NCBI GenBank assembly: GCA_016873495.1
Contig: VGXC01000026.1
Coordinates: 1-46,907 of the forward strand
Source: Nitrospira sp.
GTDB taxonomy: Bacteria; Nitrospirota; Nitrospiria; Nitrospirales; Nitrospiraceae
Reading direction: 5' to 3'
Length of the DNA stretch: 46,907 nt
Shown here: piece by piece, positions 1 to 46,907 of the stretch
How the letters are laid out: every line of letters starts with the position of its first letter
How positions within the stretch are numbered: position 1 is the first letter of the stretch
Made by a program: the position numbers and the translations under genes
The notes under the pieces: generated by a model
Seen by the model: the letters and a program-made list of their open reading frames with translations, nothing else
Told to the model about the DNA's origin: nothing
Database searches by the model: none

Positions 1-150
1 AAGACCAAACTGCGGCGGTACTACGGCATCCGACGGAGTCATTTTGTCCTCTACCTGAAGGAGATGGAATTTCGGTTCAACCATCGACGCGAGGATTTGC
101 CGCGTCTGATCGAGCGAATCTTGAAAAGGGCTCGTCCAAAACTAGACTAG
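1..150 (+). mobile_element. IS1595-type transposase, C-terminal fragment
   Basis: Frame 1 is open from the window edge to a TAG at 148-150. The 49 residues include YYGIRRSHFVLYLKEMEFRFNHR-like sequence, with the HF-LYLKE-EFRFNHR pattern typical of the end of the ISXO2-like DDE domain of IS1595-family transposases. The start and catalytic residues lie outside the window. The stop codon overlaps the end of the convergent cytochrome b reading frame, which breaks off here, so this is the right end of an insertion sequence. The terminal inverted repeat cannot be verified because the other end is not visible. Confidence 0.72.
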
Positions 151-1038
151 CTCCAACAAAAAATACCATTCGGGCACGGGGACGAAACTGGTGTCGGACG
201 GGTCCGCCTTGTCGGCGAGGGGAAAGGAGACGGTCAATGCGAGGAGCGACAGGCTGGCGAAGACGGCCAGCATGACCACCGCATCCATATACACTTGTCT
301 GGGGTAAAAGGGCTCGCTGGTCCGCAGACGGCGCTCGGCCGGGCCGGAGGCTCCAGGTTCTCCGCTCCGGCGTCGCTCGACGCCGCCCCGCCAGGGGCCG
401 GCCGGTCCGACGCATCGCAGAATAAAGAGGTGCAGCAGGATCAGCACAGCGATCGTGGCCGGCAGAAACAGCACGTGCACGGCAAAGAATCGCGAGAGCG
501 TCAGCGCGCCCAGTGTCTCCCCGCCGCGCAGGACACGCATCGCCAGATCGCCGATTACCGGCACGGTGCCGACCATGTTGATCCCAATCTGTGTCGCCCA
601 GTAGGCGTTCTGATCCCAGGGTAGCAAGTAGCCGGTAAAGGCAAACCCCAACGTAATCAAGAACAGCACGACGCCGACCATCCACAACAGTTCCCGGGGC
701 GGCTTATAGGCTCCGTAGAGAAACACTTGCAGCATGTGGAGGCCGATGGCGACGACCATCCCCGAGGCGCCCCATTGGTGGAGGCCCCGGACGAAGGAAC
801 CGAAGGCGATCTCGTTCTCGATGAATTGCACGCTGTCGTAGGCATGGTCGGGGGTCGGGGCGTAGTACAGGGTCAGAAACATGCCGGTGATCGCCTGAAG
901 CAGGAACAGGAAGAGCGTGGCGGAACCGAAGACGTAGATCCAGCTCGCCCCGCCGGGGATCGGTTCGTCCAGCAACCTCCGCCCCACCGCGTCGAGCTTC
1001 AGCCGGGTATCCAGCCACTCATAAATTTTCGAAGCCAT
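142..1038 (-). CDS. Cytochrome b (b6-type, fused), C-terminally truncated at an insertion sequence
   Basis: This is the membrane diheme subunit of a quinol oxidising bc-type complex. Two haem-ligand pairs are visible: H87/H101 (13 residues between) and H188/H203 (14 between). The second spacing is the cytochrome b6 pattern rather than the mitochondrial one. A linker of about 35 residues (about 211-245) joins this half to the start of a subunit-IV-like half. The Qo motif PEWY lies at 289-292. Only six residues follow before a TAG that sits in the transposase end, whereas fused proteins continue with several more helices. The gene is therefore cut off and probably non-functional as it stands, unless the element was acquired recently or the culture is mixed. 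It lies 65 bp downstream of the Rieske gene and is probably in the same operon. Confidence 0.85.
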   Translation of the reverse strand: MASKIYEWLDTRLKLDAVGRRLLDEPIPGGASWIYVFGSATLFLFLLQAITGMFLTLYYAPTPDHAYDSVQFIENEIAFGSFVRGLHQWGASGMVVAIGLHMLQVFLYGAYKPPRELLWMVGVVLFLITLGFAFTGYLLPWDQNAYWATQIGINMVGTVPVIGDLAMRVLRGGETLGALTLSRFFAVHVLFLPATIAVLILLHLFILRCVGPAGPWRGGVERRRSGEPGASGPAERRLRTSEPFYPRQVYMDAVVMLAVFASLSLLALTVSFPLADKADPSDTSFVPVPEWYFLLELV

Positions 1039-1048
1039 ATGTCTCGAA

Positions 1049-1116
1049 TGTTGAATTATTAATAACTTATTTTCGCTTCTGGTTTTAATTCAGCAGTCAC
1101 CATTTACAATTCAACA
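1049..1116. repeat. Inverted word block A between Rieske and cytochrome b
   Basis: TGTTGAATT at 1049-1057 is matched by AATTCAACA at 1108-1116, a perfect 9-bp inverted pair. TGAATT words also occur between the arms. The right arm covers the last codons and stop of the Rieske gene. It has the same architecture as the other word blocks in this window. Confidence 0.5.
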
Positions 1117-1652
1117 CTCTTCGTAAGGCCCGCTTTGAATTCCTTGTAGATCACGAAGAGTTTCCCGTTCTCCACCTTGGACGGCAGGACGTCCAGGCGG
1201 CGCGGGGCCGGTCCGCCCAGCACCTTGCCGGCCGCGTCATAGACGCTTCCGTGGCAGGGACACATGAATCGTTTGTCCGGGTCGTCCCAACGGTAGCTGC
1301 ATCCCAAATGGGTGCAGAGAGGCGAAAAGACCGTGACCTGCCCGTCTGCCTGCTTGACGGCCCAGATCGCCTTGTGGAGCTTGGTCGTGAGCCATCCGTC
1401 CCGAACGACTTGGAGGTAGTCGAGTTGTTTGGGCTCCCCGACCGTTAGGCCGGCGACGTCGCCGACTTCGACCCAGGCCTGTCGCCGCCGTTTGAAGGCC
1501 GGCGAGACGAGGTAGCCGATCAGCGGCACGGCCAAGCCCATCCCGATGAGCGCGACCGCGGCTCCCGTGGCCCGCTTGAAGAAAGTCCGGCGCGAGCCGG
1601 ACGGTTCGCAAAGCCCCTCCGTGACAGGGTCTTGTTGTTTCGGATGGTTCAC
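1104..1652 (-). CDS. Rieske 2Fe-2S protein of a cytochrome bc/b6f-type complex
   Basis: A 182-residue Rieske protein. The cluster-binding boxes are CTHLGC (113-118) and CPCHGS (131-136), giving the full C-x-H / C-x2-H ligand set and the disulfide cysteines. The N-terminus carries SRRTFFKR (20-27) followed by a hydrophobic stretch, a twin-arginine-type signal-anchor as expected for folded Fe-S export. It passes electrons from quinol to a cytochrome c on the periplasmic side. It precedes cytochrome b and two c-type cytochromes lie upstream, consistent with a bc-complex locus. An FNR-like site lies about 28 bp upstream of the start codon. The length is normal for the family. Confidence 0.93.
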   Translation of the reverse strand: MNHPKQQDPVTEGLCEPSGSRRTFFKRATGAAVALIGMGLAVPLIGYLVSPAFKRRRQAWVEVGDVAGLTVGEPKQLDYLQVVRDGWLTTKLHKAIWAVKQADGQVTVFSPLCTHLGCSYRWDDPDKRFMCPCHGSVYDAAGKVLGGPAPRRLDVLPSKVENGKLFVIYKEFKAGLTKSVEL

Positions 1653-1679
1653 AGGCGGATTCCCAGGAATTTGGCCGAG

Positions 1680-1693
1680 TTGATTGCGATCAG
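1680..1693 (-). promoter_or_regulatory. FNR/Crp-like operator upstream of the Rieske gene
   Basis: TTGATTGCGATCAG matches the FNR consensus TTGAT-N4-ATCAA at nine of ten positions. It is 28 bp upstream of the Rieske start. A Crp/Fnr-family regulator is encoded at 12023-12745. No promoter hexamers were identified with confidence. Confidence 0.4.
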
Positions 1694-1798
1694 CCGGTGC
1701 GCGCGGCCGATTATGATGGAGGCCGGGGTCCTATTTCGTCATGCCCCCGTCTTACGAGTCACCTCCCTCCGGCAAACCGGATGGGTTTCGGCAACCGG

Positions 1799-2212
1799 TT
1801 AGCGGAGGCAGTCGGCAAAAATCTCGTCGCATGCTTCGCATCCGTTAAGGGCTTCGGGCACGGCACGGTACTGCACGGACGTCACGCGGTCGTCTTTCAG
1901 CGTCACCGTCGCCTCGCAGCCGCGCCGCGGACAGGCGACGCTGCTGCGCGCGGCGGAAAAGAAATGTTCCAGCGCACTGGCGCGCTTGTAGTAGATCAGG
2001 GTCGCCGCGTCGCCGGCGGTTGTTTCGTGCGTCGGCGCGCCGGCGCACGTCAGGATCTCCTGTTTGGTCTTGCCGATCAGGCCCGTTTGGGTGGCCGACG
2101 GTTCGGCCTTCGGCACCGGCTGGCAGCCAAGCATACACAGCATGCTTGCCGCACCGACAAGCGTGCCCCACCAACGGACGCTTGGGGAGAGTGTAGGAGA
2201 ATCCTGCTCCAT
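1799..2212 (-). CDS. Small lipoprotein with a BamE/SmpA-like region
   Basis: A 137-residue protein with an N-terminal hydrophobic segment ending in a lipobox (MLGC, acylated Cys30). The stretch GLIGKTKQEILTCAGAP (about 44-60) resembles the start of the BamE/SmpA fold, in which a G-x-s-k-x-e-v/i-l-x-x-x-G-x-P helix is typical. Several cysteines (about 56, 94, 99, 125 and 128) suggest periplasmic disulfides. Function is not known, and the BamE likeness is by eye only. It lies upstream of the Rieske gene on the same strand, with a 146-bp gap that holds the FNR-like box. Confidence 0.6.
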   Translation of the reverse strand: MEQDSPTLSPSVRWWGTLVGAASMLCMLGCQPVPKAEPSATQTGLIGKTKQEILTCAGAPTHETTAGDAATLIYYKRASALEHFFSAARSSVACPRRGCEATVTLKDDRVTSVQYRAVPEALNGCEACDEIFADCLR

Positions 2213-2233
2213 GTTGCGTTTCTCCCTCAGGCG

Positions 2234-2455
2234 TCAGTGTGTCGTGTCCGGCTGTTTCGTCGGACAGGTATTGATGCCTAATAAGGTCCAGGCTGGACAG
2301 TAGCCGATGAGGCCTGTCACCAACGCGACCCCCCCGACCACCAGTGCCGCGGTCATTGCGGCAGTGGGCAGTCCGCCGAAGGCTCCAAGCCCCAGCAGGA
2401 TCGCGCCTACTCCGATGCGAATCGGTCGTTCGATTCCGCCGACGTTGCCTTGCAT
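2234..2455 (-). CDS. DUF2892 (YgaP-like) small inner-membrane protein
   Basis: A 73-residue protein matching the DUF2892 pattern. The N-terminus is NVGGIERPIRIGVG, two hydrophobic segments follow (about 15-30 and 33-52), and there is a GYCPAWTLLGINTC motif at 50-64. Such proteins are small double-span membrane proteins, sometimes fused to rhodanese domains. The two conserved cysteines fit a link with sulfur or thiol chemistry, but the role is unknown. It lies 21 bp upstream of the lipoprotein gene. A second DUF2892 protein is at 10251-10439. Confidence 0.8.
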   Translation of the reverse strand: MQGNVGGIERPIRIGVGAILLGLGAFGGLPTAAMTAALVVGGVALVTGLIGYCPAWTLLGINTCPTKQPDTTH

Positions 2456-2530
2456 GGTGGTCCCTCCCTTGCTAAGAAGCTGTCAGCCGACAGGTCTCAG
2501 CCTTCGGAATTTGAAGCTGAACGTTGACGG

Positions 2531-3007
2531 CTATTTGTGTTCCTGCAGCCGATACAGGTCATGACAGGTCGTGCAGCGCGCCGTGATGCTCGACAGACGT
2601 TGCAGAATCTGCTGCGGCGATTCCTGCTGTGCGATGGCGTCGGCCAGTCCGTCGAAATCCTTGTGCACCGACATCCCCATCTGTTTGAACGCCAGCGGCA
2701 GCTTGGCCATGAGCGCGGGATTGACGTCGGCCGCCATGCCCATCCCGGCCTTTCTCGCCGCCTGCTCGGCCGATTGCCGGTCTGCCTCTTGGTCCGGTCC
2801 GCCCGCCCAGGCGATCACCCCGTGCACGGCTTTGAGCAAATCGCGCATCTCTCCGAGAACTTGGTCACGCTCCGAGGCGGCCAGGGCGATCTCGGTCCGT
2901 CCGTCCGCCCCCGGCTTCGTCATGCCTTTCACGAACAGGATCGCCAGCGCCGCGACGAGCACGACCCAGAGCAGTATGGCGAGGAGGCTCAACCGACCGG
3001 CGCTCAT
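2531..3007 (-). CDS. Membrane-anchored monohaem cytochrome with C-terminal CxxCH (cytochrome c'-like)
   Basis: 158 residues with an N-terminal membrane anchor (about 7-28) and a haem-binding CTTCH at 145-149, only nine residues from the C-terminus. A C-terminal haem site after a mostly helical domain is the layout of cytochrome c'/c-556 four-helix-bundle proteins, and residues 40-140 are helix-rich, which fits. The ATG at 3007 was chosen because it overlaps the stop of the upstream cytochrome gene by four bases (ATGA) and starts the anchor. A longer frame exists upstream but lies inside the other gene. The two genes are almost certainly co-translated. Confidence 0.78.
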   Translation of the reverse strand: MSAGRLSLLAILLWVVLVAALAILFVKGMTKPGADGRTEIALAASERDQVLGEMRDLLKAVHGVIAWAGGPDQEADRQSAEQAARKAGMGMAADVNPALMAKLPLAFKQMGMSVHKDFDGLADAIAQQESPQQILQRLSSITARCTTCHDLYRLQEHK

Positions 3008-3363
3008 GGCGCCACGGCTCCCAGGGTTCTCACATAAGCTATCACATCTGCGATGTCCCGCTCGACGAGGCGTCCCTTCCAGGCCGCCATCTCCGTGCCC
3101 GGTTTGCCATGTTCGATGATGTTCATGAGCACGGCCTCCAATTTTTTCTTGCTCTTCGCGCCGGTCAGGTCGGCGGCGGGAGGAATCAGCCCTTGGCCGA
3201 CCGGACCCTCCCCCGTGCCCCGGACTCCGTGACAGCCGGCGCAATGTCGTTCATACAGGGGCTTCCCCGCCTCCGGGTCCCCGCTTGCCGCAGCCGCCAA
3301 CGACCCGGCCCACCAGAAGGGCAGGAAGAGGCAGACCAGGGTCCGCAGAGCAAATCGTCTCAT
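3004..3363 (-). CDS. Periplasmic class I c-type cytochrome
   Basis: 119 residues. A signal peptide covers about 1-26 with an AAA-A cleavage region. The haem motif is CAGCH (41-45), followed by a GxGxGPVGQGLIPPA loop. Met92 in GTEMAAW is the likely sixth ligand. The C-terminal helix RDIADVIAYVRTL is typical of small cytochrome c domains. It is a soluble electron carrier or subunit working with the bc complex encoded downstream. The start at 3363 gives the signal peptide; the open frame extends upstream without a plausible leader. It is coupled to the next cytochrome by a 4-bp overlap. Confidence 0.88.
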   Translation of the reverse strand: MRRFALRTLVCLFLPFWWAGSLAAAASGDPEAGKPLYERHCAGCHGVRGTGEGPVGQGLIPPAADLTGAKSKKKLEAVLMNIIEHGKPGTEMAAWKGRLVERDIADVIAYVRTLGAVAP

Positions 3364-3685
3364 GGGTTGATCCCGCTCGGTGCAGGCCTCGGCCAGGGAG
3401 AAGCTCTGCGCCTCTTCCTTGCCAGGAGCATGCCAGGGAAGGGCTCTGTGGATGGCGAGACAATGCCATCGATACAAGGAGTTTGGGGAGGATGGCGGAG
3501 GGTCGATGCGTCCAATGGAGCGAAATGCTACAGGGGTAAGGGCGGCTCTAGTCCGAGACGCCACAGCCCATAAAAGAATTGACGATTGTGTGATTGCCGC
3601 GATTATGATGGGGTCACTAATCATTGGCAATTCCATACACTCCTACCATCGCCAGTCATGGCGATCTTTCAATCGTCGATCTGCC
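3364..3685. other. Non-coding gap between the OsmC gene and the cytochrome pair
   Basis: No convincing gene is present. Frames across it lack a start and a coding pattern. It must contain the promoter of the cytochrome pair, but no clear hexamers are visible. The only structure is the small hairpin near 3648-3665, just downstream of the OsmC stop. Confidence 0.5.
3648..3665 (-). terminator. Short hairpin downstream of the OsmC-family gene
   Basis: ATCGCC (3648-3653) and GGCGAT (3660-3665) form a 6-bp stem with a 6-nt loop, 21 bp after the stop codon at 3686. There is no strong T-run, so termination is uncertain. Confidence 0.3.
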
Positions 3686-4120
3686 TTAGCGGACCGTCGG
3701 CTCCAGCGTGACCCTGGTCTTCATCGAATTGGAGATCAGGCAGTTGGCCTCCGCTTTTTCGAGAATCTCTTTGGCCTTGGCTGCGTCCCCGCCCTGCGCC
3801 AGGGTCAGCGTCGGCCGCAAGGTGATGCGGGTGAACTGAAACTTGCCCTCCACCAATTCGAGCAGGCCCTCGGCGTCGCTCTCGTACGACGTGAACGCGA
3901 GGCCGGCCCGCTCGGCAAAGGCGAGGAAGGTGGTCATCAGGCAGATGTTCGCCGAGGCCACGAAGAGATCCTCCGGCGACCAGATGCCTTCGTGCCCCTT
4001 GAACTCCGGCGGGGTGGCCACCTGAATGTCCGGTTTACCGGCCGCCGAGATGCTGCCGATCTTCCGCTCGGTCCATTTTACCGCCGTACGATACGTGTAG
4101 GTTTTGCTGCGGACTTCCAT
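3686..4120 (-). CDS. OsmC/Ohr-family peroxiredoxin-like protein
   Basis: 144 residues of the OsmC fold. Cys60 in ASANICLMT and Cys127 in EANCLIS are the two positions used for reduction of organic hydroperoxides in the OsmC/Ohr family. The motif SPEDLFVAS (48-56) just before the first cysteine is characteristic. It is a cytoplasmic thiol-dependent hydroperoxide reductase. It follows the TolC gene on the same strand after 76 bp, so it may share the efflux transcript. A weak hairpin at 4143-4164 lies between them. Whether it is OsmC, Ohr or YhfA type cannot be settled by eye. Confidence 0.87.
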   Translation of the reverse strand: MEVRSKTYTYRTAVKWTERKIGSISAAGKPDIQVATPPEFKGHEGIWSPEDLFVASANICLMTTFLAFAERAGLAFTSYESDAEGLLELVEGKFQFTRITLRPTLTLAQGGDAAKAKEILEKAEANCLISNSMKTRVTLEPTVR

Positions 4121-4142
4121 GCATCCTCCTCATGGTTCGGGG

Positions 4143-4164
4143 AGCGGGCCAGGGCGACCCCGCT
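4143..4164 (-). terminator. Weak hairpin between the TolC and OsmC genes
   Basis: AGCGGG (4143-4148) pairs with CCCGCT (4159-4164) around a 10-nt loop. It has no T-tract and may only attenuate read-through. Confidence 0.2.
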
Positions 4165-4196
4165 ACTGGGATGCGCCTGCCGCCTGCGTTCCATCA

Positions 4197-5609
4197 TCAA
4201 TACAGGGTTTCGAGTTTTCCTTCCGCCCGCGCCAGATTGACCCGGGAAGCGTTGAAGCGGAACAGGGCTTCGATGACGTTGTCGCGCGCACGGGCCACCG
4301 AGGTCTGCGCGTTCGTGACCTCGATGTTGTTGGCAATGCCGGCTTCAAAGCGATCCCGCGCCAACTCCAGCTCTCTCATCGCCAGCTTCAGGCCCTCCTC
4401 CGACACGGCCACTTGCTGGCGTGACGACGCGAGGGTAATGAGGGCGTTCCGCACTTCCAGGGTGACTTGGTCGGACACGTCTTTCATCCGGATGGATTCC
4501 TGGCGCACCTTGCTGCGGCCCTCCGAGACGCGGCCTTCCCGCTGTCCGCCGTCGAACACCGGAACCGACAGGGTGACGCCGACCGAGCGGGTCGCGAACG
4601 ATTCCTCGGCTTTCAGGCCGATCATTCCGTAGTCGCCGTTGAAATTGAGCGAGGGCAGCCGTTCGCTCGTGACCGAGCTGAGGCTGAGCGCTGCCAGCTT
4701 TTCCCGGGTCGCCTGGGCTTTCAGCTCCACCCGGTTTTCCCGCGCAGCCGCCAGGACATCGTGCGGAGCCTGAATCGCGACCTCCACCAGTTTGAGTTCG
4801 TCCGCGAGGGTCAGGCGGACATCGAAGTCGATCCCCAGCGCGCGAATCAGATTCAATTTCGCGCTGTCGCGATCGCTCTGGGCGACCAGCAATCGCTGTT
4901 TCTCGTTTTCCATGTGGACTTGCTCGCGGGTTACGTCGAGTCCGGTCGCGACGCCGGATTTTTTCCGGTCCTGCGCGAGCTTGAGGAGCCGCTGGCTCAG
5001 CTCCACGTTGGCGTCGCCGGCTTTCACCGCCGCTTCGGCCCGGAGCGCTTCCATATAGAGCAGGGCCACGGTCGCCGTCGTGTCCCGCTTGGCGATCTCG
5101 GCCTCCAGGGACGCCACTTCGACGCCGGTCCGCGCCGCTCGCCATCGCTGGATGAGGCTCATGCTGAAAATATTCTGGACGATTGTTGCGCGCGCATCGA
5201 AGACATTGAACGGGTCGGTGATGCCGCCGCTTCCGAGCCCCAAGGTCGACAGCTTGTTGGTGGGAATCCCGAACGTGGCGAGATTGACGGTCTGGTTCCG
5301 CTGATTCACGAAGCCGGACAGGTTGGGCATGAGCGCGCCGCGGCTGGTGTCGGCGATGCCTTGGGCCGTCTGAATCTGCTCCTTGAGCAGGCGGACCTTG
5401 GGGTTATTGTCCAGGGCCGCTTCGATCGCGTCGTGGAGGCTTAACCGCAGCTCAGGCTGAGCGGGCGACTCGGTTTCAGCGGCGGATGCCGCGCCCGTGC
5501 CGACGAGACAGAGCCACAGCGTGACGAAGCCCGTGCAAAAGAGCATCCCCGGCATCCCGCCTCTTTGACCGGAAACCGGGAAACGATGGGGGGCCAGTCG
5601 ATTCAACAC
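4197..5609 (-). CDS. TolC-family outer-membrane efflux protein
   Basis: About 470 residues, the usual length for TolC/CusC-type trimeric outer-membrane channels. A signal peptide ends near AASAAE. The mature part starts with LSLHDAIEAALDNNPKVRLL, the standard outer-membrane efflux repeat, and a second repeat begins near LKAQATREKLAALSL. Long alternating helices and ASSRQQVAVSEEGLKLA/ELARDRFEAGIANNIEV complete the pattern. The GTG at 5609 was chosen because AGGAGG lies six bases upstream; a TTG at 5615 sits directly against that Shine-Dalgarno and a TTG at 5606 is also possible. It is the exit duct for the RND pump encoded just upstream. Confidence 0.92.
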   Translation of the reverse strand: MLNRLAPHRFPVSGQRGGMPGMLFCTGFVTLWLCLVGTGAASAAETESPAQPELRLSLHDAIEAALDNNPKVRLLKEQIQTAQGIADTSRGALMPNLSGFVNQRNQTVNLATFGIPTNKLSTLGLGSGGITDPFNVFDARATIVQNIFSMSLIQRWRAARTGVEVASLEAEIAKRDTTATVALLYMEALRAEAAVKAGDANVELSQRLLKLAQDRKKSGVATGLDVTREQVHMENEKQRLLVAQSDRDSAKLNLIRALGIDFDVRLTLADELKLVEVAIQAPHDVLAAARENRVELKAQATREKLAALSLSSVTSERLPSLNFNGDYGMIGLKAEESFATRSVGVTLSVPVFDGGQREGRVSEGRSKVRQESIRMKDVSDQVTLEVRNALITLASSRQQVAVSEEGLKLAMRELELARDRFEAGIANNIEVTNAQTSVARARDNVIEALFRFNASRVNLARAEGKLETLY

Positions 5610-5826
5610 AAGCAACCTCCTTGCAAGGAGACGGCCTCAGTGGGTTGAAGAGAGAGTCTCCAACATGTCAATGGCTTGTGGGTTCTTGAATGTGCGCATT
5701 CGGGAAGACGGGGAATCCTGCCACAGCGCAGGGTTTGTGGATGGAGCGGAAATCCACAGGATCGGCATCGGTGTCGTTCGGGCGCGTCCACGGAGGGCGT
5801 GCGCGTCAACGCCGGTCGGTAGCTGC

Positions 5827-9108
<3,282 letters not shown>

Positions 9109-9128
9109 GGGCGAAGGCGCGTCACCGT

Positions 9129-10193
9129 TTACGCGGCGTTCGTCCTGACCGGACGCCGCGAGACTTGGACCGGGGTGCCGTCCGCCCCCTTGGCGGCGTC
9201 GGCCAGCACCGACTCACCCACATTGAGGCCGGAGAGCACTTCCAAGTTGGCGCCCAGGTCGCGGCCGATCTTGACCCAGCGCAGACGGGCGATGCGGTCG
9301 GTGCCGACCACATAGACACCGGTGAGCTGGCCCCGTTCGAACACCGACGCTCTGGGGAGGACAATCGTCTGCGTCGCCCCGGTGTCCAATTGAACGCGTC
9401 CGAACATGCCGGTTCTGAGCCCCGGCATGGCGGGCAGGTCCACCTTGACCAGGAAGGTGTGCGTGTTCGGATCTCCGGTGGGCAGGAGCTGAGACACGGT
9501 CCCTTCCAGGGACCCTTCTTGCCCGTTGAGCGCGTCGATGGTCACGGGGATGCGCATGCCGCGGGAGATTGCCCTGAGATTCCCCTCGGCCACGGTGGTT
9601 TCCAGTCGGAGATGGCGGGGGTCTCCCAGCTTCAGGAGCGGCTGGCCGGGCGACGCCAACTCCCCGGCCTCGATTTTTTTCTCCGTGATCACCCCGTCGA
9701 AGGGGGCTTTGATGACGGTGTGGCTGAGCTGCGCGGCCGCGGTCTGCATGCCGGCCTCCGCCACCTTGAAAGTCCGTCTGGCATTGTCCAGGTCCTGCCG
9801 GGACACGGCTTCGTCGGCGAAGAGCTGCTCCATGCGGGTCAGATGGACGCGGGCATTCTCCAGCTCCGCTTCCGCCCGCGCCAGGTTGGCCCGGAGGTCT
9901 CGGCTGTCCAGCGTGACCAGCACCTGGCCCTTGGTCACGGACTGGCCTTCCTTGATCCGCAGGTCTTCGACCGCCGCTCGGATTTGGCTCGACAACGTGG
10001 CCTGGATCGCGGCGGTCACTTGGCCGGTCAGCTCCAACCGGACGGGCACCGATGCGAGGCGAGCCTCTACCACCGAGACCCGCACGGCCTGCGGCAGCGG
10101 AGACCCGGCCGGCGCCTTGGTGGAATCTTCCTGAGGACTGCAGCCGGCCGCCCAGAGCAGGAGTACAACAGCCAACGTCCTCACCATCGACAC
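9129..10193 (-). CDS. RND efflux periplasmic adaptor, lipoprotein type
   Basis: 354 residues with a lipobox LLWAAGC (Cys18). A barrel-sandwich half-motif is at SSQIRAAVEDLRIKEGQSVTKGQVL, then a helical hairpin (about 100-150), then the second half-motif HTVIKAPFDGVITEKKIEAGE, and a beta-barrel/membrane-proximal tail. This is the classical HlyD/AcrA order. It bridges the RND pump and TolC channel in the periplasm. The gene order adaptor-pump-channel is canonical. The likely start is ATG 10193, with a second in-frame ATG two codons on. Confidence 0.93.
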   Translation of the reverse strand: MSMVRTLAVVLLLWAAGCSPQEDSTKAPAGSPLPQAVRVSVVEARLASVPVRLELTGQVTAAIQATLSSQIRAAVEDLRIKEGQSVTKGQVLVTLDSRDLRANLARAEAELENARVHLTRMEQLFADEAVSRQDLDNARRTFKVAEAGMQTAAAQLSHTVIKAPFDGVITEKKIEAGELASPGQPLLKLGDPRHLRLETTVAEGNLRAISRGMRIPVTIDALNGQEGSLEGTVSQLLPTGDPNTHTFLVKVDLPAMPGLRTGMFGRVQLDTGATQTIVLPRASVFERGQLTGVYVVGTDRIARLRWVKIGRDLGANLEVLSGLNVGESVLADAAKGADGTPVQVSRRPVRTNAA

Positions 10194-10250
10194 CTCATCG
10201 CCGCCGGGGCCGCCCGTTCTGTCGACGTCTGGTTGTGCGCACGCCCGATC

Positions 10251-10439
10251 CTATTCCTGCACGCCCAGCGTCCGCAACAGCGCCATCATCGGACACCAGC
10301 CGGTGAGTGCGGACTGGATCAGGTTCACGGCGACGAACGCAGCGACATAGTTCCACGCCGGATGCACGACGGCGCCCAGAACCACGGCGACCAGGACAAA
10401 CAAGCCGGCGATCAGCCGGAGCCATTCATCGAGTTTCAT
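10251..10439 (-). CDS. DUF2892-type small membrane protein, first gene of the efflux operon
   Basis: 62 residues with two membrane segments (about 5-25 and 29-45) and the GWCPMMALLRTLGV ending typical of DUF2892 proteins. The ATG at 10439 has AGGAGG seven to eight bases upstream. The frame extends further upstream, but that part looks non-coding. It precedes the adaptor gene by 57 bp. It is a paralogue of the protein at 2234-2455, with a single Cys in the CP motif. Confidence 0.75.
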   Translation of the reverse strand: MKLDEWLRLIAGLFVLVAVVLGAVVHPAWNYVAAFVAVNLIQSALTGWCPMMALLRTLGVQE

Positions 10440-10678
10440 CGGGGCTCCCTCCTTTTCCCATTGTCTGCCTGTGGGAGGCACACGTGGCGGGAAAGATTCA
10501 GGGCTCGTCGTCATTCTCAGAAAGCAAGGAGGGAGCCAGGAGCAGAGATGGGCGGCGTAGAAGTTTCGCAATCAAATCAGCCGGTTCGTGAAGATATGGA
10601 GGGTGGCTGTTCGGAAGGGAGGAGTTGCGCCACAGCCGGGCACCTCATGTTGTAGCAGAAGACCACAGGCTCGGTCGG

Positions 10679-11152
10679 TTATCGTCGCGCGAGCGTCACG
10701 GCACACAATAAGATACCCAGTGCGAGGAGGAGCGACAGGCGCGGCACCCAGCGGGACGAGCCGACGAGCCAGCGGTCCCGGTCGGAGCGGTTCTCCTCCG
10801 GAACGCCGAGGATGCGGCCGACGCGGGGGCCGAGGAAGAGGTCATGGATGGCCGTCAGCAGGAGCAGCAAGAGCACCAGCGCCAGCTTGGCCTGCACGAC
10901 CGGGGGCCAGGCCGTCGGGGCCAGCGGGGAGGCCACGTGCCGGCCGAGCAGCAGCGGTCCGGTGACCAGCAAGAGCAGGATGCACATCCACACGAGCCGG
11001 CGGAAGCGCAAGGCGACGGCTTTGAAGAAGGGGCGACAAGACGAAGCGAACGAATCCTGCCGCAGTACGGGGACCAACGTGAGCGAGAGGAACAACATCC
11101 CCCCGATCCAGAGGACGGCGGCGAAGAGATGGATCCAGGCGAGCACGAGCAT
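10679..11152 (-). CDS. CopD-like four-helix membrane protein
   Basis: 157 residues with four hydrophobic segments. The first holds WIHLFAAVLWIGGMLFLS, matching the H-x6-W-x-G-G signature of the CopD/DUF4149-type membrane domain. A C-terminal segment is at RLSLLLALGILLCAVTL. Relatives are linked to copper import or tolerance or are uncharacterised; the histidine and tryptophan signature is what can be seen here. The gene starts 19 bp after the PSP1-domain gene on the same strand, so it is probably co-transcribed with it. Confidence 0.72.
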   Translation of the reverse strand: MLVLAWIHLFAAVLWIGGMLFLSLTLVPVLRQDSFASSCRPFFKAVALRFRRLVWMCILLLLVTGPLLLGRHVASPLAPTAWPPVVQAKLALVLLLLLLTAIHDLFLGPRVGRILGVPEENRSDRDRWLVGSSRWVPRLSLLLALGILLCAVTLARR

Positions 11153-11171
11153 GGGAGGACGCTCTTAGCGA

Positions 11172-11939
11172 TCAGTGCTTGGGTGAGGGCTGAACGGGGG
11201 GCAGTCTGGTCGGGGTAATCAGCGGAGGCCGAGACGGCTGCCCGGCGGCCGCGGCCCGCGCCTCCATTTCCTCGAACATCAGGCAGCACTTGAGACGGCC
11301 GCAAATGCCGATGAGCCGGTTCTCGCTCACGCTCAGGTCCTGGCCATGGTGCCTCGCCTTCTTGACGCTGACGGGGCGGAAGTCCGTCATAAAGGCGGAG
11401 CAGCACAACGTAAGGCCGCAGGAATCCACGCCGCCGATTCGCTTGGCTTCCTCTCGGGAACCGATGTGCCGCATCTCGATCCGACCGCCGAACCGGCGAG
11501 CCAGCTCGCGCACCAGTTGGCGAAAGTCAATCCGCTCCTCGGACGTATAGACGAACGTGAGTTCCCGCCTGACGAATGAGGCGTAGACTTCCACCATTTT
11601 CAACTCCAGCCCGAGCGCCTTGGCCCGCTCCCGGCAAAAGCTCATTCCCTCTTGGGCCATCCGCTCGTGGCGCGCGATCTGGGCCCGATCGGCCTCCGTG
11701 GCCGGACGCACGATGGATTGCATGACCCGCATGGGCGGGATGAACGGCATGGGCGAAGGCTCCATGTGCACGATGCCGTACGTCGGCTCCCGGTCCATGG
11801 CCAGGATCACGTGATCGCCCACGCGCAGCAAGGCGTCGCCGACGCCCATCTTCTTGACGTCGCCGCGTCCCCGCACCTTAATGCCGGCGATGCGGATCGT
11901 CGCGGGGTACTGTTCCTGCAGTTCTTCCAACGCGGTCAT
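11172..11939 (-). CDS. PSP1-domain (RicT-like) protein
   Basis: About 255 residues of the PSP1/RicT family. The core contains VGDALLRVGDHVILAMDRE, RRELTFVYTSEERIDFRQLVRELARRFGGRIEMRHIGSREEAKRIGG, and the conserved cysteine sets DSCGLTLCC and CGRLKCC. In Bacillus the RicT protein works with RicA/RicF as an Fe-S-containing complex that affects RNA processing and phosphorelays. Here those partners are not in view. ATG 11939 is used; a GTG three codons upstream is also possible. The C-terminal 25 residues are Pro-rich and likely disordered. Confidence 0.85.
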   Translation of the reverse strand: MTALEELQEQYPATIRIAGIKVRGRGDVKKMGVGDALLRVGDHVILAMDREPTYGIVHMEPSPMPFIPPMRVMQSIVRPATEADRAQIARHERMAQEGMSFCRERAKALGLELKMVEVYASFVRRELTFVYTSEERIDFRQLVRELARRFGGRIEMRHIGSREEAKRIGGVDSCGLTLCCSAFMTDFRPVSVKKARHHGQDLSVSENRLIGICGRLKCCLMFEEMEARAAAAGQPSRPPLITPTRLPPVQPSPKH

Positions 11940-12022
11940 TCGACGCACCCAGAGGAGTAAAAATCGACAGCATACACCATTTGTCTTGCTTTGTGAACGA
12001 CCCGTCCGGCCTGCTTTTTGGG

Positions 12023-12745
12023 CTACGACAGGTGTGGGAGCCGCGCGATTTTGGCCAGCCGGTCCTGGTTCAGGAGCGTAATGGTTCGGCCGTTCAGGCG
12101 AACGAGTCCCTCGATGCGAAACGCACTCAATAGGCGGATGGCGGTTTCCACGGTCACGCCGAGCAACTCGGCCATTTCTTCCCGTTTGAGGGGCAGCCGA
12201 AGCTCCACGGTCGCTCCGGTCTCCTGCCCGAACCGATCGCTCAATTCGAGGAGCAAGGCAGCCAACCGCTCCCTGGCGCTTTTGAAGGTAAACGAGTCCA
12301 GCTCGTCGCGCTGCCGCCCCAGTTCGCCGCTGAGAAGCTGAATCAGGTTGATCGCGAGCTGGGGATCGCGCCGGACGAGCGCCAGGTAGCCGTCGCGCTC
12401 GATCAGGCAGATTTGCGACGATTCCAGCGTCTCGCAGGTCGCCAGATGCGTCGGGTCCTCCTGGAACGCATGCGTTTCGAGCAATTGGCCTGCCGTCAGA
12501 ATGTGCACGATGTGCCGCTGGCCGCGCGCCGAGGAGCGGGTCAGCTTAACCTTGCCGGCCGACAGGAGGTAGAGGCCCAGGCAGGTATGGCCCTCATAGA
12601 AGACGGTCGCTCTCGGGCCATAGTGAAACCGGTGCGTGATCTGCTCCAGCGACGCGAGGTCGGTTGCCGGCAGATTGCAGAGGACGGACCCGGACCGTGA
12701 TTCGCAAGCTTCGCATCCGGTGGTAAGACACGTGTAACGAGCCAT
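12023..12745 (-). CDS. Crp/Fnr-family transcriptional regulator with an N-terminal cysteine cluster
   Basis: 240 residues: an N-terminal cysteine-rich segment (C6, C11, C14, C23), a cyclic-nucleotide-binding-like beta-roll (about 30-130), a dimerisation helix, and a winged helix. The recognition helix reads VTVETAIRLL. Compared with the FNR sequence TVETISRLL, the Glu and Arg are kept but Ser is replaced by Ile. The cysteine cluster suggests an oxygen- or NO-sensing Fe-S site, an inference since the spacing differs from E. coli FNR. ATG 12745 was chosen because it places the cysteines at the N-terminus; the longer frame has no leader. It may act on the TTGAT-N4-ATCAG site at 1680-1693. Confidence 0.85.
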   Translation of the reverse strand: MARYTCLTTGCEACESRSGSVLCNLPATDLASLEQITHRFHYGPRATVFYEGHTCLGLYLLSAGKVKLTRSSARGQRHIVHILTAGQLLETHAFQEDPTHLATCETLESSQICLIERDGYLALVRRDPQLAINLIQLLSGELGRQRDELDSFTFKSARERLAALLLELSDRFGQETGATVELRLPLKREEMAELLGVTVETAIRLLSAFRIEGLVRLNGRTITLLNQDRLAKIARLPHLS

Positions 12746-13139
12746 TGTATTCCTACGCGGGGCGCCGACTCTGCTCGGCCGGCCCGCGTCCGGTCCTGCT
12801 GCAAGAGCGGCACCAATACATAGCGGGAACAAAAATAGACGGCGGATAGCTTCGGGAAAGGCATTATTTCAGAGGCAGCTCGTTATGTTGCAGATTTGGA
12901 AGCGGTCCGGAATGTGGAGCGAGGATCCGCCACCATAGGCGGAACTGTAGAGAAATGCATCAGAGACAGGAGCGATTGTCCAAGACTTTGGGCGCTCCCG
13001 TCCCCTGCGTAAAGGCATGGTCCCAGGGGGAGAACGAGGTGGCTGGAGGTGGGGCCACCTCGTCGGGGGTCCTGGGCGTCCCCCTGGAGGCCGGCCGGCG
13101 AACGGACACAACGACCGCCGGCCGGAAGATGGGCCAGAC
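12746..13139. other. Gene-free gap holding nested palindromes
   Basis: The part next to the Crp/Fnr gene (12746-12900) must hold its promoter, but no convincing hexamers are seen. The part next to the outer-membrane protein gene is strongly self-complementary (see 13019-13125). Frames in it have no coding character. Confidence 0.5.
13019..13125 (-). terminator. Structured palindromic region downstream of the outer-membrane protein gene
   Basis: Two perfect inverted pairs are present: CGAGGTGG (13035-13042) with CCACCTCG (13055-13062), and CCGGCCGGCG (13091-13100) with CGCCGGCCGG (13116-13125). An outer pair TCCCAGGGGG / CCCCCTGGA surrounds the first. The region begins 15 bp after the stop codon at 13140. 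There is no T-run, so it could be a Rho-type end, an mRNA-protecting structure or a repeat element. Confidence 0.45.
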
Positions 13140-13844
13140 TTAATACAGGAGGCCGAGATAGGCTCCGGCCGTGTAGAAGTTGTTCGTGGTCTGCGTCATG
13201 TTGGCTGCCAAATGATAGCGGGTGTCGAGGCCCACATTCAGGGGCCCCCAGATGTTGTATTCCACCCCCGCCCCCCATTGCAGGCCCATATCCAAGTAGG
13301 TCGTGGCGTTCGAAGGAGGGCTGATGACGTGGAAATCCACGCCGAGCGGGATCACCCAGGGACGAAGCTTTTCGCCCTCGCGGAACTTGAGCTTCGGCGC
13401 CACGTCCACGGTCAGCATCGTGACGGCCACGGTGTTGTTGCGCACCGAGCAGCCGGGCGCAGCCGCGCCCAACGCGCCGGCGCAGGTGGAGGGCACCGCC
13501 TGCGTGACCGTTTGGGAATCGAACCGTTTCAATTCGAGGCCCAATTCCCCCACCAGCGACATCCCTTTGACCCCGAGGAAGTTCTTATGCATCCCGAGGT
13601 CCAGACCGGCTCCGACGTAGGTGCCGGTCGATGAATCGTTGCGCAGGTTGTTGCGTCCGTACACGTCGGTGAACACTTCATTGGCCCGGTTGCTGGTCAG
13701 TCCGGCAAACCCGCCACGGAAAAAGACCTGGTTCTCTTCCGCCCATGTCAACGCCGGAAGGCTTACGCCGATCAAGGCCAGCGCTAGCCCCGCCCTCGCC
13801 CCCCGCTTTAGGCGATCTGAAAGTGTCTGTCCTCCTGTACCCAT
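13140..13844 (-). CDS. Outer-membrane beta-barrel protein (porin-like, small)
   Basis: 234 residues. The signal peptide ends near PALTWAEE. The rest alternates short amphipathic strands with glycine and aromatic residues, and the last residue pair is LY, an aromatic-terminal pattern used for outer-membrane insertion. Strands are visible at VFFRGGFAGL, YVGAGLDLGM, WVIPLGVDFHV, WGAGVEYNIW and FYTAGAYLGLLY. The size suits an eight- to ten-strand barrel. Two cysteines in one loop probably form a disulfide. ATG 13844 follows AGGAGG by about five bases. Role unknown. Confidence 0.72.
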   Translation of the reverse strand: MGTGGQTLSDRLKRGARAGLALALIGVSLPALTWAEENQVFFRGGFAGLTSNRANEVFTDVYGRNNLRNDSSTGTYVGAGLDLGMHKNFLGVKGMSLVGELGLELKRFDSQTVTQAVPSTCAGALGAAAPGCSVRNNTVAVTMLTVDVAPKLKFREGEKLRPWVIPLGVDFHVISPPSNATTYLDMGLQWGAGVEYNIWGPLNVGLDTRYHLAANMTQTTNNFYTAGAYLGLLY

Positions 13845-14034
13845 CGTCCCCTCCTTTCCGAATCCGCAAGGTGGTATGTAGGGGGGGACGATAGCGCCTG
13901 GTCCAAGCGCACGCACTGACCTATGGCAAAAGTTTATATGATTTTGATCAGGGGATGACGGGGTCTCTAGACCTATATGCCGAGACGGGAACGCCAGGGG
14001 CTGGAGGTGTCGGTCTAGGAGCGCGTGCCGGATT

Positions 14035-14070
14035 AGGCTGAGCCTGGGCCGGATGACGTCGGCTCAGCCT
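14035..14070 (-). terminator. Hairpin downstream of the SUMF1/oxidase gene cluster
   Basis: AGGCTGAGCC (14035-14044) pairs perfectly with GGCTCAGCCT (14061-14070) over a 16-nt loop, 30 bp after the stop at 14101. No strong T-tract follows, so this is a probable but imperfect terminator. Confidence 0.45.
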
Positions 14071-14100
14071 GGTTCCGGTTCAACCTGGGGGAAACGTCGG

Positions 14101-15093
14101 TTAGGGCATCAAGCCGGGTATGGCCTGGGAGACTTGCTGGCCTGCAGCTTTGCCGCCCTGGGGGTCTTCGGTCACGGTCCTGGCGCAACGAAAGCCCAGC
14201 CAGTTGATCGTGGTGCTCGGATCGGTGCCGTTTCGCATTGCGACCCGCATCGTCGTCGTGCTGTCCATCCAGCCGCCGCCGCGGAAGGCTTTCTGGGTGC
14301 CGCGGTCCGGGCCTGTCGGATTGCGGTCCGGCGCGGTCTTGTAATAGTCCTTGTCGTACCAGTCGGCCACCCACTCGGCGACGTTGCCGATCTGTTGATG
14401 CAGGCCGTAGGGGCTCACGGCGTTTTCGTACTTGTCCACCGCAATGATCGGCGGATAGAGGAGGAGACGTTCGGGCCGGTCCCGTACCGGCCCGGAGAGG
14501 CCCGTGCGGCCGAAGTTGGCCCGACTCAGCCCGGCCGATTGGTTGCCCCAGGGAAACAGCCGTCCGTCTTCCCCCCGCGCGGCTTTCTCCCATTCCGCCT
14601 CGGTCGGCAGGCGTTTGCCGGCCCATTTGCAGTAGGCATCGGCATCGAACCAGGAGACGTGCATGATCGGGTGGCGGGCCATGCCTTCCTGGAAGTTCCC
14701 CCCGTCGTAGCGCCAGTCGAGCTGCGGCGACCGGTTCGTCGCCAGCACGAATTTGAGGTATTGAAGCGCGGTGACCTCGTACTTATCGATCTCGAAGGCG
14801 TCTAGATAGACCGTTCGCTGCGGACGTTCTGCGTCATAGGCATTCCGATCCGTTTTCTTGTCGCTGCCCATGAGGAAGGCACCGGCCGGGACCAATATGA
14901 GATCGTCCTTCGTGGGCCAAGTCTTGACCCGCTCCATCGCGATCTTTTTTCCTGCTTCGGTCCACTCCACGGTGATGTCCTGCGTGTCCAACCCCCAAGC
15001 GGCGCCGGCCAGGGCCAGTGCGATGACGCCGGCGATCAGGATGTTCACAACACGGTCTCGCTGTTTCCATTTTTCGACGGACTCGGCGTGCAT
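14101..15093 (-). CDS. SUMF1/FGE-fold protein with N-terminal membrane anchor
   Basis: 330 residues. An anchor helix at about 17-34 is followed by a formylglycine-generating-enzyme-like domain starting at DLILVPAGAFLMGS. Fold motifs visible are ERPQRTVYLDAFEIDKYEVT, HPIMHVSWFDADAYCKWAGKRLPTEAEWEKAARG, GNVAEWVADWYD, FRGGGW and WLGFRCA. The paired active-site cysteines of true FGE (in the CHKSYC-type loop after RGGSW) are absent, so it is unlikely to modify sulfatases. No sulfatase is in the window. ATG 15093 has GGGAGA upstream. Such domains occur as subunits or chaperone-like partners in redox clusters; role here unknown. A paralogue is directly upstream. Confidence 0.85.
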   Translation of the reverse strand: MHAESVEKWKQRDRVVNILIAGVIALALAGAAWGLDTQDITVEWTEAGKKIAMERVKTWPTKDDLILVPAGAFLMGSDKKTDRNAYDAERPQRTVYLDAFEIDKYEVTALQYLKFVLATNRSPQLDWRYDGGNFQEGMARHPIMHVSWFDADAYCKWAGKRLPTEAEWEKAARGEDGRLFPWGNQSAGLSRANFGRTGLSGPVRDRPERLLLYPPIIAVDKYENAVSPYGLHQQIGNVAEWVADWYDKDYYKTAPDRNPTGPDRGTQKAFRGGGWMDSTTTMRVAMRNGTDPSTTINWLGFRCARTVTEDPQGGKAAGQQVSQAIPGLMP

Positions 15094-15121
15094 TTCCGAT
15101 CTCCCTCTTCTTCTTCGCGGG

Positions 15122-16054
15122 CTAACGGCTAGAGGCAAGCGGTAAGGGGAAGGAGGTGTCCGCCCTCTTGCCTCCCGCCCCTTGCCCCTCGCCCAATGTT
15201 GATTGCGCGCATCGAAACCCGATCAGGTAGGAACGGTGATCCGGCGCATGGGCGCCCCGGCCGGCCGAGCGGGCGACTTCCGGGTCTTCGTTCCAGGACC
15301 CGCCCCGATACACATGATCCTCTCCCCACTCCGGTCCGGCGGGGTTGAAGGTGGTTCCGTATTGGTAGTACTCAGGGTCGAACCAGTCGGCGACCCATTC
15401 GGCCACGTTTCCCGCCAACTGATAGACGCCGTAGGGGCTGACGCCCCGATCGTACCGGTCCACATTGGCCAGCGGGGGATACTTCACCCCACGCTTGGAT
15501 CCAGGATGAGCGATGTTGCTTCTCTTCCAGCCGGCCGGTTCGTTCCCCCATGGGAACTTGCGGGCGTCCGTCCCGCGTGCGGCTTTCTCCCATTCGGCCT
15601 CGGTGGGCAGCCGTTTCCCCATCCATCGGCAGTAGGCGTCCGCGTCCTGCCAGCTCACGCCGATCACCGGATGCAGGGCCATCTTCTCCGGGAACGGATC
15701 GGCGCGCCAGTATGGCGGTCCAATCCGGTCCGCCGCCAACACGAAACGGAGGTAATGGGCGTTCGACACTTCGTAGCGGTCGATCTCGAAGGTGTCCAGA
15801 TAGACCCAGCGCTGGGGCTGCTCCTGCGGCCCCGCATCCTCGTCCGCTTTCGGGTCGCTGCCCATCGGGAACCAGCCGTCAGGAATCCGGACCATGCCGT
15901 CCGGCACCGGCAAGGCCGCCAATCGTTTGGTCTCGGCCCCGTCGCCGGACGGCCGCCACTTCGGCTGGTCATGATCGGCGTAACCGGCCGCTGCGAAGAA
16001 GAGCAGGCTCGCAGCGGCCGCGTAACAGGTGAAAGGTGAAACGTGAAAGGACAC
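15122..16054 (-). CDS. Secreted SUMF1/FGE-fold protein
   Basis: 310 residues, paralogous to the protein downstream. It has a signal-peptide-like start (AAAASLLFFAAAGYA), then MVRIPDGWFPMGS, a WVYLDTFEIDRYEVSNAHYLRF segment, HPVIGVSWQDADAYCRWMGKRLPTEAEWEKAARGTDARKFPWGNE, GNVAEWVADWFD, YRGGSWNED and IGFRCAQ. The FGE catalytic cysteine loop is again missing. The best start is a GTG at 16054. Its first ten codons (SFHVSPFTCY) are made of the CTTTCAC/GTTTCAC words of repeat block C, and the C-terminal residues are made of the words of block B, so both ends of the gene look remodelled. True start uncertain. Confidence 0.78.
   Translation of the reverse strand: MSFHVSPFTCYAAAASLLFFAAAGYADHDQPKWRPSGDGAETKRLAALPVPDGMVRIPDGWFPMGSDPKADEDAGPQEQPQRWVYLDTFEIDRYEVSNAHYLRFVLAADRIGPPYWRADPFPEKMALHPVIGVSWQDADAYCRWMGKRLPTEAEWEKAARGTDARKFPWGNEPAGWKRSNIAHPGSKRGVKYPPLANVDRYDRGVSPYGVYQLAGNVAEWVADWFDPEYYQYGTTFNPAGPEWGEDHVYRGGSWNEDPEVARSAGRGAHAPDHRSYLIGFRCAQSTLGEGQGAGGKRADTSFPLPLASSR
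15124..15195. repeat. Inverted word block B between the two SUMF1 genes
   Basis: The left arm AGAGGCAAGCGGTAAGGGG and the right arm CCTCTTGCCTCCCGCCCCTT carry the same words in opposite orientation; AGGCAAG at 15133-15139 faces CTTGCCT at 15167-15173. The right arm continues as iterated GGCAAGG/GGCGAGG words on the minus strand and encodes the C-terminus of the upstream gene. The word GGCGAGGGGCAAG recurs in block H. Confidence 0.55.
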
Positions 16055-16122
16055 GGTGGTTTCTTCTGTGGGAGGTACGCTCTCTCCGGTTAATTGTTCA
16101 CGGATTACGTTTCACGCCTTAC
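16024..16122. repeat. Inverted word block C (GTGAAACG theme)
   Basis: The left arm is AACAGGTGAAAGGTGAAACG followed by TGAAAGG, three tandem GTGAAA words. The right arm is TTCACGGATTACGTTTCACG. GTGAAACGT (16036-16044) and ACGTTTCAC (16106-16114) are perfect inverted copies. The block fills the gap between two genes and overlaps the proposed start of the SUMF1 gene. Confidence 0.6.
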
Positions 16123-16126
16123 GGCT

Positions 16127-17071
16127 TCAGCGATCCTGCTTTTGGATCATCGGATCGATTTCTTTCTTCGTTTCCTCGGTCACGTTGTAGCGCACGTAGG
16201 CATGGTCCAGCACCTCGTTGGCGTAGAGCCGCCCGATCGGGGCCGGGACCGCGATAGTGGCCTCCACGGTCCCCTTCGGGCCGATGGTGACCGGGTGCTC
16301 GCTCGCGGTCCGGATATAGGGATGCCAGACGACCAGCTTATAGGTGCCCGGCGGCACGTCGGTCAGGGTGAACCGGCCCTGCTCGTCGGTCTTGGCGAAG
16401 TACGGGTTGGTGACGGCCAGGCCCCAGCTTTCCATGTAGGCGTGAAACCCGCACTGCATGACGAAAATCCGGCGGTTCTTGCTGAGCTTGACCAGTTCTT
16501 TCATCGGCGCGCCGGCCATGTGTTTGTGGTACATCGCGGCCTCGCTGCGATCCTTGAAGTTGCGGGGGTGCTGCGGATTCATCGGCAGCGGCACGTTGAA
16601 CAGCACGCGCGGCCCCAAATGCGAGGTTTCATAGGCCTGAATGTCGTGCATGACGGGGTCCATGTTGACCACCGTCACCGATTGATCGTCCCGCACGACG
16701 GTCGTGAACGGGATGAAGAGGCAATCTTTCGCTTCGATTTTCGGCACGCTCCCGTCGCCGAAGGGTTTGCCCTTGTCGACGCCCTCCAGATAGACGACCA
16801 CCTCGCGAAATTCGCCCCCCGGTCCGACCTGGAACGGCTGCAGGATGCGCCAGCCCTGTCCATCGGAAATACGCCCGCAATAGAGCGGGTCGGGCAGGGT
16901 GGTCAGGTTGTAGCCCTTGGGCTTCGGCACGGCCCCCTCAAGCGTGACCCGTCCGGTCAATGTTCCCCCGTCGGTGACGGTGACCTCCTCGTACGCGTCG
17001 GCTTCGCCGAGACCGAGCAAGAGCGCGACGGCGGCCACCGTTCCCACGATCGTTCTGTTCCATGTACGCAT
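16127..17071 (-). CDS. Secreted cupredoxin-like protein with carboxypeptidase-regulatory-like C-terminus
   Basis: 314 residues with a signal peptide ending near GEADA. The central domain (about 110-215) holds a likely type 1 copper site: His142 in DPVMHD, and Cys207, His210 and Met213 in QCGFHAYM, the H / C-x2-H-x2-M order of some cupredoxins. The C-terminal part (about 222-275) has the QGRFTLTDVPPGTYKLVVWHP pattern of CarboxypepD-regulatory beta-sandwich domains. AGGAGG precedes the ATG at 17071 by five bases. It lies next to the giant multicopper oxidase, so a role as its electron donor or copper partner is plausible but inferred. Confidence 0.8.
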   Translation of the reverse strand: MRTWNRTIVGTVAAVALLLGLGEADAYEEVTVTDGGTLTGRVTLEGAVPKPKGYNLTTLPDPLYCGRISDGQGWRILQPFQVGPGGEFREVVVYLEGVDKGKPFGDGSVPKIEAKDCLFIPFTTVVRDDQSVTVVNMDPVMHDIQAYETSHLGPRVLFNVPLPMNPQHPRNFKDRSEAAMYHKHMAGAPMKELVKLSKNRRIFVMQCGFHAYMESWGLAVTNPYFAKTDEQGRFTLTDVPPGTYKLVVWHPYIRTASEHPVTIGPKGTVEATIAVPAPIGRLYANEVLDHAYVRYNVTEETKKEIDPMIQKQDR

Positions 17072-17166
17072 TCCGGCCTCCTCTGTGAGACGACGATGAA
17101 GGGTAAGTGATGAACAAACGGACTCGCCCCTCATTATAGCTGTTCCACATTCGGCGGGAAAGAGAA

Positions 17167-17198
17167 CGGGGGAGCCGCGATGTTCTGCGGCTCCCCCG
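17167..17198 (-). terminator. Intrinsic terminator of the giant multicopper oxidase gene
   Basis: CGGGGGAGCCGC (17167-17178) and GCGGCTCCCCCG (17187-17198) form a perfect 12-bp stem with an 8-nt loop, starting 25 bp after the stop codon. On the minus strand it is followed by TTCTCTTTC, a T-rich tail. It separates the oxidase from the cupredoxin gene. Confidence 0.85.
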
Positions 17199-17223
17199 CC
17201 CTGGTGTTACCGGTTCACGACGG

Positions 17224-20200
17224 CTACTTCATCGCGGTAGGGATCGCCTGCCCGGCCTGCGGCTGGCTCGGCGGGACCTCCGCCCTCTTGGTTCCGGCTG
17301 CGCCGCCGGACAGCGGGAGAATCCGCTGATCGCCGTTCGGCAGCACCCGGAAGTAGCCCCACTGTCCCGACTGTGTGTACGGCAGCCGCTGGTTGGACCA
17401 GACATAATCGCCCGCCAACCGAGCCGGACCGCCCGCGCCGCCGCGCAGGAAGACATCCAGGGTTTCGGACCCGGAGTACTCCACCACGCTGATTTGGTCG
17501 GCGCCCGGCATGTAGGGCTCGATGGGCCACTCGTGGCCTTCCACCGAGAACATGCCGTTCTGCTCGTTGTTCGCCCCGATCACGTGAATCCGCACCGCGT
17601 CGCCCGCATGGGCTTCGATCAGCGGTGTCACGGGATCTTCCGGCGCGTCCACTTTGCAGGGCATGAAGACCTTGTCCAGGCCGCAACCCTGCTCCTCGCG
17701 GAACTTATAGGGTTCCGCGCGGTAGTTGACCGCCGTCACGCCCGCCACGTTCTGCACGTAGGGCATGAAGGCCGTCCCGATGATGTTGTCTTCATCCTGG
17801 AAGAACAGCGCGACATCGCGATAGTTCGCTTTGCCGGCATTCTCCGTCAGGCTCCGATCCACGATGACGTCCGCCCGCCAGGCGTTCTTCTGAGAAAGAT
17901 CCTCGCCGCTCACCGGATCGCGATACTGCGACCCGCGCGGTCCGACCACGATCGCCCCGTAGAGCCCGTTACGCGGATTGGTCACGATGTTCCCGCCGTC
18001 CCACACCAACGACGTCGTCTCCTTGTTGCCCGGATGCGCGTAATAGGTGTACGTGCGGCTTCCACCGGGAGCCACAGTCTGATCGCCGCCGTTGTTGCCG
18101 ACGTTCAGCCCTTGGCTGTCCTTCGGGTCGAAGGCCAGGCCCGGCGCGAAAAAGGACGCCTTGCTCGCCTTCATCTTGTTTTTCAGATTGACCTTGACGC
18201 AATCGCCCACGTTGACGCGCAGCGTGAGCGGATGCGGCATCACGTTGCCCGCCACCCTCGTGGCTTCCTCTTCCAGCGCGAAGATCTTGCCCTCGGGGAC
18301 GGTCATCTCGATCTTCCGCTCGAAGTCCACTTCGATCGCGTCCGGCGCCTTCGGATTCAACTTCAACGGACGATCCAAGGCCACCACGTTGAACGTCTTC
18401 ACCGGCGCGTCCGTCGGGCAGACGTTGCTCGGCGTCACCGGAATGCCCGTCGGGTTGGTGCCCTTCGGGAGCGGTTGCAGGTCCGCGGACGGCTTGTCCA
18501 GCACGCGGAAGATACCCCATCCACCTTCGGCGAAGTGGGAGCTCCGGCCGTTGAAGTGGATGTAGTCACCCGGCATGCCCTGGAAGCCGCCCGCCTTGGT
18601 CACGAGGTCGTACCGCTCGGCGATCCCGACGTGGATCGAATACTTCCGATTGGCGTCCCCGGCGAACCGCTCGGTGAGGAACGTGTGCCCCGAGAGGGTC
18701 CACACGTGCGATTCGTTCATCAACTGATGCAGCAGGCGGAACACCACCGTATCGCCTGCGTAGGCCCGCAGCATGGGCGTATCCGGATCGCCGTGGACGG
18801 CGCTGCTGAACAGCACCGAGGTGTCCGGATTGTTCGACAACCGCTGCGCAAACGGTTCGGCTCTGAAATTGAAGCCGCTGCCGGTCGTGTGCGTTCCCCC
18901 GTTGATGTAGGGGTTGGGCGCATTGAGAATTTTCTCCGGCATCTGGAACGAGACGGTCTTGCCCGCTTCCAGCGCCACTTCCACCGGCTGTCCGGGCGGA
19001 TTGCCCGCCTGGATCACGTTCACGGTGTGCGGGACGGTGTCGTGGATCGACACCATGAGCTCGCGGAAGCTGCCGCTCACGCCGTAGCCGATCGGCTCCG
19101 TGCCGTGAATGTCCGCGATCGGACCACTGTAGACCAGCTTCCCGTTCTTCGGATCGTGATAGGTGGACCCGAAGGGCTCCACCAGCGTCACGCCGAATCC
19201 GCCGTGCGGCCAGGTCGTCGCGCCGAAGGCATGGTCATGCCAGAACACGGTGCCGTAATCCGCATCCACCCAGTACCGATACCGCACGAACTCCGGCGAA
19301 ACGAGATCGCCGGCCGGATGGGTCTGCTTCAACGGCTTGAAGAACGTGAGGGTATCTCCGTTGATCGCCTTGATGCGGGCGACCTCGGAGCAGCTCTTAT
19401 CACGCGGCAGCGAGGCCGCGGGATCGTTGCCCTTCTCCAAGCAATCCATACCCACCATCACTTCGGTGTTCACATGGAAGGCGGTTGCTCCGGGCGCCAT
19501 CTGAATCTTGACGGACGTGGCCCCGGCTTTCGCGCCGCCGGCGAGCTTGGCGACCATCGGCGCGGGCAACCCGTGATTGGTCTTCTTGCCCCACATCGTG
19601 AACGGACGGACGGACATCTCATACTCCATCCCGGAAATCACGCCGTCCGAGTTCCCTGTATCGAACTGGAAGAAGTGGGGATGAATGTTGATCTTGGACG
19701 ACTGGAAGTTGGTGAAATCGTCGTCGTCCCATTCGCTGGTGAGAATCGTATCCACGCAATCGTACACGTTGGCGCGCAGGACCGCGGGGTACTTCATCTC
19801 GTCGTTGGCACGGGTCAACCGCTCTTCCTCATGGTGAACGTAAATCAACCCGTCCTTGTCCGTGATCGCCGGCTCCTTGCCCTGCGCTTTGGACAGGGTG
19901 ATGGGCAGCCGGATGAAGTGCAGGTTGTTCACCTTGGGGGTGTTCGCATTGTTCGGGCACAGGCTCCACGGCCCATTCTCGCCAGGCTTGGCCGGCTCCG
20001 AGGTCCGTTCGCCGTTTTCATCCTGGTGGATCGGCTCCAGCCAGGGCGCCCCGCTGTGGTTGGCCGAGAAGGGCACGCGCTTGCCGAAGTGCGGCTTGAA
20101 GAGCGGCCATGCCATTTTCCCCGTGGTGGGATCGAACAGGATGGCCGGCCTGGTGTTGTCCGACCACTTGTCCGCCGCCGGGTACTTCGGATTCTTGGCC

Positions 20201-22182
20201 GTGCTTTCCCGCTCGCCCTTGGCGACGTCGCCGTCCCACTTCCAGTCCCACACGGTGGCGTCATACGACTTGATCTGGCCGACTTCGCTGTCCGTATGGC
20301 CCGGCTTGCCCTGGGCCGGCACGAACATTTCCACCCAGTCCTTGATATTCACGATGGCCGGATTGGCCTTCCAGTTGGTCTTCTGCTTCCGGTCCACGAT
20401 CTTAAACTTCTTGCCGAACCAATCCACGGTCGTGCCGATCAGCTTGTCGGACGACACGCCGAGCTTTATCCGTCCCTGCCGATCCGGCAGTTCCCGCATA
20501 TCGGGCATCGTGTCGGTGTGCCCGGCGCCGACTTGGAGCGTGTTGTAGTACCGGCCGTAACCCCACATCCCCGCGACATAGTGGTGGGCGACGTGGCAGT
20601 GGAACAGGAATTCGCCGGCCAGGTGCTGGCACCCGCCGCCGCCGCATTCCGGTTCGAGGTCCAACGCTTCCGAGGGCCCGATCACTTCCACATCCACCCG
20701 ATCGGATTTGGTCCGCACGACCGGATACTTCACCGGGCCGTCCTGGCCCATCGCCCACAAGTTATTGGGCTCGGTCGCAGGACTGCGCTGCCAGCGAATC
20801 GTTCCGCTGTGGGGATGGTGCGAGTGGAATACTTCCGATCCGCCGTGAACAATCCGCCACTTGGTCGGATCGCCCAGGTAGCCGCGGGGAATCGTGGTCG
20901 GCGGATCGCCGAAGGTATAGGCGCTGTACGCCATCGATTCGTCTTCGAAGCCGAAATACTCGTGCTGCAAGTGCATCTGGTCGATGCCGAACGGCTCACT
21001 GCGGTAGTTCAGCGCACGGCCGCCCGGACGGTAGGCGTCGGTCAGCGGATCGCGCTGCGGCAGGAAGTCGCTCTTCTTGTTCAACGGACGGAAGGCTTCA
21101 TCGCCGATTTCGTGATAGAACAGCACGTGCTCGCGGAAATCCGGGCCGGAGCCGTTGTCGATCATGACTTGCCAGCCGCTGGCGGTTTCCGGCGCCGTGC
21201 CGGTGCCGAGCGGATCGAGATATTTCGATCCCTTCGGTTCGATGACGAAGGCGCCGAAGAGGCCCAACACGGTCAACTCGCGGTCACGGCTGTAGGAATG
21301 GAACTGCCGGACGCCTTCCTGCGTGTTGGCCGGAATGTACCATTCCATCTCCATCGACTTGCCCGGCGCCACGACGGAATCCGGATTCGTGGTCGTCGCC
21401 GCCTTGCCGGTGGCGCTGATGACCATGCCGGCGGACTGGATGTGCAAGCTGCCCGATTCGTCCGCCATCTGGTTGCGCAGGGTGATCTTGACGCAGTCGC
21501 CCTGATTCGCGCGAAGGACGAGCGGTTGAATCGCGTCGCCCTGGAGACCGGTGGTCACCGATCCCGGATCGAAGCCTTCTTTTTCGCGCGCGGCCTTGTT
21601 CTTCGCCTCTTCCGCCCGAACCTTGTCGATGTCCTGGGCCAGCACGTACATGTAGCCGGGATAGTAGTCCAGCCACCGGTTGAGGGAGATCTCGACGTTG
21701 ATCATCGAGACGTCGTAGCTCTTCACCGGCACGCCGGAGGGACAACGTCCGCCCGTCGCCGACACCGGCTCGACCTTGTTGTCCGACGTCAGCAGGAAGC
21801 TGGATCCGTCCTGCCCCATGTATTGGTGCATCGACGACATGCCGTTGAATAACCCGGATGTCTGATGCGCCTGGGCGTCCTGCGCCATCTGCTCGTCCAT
21901 CCTGCGCATGAGCCGGTTGTGCTGCATCTCGACCACTTCAGAGCGTCCGGCGCGCCCCTCAAGGGCGTCCTCCACCTTCGTCTGCGCCTTCAAAGCTTCC
22001 TGCCAGTTCAAGCCGGCCACCGGGCCGGATACTGGCGTCGCATGACCCTGGTGGGACTCATGCGAAGGGCCAGCAGCGAACAGGGATGGCGATGCTATGA
22101 GGCTGCTCGCCAGCAGCGCTGCCTGCAGACTCGCCACCACTCGCGCGGAGCGGCGTCTGCGTTGGGACTTCAAGGACCTCAT
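17224..22182 (-). CDS. Giant MnxG-like multicopper oxidase, secreted
   Basis: 1652 residues, about three times a laccase. A basic N-terminus and signal peptide end near LFAAG. All four copper motifs are visible, but in permuted order: HxxHxH (H453, H456, H458), then HCHVAHHYVAGM (H528-C529-H530, H534, M539), then HPH (H834, H836), then HDH in WHDHAFGATTW (H982, H984). In ordinary oxidases the last two come first. The order and size resemble the bacterial Mn(II) oxidases MnxG/McoA. Further cupredoxin-like domains follow (about 1060-1230 and 1300-1640) with histidines but no full copper set seen. The second codon (ATG 22182) is preferred, with AGGAGG seven bases upstream; a GTG lies directly before it. 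The substrate could be Mn(II), Fe(II), Cu(I) or an organic; not decidable here. Confidence 0.88.
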   Translation of the reverse strand: MRSLKSQRRRRSARVVASLQAALLASSLIASPSLFAAGPSHESHQGHATPVSGPVAGLNWQEALKAQTKVEDALEGRAGRSEVVEMQHNRLMRRMDEQMAQDAQAHQTSGLFNGMSSMHQYMGQDGSSFLLTSDNKVEPVSATGGRCPSGVPVKSYDVSMINVEISLNRWLDYYPGYMYVLAQDIDKVRAEEAKNKAAREKEGFDPGSVTTGLQGDAIQPLVLRANQGDCVKITLRNQMADESGSLHIQSAGMVISATGKAATTTNPDSVVAPGKSMEMEWYIPANTQEGVRQFHSYSRDRELTVLGLFGAFVIEPKGSKYLDPLGTGTAPETASGWQVMIDNGSGPDFREHVLFYHEIGDEAFRPLNKKSDFLPQRDPLTDAYRPGGRALNYRSEPFGIDQMHLQHEYFGFEDESMAYSAYTFGDPPTTIPRGYLGDPTKWRIVHGGSEVFHSHHPHSGTIRWQRSPATEPNNLWAMGQDGPVKYPVVRTKSDRVDVEVIGPSEALDLEPECGGGGCQHLAGEFLFHCHVAHHYVAGMWGYGRYYNTLQVGAGHTDTMPDMRELPDRQGRIKLGVSSDKLIGTTVDWFGKKFKIVDRKQKTNWKANPAIVNIKDWVEMFVPAQGKPGHTDSEVGQIKSYDATVWDWKWDGDVAKGERESTAKNPKYPAADKWSDNTRPAILFDPTTGKMAWPLFKPHFGKRVPFSANHSGAPWLEPIHQDENGERTSEPAKPGENGPWSLCPNNANTPKVNNLHFIRLPITLSKAQGKEPAITDKDGLIYVHHEEERLTRANDEMKYPAVLRANVYDCVDTILTSEWDDDDFTNFQSSKINIHPHFFQFDTGNSDGVISGMEYEMSVRPFTMWGKKTNHGLPAPMVAKLAGGAKAGATSVKIQMAPGATAFHVNTEVMVGMDCLEKGNDPAASLPRDKSCSEVARIKAINGDTLTFFKPLKQTHPAGDLVSPEFVRYRYWVDADYGTVFWHDHAFGATTWPHGGFGVTLVEPFGSTYHDPKNGKLVYSGPIADIHGTEPIGYGVSGSFRELMVSIHDTVPHTVNVIQAGNPPGQPVEVALEAGKTVSFQMPEKILNAPNPYINGGTHTTGSGFNFRAEPFAQRLSNNPDTSVLFSSAVHGDPDTPMLRAYAGDTVVFRLLHQLMNESHVWTLSGHTFLTERFAGDANRKYSIHVGIAERYDLVTKAGGFQGMPGDYIHFNGRSSHFAEGGWGIFRVLDKPSADLQPLPKGTNPTGIPVTPSNVCPTDAPVKTFNVVALDRPLKLNPKAPDAIEVDFERKIEMTVPEGKIFALEEEATRVAGNVMPHPLTLRVNVGDCVKVNLKNKMKASKASFFAPGLAFDPKDSQGLNVGNNGGDQTVAPGGSRTYTYYAHPGNKETTSLVWDGGNIVTNPRNGLYGAIVVGPRGSQYRDPVSGEDLSQKNAWRADVIVDRSLTENAGKANYRDVALFFQDEDNIIGTAFMPYVQNVAGVTAVNYRAEPYKFREEQGCGLDKVFMPCKVDAPEDPVTPLIEAHAGDAVRIHVIGANNEQNGMFSVEGHEWPIEPYMPGADQISVVEYSGSETLDVFLRGGAGGPARLAGDYVWSNQRLPYTQSGQWGYFRVLPNGDQRILPLSGGAAGTKRAEVPPSQPQAGQAIPTAMK

Positions 22183-22319
22183 CACTCGGCCTCCTTTCTG
22201 ACAACAAAAGCAGCCGTCTACCCTACGGCCGCCCGAATAGAGATTGCATATGACATCTCATGAGCTTGCTGAAACTTCGGCCCGTACCGCACTAACACCC
22301 AAACCCTCGATAAATAAGA

Positions 22320-22395
22320 GCTGGCGGAGAGTCCTTCCTTGCGGCAGGTCAGGGTCATTCGGAGGCCGGTCCTAGTTACCCTCCCCTCCGCCAGC
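22320..22395 (-). ncRNA. 76-nt stem-closed element in the oxidase leader (possible structured RNA)
   Basis: GCTGGCGGAG (22320-22329) pairs perfectly with CTCCGCCAGC (22386-22395), enclosing 56 nt with further self-complementary segments (GGTC/GACC and CCTT/AAGG). On the minus strand the closing stem is followed by TCTTATTTA. It could be a leader attenuator, a regulatory RNA or the end of a short upstream transcript. It does not match a tRNA: there is no TPsiC or anticodon arm. Confidence 0.35.
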
Positions 22396-22532
22396 GGGCC
22401 CTTGTATCCGCAACAGACATGCCATCTTCTTAAGATTCATCAAAAATCAAAAGAACTTCGACTTATTAACGGTTTCGACGAGAGCGCCCCGGCATGCGTC
22501 GTTGCGGTAGTGAGGAAAATTTCCATGGGTCT

Positions 22533-22652
22533 GGACAGCCATATCGGGCCAGTCGGACATCTTCATTCAAATCAACTTGTTACATTGTCCAATGCATTGG
22601 ACAGTCCGGCTAGAGGAAGAGACAGATTGGGGCAAGCTGGACCGGCTGTCCA
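22533..22652. promoter_or_regulatory. Cluster of GGACA/TGTCC operator-like sites (putative sigma-54 enhancer)
   Basis: GGACA occurs at 22533-22537 and 22555-22559. TGTCCAATGCATTGGACA at 22586-22603 is a perfect 18-bp palindrome. GGACAGTCC at 22599-22607 overlaps it. TGGAC-N5-GTCCA lies at 22638-22652. The cluster begins 17 bp after the stop of the sigma-54 activator gene and lies 350-470 bp upstream of the oxidase start, the distance expected for NtrC-type enhancers. Confidence 0.5.
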
Positions 22653-22668
22653 AAGCTTAAGAGAAGAC

Positions 22669-24060
22669 TTAATCGATCTGATAGGCGCGGAGCTTATTGT
22701 AGAGATTGGCCCGGCTGACCTTGAGCAGGCGAGCGGCATACGACCGGTTGCCGGAGGCTTGGCGCAGAGCTTCCTCGATGCGGGTCCGCTCGGCCTGTTG
22801 CGCCGCCGCGCGGGCCACCGTGCGAAGATCGGCTTCCGCCGGGGCGATGCGTGAGGGGTTGGATCCGAACAAGTGCCCTTGCGTCATGTGCGGCCCCGAC
22901 GTCGTGACGACCGCCCGCTCAATGAGATGTTCCAGCTCCCGGATGTTCCCCGGCCAGGGCGCATTCATGAGGGCCCGCATGGCATCGGTCGTCACGTCTC
23001 GGAGCGGCTTGCGGTGGCGCAGGCAGGACGCTTCGACAAAATGTCGGACGAGCAGCGGAATGTCCTCCCGCCGGTCGCGGAGCGGCGGCAAGGCCAGGGG
23101 CAACACGGCGAGGCGATAATAGAGGTCTTCGCGGAACGTCTTGGCCTTGATCAGGCCCTGCAAGTCCTTGTTCGTGGCCGAGATCACCCGGACGTCCACC
23201 TTGGTCGAGCGCCCGCTGCCCACCGGCTTCACCTCGCCTTCTTGCAACACGCGCAAGAGTTTGGCTTGAAAATGGGCGCTGGTGTCGGCGATTTCGTCCA
23301 GGAAGATGGTGCCCCCGTCCGCTTCCTGGAAAAGGCCTTTCTTGGAGGCATGCGCGCCGGTAAAGGCGCCTTTCAGGTGTCCGAAGAGTTCACTTTCGAG
23401 CAGCGTCTCCGTGAGCGTCCCGCAGTCCACGACCACGAAGGGTTTGTCCCGCCGGCTACTGAGTTGGTGGATGGTCCGGGCCACCAGCTCCTTGCCGGTC
23501 CCGCTTTCTCCTTGCAGAAGCACGGTGGCCTGGCTGTCGGCGATCAACCGGATCATCTCGAACAGGTCCCGCATGGCCGGACTGTGTCCGATCATGCGTC
23601 CGAGATGGTCGCTGTCATTCGGGAGGTTGGCCTCCGCCGTAGGCCGTCCTGCTGTCCCGCGCGGTTTGAGAATTTGCACGACGCAAGCCAGCTCCCCGTC
23701 CGCCGAGTGCAAAGGAAACGTTTCCACGACGCCGCAGGTCGTCGTGTCCGACGGCAACTGTTCGACGACCTGCTTGAAGTCGAGGCCGTCGAAGACTTGC
23801 TGAGCCGGGCAAGTCGGACAAGGATCGGACTGGCCGACGAAGGCCGTATGACATTTCACGGCGGGGGTCTCGATCTCCCGGCAGTCCGGACTTTCGTGGG
23901 CCGGCTTGTTGGCGTAGACGAGGTTAAACTGCCGGTCGATGACGGCGATCGGTTCGTTCAGTCGTTCGCCGAACGCCCGCACCGATTCGAGGTGGGCGGC
24001 CAGGATTGGGTCGTCCGGCGTGAGAGGAGTGGGGATGCTGTCTCGTCGAGATCCGGCCAT
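22669..24060 (-). CDS. PAS-domain sigma-54-dependent activator
   Basis: 463 residues. A PAS domain (about 20-130) contains cysteines 60, 70, 81, 84 and 109 in a C-x9-C-x10-C-x2-C arrangement ending DPCPTCP. Then the AAA+ domain: Walker A GESGTGKE (184-191), GAFTGA (231-236), Walker B GGTIFLDEIAD, and PWPGNIRELEHLIERAV. A Fis-type helix-turn-helix ends the protein (SYAARLLKVSRANLYNKL). There is no receiver domain, so the signal probably enters through the PAS cysteines, redox or metal. ATG 24060 has GGAGA upstream. It is directly upstream of the oxidase and its GGACA sites. Confidence 0.93.
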   Translation of the reverse strand: MAGSRRDSIPTPLTPDDPILAAHLESVRAFGERLNEPIAVIDRQFNLVYANKPAHESPDCREIETPAVKCHTAFVGQSDPCPTCPAQQVFDGLDFKQVVEQLPSDTTTCGVVETFPLHSADGELACVVQILKPRGTAGRPTAEANLPNDSDHLGRMIGHSPAMRDLFEMIRLIADSQATVLLQGESGTGKELVARTIHQLSSRRDKPFVVVDCGTLTETLLESELFGHLKGAFTGAHASKKGLFQEADGGTIFLDEIADTSAHFQAKLLRVLQEGEVKPVGSGRSTKVDVRVISATNKDLQGLIKAKTFREDLYYRLAVLPLALPPLRDRREDIPLLVRHFVEASCLRHRKPLRDVTTDAMRALMNAPWPGNIRELEHLIERAVVTTSGPHMTQGHLFGSNPSRIAPAEADLRTVARAAAQQAERTRIEEALRQASGNRSYAARLLKVSRANLYNKLRAYQID

Positions 24061-24078
24061 CTCGTTCTCCAGAGTGAA

Positions 24079-24170
24079 GAGCTTACGGCGTATAGCCTAT
24101 GGCATAAGATTGAGAGCTAACGATAAGTGGCTGATGGCTCCTGCCATAATGCTATAAGCCATACGCTCTC
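24079..24170. repeat. Inverted word block E (GCTATA/GCCATA theme)
   Basis: The left arm has GCTTACGGCGTATAGCCTAT followed by GGCATAAG. The right arm has TGCCATAATGCTATAAGCCA followed by TACGCTC. TATGGCA (24098-24104) and TGCCATA (24142-24148) are exact inverted copies, and GCGTAT/ATACGC another. The block fills the whole gap between the receiver gene and the PAS activator gene. Confidence 0.6.
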
Positions 24171-24177
24171 GGGTGTC

Positions 24178-24567
24178 TCAGTCAGTTGCTTCCGTCTTGT
24201 GGTCCAGCGCATCGATAACCGCGGCTTTCAGCTCGCTCATGCGCACCGGCTTGCTGAAATAGGCCGTTACGCCGGCCTGGAGCGCTTCCGTTCTGACGCT
24301 GGGATCCCCGAAGGCGGTCATCAAGATGATCGGGCACTGGGGCGCCAACGTCCGCAACCTGGCGACATAATCGAGCCCCCCGGCCGGCATGCGAAGATCC
24401 GTCACGATGAGATCGGGCGTCTGCTCGGTGATCCGTTCCAAGGCCTCATCCCCGTCCCCTGCCTCCACAATCCGGAGGCCCAAGTCCCAGAACTCATCGC
24501 AGATGAGGCTTCGCATAGCCGTATCGTCTTCCACCACAAGCAGCACCCCAGGCTCCTTTATTGCCAC
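24178..24567 (-). CDS. Single-domain response regulator
   Basis: 129 residues: a lone CheY-like receiver. The acidic pair is at E13/D14-D15 (VVEDD), the phospho-acceptor is Asp57 (IVTDLRMP), the switch Thr84 (LMTAFG) and the conserved Lys106 (SKPV). No output domain. The start is GTG 24567 with AAGGAG seven bases upstream. It lies between the histidine kinase and the PAS activator on the same strand, so it may relay phosphate within this block or act by protein contact. Confidence 0.9.
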   Translation of the reverse strand: MAIKEPGVLLVVEDDTAMRSLICDEFWDLGLRIVEAGDGDEALERITEQTPDLIVTDLRMPAGGLDYVARLRTLAPQCPIILMTAFGDPSVRTEALQAGVTAYFSKPVRMSELKAAVIDALDHKTEATD

Positions 24568-24864
24568 CGATGACTCCTTGTGCCGCTAAGGCGGTGGCTC
24601 GTTACGAAGCTTCCGTTCGCAATAGGTATGCCTGTCTGCAGCAGCGGGCCCTGCGGGACGGCATGATCGAGAAGAATATAGGAGAGACGCGGGGTTCCCC
24701 ATCTACCGGTGACGAAGGTTCAGAAGGCGGGATCACAGAATGTGGGGTGAATGGGGACAAGTCTGGCGTGCGCAACCGACCGCTCAGTCCCAGAATTCTA
24801 CAATCGGGCGGGATATAAGGGGAAGAATCGAAAAGAACAGAATGATAAAAGACGGCGGGCGTGA
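24568..24864. other. Gap between the histidine kinase and receiver genes
   Basis: 297 bp with no credible gene. The frame running through it from inside the kinase gene is an out-of-frame shadow. No terminator, promoter or repeat was recognised with confidence. Confidence 0.4.
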
Positions 24865-26319
24865 CTATTGGGACTGAGCCATAGGGAGTGTGAGAGTAAA
24901 GGCGGTGCCTTTGCCTTTCTGGCTTTCCACGGTGATGGTCCCCCCATGTTCCTGCATGGTCCCATGGACGACCGTGAGGCCTAGGCCCGTTCCCTTGCCG
25001 ACCTCCTTGGTCGTAAAAAAAGGGGTGAAAATCTTCGTCAGGTGCTCCTCGGGAATCCCATGGCCCGTATCGGCCACCGTGACGGTCACGTGCTTGCCGG
25101 TCGGCTCCGCCGTAATGCGGAGCCGGCCCCCTTCGGGCATCGCATGCACGGCGTTGATGAACAGGTTCAGGAAAACTTGGCTCATCTGATCCTGGTCGGC
25201 ATGGATCGGCGGGAGGTCGGGAGGAATGCTCGAGTCCACCATCACATGGTGCCGGGCCAGCCGCTCGCTCAGGATCTCCAGGCACGTATCCACGGTGTCC
25301 CCCACATCCATCGGCCCCCGCTCGCTCGGGCGCCGCCGGGCGAAGGTCAGCAATTGGTTCATGAGCTTCGTGATCCGCTCCACCTGCGCGACGATGGTCT
25401 CCAGCCCCTTCTTGGTCTGTTCCTCCTGGGTCTTCCGCATCAGGAGCTCGGCCCGGCCCAGGATCACGTTCATGGGTGTGCCGATCTCGTGGGCCATGCC
25501 GGAGGCCAGGGTGCCCAACTCGGCCAGCCGCTCGGTCTGGCGAAGCTGCTCCTCCAGTGCCTTGCGATGCGTGATGTCGAGGCCCACGCCACCGACATAA
25601 CGTTTGCCCGCTGCATCCCGGACGGGAAACTTCAACACTAACCAGAGGTGGGTCTCACCCGCCGGATCGGGTAAGACTTCGATCTGTTCGCTGGGGGCAT
25701 CCCCGACGAGCGTCTGCGCGTCGCGGTCGTGCAGTTGGTGAGCGATGTCGGGCGGCCAGACCTCGAAGACCGACTTGCCGAGCACCTCGGCGGCGGGCTT
25801 GTTCAAATGCACTTCGAACTGGCGGTTGATGTACACATAACGTCCTTGCGAGTCTTTCAGGAAGGCCACGGCCGGGCTGTTGTCCATGAAGGCTTTGAAC
25901 CGGGCCTCGCTTTCCTGGAGCGCGGTCTCGGCATGTTTGCGCTGGGTGATGTCGCGCAAAATGACGGTGAAATACTTTCCCGTAGCGGTCTCAAACTGGG
26001 AGATCGAGGCCTCGGCGGGAAACTCTTCGTCGTCCGTCCGAAGCCCCATGACCGAGCCCAAGGCTCCCATGCGCCTGGTGGTGACTCTGGTCTGGTCGAA
26101 GGTCTTAATGTGTCCCTGGTGGGCGGGCCTGAACCGCTCCGGGATGAACCGGTCGATGGGCTGGCCGAGGGCATCCGTGGCCGCGCAACGAAACATACGC
26201 TGGGCGGCCGGATTGATGAGGACGATGCGCTGATCGGCGTCGATCGTAATGATGGCGTCCATCGCCGATTCGACGATGTGGCGGAGGTGGGCCTCGCCGA
26301 TCAGCTCGTCATCCGTCAT
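24865..26319 (-). CDS. PAS-PAS sensor histidine kinase
   Basis: 484 residues and no membrane segment, so cytoplasmic. PAS 1 is at about 10-125 ([20 protein letters not shown]) and PAS 2 at about 137-252 ([29 protein letters not shown]). HisKA holds the phospho-His277 in [13 protein letters not shown]. The ATPase domain follows, with N-box [24 protein letters not shown] and [12 protein letters not shown]. It ends 15 bp after the sigma-54 response-regulator gene, so the two form a two-component operon. The input signal is not evident; PAS 1 has no obvious cofactor residues. Confidence 0.93.
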
Positions 26320-26333
26320 GGGCCGCTGATTCC

Positions 26334-27704
26334 TTACGCCCGGTCGCGCTCTTCAATTTCCGCCAGCTTCCGGTAGAGGGTCTTCCGGTCGATGCCCAAG
26401 GCCTGGGCCGCCTGGTACTTATTGCCGCCGGTTTTTTCCAGGATGCGGAGGATGTATTCTTTCTCCACGTCGGCCAGGGGCAGGATGCGCTCGGCCGCTT
26501 CGTCGATCACCTTTCGGTCTCCCCGCGCGCCCTGGATGGCCGGCGGCAGATCGTCCGGAACGATCTTCTCGCCCCGCGCCAGGGTGACCGCGCGCTCGAT
26601 GACGTTTTCCAGCTCCCGCACGTTGCCCGGCCAGGGATAGTCCATGAGGAGCGCCAGGGCGGTTTCGTGCATGCCCCGCAGGTTCTTGTGGCTGGCGTCC
26701 GCGCATTTCTTGAGGAACGCATCCACCAGCATGGGGATGTCCTCCCGACGCTCCCGCAAGGGCGGCAGGTGGATCTCGATGACGTTCAGGCGGTAGTAGA
26801 GGTCCTCGCGGAACCGCTTGGCCTTGACCTCTTCGGCCAGATGCAGATTCGTGGCGGCGATGATGCGGACATCCACGGGCATGGACTTCGTGGCGCCGAC
26901 CCGCCGGATCTCCCGCTCCTGGATGGCGCGCAGGATCTTGGCCTGGAGCATGAGCGGCAACTCGCTGATCTCGTCCAGGAACAGGGTGCCTTTCTGCGCT
27001 TCTTCGAACAAGCCGCGCTTGTCCCCCTTGGCGTCGGTGAAGGCGCCCTTCATGTGGCCGAACAACTCGCTTTCCAACAGGGCTTCCGGGATGGCCGCGC
27101 AGTTCACCGGCACGAAGGGGGCGTCGCGCCGTTTGCTGTTGTAGTGGATGGCCTTGGCGACCAGTTCCTTGCCGGTCCCGCTCTCGCCGGTGATCAGGAC
27201 GTTGGTGGGGCTGTCGGCGACCCGGCGGATCAGATCGAAGACCTGCTGCATCGGCTTGCTCTTGCCCAGGATCTGGTGGAAGCTGTATTCCTTGTGCACC
27301 TCGCGCCGCAGGCGGGTGACCTCCTGGCGGAGCGCGGCCTCGCGCAGGGCTTTCTCCGTGATCAAAACCAGCTCTTCCGTCTTCACCGGCTTCGTCAAGT
27401 AGTCGTAGGCCCCTTGCTTCATGGCCTCGATCGCGCTTTCCACCGAGCCGAAGGCGGTCATTAAGATGACATTGATATCCGGATGGGTCCGCTTGATCTC
27501 CGCCAGTAGTTCGAGCCCTTGCATCTCTTTCATGCGGAGGTCCGTCAGCACCACCGAGTATTCTTCCTCCGCCAGCTTCTTGAGGGCCTCGCGACCGCCG
27601 GACGCCACCTGAATTCGATGGCCCCGCTCCTCCAGCACGTCTTTGAGCAGGGCCCGCATGTCCGGCTCGTCGTCCACGATCAGGATTGCGCGGGAATTGT
27701 CCAT
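26334..27704 (-). CDS. NtrC-type sigma-54 response regulator
   Basis: 456 residues. Receiver (1-120) with D11-D12, phospho-acceptor Asp55, Thr83 and Lys105. The AAA+ domain has Walker A GESGTGKE (173-180). The sigma-54 contact loop reads GAFTDA (220-225) rather than GAFTGA. Walker B is GTLFLDEIS. The C-terminus has a Fis-type helix-turn-helix (YQAAQALGIDRKTLYRKL). ATG 27704 was chosen because it starts the receiver; the frame extends 71 codons upstream without coding character. Its partner kinase is 15 bp downstream. It is divergent from lipB. Confidence 0.93.
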   Translation of the reverse strand: MDNSRAILIVDDEPDMRALLKDVLEERGHRIQVASGGREALKKLAEEEYSVVLTDLRMKEMQGLELLAEIKRTHPDINVILMTAFGSVESAIEAMKQGAYDYLTKPVKTEELVLITEKALREAALRQEVTRLRREVHKEYSFHQILGKSKPMQQVFDLIRRVADSPTNVLITGESGTGKELVAKAIHYNSKRRDAPFVPVNCAAIPEALLESELFGHMKGAFTDAKGDKRGLFEEAQKGTLFLDEISELPLMLQAKILRAIQEREIRRVGATKSMPVDVRIIAATNLHLAEEVKAKRFREDLYYRLNVIEIHLPPLRERREDIPMLVDAFLKKCADASHKNLRGMHETALALLMDYPWPGNVRELENVIERAVTLARGEKIVPDDLPPAIQGARGDRKVIDEAAERILPLADVEKEYILRILEKTGGNKYQAAQALGIDRKTLYRKLAEIEERDRA

Positions 27705-27789
27705 GGAAATGATGGCTCCGGGATGCGGCGATGACTGCGTTGCGCCCGTAAAGGTAATCTCTTTCCCGAGGCCGGTCAAGGATGCCGGG

Positions 27790-27808
27790 GCGCTCCCATC
27801 GGGAGCGC
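27790..27808. promoter_or_regulatory. Short perfect palindrome in the lipB / response-regulator divergent region
   Basis: GCGCTCCC (27790-27797) and GGGAGCGC (27801-27808) flank ATC. The position in a divergent intergenic region suggests an operator or leader hairpin rather than a terminator. Confidence 0.3.
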
Positions 27809-27826
27809 TGCGCTGCCCGCGCCCGA

Positions 27827-27856
27827 TTGTCCGGGTCTTGGGGGCTGTGCTATGCT
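27827..27856 (+). promoter_or_regulatory. Possible sigma-70-like promoter of lipB
   Basis: TTGTCC (27827-27832) and TATGCT (27851-27856) are separated by 18 bp, with the lipB start 53 bp further on. Fits are four of six in each hexamer. Confidence 0.35.
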
Positions 27857-27909
27857 GAATTCCCGATGTGTCTTGATCGGCGCGAGCTGGTTCAACGGGA
27901 GAGGTCGTC

Positions 27910-28623
27910 GTGTCCACACCCGCCTGGCTCTTGAATTTCGACCGTCTGGACTATGCCCCGGCCTGGGACCTGCAACGTCGGCTGGTCGAGGAGCGGGTTG
28001 CCGACCGCTGCCCTGACACCCTGCTGCTGCTCGAACATGAGCCGGTGTTTACGGTCGGGCGACGCGGACAAACAGAACATTGGGCCGGACTTGCGGCCGA
28101 AGGCCGCATCGTCCATCACGTGGAGCGCGGCGGCTCGGTGACCTACCACGGCCCGGGTCAACTCGTCGGCTATCCGATCGTGCGGCTGACCGACCATTGC
28201 CCCGGCCCCAAGGCCTATATGCGCCTCCTCGAAGAGGTGGTGATTCGAACCCTGGCCGACTGGGGGATTGCCGGGAAGCGGGTGGAGCGGCTGCCGGGGG
28301 TCTGGGTCGGGGACGCCCCGCATGAAAAAATCGCCGCCATGGGAGTCCGCATCGACCGGGGCGTCACCATGCACGGGGTCGCCTTGAACGTAAACGTCGA
28401 TGTGACCCCGTTCGGCCGGATCACGCCTTGCGGCATCGTCGGCTGCCGGGTAACCTCCATGGCCGCGCGGCTGGGTCGGTCGGTGGACATGCGACTGGTG
28501 CGGCAGCGTGTGGCGGGACACTTCGGGCACCTGTTCGATCTCGACTGGACCGAACAGGAGCCGGTCGAGGCCTTCCTGCCGGCCGGCGTGGGGGGCGGGG
28601 GCGGCGAGGGAGGATTGGAGTGA
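27910..28623 (+). CDS. lipB: Octanoyltransferase LipB
   Basis: 237 residues. It transfers octanoyl from acyl carrier protein to lipoyl-dependent enzyme domains, the first step of lipoate synthesis. Conserved sequences: RGGSVTYHGPGQLVGYP (73-89), Lys140 in HEKIAAMGVRI, RGVTMHGVALNVNVD (150-164) and the catalytic Cys174 in TPCGIVGCRVTSM. Start is GTG 27910. The last 15 residues are Gly/Glu-rich. Its TGA overlaps the GTG start of the glutamate dehydrogenase gene (GTGA), so the two are coupled. lipA is not in the window. Confidence 0.95.
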   Translation: MSTPAWLLNFDRLDYAPAWDLQRRLVEERVADRCPDTLLLLEHEPVFTVGRRGQTEHWAGLAAEGRIVHHVERGGSVTYHGPGQLVGYPIVRLTDHCPGPKAYMRLLEEVVIRTLADWGIAGKRVERLPGVWVGDAPHEKIAAMGVRIDRGVTMHGVALNVNVDVTPFGRITPCGIVGCRVTSMAARLGRSVDMRLVRQRVAGHFGHLFDLDWTEQEPVEAFLPAGVGGGGGEGGLE

Positions 28624-29876
28624 GAGAACTGGACAATCATACGTTCCGCTTGGCCGTGGCTCAGTTCGACCAGGCGGCCGAGCGGATGAATCTGGATCCA
28701 AATCTTCGCGAGCGGCTGAAGCTGCCGGAGCGATCGCTGTTGGTCAACGTCCCCGTGCGAATGGATGACGGGACGGTCAAGATGTTTGCCGGCTACCGCG
28801 TGCAGCACGATTCGTCCCGCGGCCCGTCCAAGGGGGGGATTCGCTACCATCCGGAGGTGAGCCTGGGAGAAGTGGCGGCGCTGGCCATGTGGATGACCTG
28901 GAAATGCGCGTTGGCCGGGCTCCCTTACGGCGGGGCGAAAGGCGGCGTGCAGGTCAATCCCAAACAGCTTTCCCACGCCGAGTTGCAGCGGCTGACCAGG
29001 CGCTACGCCGCGGCGATTTTTCCGCTCATCGGGCCGGACAAAGACGTGCCGGCCCCAGACGTGGGGACGGACCCGCAGATCATGGCCTGGATGATGGACA
29101 CCTACAGCATGCAGGTCGGTTATGTGGTGCCGGGGGTGGTCACGGGCAAACCCCTCTCCATCGGCGGGAGCTTGGGACGCGAAGAGGCGACGGGCCGGGG
29201 CGTCGTGGATGTGACGCTGGAAGCCATGCGGCATCTGAAGCTGGATGTTCAGAAGGCCACGGTGGCGATTCAAGGATTCGGGAACGTGGGGGCCAACACG
29301 GCCCGCATCATGGCGGAAGCCGGGGCCAAGGTGGTGGCGGTCAGCGACGTCAGCGGCGGGATTTACAACGCCAAGGGGCTGAACATTCCCGAATTGCTGA
29401 CCTGGTATCGCGCGAACGGCCAGACGCTCGGCTCCTGCACAATGGGCGACCGCATCACCAACGAAGAACTGCTCACAAAGGACTGCACGGTTTTGGTGCC
29501 CGCCGCCCTCTCCGAGCAGATCACCGAGGCGAACGCCACGAAGATTTCCTGCCGGATTCTGGCCGAAGGGGCCAATGGCCCGACCACGCTGGAGGCGGAT
29601 CAGATTCTGACCGACAAGGGGGTCTTCATCATCCCGGACATTCTGGCCAATTCGGGCGGCGTCATCGTGTCCTATTTCGAATGGGTCCAGGACATGCAGC
29701 GTTTCTTCTGGAACTCCCTGGATATCCGGGACCGGCTGCACGAGATCATCACGGCGGCCTTCCACCGGACGTTGGAGTTTTCCCGGCAGCGCGGGGTGAC
29801 GATGCGGATGGCCGCGCTGATAAGCGGCATCGACAAAGTGGCGCAGGCGCATTTGGTGCGCGGGCTCTATCCGTAG
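28620..29876 (+). CDS. gdhA: Glu/Leu/Phe/Val-type glutamate dehydrogenase
   Basis: 418 residues, the length of hexameric NAD(P)-glutamate dehydrogenases. The catalytic lysine region is LPYGGAKGGV (102-111, Lys107). Substrate-binding GGIRYHPEVS lies at 72-81. The dinucleotide-binding loop is GFGNVG (about 219-224), followed by AVSDVSGGIYN. The C-terminal part has ILAEGANGPTT and PDILANSGGVIVSYFEW. It interconverts 2-oxoglutarate plus ammonium and glutamate. The start is GTG 28620, overlapping the lipB stop, with GGAGG upstream; the frame extends back into lipB but that part is non-coding. Cofactor preference is not assigned. Confidence 0.95.
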   Translation: MRELDNHTFRLAVAQFDQAAERMNLDPNLRERLKLPERSLLVNVPVRMDDGTVKMFAGYRVQHDSSRGPSKGGIRYHPEVSLGEVAALAMWMTWKCALAGLPYGGAKGGVQVNPKQLSHAELQRLTRRYAAAIFPLIGPDKDVPAPDVGTDPQIMAWMMDTYSMQVGYVVPGVVTGKPLSIGGSLGREEATGRGVVDVTLEAMRHLKLDVQKATVAIQGFGNVGANTARIMAEAGAKVVAVSDVSGGIYNAKGLNIPELLTWYRANGQTLGSCTMGDRITNEELLTKDCTVLVPAALSEQITEANATKISCRILAEGANGPTTLEADQILTDKGVFIIPDILANSGGVIVSYFEWVQDMQRFFWNSLDIRDRLHEIITAAFHRTLEFSRQRGVTMRMAALISGIDKVAQAHLVRGLYP

Positions 29877-29879
29877 AGG

Positions 29880-29978
29880 GCGATGAGTGGTAGGTGATGC
29901 GTGATGAGTATCGGAAGGAACGCATGAGAAAGCGACTCGCTACGGAACTGCTCATCACCGTTCGATCCTCGCCCATGA
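29880..29978. repeat. Inverted word block F (GTGATG theme)
   Basis: The left arm has GCGATGAGTGGTAGGTGATG then CGTGATGAGTATCG. The right arm has GCTCATCACCGTTCGATCC. GTGATGAG (29901-29908) and CTCATCAC (29951-29958) are exact inverted copies. The block lies three bases after the glutamate dehydrogenase stop and fills the gap to the next gene. Confidence 0.6.
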
Positions 29979-29988
29979 CCGGCCCACT

Positions 29989-30375
29989 ATGAAGTACGTC
30001 CTCGCCGCCATCGCCGGGATCTGGATGGCCGACGGGCTGGCCCTGTTGGTGGCGCCCCGTCTTGTGATTGCGCGGGTCCGAGAGGCGCTGGCTCTGTCCC
30101 CGACGCTGTTGCGCTGGGAAGGGGTGGCCGTCGGTCTGGGCCTCCTGCTCCTCTGGGGCGCCGCCGGCCTCCACTATGAGCCGCTCTGGATGGCGACGGG
30201 TTCGGCGATGGTCCTCAAAGGGGTCTTCCTGGCGTTCGGCCCGGAGGAGCAAAGAAAGAACGTGTTGGAATGGTGTCTGCAGCGGGAAGATGTGGATTAC
30301 CGATTTTGGGGCCTGGCCTTGTGCACGTTGGCGTTGCTCCTACTGCAGGCCTTGGGCTGGCTGGGGAACGAATGA
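29989..30375 (+). CDS. Small four-helix membrane protein, unknown function
   Basis: 128 residues with hydrophobic segments at about 5-22, 43-62, 66-84 and 105-123. Charged loops include FGPEEQRKNVLEWCLQREDVDYRFW. No family is recognised with confidence. The next gene starts two bases after its stop and encodes a protein of the same size and topology, so the pair is probably a paired or duplicated membrane unit. Confidence 0.7.
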   Translation: MKYVLAAIAGIWMADGLALLVAPRLVIARVREALALSPTLLRWEGVAVGLGLLLLWGAAGLHYEPLWMATGSAMVLKGVFLAFGPEEQRKNVLEWCLQREDVDYRFWGLALCTLALLLLQALGWLGNE

Positions 30376-30376
30376 G

Positions 30377-30769
30377 ATGATTCAGACGCTGCTCGTGGGC
30401 GGCCTCATCAGTGCGGTGTGGGTCGGGATCGGTGTGGCCATGATCGCGCTCCCCGCCTGGTGGCAGGCACGGATGCGGCGCGCCTTGGCCGATCCATTGG
30501 GCGGGCTGCTCACCGCGCAAGGCATGATTCTGGGCGGGTTGCTGCTGTTCCTGGGCGCGGCTCCTCTGCGGGGGGCTTGGTTGTGGGCCGTTCTCGGCGC
30601 GCTCGCGGCCATGAAGGGATTGCTGTGCCTGGGCGTCTCGGCGCCCTTGCGCGACCGATGGGTGGAGTGGTGGGGCCAACGTCCGTTCTGGTGGCACCGG
30701 GTGGCAGGGGTCCTCCTGCTGGCCTTCGGCACGTTGTTGGCGGTGGACACGTTGCAGGGCACGTTGTGA
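30377..30769 (+). CDS. Small membrane protein, likely paralogue or partner of the preceding one
   Basis: 130 residues with helices at about 4-25, 44-60, 65-84 and 107-126. Motifs shared in style with its neighbour are a loop after helix 1, a GL-G-LLL-GAAPL helix 2, A-MKG-L-LG in helix 3, and RDRWVEWWGQRPFWWHR before helix 4. ATG 30377 is the first start after the upstream stop. Its TGA overlaps the GTG of the next gene (GTGA). Function unknown. Confidence 0.7.
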   Translation: MIQTLLVGGLISAVWVGIGVAMIALPAWWQARMRRALADPLGGLLTAQGMILGGLLLFLGAAPLRGAWLWAVLGALAAMKGLLCLGVSAPLRDRWVEWWGQRPFWWHRVAGVLLLAFGTLLAVDTLQGTL

Positions 30770-31053
30770 ACGATCTCCTCGCACTCTGGCAGAAGCACAA
30801 GGGGTCTGATTGGCCGACCTTCTCCGATCCGAACCAGGGTGAGCTGATGACGCTGGATACGGTGATCAGCGGCTGCGTCACGTATTACCTGGATTCTGAA
30901 GAAGGACTCGACCCGCAGCGCGTCGTCATGTTGGAGGATTGTCTGGCCGATCTGAACGGGCTCTTGCCCGACCTCACCGATGAGGCCGCCGCCTACTTCG
31001 AACGGGCGCGCACCCTGGCGTGTCTGTTGCTGGCCGCTTCGCCCCGCCGCTGA
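30766..31053 (+). CDS. Small acidic soluble protein, unknown
   Basis: 95 residues starting at GTG 30766, which overlaps the upstream stop by four bases. The sequence is soluble, helical and acidic, with segments SGCVTYYLDSEEGLDPQ, VVMLEDCLADLNGLLPDLTDEAAAYFERARTLACLLL. The helical D/E-rich part suggests a protein-protein interaction domain, but no family was recognised. The tight coupling to two membrane proteins suggests a common function. A longer in-frame extension upstream is inside the neighbouring gene. Confidence 0.65.
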   Translation: MNDLLALWQKHKGSDWPTFSDPNQGELMTLDTVISGCVTYYLDSEEGLDPQRVVMLEDCLADLNGLLPDLTDEAAAYFERARTLACLLLAASPRR

Positions 31054-31055
31054 GC

Positions 31056-31697
31056 TCAAGCTTCCTGCGTCACCGGCGTTCCGCCGGCCGACCCCAGGCC
31101 GATCTCCGCTTGTAAGAACTGCACGGTCCGCACGCGCCCGTGAAATCCGACGAGCCTCGTTCCATCCGGGCGCACAAGCGCCGGGACTGCGCGGCAACCG
31201 CTCTGCTCCCACTCGCTCTGCCAGGCTGATGTTGGGGCGGCGATCTCATGCCGGTCCAGCCGCGCGAACGACAGACCGGTGAAGCCCGCCTCCGCGGCGA
31301 GGCGATCGAGCGTCTCGAACTCGGACAGGTCCGCGCCGCGGCACCAGAAGGCGCGATAGAGCGAATCCTTGAAGACATAGCCTCGCCGCCGGTCCATCCC
31401 CAAGGCCAGGGCCGCGGCGCGGATGGCTCTCGTGGTGTTCGGCTTCCCGGTCGGCGCCTCGATCGGCAGCTCCGGTGCCAGCCGGCGCACCGCCGCTACT
31501 TCCCGCTCCAGGGCCTCCGTCAACTCCCCGTTCCATGCGACCAGGGGCGCGGGCAGCCCCGGAGCATGTTGGACGCCCCGCCAAGAGAGGCGCTCGGCGA
31601 TGTCCAGCCGATGGAGCTCTTCGTTGAGGGCATAACAGAAGGGACAGTTAAAATCGCTGTAGACGACGATGGGGGCTGGCACGCCGACTCCTCGCAT
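31056..31697 (-). CDS. DsbA-family thioredoxin-fold oxidoreductase (cytoplasmic)
   Basis: 213 residues starting PIVVYSDFNCPFCYAL, a thioredoxin fold with CPFC at about 18-21. The insert helical domain covers about 60-140, with GKPNTTRAIRAAALAL as in FrnE-like DsbA relatives. The cis-proline region is CRAVPALV (about 167-174). There is no signal peptide, so it acts in the cytoplasm. It converges with the preceding gene with a two-base gap. It is separated from the hemoglobin gene upstream by a strong hairpin at 31707-31742, so it may be expressed only by read-through or from its own promoter. Confidence 0.83.
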   Translation of the reverse strand: MRGVGVPAPIVVYSDFNCPFCYALNEELHRLDIAERLSWRGVQHAPGLPAPLVAWNGELTEALEREVAAVRRLAPELPIEAPTGKPNTTRAIRAAALALGMDRRRGYVFKDSLYRAFWCRGADLSEFETLDRLAAEAGFTGLSFARLDRHEIAAPTSAWQSEWEQSGCRAVPALVRPDGTRLVGFHGRVRTVQFLQAEIGLGSAGGTPVTQEA

Positions 31698-31706
31698 TGC
31701 CGAAAC

Positions 31707-31742
31707 GGCAGCGGGCGAGGCGGTTACGCCTCGCCCGCTGCC
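31707..31742 (-). terminator. Strong hairpin between the hemoglobin and DsbA-like genes
   Basis: GGCAGCGGGCGAGGCG (31707-31722) and its exact complement CGCCTCGCCCGCTGCC (31727-31742) enclose a 4-nt loop: a perfect 16-bp stem 13 bp after the hemoglobin stop. The minus-strand tail is GTTTCG, so termination is likely but the T-run is short. Confidence 0.75.
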
Positions 31743-31755
31743 TTGTCCGGATGGC

Positions 31756-32223
31756 TCAGGGCACTTCCACGATGTCTTGCTTCATCGGACCCAGAAGGCC
31801 CAGGAGTTCCTTCTTCTCCGCCTCGGGCACGTTGAATGTGTTCAAGGCCTTGACCAGATCCTCCACGAGGGCGGTGAAATCCGCATTCGAGATCTTCATA
31901 CCCGCATGGGTGGTCTTCATGTCGCGGCCCGTATAGGTGCAGGGCCCCCCGGAGGCCATGCAGACCTGATCGACCAGATGCCGCTTCAGCTTGGGGATGT
32001 CTGTCGTGACGAAGCGACCGTTGATGCGCTGGTCCTGGGCCACGTTGGCGACGAATTGATCCACCACGGCGGTGATCGCCGTCTTGCCCCCCAGCCGCTT
32101 GTAGAGGGATGCGGCCGGCGCGGACTCCATCGTGCTGCAGCCCAGGCTGCCCAGAAGCAGCCCGGCCAGAGCCAGGGCGCCGATCGTCCGACGAGAACCG
32201 ATGCGTGCCGACGTGCTGTTCAC
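31756..32223 (-). CDS. Truncated hemoglobin (group I) as a lipoprotein
   Basis: 155 residues. A signal peptide ends with the lipobox LGSLGC (Cys29). The globin starts at SLYKRLGGKTAITAVVDQFV (about 39-58). His106 in TTHAGMKIS is the proximal haem ligand. PCTYTGRDM (94-102) is the typical group I E-F region. The GTG at 32223 follows AAGGAGG. Most truncated hemoglobins are cytoplasmic; a lipid-anchored form would bind O2 or NO, or handle peroxide, in the envelope. It is divergent from an OxyR-type regulator, which suggests oxidative-stress control. A hairpin lies in its leader. Confidence 0.9.
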   Translation of the reverse strand: MNSTSARIGSRRTIGALALAGLLLGSLGCSTMESAPAASLYKRLGGKTAITAVVDQFVANVAQDQRINGRFVTTDIPKLKRHLVDQVCMASGGPCTYTGRDMKTTHAGMKISNADFTALVEDLVKALNTFNVPEAEKKELLGLLGPMKQDIVEVP

Positions 32224-32243
32224 TGATGCCTCCTTTGCTAATG

Positions 32244-32264
32244 GCCGCGCCGATTCGGCGCGGC
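32244..32264 (-). promoter_or_regulatory. Leader hairpin before the hemoglobin Shine-Dalgarno
   Basis: GCCGCGCCG (32244-32252) pairs perfectly with CGGCGCGGC (32256-32264) around ATT. It lies about 10 bp upstream of the AAGGAGG site of the hemoglobin gene, so it would sit in its 5' leader. Confidence 0.4.
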
Positions 32265-32303
32265 TTGTGCGTGGTTGACGAGGCGACTGTAACGGGCCTA
32301 AGA

Positions 32304-32333
32304 TGCATAGGTCCAATACATTGTTTTGATCAA
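32304..32333 (-). promoter_or_regulatory. Possible promoter of the hemoglobin gene
   Basis: On the minus strand TTGATC (32333-32328) and TATGCA (32309-32304) are separated by 18 bp. The OxyR-like box lies directly upstream of the -35. Confidence 0.35.
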
Positions 32334-32337
32334 TACG

Positions 32338-32352
32338 ATAGGTTTTATCTAT
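32338..32352. promoter_or_regulatory. LysR/OxyR-type operator ATAG-N7-CTAT
   Basis: ATAG (32338-32341), seven bases, CTAT (32349-32352) is the OxyR half-operator form. A degenerate second copy, ATAG-N7-ACAT, lies at 32307-32321. The site is between the divergent hemoglobin and oxyR-like genes, 21 bp before the regulator start. Confidence 0.5.
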
Positions 32353-32373
32353 GGTATTTGCCGGAGGGTCGTT

Positions 32374-33291
32374 ATGGAAATGCGACAGTTGCGGTATTTT
32401 CTGGCTGTGGCCGAAGCGCAGAACTTCACGCGGGCGGCTGAGGCCGTGCACGTGTCCCAGCCGTCACTCTCGGTTCAGATCGCGGCCTTGGAAGAAGAAC
32501 TCGGCGCCCCGCTCTTCGACCGTCTCGGCCGGCGCGTCGCCCTGACCCAGGCCGGCCAGGTCCTTCGGGAGCATGCGCAGCAGGCCTTGCGGGAGCTCGA
32601 GCAAGGGACGCAAGCCATCCATGCCCTCACGGGCGGGGAGCGCGGCCGTCTGTTGGTCGGCGCCCTATCCACCGTGAATGCCTACCTGATCCCGCCGCTG
32701 GTCTCCCGGTTCCGGCAGCGCTTTCCCCAGGTCCAGCTCCAGATACAGGCTCGTCCTTCCGCCGACATCGTGGCGGATCTTCTGGCGAACCGTCTGGACT
32801 TGGGCCTCTGCCTCCTTCCGGTCGGGAGCGACCGCCTGATCACGAGCCGCCTCTTCGAGGAAACCCTCTGCCTGGTGGCGCCTGCCGGATTCCGACGCAA
32901 GGGCAGCCGCATGAAAATGCGGGACCTGGCCGGCCTTCCGTTGATCCTGATGCCGGCCGACTATTGTTTGCGGAAGATGGTCGAGGCGGAATGTGCGGAG
33001 GCGGGCGTGCGCCCGCAAGTGTCCATCGAGATGACGTCGCCGGAGGGCATCCTGGAGGCGGTGAAACAGGGGGCGGGATTGACGATCCTGCCGGAGCTGT
33101 TCGTCCGGCATCGGCTGGCCGGCGGCGCCCTGCGATTCATCGAACTGTACGATCCGGCGCCCAAACATCCGGTCGGCTTGGCGCACCTCGCCACCCGGCA
33201 CTTGGGCCTGGCCGCGCAGGAATTCATCCGTCTCTGCCGCAGCACTTTGGCCGATTTGCACGTAGACGGATCAACGAAAGCGGCCAATTGA
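32374..33291 (+). CDS. oxyR: OxyR-type LysR regulator
   Basis: 305 residues: an N-terminal LysR winged helix (MEMRQLRYFLAVAEAQNFTRAA, then SQPSLSVQIAALEEELG) and an effector domain. Cys198 and Cys207 lie in CLRKMVEAEC, matching the E. coli OxyR redox pair Cys199/Cys208 in position, spacing (eight between) and the CLR motif. The residue before the first Cys is Tyr instead of His. Thr100 is also conserved. It is expected to sense peroxide by disulfide formation. Start ATG 32374 gives the standard N-terminus and has GGAGG 7-8 bases upstream. It probably controls itself and the divergent hemoglobin gene. Confidence 0.82.
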   Translation: MEMRQLRYFLAVAEAQNFTRAAEAVHVSQPSLSVQIAALEEELGAPLFDRLGRRVALTQAGQVLREHAQQALRELEQGTQAIHALTGGERGRLLVGALSTVNAYLIPPLVSRFRQRFPQVQLQIQARPSADIVADLLANRLDLGLCLLPVGSDRLITSRLFEETLCLVAPAGFRRKGSRMKMRDLAGLPLILMPADYCLRKMVEAECAEAGVRPQVSIEMTSPEGILEAVKQGAGLTILPELFVRHRLAGGALRFIELYDPAPKHPVGLAHLATRHLGLAAQEFIRLCRSTLADLHVDGSTKAAN

Positions 33292-33576
33292 TCTCCAACG
33301 GTCATTTTCTATTCTCCCATTACCGTGTTGGCTGGAAGGGATGGGCACGGAGGGCGTCGCCATAGCGGGAGAGGGATATCGTCCGGCAATGACGCTGCCG
33401 CGCGCTGTTCCGGTGGTTCGAAGAGGCGCGTGGCCAATCCCATGAGATCGTAAGCCACTTTTCAACAACGCATTGTGGCGATCCCTGAGTTGCCCGCCCT
33501 TCGTCAGCCAACGCCTCCTCCCACACTTGCGCAGGGTTTCCGGATATGGCATCATGCCGGCCTTCGGAGTTGCCTT

Positions 33577-34011
33577 ATGGCGAACCTCATGGAATACGTC
33601 GGCTGCGTCCATATCTTTTTGGGCCCCTACCGAGGAAACCCCATTGCGCTCTATTTGAACCGGGGTGAAAGCTCCTGCCAGATCAGCCCCAGAGCCTATC
33701 CCTGGAACGACGTGGTGGGCAAGGGCGAGACGCCGAACAAGGCCGCCGCCGACTTCGAAGACAAGTGGAAAACCAAGGGGCTTGCGGCGGACATGTACTC
33801 AGGCCCTTCCTGGGAGGGTGGGATCAAGCCGGAACGGCCGGCTCCGCCGAAGCCGGCCGCGCCTCCTCCCAAGCCGGCCGCTGCCGCGCCGGCTGCCGGA
33901 GCCGGCGCTCCCGTGGCCTCTCCCGCTCCCGCCAGGCCGGTTGCGGCGCCTGCTGCGGCCCAGCCGACCATCCCGTCCCAGTCGGGGCCCCCTGCGTCAG
34001 ACCCCAACTAA
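33577..34011 (+). CDS. Small protein with Pro/Ala-rich tail, unknown
   Basis: 144 residues from ATG 33577. The first 85 residues are compact: MEYVGCVHIFLGPYRGNPI, RGESSCQISPRAYPWNDVV, ADFEDKWKTKGLAADMYSGPSWEGG. The C-terminal 55 are a low-complexity Pro/Ala/Lys linker (PPKPAAPPPKPAAAAP and similar), like spacer arms of envelope proteins. No signal peptide or family is recognised. The frame extends upstream, but that part reads as non-coding. Confidence 0.55.
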   Translation: MANLMEYVGCVHIFLGPYRGNPIALYLNRGESSCQISPRAYPWNDVVGKGETPNKAAADFEDKWKTKGLAADMYSGPSWEGGIKPERPAPPKPAAPPPKPAAAAPAAGAGAPVASPAPARPVAAPAAAQPTIPSQSGPPASDPN

Positions 34012-34019
34012 CCTCGGCA

Positions 34020-34111
34020 GAATTGATTGATTTGTTGATCGGCTGATTTGCCGATCGAAAGCAGTCGCCCTCGCTTCAATCGGACAATCATCCAATCGCT
34101 CAATCGTCGAT
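34020..34111. repeat. Inverted word block G (TTGATTGAT / CAATCATCCAATC theme)
   Basis: The left arm repeats TTGAT/CTGATT words (AATTGATTGATTTGTTGATC then GGCTGATTTG). The right arm repeats CAATC words (TTCAATCGGACAATCATCC then AATCGCTCAATCGTCGAT). The two are inverted versions of one theme. It lies between two convergent genes, and the right arm encodes the last residues (NIDD) of the permease. Confidence 0.55.
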
Positions 34112-35518
34112 GTTCTGGGCCAGCCGGCTGTGGTGCTTCCCGTAGAGGAAGTAGATCACCGTGCCGATCACGCTCCACACCCCGAACCGAATCCAGGTCA
34201 CCGTCGGCAGGAATGCCATCAGCCCCAAACAGGCCGCCATACCCAGCAGCGGAATCCAGGGCATGCACCGGATGCGGAAGGGCCGTGGCTGATCCGGCTT
34301 GGTCCGCCGCAGCACGAGCACCGCCGCGCAGACCAGGACAAAGGCAAAGAGGGTGCCGATGTTGGTCATGTCCGCCGCCTCGCCGATCTGGACGAAGGCG
34401 GCCATACCGGCCACGCCGAGGCCGGTCAAGACCGTCGCATGGTGAGGGGTGCCGAATCGGGGGTGGACGGCGGAGAGCCAGGGGCCCAGCAACTGATCGC
34501 GCGACATGGCGAAGAAGACGCGGATCTGCCCGATCATCATGACGAACAGGACGCTCGTAATCCCCGCCAGGGCGCCGGTGGCGACCAGGGCCGCGCCCCA
34601 GCGAAAGCCGGACACGCGCAGGGCCTCGGCGACCGGCGCATGGATGTCGATCTGCCGGTAGGGGATCATGCCGGTCAGGACGGCCGACACCAGCACATAC
34701 AGGACCGTGCAGAGGCCGAGCGACGCGATGATGCCGACGGGCAAGTCTTTCTGCGGATTCTTCGCCTCCTCCGCCGTGGTGGAGACGGCGTCGAAGCCGA
34801 TAAAAGCGAAGAAGACGATCGCCGCCGCCGCGCCCACACCCTGAAATCCGTTCGGCATGAACGGAGTCCAGTTGGCCGGCTCGACCGATGAAGCGCCCAC
34901 GGCGATGAAAAAGACGATCACGGCGAGCTTGATCATGACGATCACGCCGGTGGCCCTGGCGCTTTCTTTCATCCCGCGCACGAGGACCGCCGTCACGCAG
35001 AGCACGATAATCACCGCCGGCAGGTTGATCAGACCCCCGTCCACGCCCGGCGGATGAGTGGCCCAGGTCGGCAGGTGGAGGCCGAGCGTTTTCAAGACGT
35101 TGTTGAAGTAGCCGGACCAGCCGATGGCGACCACGACGCAGGCGACGCCATATTCCAGAATCAGATTCCACCCGGTGATCCAGGCCAGAAACTCGCCCAG
35201 CGTCGCATAGGAATAGGTGTAGGCGCTGCCGGCCACCGGCATCATCGCGGCGAACTCGGCATAGCAGAGGGCGGCCAGCGCACAAGCTACCCCGGACAGG
35301 ATGAACGACAGGACGATACCGGGACCGGCGCCGGGCCGGTTGGCGTCCCCGACCACGGCCGTGCCGACCAGCACGAAGATGCCCGTGCCGATGATGCCCC
35401 CGATGCCGAGCGCCGTCAGGTCCCAGACCGAGAGGGATTTTTTCAGCCGATGCTTCGGATGGTTGCTGTCGGCGAGAATCTGCTCGATGGATTTGGTCCG
35501 GAAGAGAGCATTAGCCAC
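34100..35518 (-). CDS. APC-superfamily amino-acid permease
   Basis: About 472 residues with 12 hydrophobic segments. The N-terminus has LKKSLSVWDLTALGIGGIIGTGIFVLVG, the TM1 GIG-IIGTGIF substrate-binding signature. Further motifs are AGSAYTYSYATLGEFLAWITGWNLILEY, FFAFIGFDAVSTTAEEAKNP and FFAMSRDQLLGPWLSAVHPRFGTPH. The layout is that of CAT-like (YfnA-type) cationic amino-acid transporters. The start GTG 35518 is the first plausible one and overlaps the preceding stop by eight bases, so it is coupled to the amidotransferase gene. Substrate unknown. Confidence 0.92.
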   Translation of the reverse strand: MANALFRTKSIEQILADSNHPKHRLKKSLSVWDLTALGIGGIIGTGIFVLVGTAVVGDANRPGAGPGIVLSFILSGVACALAALCYAEFAAMMPVAGSAYTYSYATLGEFLAWITGWNLILEYGVACVVVAIGWSGYFNNVLKTLGLHLPTWATHPPGVDGGLINLPAVIIVLCVTAVLVRGMKESARATGVIVMIKLAVIVFFIAVGASSVEPANWTPFMPNGFQGVGAAAAIVFFAFIGFDAVSTTAEEAKNPQKDLPVGIIASLGLCTVLYVLVSAVLTGMIPYRQIDIHAPVAEALRVSGFRWGAALVATGALAGITSVLFVMMIGQIRVFFAMSRDQLLGPWLSAVHPRFGTPHHATVLTGLGVAGMAAFVQIGEAADMTNIGTLFAFVLVCAAVLVLRRTKPDQPRPFRIRCMPWIPLLGMAACLGLMAFLPTVTWIRFGVWSVIGTVIYFLYGKHHSRLAQNIDD

Positions 35519-36254
35519 GGCGGGCGGCCCGGAGAAACGCGTCGAACAGGCGCCGTTGCACCGCATAACGGTCGAAGAGGTATTCCGGATGCCACTGGAC
35601 TCCGAGGAAGAAGGGATGGCGGCGACGGTCGGCTGCCTCGATCGCTTCGATGACTCCGTCGGGGGCCACGGCGGTGGCCACGAGAGACGGCGCGACGGTC
35701 TTGATGGATTGATGGTGCGAGCTGTTCACGCGGAGGCGGGCCAGGCGCGTGATCCGCCGCAGCAAACTGTCGGGGGTAACGCGCACCGCATGGGCATATT
35801 CGGTGGCCGGGCCAGGGGCCCGGTGTTGCAGGGCCTTCGGCAGCTGCGCAGCGATGTCCTGGATGAGGCTGCCTCCCAGGGCGACGTTGATGGCCTGCAT
35901 GCCGCCACAGATGCCGAACACGGGGAGGGCTGACTTCATGGCTCGGCCGACCAGGGCTTGTTCGAAGGCATAGCGCTGGCGGCTCATCACGCGAAACGTG
36001 TACCGCTGACGCTCGCCATACAGAGAGGGCGGCAGGTCCGGGCCGCTGCCCGTCAGGAGCAGTCCGTCCAGCCCCTCGAACAGCCGGCGTTGCAAGGCCG
36101 GATCGTCCGTCAACGGAAGGATCACCGGCACCCCGCCCAGTTCCTCGATGGCGCGGGCATAGCGGGCGCGCAGAAAGTAGGTCGGCTCGCGGCCGCCCAT
36201 GTCTTTGCGATCGCCGGCGTTAAAGTCCGGTGTGACGCCGATCAAGGGTTTCAT
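35511..36254 (-). CDS. Class I glutamine amidotransferase-like peptidase C26 (PuuD-like)
   Basis: 247 residues, family C26. It opens MKPLIGVTPDFNAG, has the GLLLTGSGPDL oxyanion region, the nucleophile Cys in PVFGICGGMQAINV and the His in GVQWHPEYLF with its Glu two residues on. PuuD-like enzymes cleave gamma-glutamyl-gamma-aminobutyrate, and others hydrolyse gamma-glutamyl amides. Linked translation with an amino-acid permease supports gamma-glutamyl or polyamine scavenging. ATG 36254 is used; the frame extends upstream into the next gene. Confidence 0.87.
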   Translation of the reverse strand: MKPLIGVTPDFNAGDRKDMGGREPTYFLRARYARAIEELGGVPVILPLTDDPALQRRLFEGLDGLLLTGSGPDLPPSLYGERQRYTFRVMSRQRYAFEQALVGRAMKSALPVFGICGGMQAINVALGGSLIQDIAAQLPKALQHRAPGPATEYAHAVRVTPDSLLRRITRLARLRVNSSHHQSIKTVAPSLVATAVAPDGVIEAIEAADRRRHPFFLGVQWHPEYLFDRYAVQRRLFDAFLRAARRG

Positions 36255-36264
36255 CGAGAGACGC

Positions 36265-36630
36265 TTACTTCTTTTCCTCGGCGGGGACGCCCTCTTCGGT
36301 GGAATAGCCGAGAAACCGCACCGGCTTGTCCCCTTGCAGATGCTCCGGGGTGAGCACATAGGTTCCATAGACGGTAGTGTGCCAGACGGCCTTGGCCGCG
36401 TCCAGATTGCCGGCAGAGAAGATGTAGGTCAGGCCGCCGACCACCCCGCCGCCGATGGCGAAACAGACTTTTGCGGCTCCATAGGGCAGCGTGAGCAGCC
36501 AACTGGCTGCCTGCAGCCCGGCGCCCTTGGCGGACCCGGATGTCGTATCCTCCGCCCCCTGGGCCATCCCCACCGGAATCACGGCCAGTTGCGCAAAGGC
36601 GAGGATCAGCACAATGGCAACCCCTTTCAT
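36265..36630 (-). CDS. Exported small protein, unknown function
   Basis: 121 residues. A signal peptide MKGVAIVLILAFAQLAVIPVGMAQGAE ends near AQG. The mature part has a hydrophobic centre (about 40-80, ASWLLTLPYGAAKVCFAIGGGVVGGLTYIF), then YGTYVLTPEHLQGDKPVRFLGYSTEEGVP. It looks membrane-associated. ATG 36630 is preferred because AGGAAGG precedes it and it starts the signal peptide; ATG 36690 is in frame upstream. It lies 10 bp before the amidotransferase gene. No family recognised. Confidence 0.65.
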   Translation of the reverse strand: MKGVAIVLILAFAQLAVIPVGMAQGAEDTTSGSAKGAGLQAASWLLTLPYGAAKVCFAIGGGVVGGLTYIFSAGNLDAAKAVWHTTVYGTYVLTPEHLQGDKPVRFLGYSTEEGVPAEEKK

Positions 36631-36711
36631 CCACCTTCCTCGAAGTCCGATTGGCTTGCCGCTCAGAGACTCCCCTTGGACTGTGTCCACGTCTCCCCCT
36701 CCTTAGTGGTT

Positions 36712-36768
36712 CTTACCTCTTGCTTCCCACCACTTGCCCCTCGCCTCGTGCCTCTCGCCCATCAGCTT
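36712..36768. repeat. Word block H (CTTGCC/CTCGCC theme)
   Basis: Tandem words: TTACCTCTTGCTTCCCACCA then CTTGCCCCTCGCCTCGTGCC then TCTCGCCC. It shares GGCGAGGGGCAAG (read on the minus strand) with block B at 15.1 kb. No inverted partner arm was found. Confidence 0.45.
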
Positions 36769-36820
36769 AGTTCCTTATAGCAAATCCCAGAGCTTATGCA
36801 AACCCTTCTGTCATCGTCGC

Positions 36821-36884
36821 CGGTCCGAAAGTTGGGAAGGCTGAATAATGACTTGTGGACTTTAGGGACTTTCGGACTTTGAGA
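36821..36884. repeat. Inverted word block I (GGACTTT theme)
   Basis: Three GGACTTT words at 36857-36863, 36866-36872 and 36874-36880 (steps of 9 and 8) form the right arm. TCCGAAAGT (36824-36832) in the left arm pairs exactly with ACTTTCGGA (36868-36876). It lies 15 bp after the stop of the gene at 36899. Confidence 0.65.
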
Positions 36885-36898
36885 CTGCGCCGCTTCCA

Positions 36899-37354
36899 TT
36901 ATTCTGCGGAGGAGGCCAAATCCAGCTCGGCGAGAATCTGTGTTTTCAGCCGCTCAGCCTGCTGCGCGACGGCACGGAGCAACGCATCCGCGAACGCGTC
37001 AGCCGCAACGCGGCCGTTCTCCTGTGGAATGCCAGCCTCGATCGCTAGATCCAGCTTGAGCGAACAGAGACCCTGGATGAGCAGGTCCCGAGCCCGGCTC
37101 TCGCAGGCCGGCCGTTCCTCGGCGGCGATGGGGGCCAAGGCCTTGCGCAGCCAGGGCTCGAAGTCGAGCGCCTGCCTGGCGCGGGCCGCCTGCGCCTCGT
37201 CCAATTCCACCGCCACCTGCACCCCGCCTTTCCAGCTCCGTTTCTTCACGTTGAAGACGCAGGCCAGGCGTGTCGATTGGGCCTCCACCGGCTCCGGCCC
37301 ATAGAAGAGCGTGATGCGGTAGGGAAGCGGTTCGGGGCTGGATTGCGGCGACAT
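36899..37354 (-). CDS. Hypothetical protein with a long helical C-terminus
   Basis: 151 residues. The first 50 residues are beta-rich (YRITLFYGPEPVEAQSTRLACVFNVKKRSWKGGVQVAVELDE). The rest is alanine- and leucine-rich helix, with AARARQALDFEPWLRKALAPIAAEER and ADALLRAVAQQAERLKTQILAELDLA. No transmembrane or signal segment. No family recognised; it could be a cytoplasmic adaptor. ATG 37354 is the only sensible start. Confidence 0.6.
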   Translation of the reverse strand: MSPQSSPEPLPYRITLFYGPEPVEAQSTRLACVFNVKKRSWKGGVQVAVELDEAQAARARQALDFEPWLRKALAPIAAEERPACESRARDLLIQGLCSLKLDLAIEAGIPQENGRVAADAFADALLRAVAQQAERLKTQILAELDLASSAE

Positions 37355-37693
37355 GCTGGGTAATTCCTTGGTTCTTTATGACATAGGCGTTCAATCCACA
37401 CAAGGCTCTGCCATACAAGGACCTGTCCTATCTCATCCCCGGCTCTCCTTTTCGACTCACTGTTGCACTGGTCGCACACAGTCGACAACGGTCTCTAGAA
37501 ATTAATCCACAGCAGGACATAAGCAGGGATGCGGGGATGCGCAAAAATCCGGTACCGGCCACCTGCCGGAAAACCAGGGCACAAGACTTGCGTTTCGTCA
37601 CGCACAGTCACACACAAATTATCTCGCGCCCAGTCAAGATCGGTCGGCCCAGCCCCTTTTTTTTCTCTCTCTCTATCGGCGAGAAATGAATAG
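37355..37693. other. Gene-poor region before the lipoprotein cluster
   Basis: About 340 bp with no convincing gene. A 77-codon frame on the minus strand (37495-37728) has no signal, family or Shine-Dalgarno and overlaps the promoter region, so it is not called. A pyrimidine run CCCTTTTTTTCTCTCTCTCT lies at about 37656-37675. Confidence 0.45.
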
Positions 37694-37721
37694 TTGACTA
37701 GATTCTGGTAATGCGCATAAT
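37694..37721 (+). promoter_or_regulatory. Strong sigma-70-like promoter for the lipoprotein cluster
   Basis: TTGACT (37694-37699) and CATAAT (37716-37721) are separated by 16 bp; each hexamer matches five of six consensus bases. The first lipoprotein start is 59 bp downstream. It probably drives the whole plus-strand cluster. Confidence 0.7.
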
Positions 37722-37780
37722 GGCTCACAAGGTGGTCGAGAGGTCAGCGTTGTGAATGAAATTGTGTAGAGGAGGTGCCC

Positions 37781-38107
37781 ATGGCTCTGTCATCGAACAG
37801 CACAATGGTTCGCCCGGGAAAATCGCTCGGCCTCGTTCTCGCGCTCGGCCTCTGGACGGCCGCCGGCTGCGCGACCTCCGGCGACCTGGAGCAGATTAAG
37901 CAGGAGGCGCAACAGGGGGAAAGCAAGCTGCGGGCGGACCTGATGAAAGAGCAGACGCAGTTCTCCACCCTGGCGAAGGAGAACGAAGCGCTGCGCGCCG
38001 CCCATGCCAAGATTTCCCAGTCCGTCAAAGAGTATTTGAAAGCCGAAGAAGCGCGGCACGTGGACGCCCTCAATCAAGTCCGGTCCACGATGAAGAATCT
38101 GGAATAG
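37781..38107 (+). CDS. Coiled-coil lipoprotein (bare stalk)
   Basis: 108 residues. The signal peptide ends WTAAGC, then ATSGDLEQIKQEAQQGESKL begins a coiled coil that runs to the C-terminus (SVKEYLKAEEARHVDALNQVRSTMKNLE). It has no other domain, resembling a Braun-lipoprotein- or OmpA-stalk-like fibre. ATG 37781 has AGAGGAGG five bases upstream. Its GD(V/L)E-x2-(R/K)QE start is shared with the two lipoproteins that follow, so the three probably arose by duplication of one anchor module. Confidence 0.8.
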   Translation: MALSSNSTMVRPGKSLGLVLALGLWTAAGCATSGDLEQIKQEAQQGESKLRADLMKEQTQFSTLAKENEALRAAHAKISQSVKEYLKAEEARHVDALNQVRSTMKNLE

Positions 38108-38177
38108 CGGACGGAATCTCACAAGGAGCCGCCCATGATCGATGGACTCGTGCGCCATCAGCTTCGACCTCCGTCCC

Positions 38178-39434
38178 ATGAAGGCCCTCTCGTGCGCCAT
38201 CGCCCTGGTGCTCGCCGGTTGCGCCGGCTCCGGCGACGTGGAGCAAGTCCGGCAGGAGCGGGCCCAGGCCAAGGCCAAGATGAGCGGCGAACTCCAGCAG
38301 GAGCGCACGCTCGCCGCTTCCATGGAGAAAAAGAGTGAGGCCCAAAAGGCTGAGGCCGAGAAACTGGCCCAGGCCTTGGGAGGGAAGCAAGGGACGGTCG
38401 AGGGGAAGCCCCGGACGAAGACCTTGGGAGCAGGGGCAGGCGATGGCTCCGGCACCACGCTGAAGATCACCAACGGCACCGCCAATCCCGTGCCGGTCAT
38501 GATCACGTTGGGCGCCGGCTATGACATCAACAACATCAGTCAATTGCCGGCCTCATGGAACGTCGTTCAAGACCCCGTGGGCCTTCAGTATCTGTCGGGC
38601 CTCTTTATCCTGGCCGGCAACAGTTCGGTGTCGTACAATTCATATCCGAGCAGCTTCAGCGGCAACGTCGGCTTCGGGCCGACGTCCTGGGGGCGCGGCT
38701 GCGGCAATTCCGCCGCCGGCGCGTGCTACCCCAACTCCATCAACCTCGCCGAGTTTACGCTCAACTATTCAGGTGGGCAGGAGACGGTGGACATCAGCGA
38801 TGTGAACGGGGCCAACGCCTCGCTCACCATCAACTTTGCAAGCAGCAACCAGTGGACCGACAACTCCGGCAACAACAACGTGACCGCCATCGGGATCGCC
38901 CCGCCACTCTCCAATTTTGCCAACCAGGTAGGGGTCTACGGCTGGCAGGCAACGAATTGCACCTCCAGCGTCAATCCCCCTAACCCAGCGTCCGGCTGCC
39001 CCGCGCCGGTGAACGCCCCCTCGGCCTCGCAAACGCAGACCAACGCCCAGTGCAACATCCAGCGGGGATTGGGAGTATCCGGCGGCACGGTGGAGGTTGT
39101 CTTCGGCGGGTTTACGGACCAACCTTCGGCGCCGCAGCCTGGCTGCATGGCCGTGAACACCATCAGCCCGGCCAGCGGAACGCAGAGCGGCGGCCAGACC
39201 GTAACGATGACCGGCTGGGGCCTCTCGCAAGTGACCAGCGTGACGTTTCAGGGCGCGGCCGCGATGATCAGTTCACAGAGCGACACGCAGTTGGTGGTCA
39301 CGACGCCCCCATGCAACTTCACGTTTGCTCCTCAGCCCTGGCGTTCCAACGTCATGCTAAACGGGTCTTATATCGTGCCGAATAACGCAGCCGGGTGGGG
39401 TGCGAGCGCGGCCTACATTTACACGAGCCCCTGA
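38178..39434 (+). CDS. Lipoprotein with coiled-coil stalk, beta domain and IPT/TIG-like domain
   Basis: About 418 residues. Signal MKALSCAIALVLAGC, then a stalk (about 17-70) with QAKAKMSGELQQER and KSEAQKAEAEKLAQALGG. A Ser/Asn/Gly-rich beta domain (about 88-320) carries several cysteines and starts GTTLKITNGTANPVPVMITLG. An IPT/TIG-like Ig domain follows (about 328-385; NTISPASGTQSGGQTVTMTG). A longer start, ATG 38142, has a better-placed AAGGAG but a poor signal peptide. A 13-bp direct repeat (CTCGTGCGCCATC, 42 bp apart) links the two candidate starts, so a short in-frame duplication may have created the second. Confidence 0.75.
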   Translation: MKALSCAIALVLAGCAGSGDVEQVRQERAQAKAKMSGELQQERTLAASMEKKSEAQKAEAEKLAQALGGKQGTVEGKPRTKTLGAGAGDGSGTTLKITNGTANPVPVMITLGAGYDINNISQLPASWNVVQDPVGLQYLSGLFILAGNSSVSYNSYPSSFSGNVGFGPTSWGRGCGNSAAGACYPNSINLAEFTLNYSGGQETVDISDVNGANASLTINFASSNQWTDNSGNNNVTAIGIAPPLSNFANQVGVYGWQATNCTSSVNPPNPASGCPAPVNAPSASQTQTNAQCNIQRGLGVSGGTVEVVFGGFTDQPSAPQPGCMAVNTISPASGTQSGGQTVTMTGWGLSQVTSVTFQGAAAMISSQSDTQLVVTTPPCNFTFAPQPWRSNVMLNGSYIVPNNAAGWGASAAYIYTSP

Positions 39435-39570
39435 GAGACCTACAACCTCTCGAGCCCAAGACATCAGCTCCGGAGGTGAGCCATAGACCGCGAGCGCGGA
39501 GTAGTTGGTCAAGTCCGTCAGTCACCTGGTGGGCCACGACCATGGTGGCACAAGCATAAGGAGACCTTCT

Positions 39571-42500
39571 ATGCTTCCAATGAACGTGAATGCCTTTCGC
39601 AAGGCGATGCGTCGAGCCGGCAGTTTTCTGTTGACGATCAGTTTGATATGGGCCGGCTGCGCCAGCTCCGGCGACGTGGAGAAGGCCCGGCAAGAACAGG
39701 CCCAGGCCAAAGCCAAGATGAGCGCCGAGTTGCAGCAGGAGCGCCAGCTTGCCGCTTCGATGCACCAGGAAAGCGAGGCGCAAAAGGCCGAGGCGGAGAA
39801 ATTGGCCAAGGCCCTGGGCGGCACGGCACAGCCCAAGCCCCAGATGGCGGCTCCGCTCCGAGGTACAGCGTCAAGCATCACCCTGACCCAGGCCATGACG
39901 AACTACAACAATGGTCATTGCCAGAAAGTAATAAAAGCGAATCCGCCCGTCGTGCCTCAACAGGTCACTGCCTTGCATATTGCTAGCAGCACTGAATGTC
40001 CCTCCGTCACCATCAGCACCACCGATACGACGCCGTTTACCGCCGCTAGTCCTCTAATCCCAGTTGTCGTCGGCTCGGGCGGAACCCTGACATTGAATGA
40101 TCCGGGTACAGGTAACACCATGACCCTGTACGCCAGTTCCTTTCTCATTCAAAATACCGGCACGATGAGCGCGGGGTCGGCAACAGCTCCGGTCGCGGGG
40201 CAAATCACGATCGTCATGGCCGGCAATGCATCGGCGGCGCTTCCTCCCACAACGGGCGATCAAAATCAGAACATGCGTGACATCACCGTGATGGACGGAG
40301 GCACTCTGGCCCTGTACGGCGGCAAGGGCCTGTCGGCGGCGCCGGGGACCATGAACAACGACATTGTGAGCGGCACCCAGAGTTGGACCTACTTGGCCGT
40401 ACCGGCCGGACCGTCGTCGTTGTACGGTGAAAACGGGAGTATAGGAAACGTCAGCGCCCCCGTGCCCACCCAGTCGCCGGACGGTACCTTGTTGACCCTG
40501 GCGACCAATGTCCAGAGTGTCACTCCTCCCCAACAGGCCTGGCAAGTCGACGACTGGATCTCCGTGGCCACGACCAGTTTCTCGTCTCATCAGACGGAAA
40601 TCGTCCAGATTTGTAGTATTCAGACCGTTTCCAATCCAGAATCCGGCTCGATTACAAGCCTCTCGAACGGGAGCCCAATCGTCGTCACGAGCACATTCAC
40701 TCCAGCCAATGGAGCCCAAGTAACCATCACCGGAACAGGAACCTCCGCTGACAATCAAACCTATACGGTGACCACCTCGAGCTACAATACGTTTTCTCTG
40801 AATGGTTCGACGGGGTCCCAATTGTCAACATCTGGTCAATGGACCTTGGCAAAACAAGTGAGTCAGATCACCTTGTGTCAACCGCTCAAACATTACCACT
40901 ATGGCGGGTTCGCCCCTACGCCGGGGTTCTTTCCGGCCAGCACGACGCAGAAAGTCGTGTCAGGCGGAAATCCGATCAACGTCAGTCACCAGGCGAAGAG
41001 TTTCTACGACGATCACCACCGCAACTACGGCATCGACGAGCGGGCGGAAGTCGCGCTGCTGTCGCGCAACATCAAGCTCACCTCGGTGGCCGGTCAGACC
41101 GGCGACGGCAACAACTTTATCGGCGGGCACTTGGTCGCGATGGTGAGCCAGACCGGCTCTCCCCCCAGCCCAACTCTGACCTTGTCGGGAGTGGAGGTCG
41201 AAAAATTCGGCCAGGGGTTGGTGGGACGGTATCCGGTCCACTTGCACATGTTGCCCAGCGGGAGCGGCGTGTGGGTGCAGGACGTGAGCGTGCATCACAG
41301 TTACAACAAGTGTTATGTCGTCCACGGGACCGGCAACGCCAACTTCTATAACAATGTCTGCGTCCGCACGGTGGGCCAAGGGTTCTACCTGGAGGATGGC
41401 GACAATATCACCGGCAATCAGTTCATGCGGAACCACATTGCCGGCACCATGGCGGCCAATACACAGTATTCCTTCCCATTACCGCCTGGCAGCTTGTATT
41501 GGGACGGCGACAATTTGCAAAATTCTCATTTGTCGTGGGTGAACTGGTACAACGTTAACTCAATTCCAGACACCTCTCAATCCGGCTACAATGCGTCGTC
41601 TCCCGAAGGGCCTGATCTGTATCAGCCCAGCGGGTTTTGGATTACGAACCTCGGCAACACCTTCGTCAACAATTCGGTCGCCGGATGCCAGGCGAATGGG
41701 CGAGGGTACTGGTTGATCGCACAAGGGGCGAATGGTACCGCTGCCGCTTCACGCTTTACCTATCCCGAATTCACCGGCAACCGTGCCCACGGTTGTTATT
41801 ATGGCATCGATGTGACTGCCCAAGATGGCGTGTCGACGGACAATACCTACACTAATGATCCTCGGCCCACCCTGAGCACGACAGGGGTCATCACACCTCC
41901 GGTGTTTCTGCTCAATGACAACACCATTACCCGCTCACGCTTCCGCGGGTTCTGGTCGCGCAGCTTATTCACCGCGCTGCACAATAATCGGTTTGCCACG
42001 AACCCCTACGGCTTTTCGCTGCTGGGTGGTGGCGGACCGGAGGGTAACAACCCTGACTTTTGGGGCATGGCCCACGAAAACGTGATCGCCGGCATGACCA
42101 GGAACAATGTGGAGCGCTTTCCTGCCTGCACCCCTCCCATCACAAAGGCATGGAACAACACGGGAGGAGGCTCTCTGAACGTCGAGAGTCCCATCATCCC
42201 GCAACAGGGCGCCTCCATTCTCATCTCAGGAGTGCAAGGATATTCATCGGCCAACAGTGGCTGGACCGTCGGGACAACGACGGCCAACTCCTTTACGACC
42301 ACGGCCGCCGTTAACAAGGGATCTTCAACGAATAGCGGCGTGTGGCAATACACAAGCGGGTGGACATACGGCAAAGTTATGGTTCCTTGGCGATCAGAGT
42401 GTGCCGATGTGGCGTTAAGTTCCTCCGGGGCGAACTTGGGTTGGGGGAATCACCCTACCACCAGCTTCGGGTCTGTGATCAACGTTCAAGGCTATAGCTA

Positions 42501-45006
42501 CTATGACGGCCCCGCTCGCATCGAGCACAACCGCTTCGTCAATTTCCGCTTCGATCCGACCGGTATCTATCCAACCCATCCAGAAGCTCGCCTGTTGACC
42601 AGAACGGACATGCAAACCATCGTGGCATTCGACAGCCAGACCCAAGGTGGTTTTCCTGTCGGACCTCTGGGTCAACTCCAGGGGATCCCTCAACTGAGTG
42701 GAACCAACACCACGCTTTACAATGGTTATGTCGGAGACGCGGCCACAGGCTGGATTCAGTCCAATGCCCAGAGTGTTCCCCCCACGCAATACATCCGAGA
42801 CAGTATTTGGGAGAACGTGGATTTCAAGCACCAGGTCTACACGGAGGAAGTGAACATTGGCAAGTTGAATGACGGGGATAAAACGACCGTGATCCTCGAC
42901 AAGGACAGTCAACTGTCGGGCTTGCGCGTCGATGGAACCAGTCCGTATGCGAGCGACTTCGCGCCGGTTTCGCTGAACAACTTGGACTATTACGCCACCG
43001 ACTACACGGTGGATGAACCCCATTCCCGAGGTCCGAACAATTTTCGCTCGTCTTCATTGATGAGCCCGCACAAATACGCCACGCTGAACGTCGAGTCGGA
43101 TGTGCCGACCCCCAAATTCGTCAAAATCGTCCGCGATATGCCGGCCTATGGCGATACGGACTATCCAAGCCTATTTCTCTATGGGCGTGGCGGAACTTAC
43201 ATTTACGAACCATTCGTCATGGACCGGATGGGCTATACAGTCTATGCGGAAACCACAAGTTCGGCAGAACATGGAACGCAGACCTACCAAGGTTTCGAAA
43301 ATCATCTGCTCTTCACCTATACAGACCCGGCGGTGAAGACAGCCGGTGACTTTTTCGTGAACCGCATCGCGGTGTATCAGCCGCTCCAGACTCCGAATCA
43401 GTGGCAGAACATCAAGGTGTACCGAGTTCGCCGCCAGTGGGGACAATACTATTACAACACTCAGTCTTGGCCCCCAAATTACATTCCTCCTATTTCTTCA
43501 AATCCAAATGTTTACCCCGCTATTGCTCCAGCATGCGACTTGCCCTATTTCGACGCGGGGGCAAATTGGGCGGATTGCCTCAACCGCGCCACCAATAAGG
43601 CGCCCTACAATGCGCCGCCCTACTATACATCGGGCACGTCCCCTTACCAGTTCGGGATACAGTTACAGGCGGCGGCTGGAACAACCGCAGAGGAGCAGTG
43701 GACAAACTTTGAGGCGACCTACAAGACCCTGATGACCAGCAACCAGAAGCCGTCCGACATAGCAACTTTCATCGCCAATCAAACCTTCTTCTACGACACC
43801 ACGACCAGCATGCTGTACTTCTATATGATCGAAGATTCCCCGGTACAAAAGGGCTACGAGCCCTTCGGCACTTGCAGCGGCGACACAAATCAATATGCCG
43901 CTAATGTCCAGGCGGTGCAGACAAAGAAAAACTTCAGTGATCCGGGCAGCGTCCAACGTGCGTTGGATGCCTCTTGTTTGGTCAGTGGAGGTGCCCCCCA
44001 GCCGATCGATTTGTTCACATGTGGTGAGATCGGCTGTGCGGCTTACATGGTAGACTTTTCCGGACTCAGTGCGACGGGCACTTTTACCACGGCTCCTTCC
44101 ACAGGGCACCCCATTAAACGAACTGATTACGCAGGCTGGAACCAATATTCCTTTGTGTACGCCACGCCCTCGCAACAGCCTAATGGCTTGCCGGTTGCGG
44201 CCAATGCCGCTATCGGCAACACTGCACCGCCGCCGGATGGCGCGTCCTTAACCGGTGTCATGGCCTCCATTGACAACGTGTCTCCTTCCACCGGTTCCGG
44301 TGACCAACTCACCTATTGGTATATTCCGCACGGTAGCGGCACAAACCAAACAACAGACAACTTCCCCTATCACTGTGTCACGACGCCTCCCTGGTCCCCG
44401 GTGAACGCCAGGGTCCCCTATCTGTCTAGCGGCGGCTTTACCTATCCCTTGCATGATTCTGTCTGCGATTGGGTGATGCCGCATCCCATTGTAGGTGTCA
44501 CCGGCGGCGGCGTAATCACGAGCGTCAGCGCCAATACGCCAAATACGCTGATCCTCCCCCCGGTAGGGGCTCAAGTGGTTATCTCGGGAATAGCGGGCCT
44601 TGCCGGCCCCTACACCGTTTCAAATCCCACAGCTAACACGTTCTCAATTGGCACGACGTACAGCGGAACCTATACGGGCGGCGGCACGTGGCAGATACTC
44701 AACTCGATCGCCGGTGTCACCAACACTGCTTCATCCGTTACTCTTACCGTGCAAACCGGGGCCCCGGTCCCTGGCGCGGGAACTCTGGTGGCCCTTTCCG
44801 GAATAAGCGTATGCACGTTGCCAGGGACCCTCACCGTTGCAAGCTCAACTCCCAGCACCAAGACCACCGGAGGGACCTTCACAATTGACGGAACCATTAC
44901 AGGAAGCTGCACGGCAACGAATGCCACCTGGCAATGGCAACCGCCGCTGTCGCAGCATCAACAAAAGATCTCACAACCAAAACAGACGTCACGCAAGACA
45001 AAATAG
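39571..45006 (+). CDS. Giant stalked lipoprotein with G8 and CEMIP/TMEM2-like beta-helix domains
   Basis: 1811 residues. Signal with lipobox LIWAGC (Cys30) and a stalk (about 35-88) nearly identical to that of the previous protein. A G8-like domain follows (about 115-220; GTLTLNDPG, LYASSFLIQNTG, APVAGQITIVMAG). Then a right-handed beta-helix region with IDERAEVALLSRNIKLTS, GGHLVAM, VGRYPVHLHM (about 550-560), VQDVSVHHSYNKCYVVHGTG and QGFYLEDGDNITGN (about 605). These are the signature blocks of animal CEMIP/TMEM2 and PKHD1-type proteins. FCCH-like modules lie at about 368-427, 871-932, 1647-1710 and possibly 1711-1791. The C-terminus is basic. ATG 39571 has AAGGAG upstream. Surface-anchored; possible polysaccharide binding or cleavage is inferred from the animal relatives. 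Confidence 0.8.
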   Translation: MLPMNVNAFRKAMRRAGSFLLTISLIWAGCASSGDVEKARQEQAQAKAKMSAELQQERQLAASMHQESEAQKAEAEKLAKALGGTAQPKPQMAAPLRGTASSITLTQAMTNYNNGHCQKVIKANPPVVPQQVTALHIASSTECPSVTISTTDTTPFTAASPLIPVVVGSGGTLTLNDPGTGNTMTLYASSFLIQNTGTMSAGSATAPVAGQITIVMAGNASAALPPTTGDQNQNMRDITVMDGGTLALYGGKGLSAAPGTMNNDIVSGTQSWTYLAVPAGPSSLYGENGSIGNVSAPVPTQSPDGTLLTLATNVQSVTPPQQAWQVDDWISVATTSFSSHQTEIVQICSIQTVSNPESGSITSLSNGSPIVVTSTFTPANGAQVTITGTGTSADNQTYTVTTSSYNTFSLNGSTGSQLSTSGQWTLAKQVSQITLCQPLKHYHYGGFAPTPGFFPASTTQKVVSGGNPINVSHQAKSFYDDHHRNYGIDERAEVALLSRNIKLTSVAGQTGDGNNFIGGHLVAMVSQTGSPPSPTLTLSGVEVEKFGQGLVGRYPVHLHMLPSGSGVWVQDVSVHHSYNKCYVVHGTGNANFYNNVCVRTVGQGFYLEDGDNITGNQFMRNHIAGTMAANTQYSFPLPPGSLYWDGDNLQNSHLSWVNWYNVNSIPDTSQSGYNASSPEGPDLYQPSGFWITNLGNTFVNNSVAGCQANGRGYWLIAQGANGTAAASRFTYPEFTGNRAHGCYYGIDVTAQDGVSTDNTYTNDPRPTLSTTGVITPPVFLLNDNTITRSRFRGFWSRSLFTALHNNRFATNPYGFSLLGGGGPEGNNPDFWGMAHENVIAGMTRNNVERFPACTPPITKAWNNTGGGSLNVESPIIPQQGASILISGVQGYSSANSGWTVGTTTANSFTTTAAVNKGSSTNSGVWQYTSGWTYGKVMVPWRSECADVALSSSGANLGWGNHPTTSFGSVINVQGYSYYDGPARIEHNRFVNFRFDPTGIYPTHPEARLLTRTDMQTIVAFDSQTQGGFPVGPLGQLQGIPQLSGTNTTLYNGYVGDAATGWIQSNAQSVPPTQYIRDSIWENVDFKHQVYTEEVNIGKLNDGDKTTVILDKDSQLSGLRVDGTSPYASDFAPVSLNNLDYYATDYTVDEPHSRGPNNFRSSSLMSPHKYATLNVESDVPTPKFVKIVRDMPAYGDTDYPSLFLYGRGGTYIYEPFVMDRMGYTVYAETTSSAEHGTQTYQGFENHLLFTYTDPAVKTAGDFFVNRIAVYQPLQTPNQWQNIKVYRVRRQWGQYYYNTQSWPPNYIPPISSNPNVYPAIAPACDLPYFDAGANWADCLNRATNKAPYNAPPYYTSGTSPYQFGIQLQAAAGTTAEEQWTNFEATYKTLMTSNQKPSDIATFIANQTFFYDTTTSMLYFYMIEDSPVQKGYEPFGTCSGDTNQYAANVQAVQTKKNFSDPGSVQRALDASCLVSGGAPQPIDLFTCGEIGCAAYMVDFSGLSATGTFTTAPSTGHPIKRTDYAGWNQYSFVYATPSQQPNGLPVAANAAIGNTAPPPDGASLTGVMASIDNVSPSTGSGDQLTYWYIPHGSGTNQTTDNFPYHCVTTPPWSPVNARVPYLSSGGFTYPLHDSVCDWVMPHPIVGVTGGGVITSVSANTPNTLILPPVGAQVVISGIAGLAGPYTVSNPTANTFSIGTTYSGTYTGGGTWQILNSIAGVTNTASSVTLTVQTGAPVPGAGTLVALSGISVCTLPGTLTVASSTPSTKTTGGTFTIDGTITGSCTATNATWQWQPPLSQHQQKISQPKQTSRKTK
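40675..44945 (+). repeat. FCCH-like modules inside the giant lipoprotein gene
   Basis: Four segments of 60-80 codons (about 40675-40850, 42183-42365, 44511-44700 and a diverged 44705-44945) share a pattern: a G-x-Q/S-V/I-x-I-S/T-G core, Y/W-T-V, then N-T/S-F-S/T, ending G-x-W. This resembles the FCCH-type module found in phage tail and surface proteins. They are dispersed, so they look inserted rather than tandem. Confidence 0.5.
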
Positions 45007-45048
45007 GAACTGTCATGTACAGAGGAACGCAAAGGAGGACTTGCTTCA

Positions 45049-45705
45049 ATGACACGATCTAACTGGCAACCATGGTTCGCCGGCGTCGCGCTCTGTAGCG
45101 TCGCGCTCGGTCTCTGGGCTCCGACGGCCTCGGCCGAGTGGTTTGTCGGCGGCACCGTGGGCGCGACGATCCCCAATGGCCTGACCAATACCACCGGCAC
45201 GGGGCAGCAGGGCGGGTCCTTGAATACCTTTACTCAGCAGACGACGCTCTCCTACGGCGGCAAGGTCGGCTACTTCTTCGACAAGGCCAAGTGGCTGGGT
45301 CTCGACACGGACGTGTCCACCGCGACGCCGAACATCAATTCGAAACAGGCGTCGGTCCAGGGCGGCACCGGCTTGGGCGCGAACAACGGACAGAATTTGC
45401 GCGTGACGACCTGGTCCACGAATCTGGTGGCCCGCTATCCGGGCGAGCGGTTTCGCCCCTTTGTCGGCGGCGGGCTCGGCGTGTTCTTCGCCGAGGCCCC
45501 CGGCGCCTCCTCGTCGAACTGGAACCCCGGCGCCGTCGGCTTCGCGGGGCTCAACGTCCTGCTGACGCAGCACGTGTCCCTGTCGCTGGAATACCGGTAC
45601 CACTATGCGAACCTCCGCTTCGACAATGTGTTGGGACCGGGCCGGGGCTTTGACTCCACCTATACCGCGAACACGATGAATCTGGGGCTCAACTACCATT
45701 TCTGA
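45049..45705 (+). CDS. Small outer-membrane beta-barrel (OmpW/OmpA-like)
   Basis: 218 residues with a signal peptide ending ASAEW. Eight or so beta strands are visible: WFVGGTVGATIP, SYGGKVGYFF, LGLDTDVST, TTWSTNLVARYP, RPFVGGGLGVFFAEA, GAVGFAGLNVLL, LSLEYRYHYANLRFDN and TMNLGLNYHF. The final residue Phe and the HF ending are the outer-membrane insertion signal. AGGAGG lies eight bases before ATG 45049. It follows the giant lipoprotein in the same operon and may be its envelope partner. Confidence 0.83.
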   Translation: MTRSNWQPWFAGVALCSVALGLWAPTASAEWFVGGTVGATIPNGLTNTTGTGQQGGSLNTFTQQTTLSYGGKVGYFFDKAKWLGLDTDVSTATPNINSKQASVQGGTGLGANNGQNLRVTTWSTNLVARYPGERFRPFVGGGLGVFFAEAPGASSSNWNPGAVGFAGLNVLLTQHVSLSLEYRYHYANLRFDNVLGPGRGFDSTYTANTMNLGLNYHF

Positions 45706-45732
45706 AAAATTTTGCAGGCAAGGGGGAACATC

Positions 45733-46209
45733 ATGACGACATCGAAGCTCTTTCAATTGATGCGACACAAGGCGCCCGCGCCAGCTTCCATCATGGTCCT
45801 GTTCTTGTTGCTGCAGGGCTGCGGCAGCAGCGATCAAATCCAGATCAAGGCAGGGTACTGTCCCTTCCCGCCCAACGTGGCGGATGAGGACAAGAACACC
45901 ATGAAGCAGTTCAGCGCCAGTGTCAGCGGCATCGTCACGTCGGTGGCCGGCGGCAGCGCCTCCGGAGAGATTCAGGGCGCGTTGGAAAAGTACTATCCCG
46001 CCGCGCACGACGTGAACCGGATCTACGCGTTGAGCTATGCCGCCTGCGTGGCCTGCCGTCTGGACCCGACCGACGTGAAGGGCTGCGCCCAGCGGTTCAG
46101 CGACATCGTCAATGCGAACCACGCCAAGCGCGACGAGAGCGCGCGGACGGCGGAGGCCTATCACAAGCAAATGCTCGATCCGCTCAAGGGCACGTCAGGG
46201 GGAAAGTAA
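45733..46209 (+). CDS. Cysteine-containing lipoprotein, unknown function
   Basis: 158 residues with a lipobox LLQGC (Cys30). The mature part is helical, with cysteines at YCPFPP, ACVACRLD and KGCAQRF, and an amphipathic helix SVSGIVTSVAGGSASGEIQGALEKYY. These could form disulfides or bind a metal, but no known motif was recognised. ATG 45733 follows AAGGGGGA. It is 27 bp after the barrel gene and is the fourth lipoprotein of this cluster; its stalk is not of the shared coiled-coil type. Confidence 0.7.
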   Translation: MTTSKLFQLMRHKAPAPASIMVLFLLLQGCGSSDQIQIKAGYCPFPPNVADEDKNTMKQFSASVSGIVTSVAGGSASGEIQGALEKYYPAAHDVNRIYALSYAACVACRLDPTDVKGCAQRFSDIVNANHAKRDESARTAEAYHKQMLDPLKGTSGGK

Positions 46210-46217
46210 CCGATGAG

Positions 46218-46239
46218 CGGGGGCGTCTGTCCTCCCCCG
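46218..46239 (+). terminator. Weak hairpin between the last lipoprotein and the final gene
   Basis: CGGGGG (46218-46223) pairs with CCCCCG (46234-46239) over 10 nt, eight bases before the next ATG. It has no T-run; it may be a leader structure rather than a terminator. Confidence 0.25.
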
Positions 46240-46246
46240 TACCCGT

Positions 46247-46907
46247 ATGACTCGCCGCAGCCGTTCATGGGTCTCGATCGTCGTCATGGCCTGCTGGGGA
46301 ATTTGGGGTGAGGCCCCCCCTGTTCTGGCGGAGACCGCCAGCATGCAGGTCAACGGCCAGTGGGTCAACGCCGGCGCCGGCGTGCGCACCGGCGTCCTCG
46401 GCAGTTTTTACACCTATGCCCTGCCCACGGAAAGCATCGAGCAAGGCCATTGGTACATGAAGGTGGTGCCGGGCTACTTCCGGGACTCGGGCAGCAACGA
46501 CGGGAAAACCCTGGCCCAGTTCGACTCCCAAGGCGCCGGCATCTCCATTCGGTTTCTACACGCCCTCTCAGACCATTGGGGCATCGGCTTTCAGGGCGTC
46601 TATGCCCGCAGCGCGACCGGCAGCGCCCAAACCGTCAGTTTCGGGGCGCAAGGCATCGACAGCCAGGGGAACAGCCGGCTCGCCCTCCCCTTGCAGTTGT
46701 CCGCGTATAGCGGCATGGCGGAAGTGGTCTACGATCCCTTCACCGGCCAGGGATTTCGGATGCCCATCTTGTTCGGCCTTACGTTCAGCACCATTGATGC
46801 CACGTCCGAGGGCACCTTTCAGTTCCAAGGCAACTCGTTCTACGCCAAGAACAAAACCGTCCCGACGGTCTCGCCGGGCGTGGCCCTTGGAATTGCCCCG
46901 CAGCACA
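46247..46907 (+). CDS. Exported beta-rich, outer-membrane-type protein, C-terminus beyond the window
   Basis: 220 codons are visible with no stop before the window ends. The start MTRRSRSWVSIVVMACWGIW is a twin-Arg-like or Sec signal peptide ending near VLAET. The mature part is beta-rich, with GVRTGVLGSFYTYALPTES, WYMKVVPGYFRDSG, AGISIRFLHALSDHWGIGFQGVYARSATG and FRMPILFGLTFSTIDATSEGTF, alternating as in outer-membrane barrels. ATG 46247 is used because it starts the signal. It ends the plus-strand envelope cluster in this window. Confidence 0.68.
   Translation, partial: MTRRSRSWVSIVVMACWGIWGEAPPVLAETASMQVNGQWVNAGAGVRTGVLGSFYTYALPTESIEQGHWYMKVVPGYFRDSGSNDGKTLAQFDSQGAGISIRFLHALSDHWGIGFQGVYARSATGSAQTVSFGAQGIDSQGNSRLALPLQLSAYSGMAEVVYDPFTGQGFRMPILFGLTFSTIDATSEGTFQFQGNSFYAKNKTVPTVSPGVALGIAPQH

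Follow-up and report, generated by a model that had tools for sequence, protein, structure and literature searches.

A lipidated coiled-coil stalk shared by varied secreted heads in one Nitrospirota family: a candidate docking module for extracellular hydrolases

Why should three consecutive lipoproteins of a Nitrospira genome share one N-terminal stalk and yet carry entirely different cargo, the first of them none at all? The question is raised by the window, the whole 46,907-nucleotide stretch analyzed here, which is contig C26 of a 3.19 Mb genome (G000). The three genes lie on the + strand and are referred to as P1 (37781..38107), P2 (38178..39434, although its open reading frame may start at 38142), and P3 (39571..45006). 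Each encodes a signal peptide and lipobox followed, as an earlier, sequence-only reading of this DNA had described, by a common pattern, CA[TGS]SGD[VL]E. In all three, a coil of about 55 residues directly follows the acylated Cys; this stalk is encoded at 37868..38032 in P1, 38220..38384 in P2, and 39658..39822 in P3 (all +).

Domain matches bear out the claim that the cargo differs. P1 is a stalk-only lipoprotein (mature length 79 residues) that ends 24 residues beyond its stalk, with a conserved C-terminal half, VKEYLKAEEAR..., that is specific to P1. P2 bears an orphan Cys-containing beta head and an IPT/TIG domain (39153..39317, +; PF01833, E 3.6e-11, 43.3 bits vs. a cut-off of 20.9). P3, at 1.7 kilo-residues, combines a G8 domain (40006..40323, +; PF10162, E 5.7e-11, 42.8 bits vs. 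22.9) with a CEMIP/TMEM2-type beta-helix in two stretches (41122..41799, +; PF24606, E 2.6e-29, 102.9 bits vs. 27.3) and small inserted beta modules. It also matches the TMEM2 structure 8c6i (E 3.3e-17).

Is the stalk a real family, or only a common low-complexity charged coil that has arisen repeatedly and matches by composition? Its richness in Ala, Glu, Lys, and Gln and its weak matches to many coiled coils would fit the latter. To score P1 out of sample, a profile was built from the cargo-bearing stalks of g1 and g12, nine in all, with P1 left out of the build. P1 scored E 8.7e-11, while the best among 4000 composition-shuffled coils reached 0.046, so the similarity goes beyond chance. The motifs CA-x-SGD and EKL are also position-specific, and the distribution described below is narrow. 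Convergence by composition is refuted for the members in g1, g12, and g8, and we regard it as scarcely credible overall. The matching coil reported earlier therefore holds up as a shared stalk beyond chance, while its heptad periodicity is present but modest. Two AlphaFold models had a pLDDT of about 31.

Profiles of the stalk were searched against 61 relatives, then more widely against 396 phylum and 236 order genomes. Intact stalks turned up in a single Nitrospirota family, in its genera g1, g12, and g8, together with a fragment in a fourth genus (g20); beyond g1 (three genomes), g12 (G014), g8, and the g20 fragment, no convincing stalk was found among the 396 phylum and 236 order genomes. 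When 84,980 species were scanned for a pattern of two short motifs, Nitrospirota bacterium REEB37 was the sole match. By these searches the family is a restricted one, and the possibility that the earlier reading had named as counting against it, stalks that are a coil common to unrelated lipoproteins, is not borne out. Four stalk copies were counted in G000 and four in G003, three in G002 (one of them cut by a contig end), three in G014, one pair each in G028 and G415 (both g8), and the fragment in G022 (g20).

The stalk genes also stay together in relatives (G002, G003, and G014), a co-occurrence that the sequence-only reading had put forward as a check. The P1-P2-P3 order of the window is kept in G003 and G014, and in G002 P3 directly follows P1. 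Orthologues of P1 were found in G002, G003, and G014, as well as in the g8 genomes G028 and G415, and P1 lies beside cargo genes in all six genomes with a readable neighborhood (these five and G000). G002 has one P1 at a contig end; on another of its contigs, the 3' end of the downstream lipoprotein gene is followed by a different, second P1, then P3, barrel, and lipoprotein. This suggests a tandem duplication, although the two contigs are not joined.

Within the window, the P2 and P3 stalks had been called almost identical in protein and DNA, which proves an overstatement: identity is 81% at both the protein and the DNA level, and dS is about 0.84. The P1 stalk is only 32-36% identical to either. 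Gene conversion between the P2 and P3 stalks was considered and is unsupported, given this dS and a P2 stalk that is nearer to the P3 stalk of G003 (dS 0.42). Substitution rates indicate that the stalk is maintained by purifying selection, most strictly in P1, for which dN/dS is about 0.03-0.2 across genera. In the other stalks dN is well below dS and dN/dS is clearly <1.

The claim of one anchor with different heads can be extended, as at least five kinds of head occur on the same stalk in g1, g12, and g8, with unrelated heads occupying position 2 in different genomes. In G003 and G014 the P2 head contains FN3 and is otherwise an orphan; the P2 heads of G000 and G014 show no similarity to each other. 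The cargo at position 2 has therefore been exchanged. The window's P2 head was absent from every other genome of the 246 searched except for a weak TIG match, and no relative of the G003/G014 type was found in the viral contigs searched. Two candidate identities were rejected. A thaumatin-like assignment of the window's P2 head reached 17.0 bits with PF00314 (cut-off 27.4) for the whole protein, and the isolated head gave no match and had no homologues. For the G003/G014 head, assignment as a GH64 beta-1,3-glucanase found no PF16483, PDB profile, or plasmid match. What we describe below as putative enzymatic cargo refers to the identified heads, and both P2 heads lie outside this set.

P3 orthologues share 63-77% identity and differ in where small beta modules, E1_FCCH-like and GSGY-type, have been inserted in runs. 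P3 resembles CEMIP/TMEM2 (8c6i) in its G8 domain and in the beta-helix typical of that family, RYPVH and HHS motifs included, and differs in having a lipoprotein anchor rather than a transmembrane segment, in its inserted beta modules, and in that the activity of the human protein is disputed: for human TMEM2, hyaluronidase activity was undetectable and no active site could be assigned in the crystal structure (PMC10206443).

A fourth stalk protein of the same genome, on contig C64 (L004 144-2702), carries a GH141-type head and is interrupted by an in-frame TAG; its G003 orthologue has an open frame without this interruption. The head matches BT_1002 (5mqp) with E 1.3e-55, and E 7e-110 by profile. 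GH141 is likewise a beta-helix family, and the C64/C23 head keeps the catalytic Asp pair, the difference from BT_1002 being that C64/C23 is a stalk-anchored lipoprotein. The pair is invariant in 5/5 GH141 sequences and aligns with D523 and D564 of BT_1002, which have been reported as essential (PMC12786026); in the BT_1002 chain these are spaced by 41 residues, with the chain numbering offset by 5 at both. The GH141 gene of G022 lacks parts of both stalk and head. In genus g8 (G028 and G415), the stalk bears an AppA-type histidine acid phosphatase (PF00328, E 1.5e-22; 4aru, 1.8e-58) with the motifs RHGVRSP or RHGLRSP and GHDTN, so that catalytic residues are conserved in two of the head families.

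Two of the heads have stalkless relatives. Neither the GH141 relatives of G167, G023, and G160 nor the CEMIP-type proteins of G060 and G044 carry a lipobox stalk; their N-termini are ordinary. To judge from these N-termini, members of both head families are secreted freely in neighboring genera, and in g1 the heads are attached to the stalk.

These identities bear on the earlier proposal of a surface-fiber or matrix system, in which P1-P3 and the barrels downstream would form surface fibers or a structural envelope layer, with heads that are adhesive rather than catalytic. P3 is long and beta-helical with small beta modules inserted, the P2 heads contain TIG or FN3 domains, and P3 is followed by a barrel, then a lipoprotein, then another predicted barrel, all of which a fiber would accommodate. 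However, the heads that can be identified are GH141, the CEMIP/TMEM2 type, and an AppA-type phosphatase, and the GH141 and histidine acid phosphatase heads belong to hydrolase families and retain their catalytic residues. A phosphatase and a solitary GH141 gene do not fit a fiber, and homologues of the downstream genes are partly found apart from stalk genes. We find the fiber proposal unsupported and consider it improbable. The identified heads belong to hydrolase or glycan-active families, and tethered extracellular enzymes are therefore indicated.

The downstream genes deserve separate treatment. The sequence-only reading had placed them behind one strong promoter. Three genes follow P3: a small outer-membrane beta-barrel (OMP_b-brl; 45049..45705, +; E 1e-12), a lipoprotein without a known family (45712..46209, +), and a predicted barrel or secreted protein without a known family (46247..46907, +), which is cut by the contig end in the window and intact in G003. 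The promoter, a sigma-70-like match (TTGACT-16-CATAAT; 37694..37721, +) with 10/12 consensus positions, is at chance level; calling it strong is unsupported because one site was found vs. a mean of 3.0 in shuffles. The trio follows P3 in g1, with the barrel gene behind P3 in G002 and G003; a remnant is left of the second barrel in G014, and the trio is also present in G010. Membership of all three genes in the stalk system is uncertain because homologues of the lipoprotein occur alone, without stalk genes, in family f3 (genus g32).

What, then, is the role of a stalk that bears no cargo? Genus g8 is informative here. In G028 and G415, P1 (C-terminal half LKDYLKAE-AR) is directly followed by the stalk lipoprotein with the phosphatase head. 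The g8 P1 scores 44-49 bits with a P1 profile vs. 13-15 with the stalk profile, and the g8 stalk 23-27 bits with the stalk profile vs. about 16 with the P1 profile. A tree of the shared columns also divides the P1s from the cargo stalks without exception, with support of 76-86%. Because both the profile scores and the tree keep the P1s apart, the divergence of bare from cargo-bearing stalks probably predates the genera. Furthermore, P1 of g8 and the stalk encoded next to it show the same length difference of 18 residues from their g1/g12 counterparts, between the N-terminal and the EKES/AKEN landmarks, the g8 stalk being the longer one. Such a parallel change would be expected of two paralogues pairing in register; it suggests pairing of P1 with the stalk but, as a single evolutionary contrast seen in two related genomes, is no proof of it.

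The simplest competing explanation is that the stalk is a lineage-specific leader, a duplicated signal peptide plus spacer, and that P1 is not a partner of anything. Cargo exchange would then need no pairing, the GH141 stalk gene is solitary in G003 and G000 with no P1 adjoining, and the modest heptad signal agrees. On the other hand, a mere leader leaves it odd that the cargo-less P1 is the most conserved member, that it adjoins cargo genes in every readable genome, and that it shares the 18-residue difference with its g8 partner. We consider a leader without partner unlikely, though it carries more weight than the fiber. At the opposite extreme is a plug-and-socket arrangement, in which P1 and the cargo stalks would form an obligate heteromeric coil, stalk-fused enzymes would dock on P1, and length and register would co-evolve. 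This stricter form can be held only tentatively, as a possibility with somewhat less than even odds.

The reading that we favor, with a probability of roughly 0.6, is that of a lipoprotein module by which extracellular hydrolases would be docked at the outer membrane, and in which P1 would be a free partner coil. The stalk, a lipobox Cys plus the coil, would be fused to varied secreted heads, and the lipid would anchor them at the outer membrane, where the tethered heads would act on extracellular polymers or organic compounds. P1, which bears no head, has a conserved C-terminal half of its own, and is encoded directly upstream of the cargo genes, would most likely take part in a mixed coil with the cargo stalks, as a common docking partner or spacer. 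New cargo would be gained when a head that is freely secreted in related genera becomes fused to a copy of the stalk. From the patterns above we infer an outer-membrane or surface location, coil pairing, enzyme activity, and a biological substrate. The Ala at position +2 of the stalk lipoproteins, read by the E. coli rule, is presumably only a hint of outer-membrane sorting.

Several known systems invite comparison. Like Lpp/OprI (NF040598), P1 is a short lipoprotein of outer-membrane type with a coil directly after the acylated Cys. However, most stalks score 15-25 bits vs. the curated NF040598 cut-off of 43 bits, P1 lacks the C-terminal Lys by which Lpp is tied to peptidoglycan (its C-termini are NLE in G000, G003, and G014, GLE in G002, TLQ in G028, and VLP in G415), and the stalk paralogues bear cargo while native Lpp bears none; membership in Lpp/OprI was rejected on the score and the absent Lys. 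PHROG matches of P1 (spanin-like and tape measure) were discarded as generic coiled-coil matches. Shared surface-anchor modules are familiar from other phyla in the form of SLH domains, LPXTG signals, type IX secretion C-terminal domains, and dockerins. In a functional comparison only, these similarly reuse one anchor module on many secreted enzymes, whereas the Nitrospirota module is an N-terminal lipidated coil with a bare paralogue beside the cargo. As the sequence-only reading had supposed, the arrangement appears to be undescribed: a literature search of open-licence papers found neither a reusable anchor from Nitrospirota nor a lipidated coil with a bare partner.

If the docking-module reading is true, it would show how slow-growing Nitrospira-like bacteria keep polymer- and phosphate-releasing enzymes on the cell. 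The stalk would then also be an easy marker for further surface enzymes in uncultured members, and it would serve as a natural tag for N-terminal display, with a need for a partner that is directly testable.

The orthologues of P3, the stalk lipoprotein with a G8/CEMIP beta-helix head (window 39571-45006; also on contig stretches L040, L042, and L044), carry E1_FCCH-like and GSGY-type beta modules in the beta-helix loops. These modules span tens of residues each, their insertion positions vary among orthologues, and they are nearly absent from the P3 of G014. Small modules have been gained recently within one protein. At the scale of the whole cassette, a tandem duplication is probable in G002 (L042 1-6284; L043 15346-15444), whose two differing genes for the stalk-only lipoprotein P1 share 89% DNA identity over 99 bases.

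The gene for the stalk lipoprotein with a GH141-type head is intact in G003, is split with a truncated stalk in G022, and contains an in-frame TAG (L004 660-662) in G000, the genome of the window. It seems to be decaying in two of these three lineages, unless the TAG of G000 is an assembly error.

A predicted barrel of ~313 residues and no known family (window 46247-46907) is kept in G002, G003, G010, and G022; its G014 counterpart is a remnant with an in-frame TAG.

G016 and G014 also encode longer coiled-coil lipoproteins (L130 2064-2687, minus strand; L131 1925-2443, plus strand; CATKGDLE...FLKTEEA...) that resemble P1 at both ends. They are possibly older relatives of the stalk family, with profile scores close to the noise limit.
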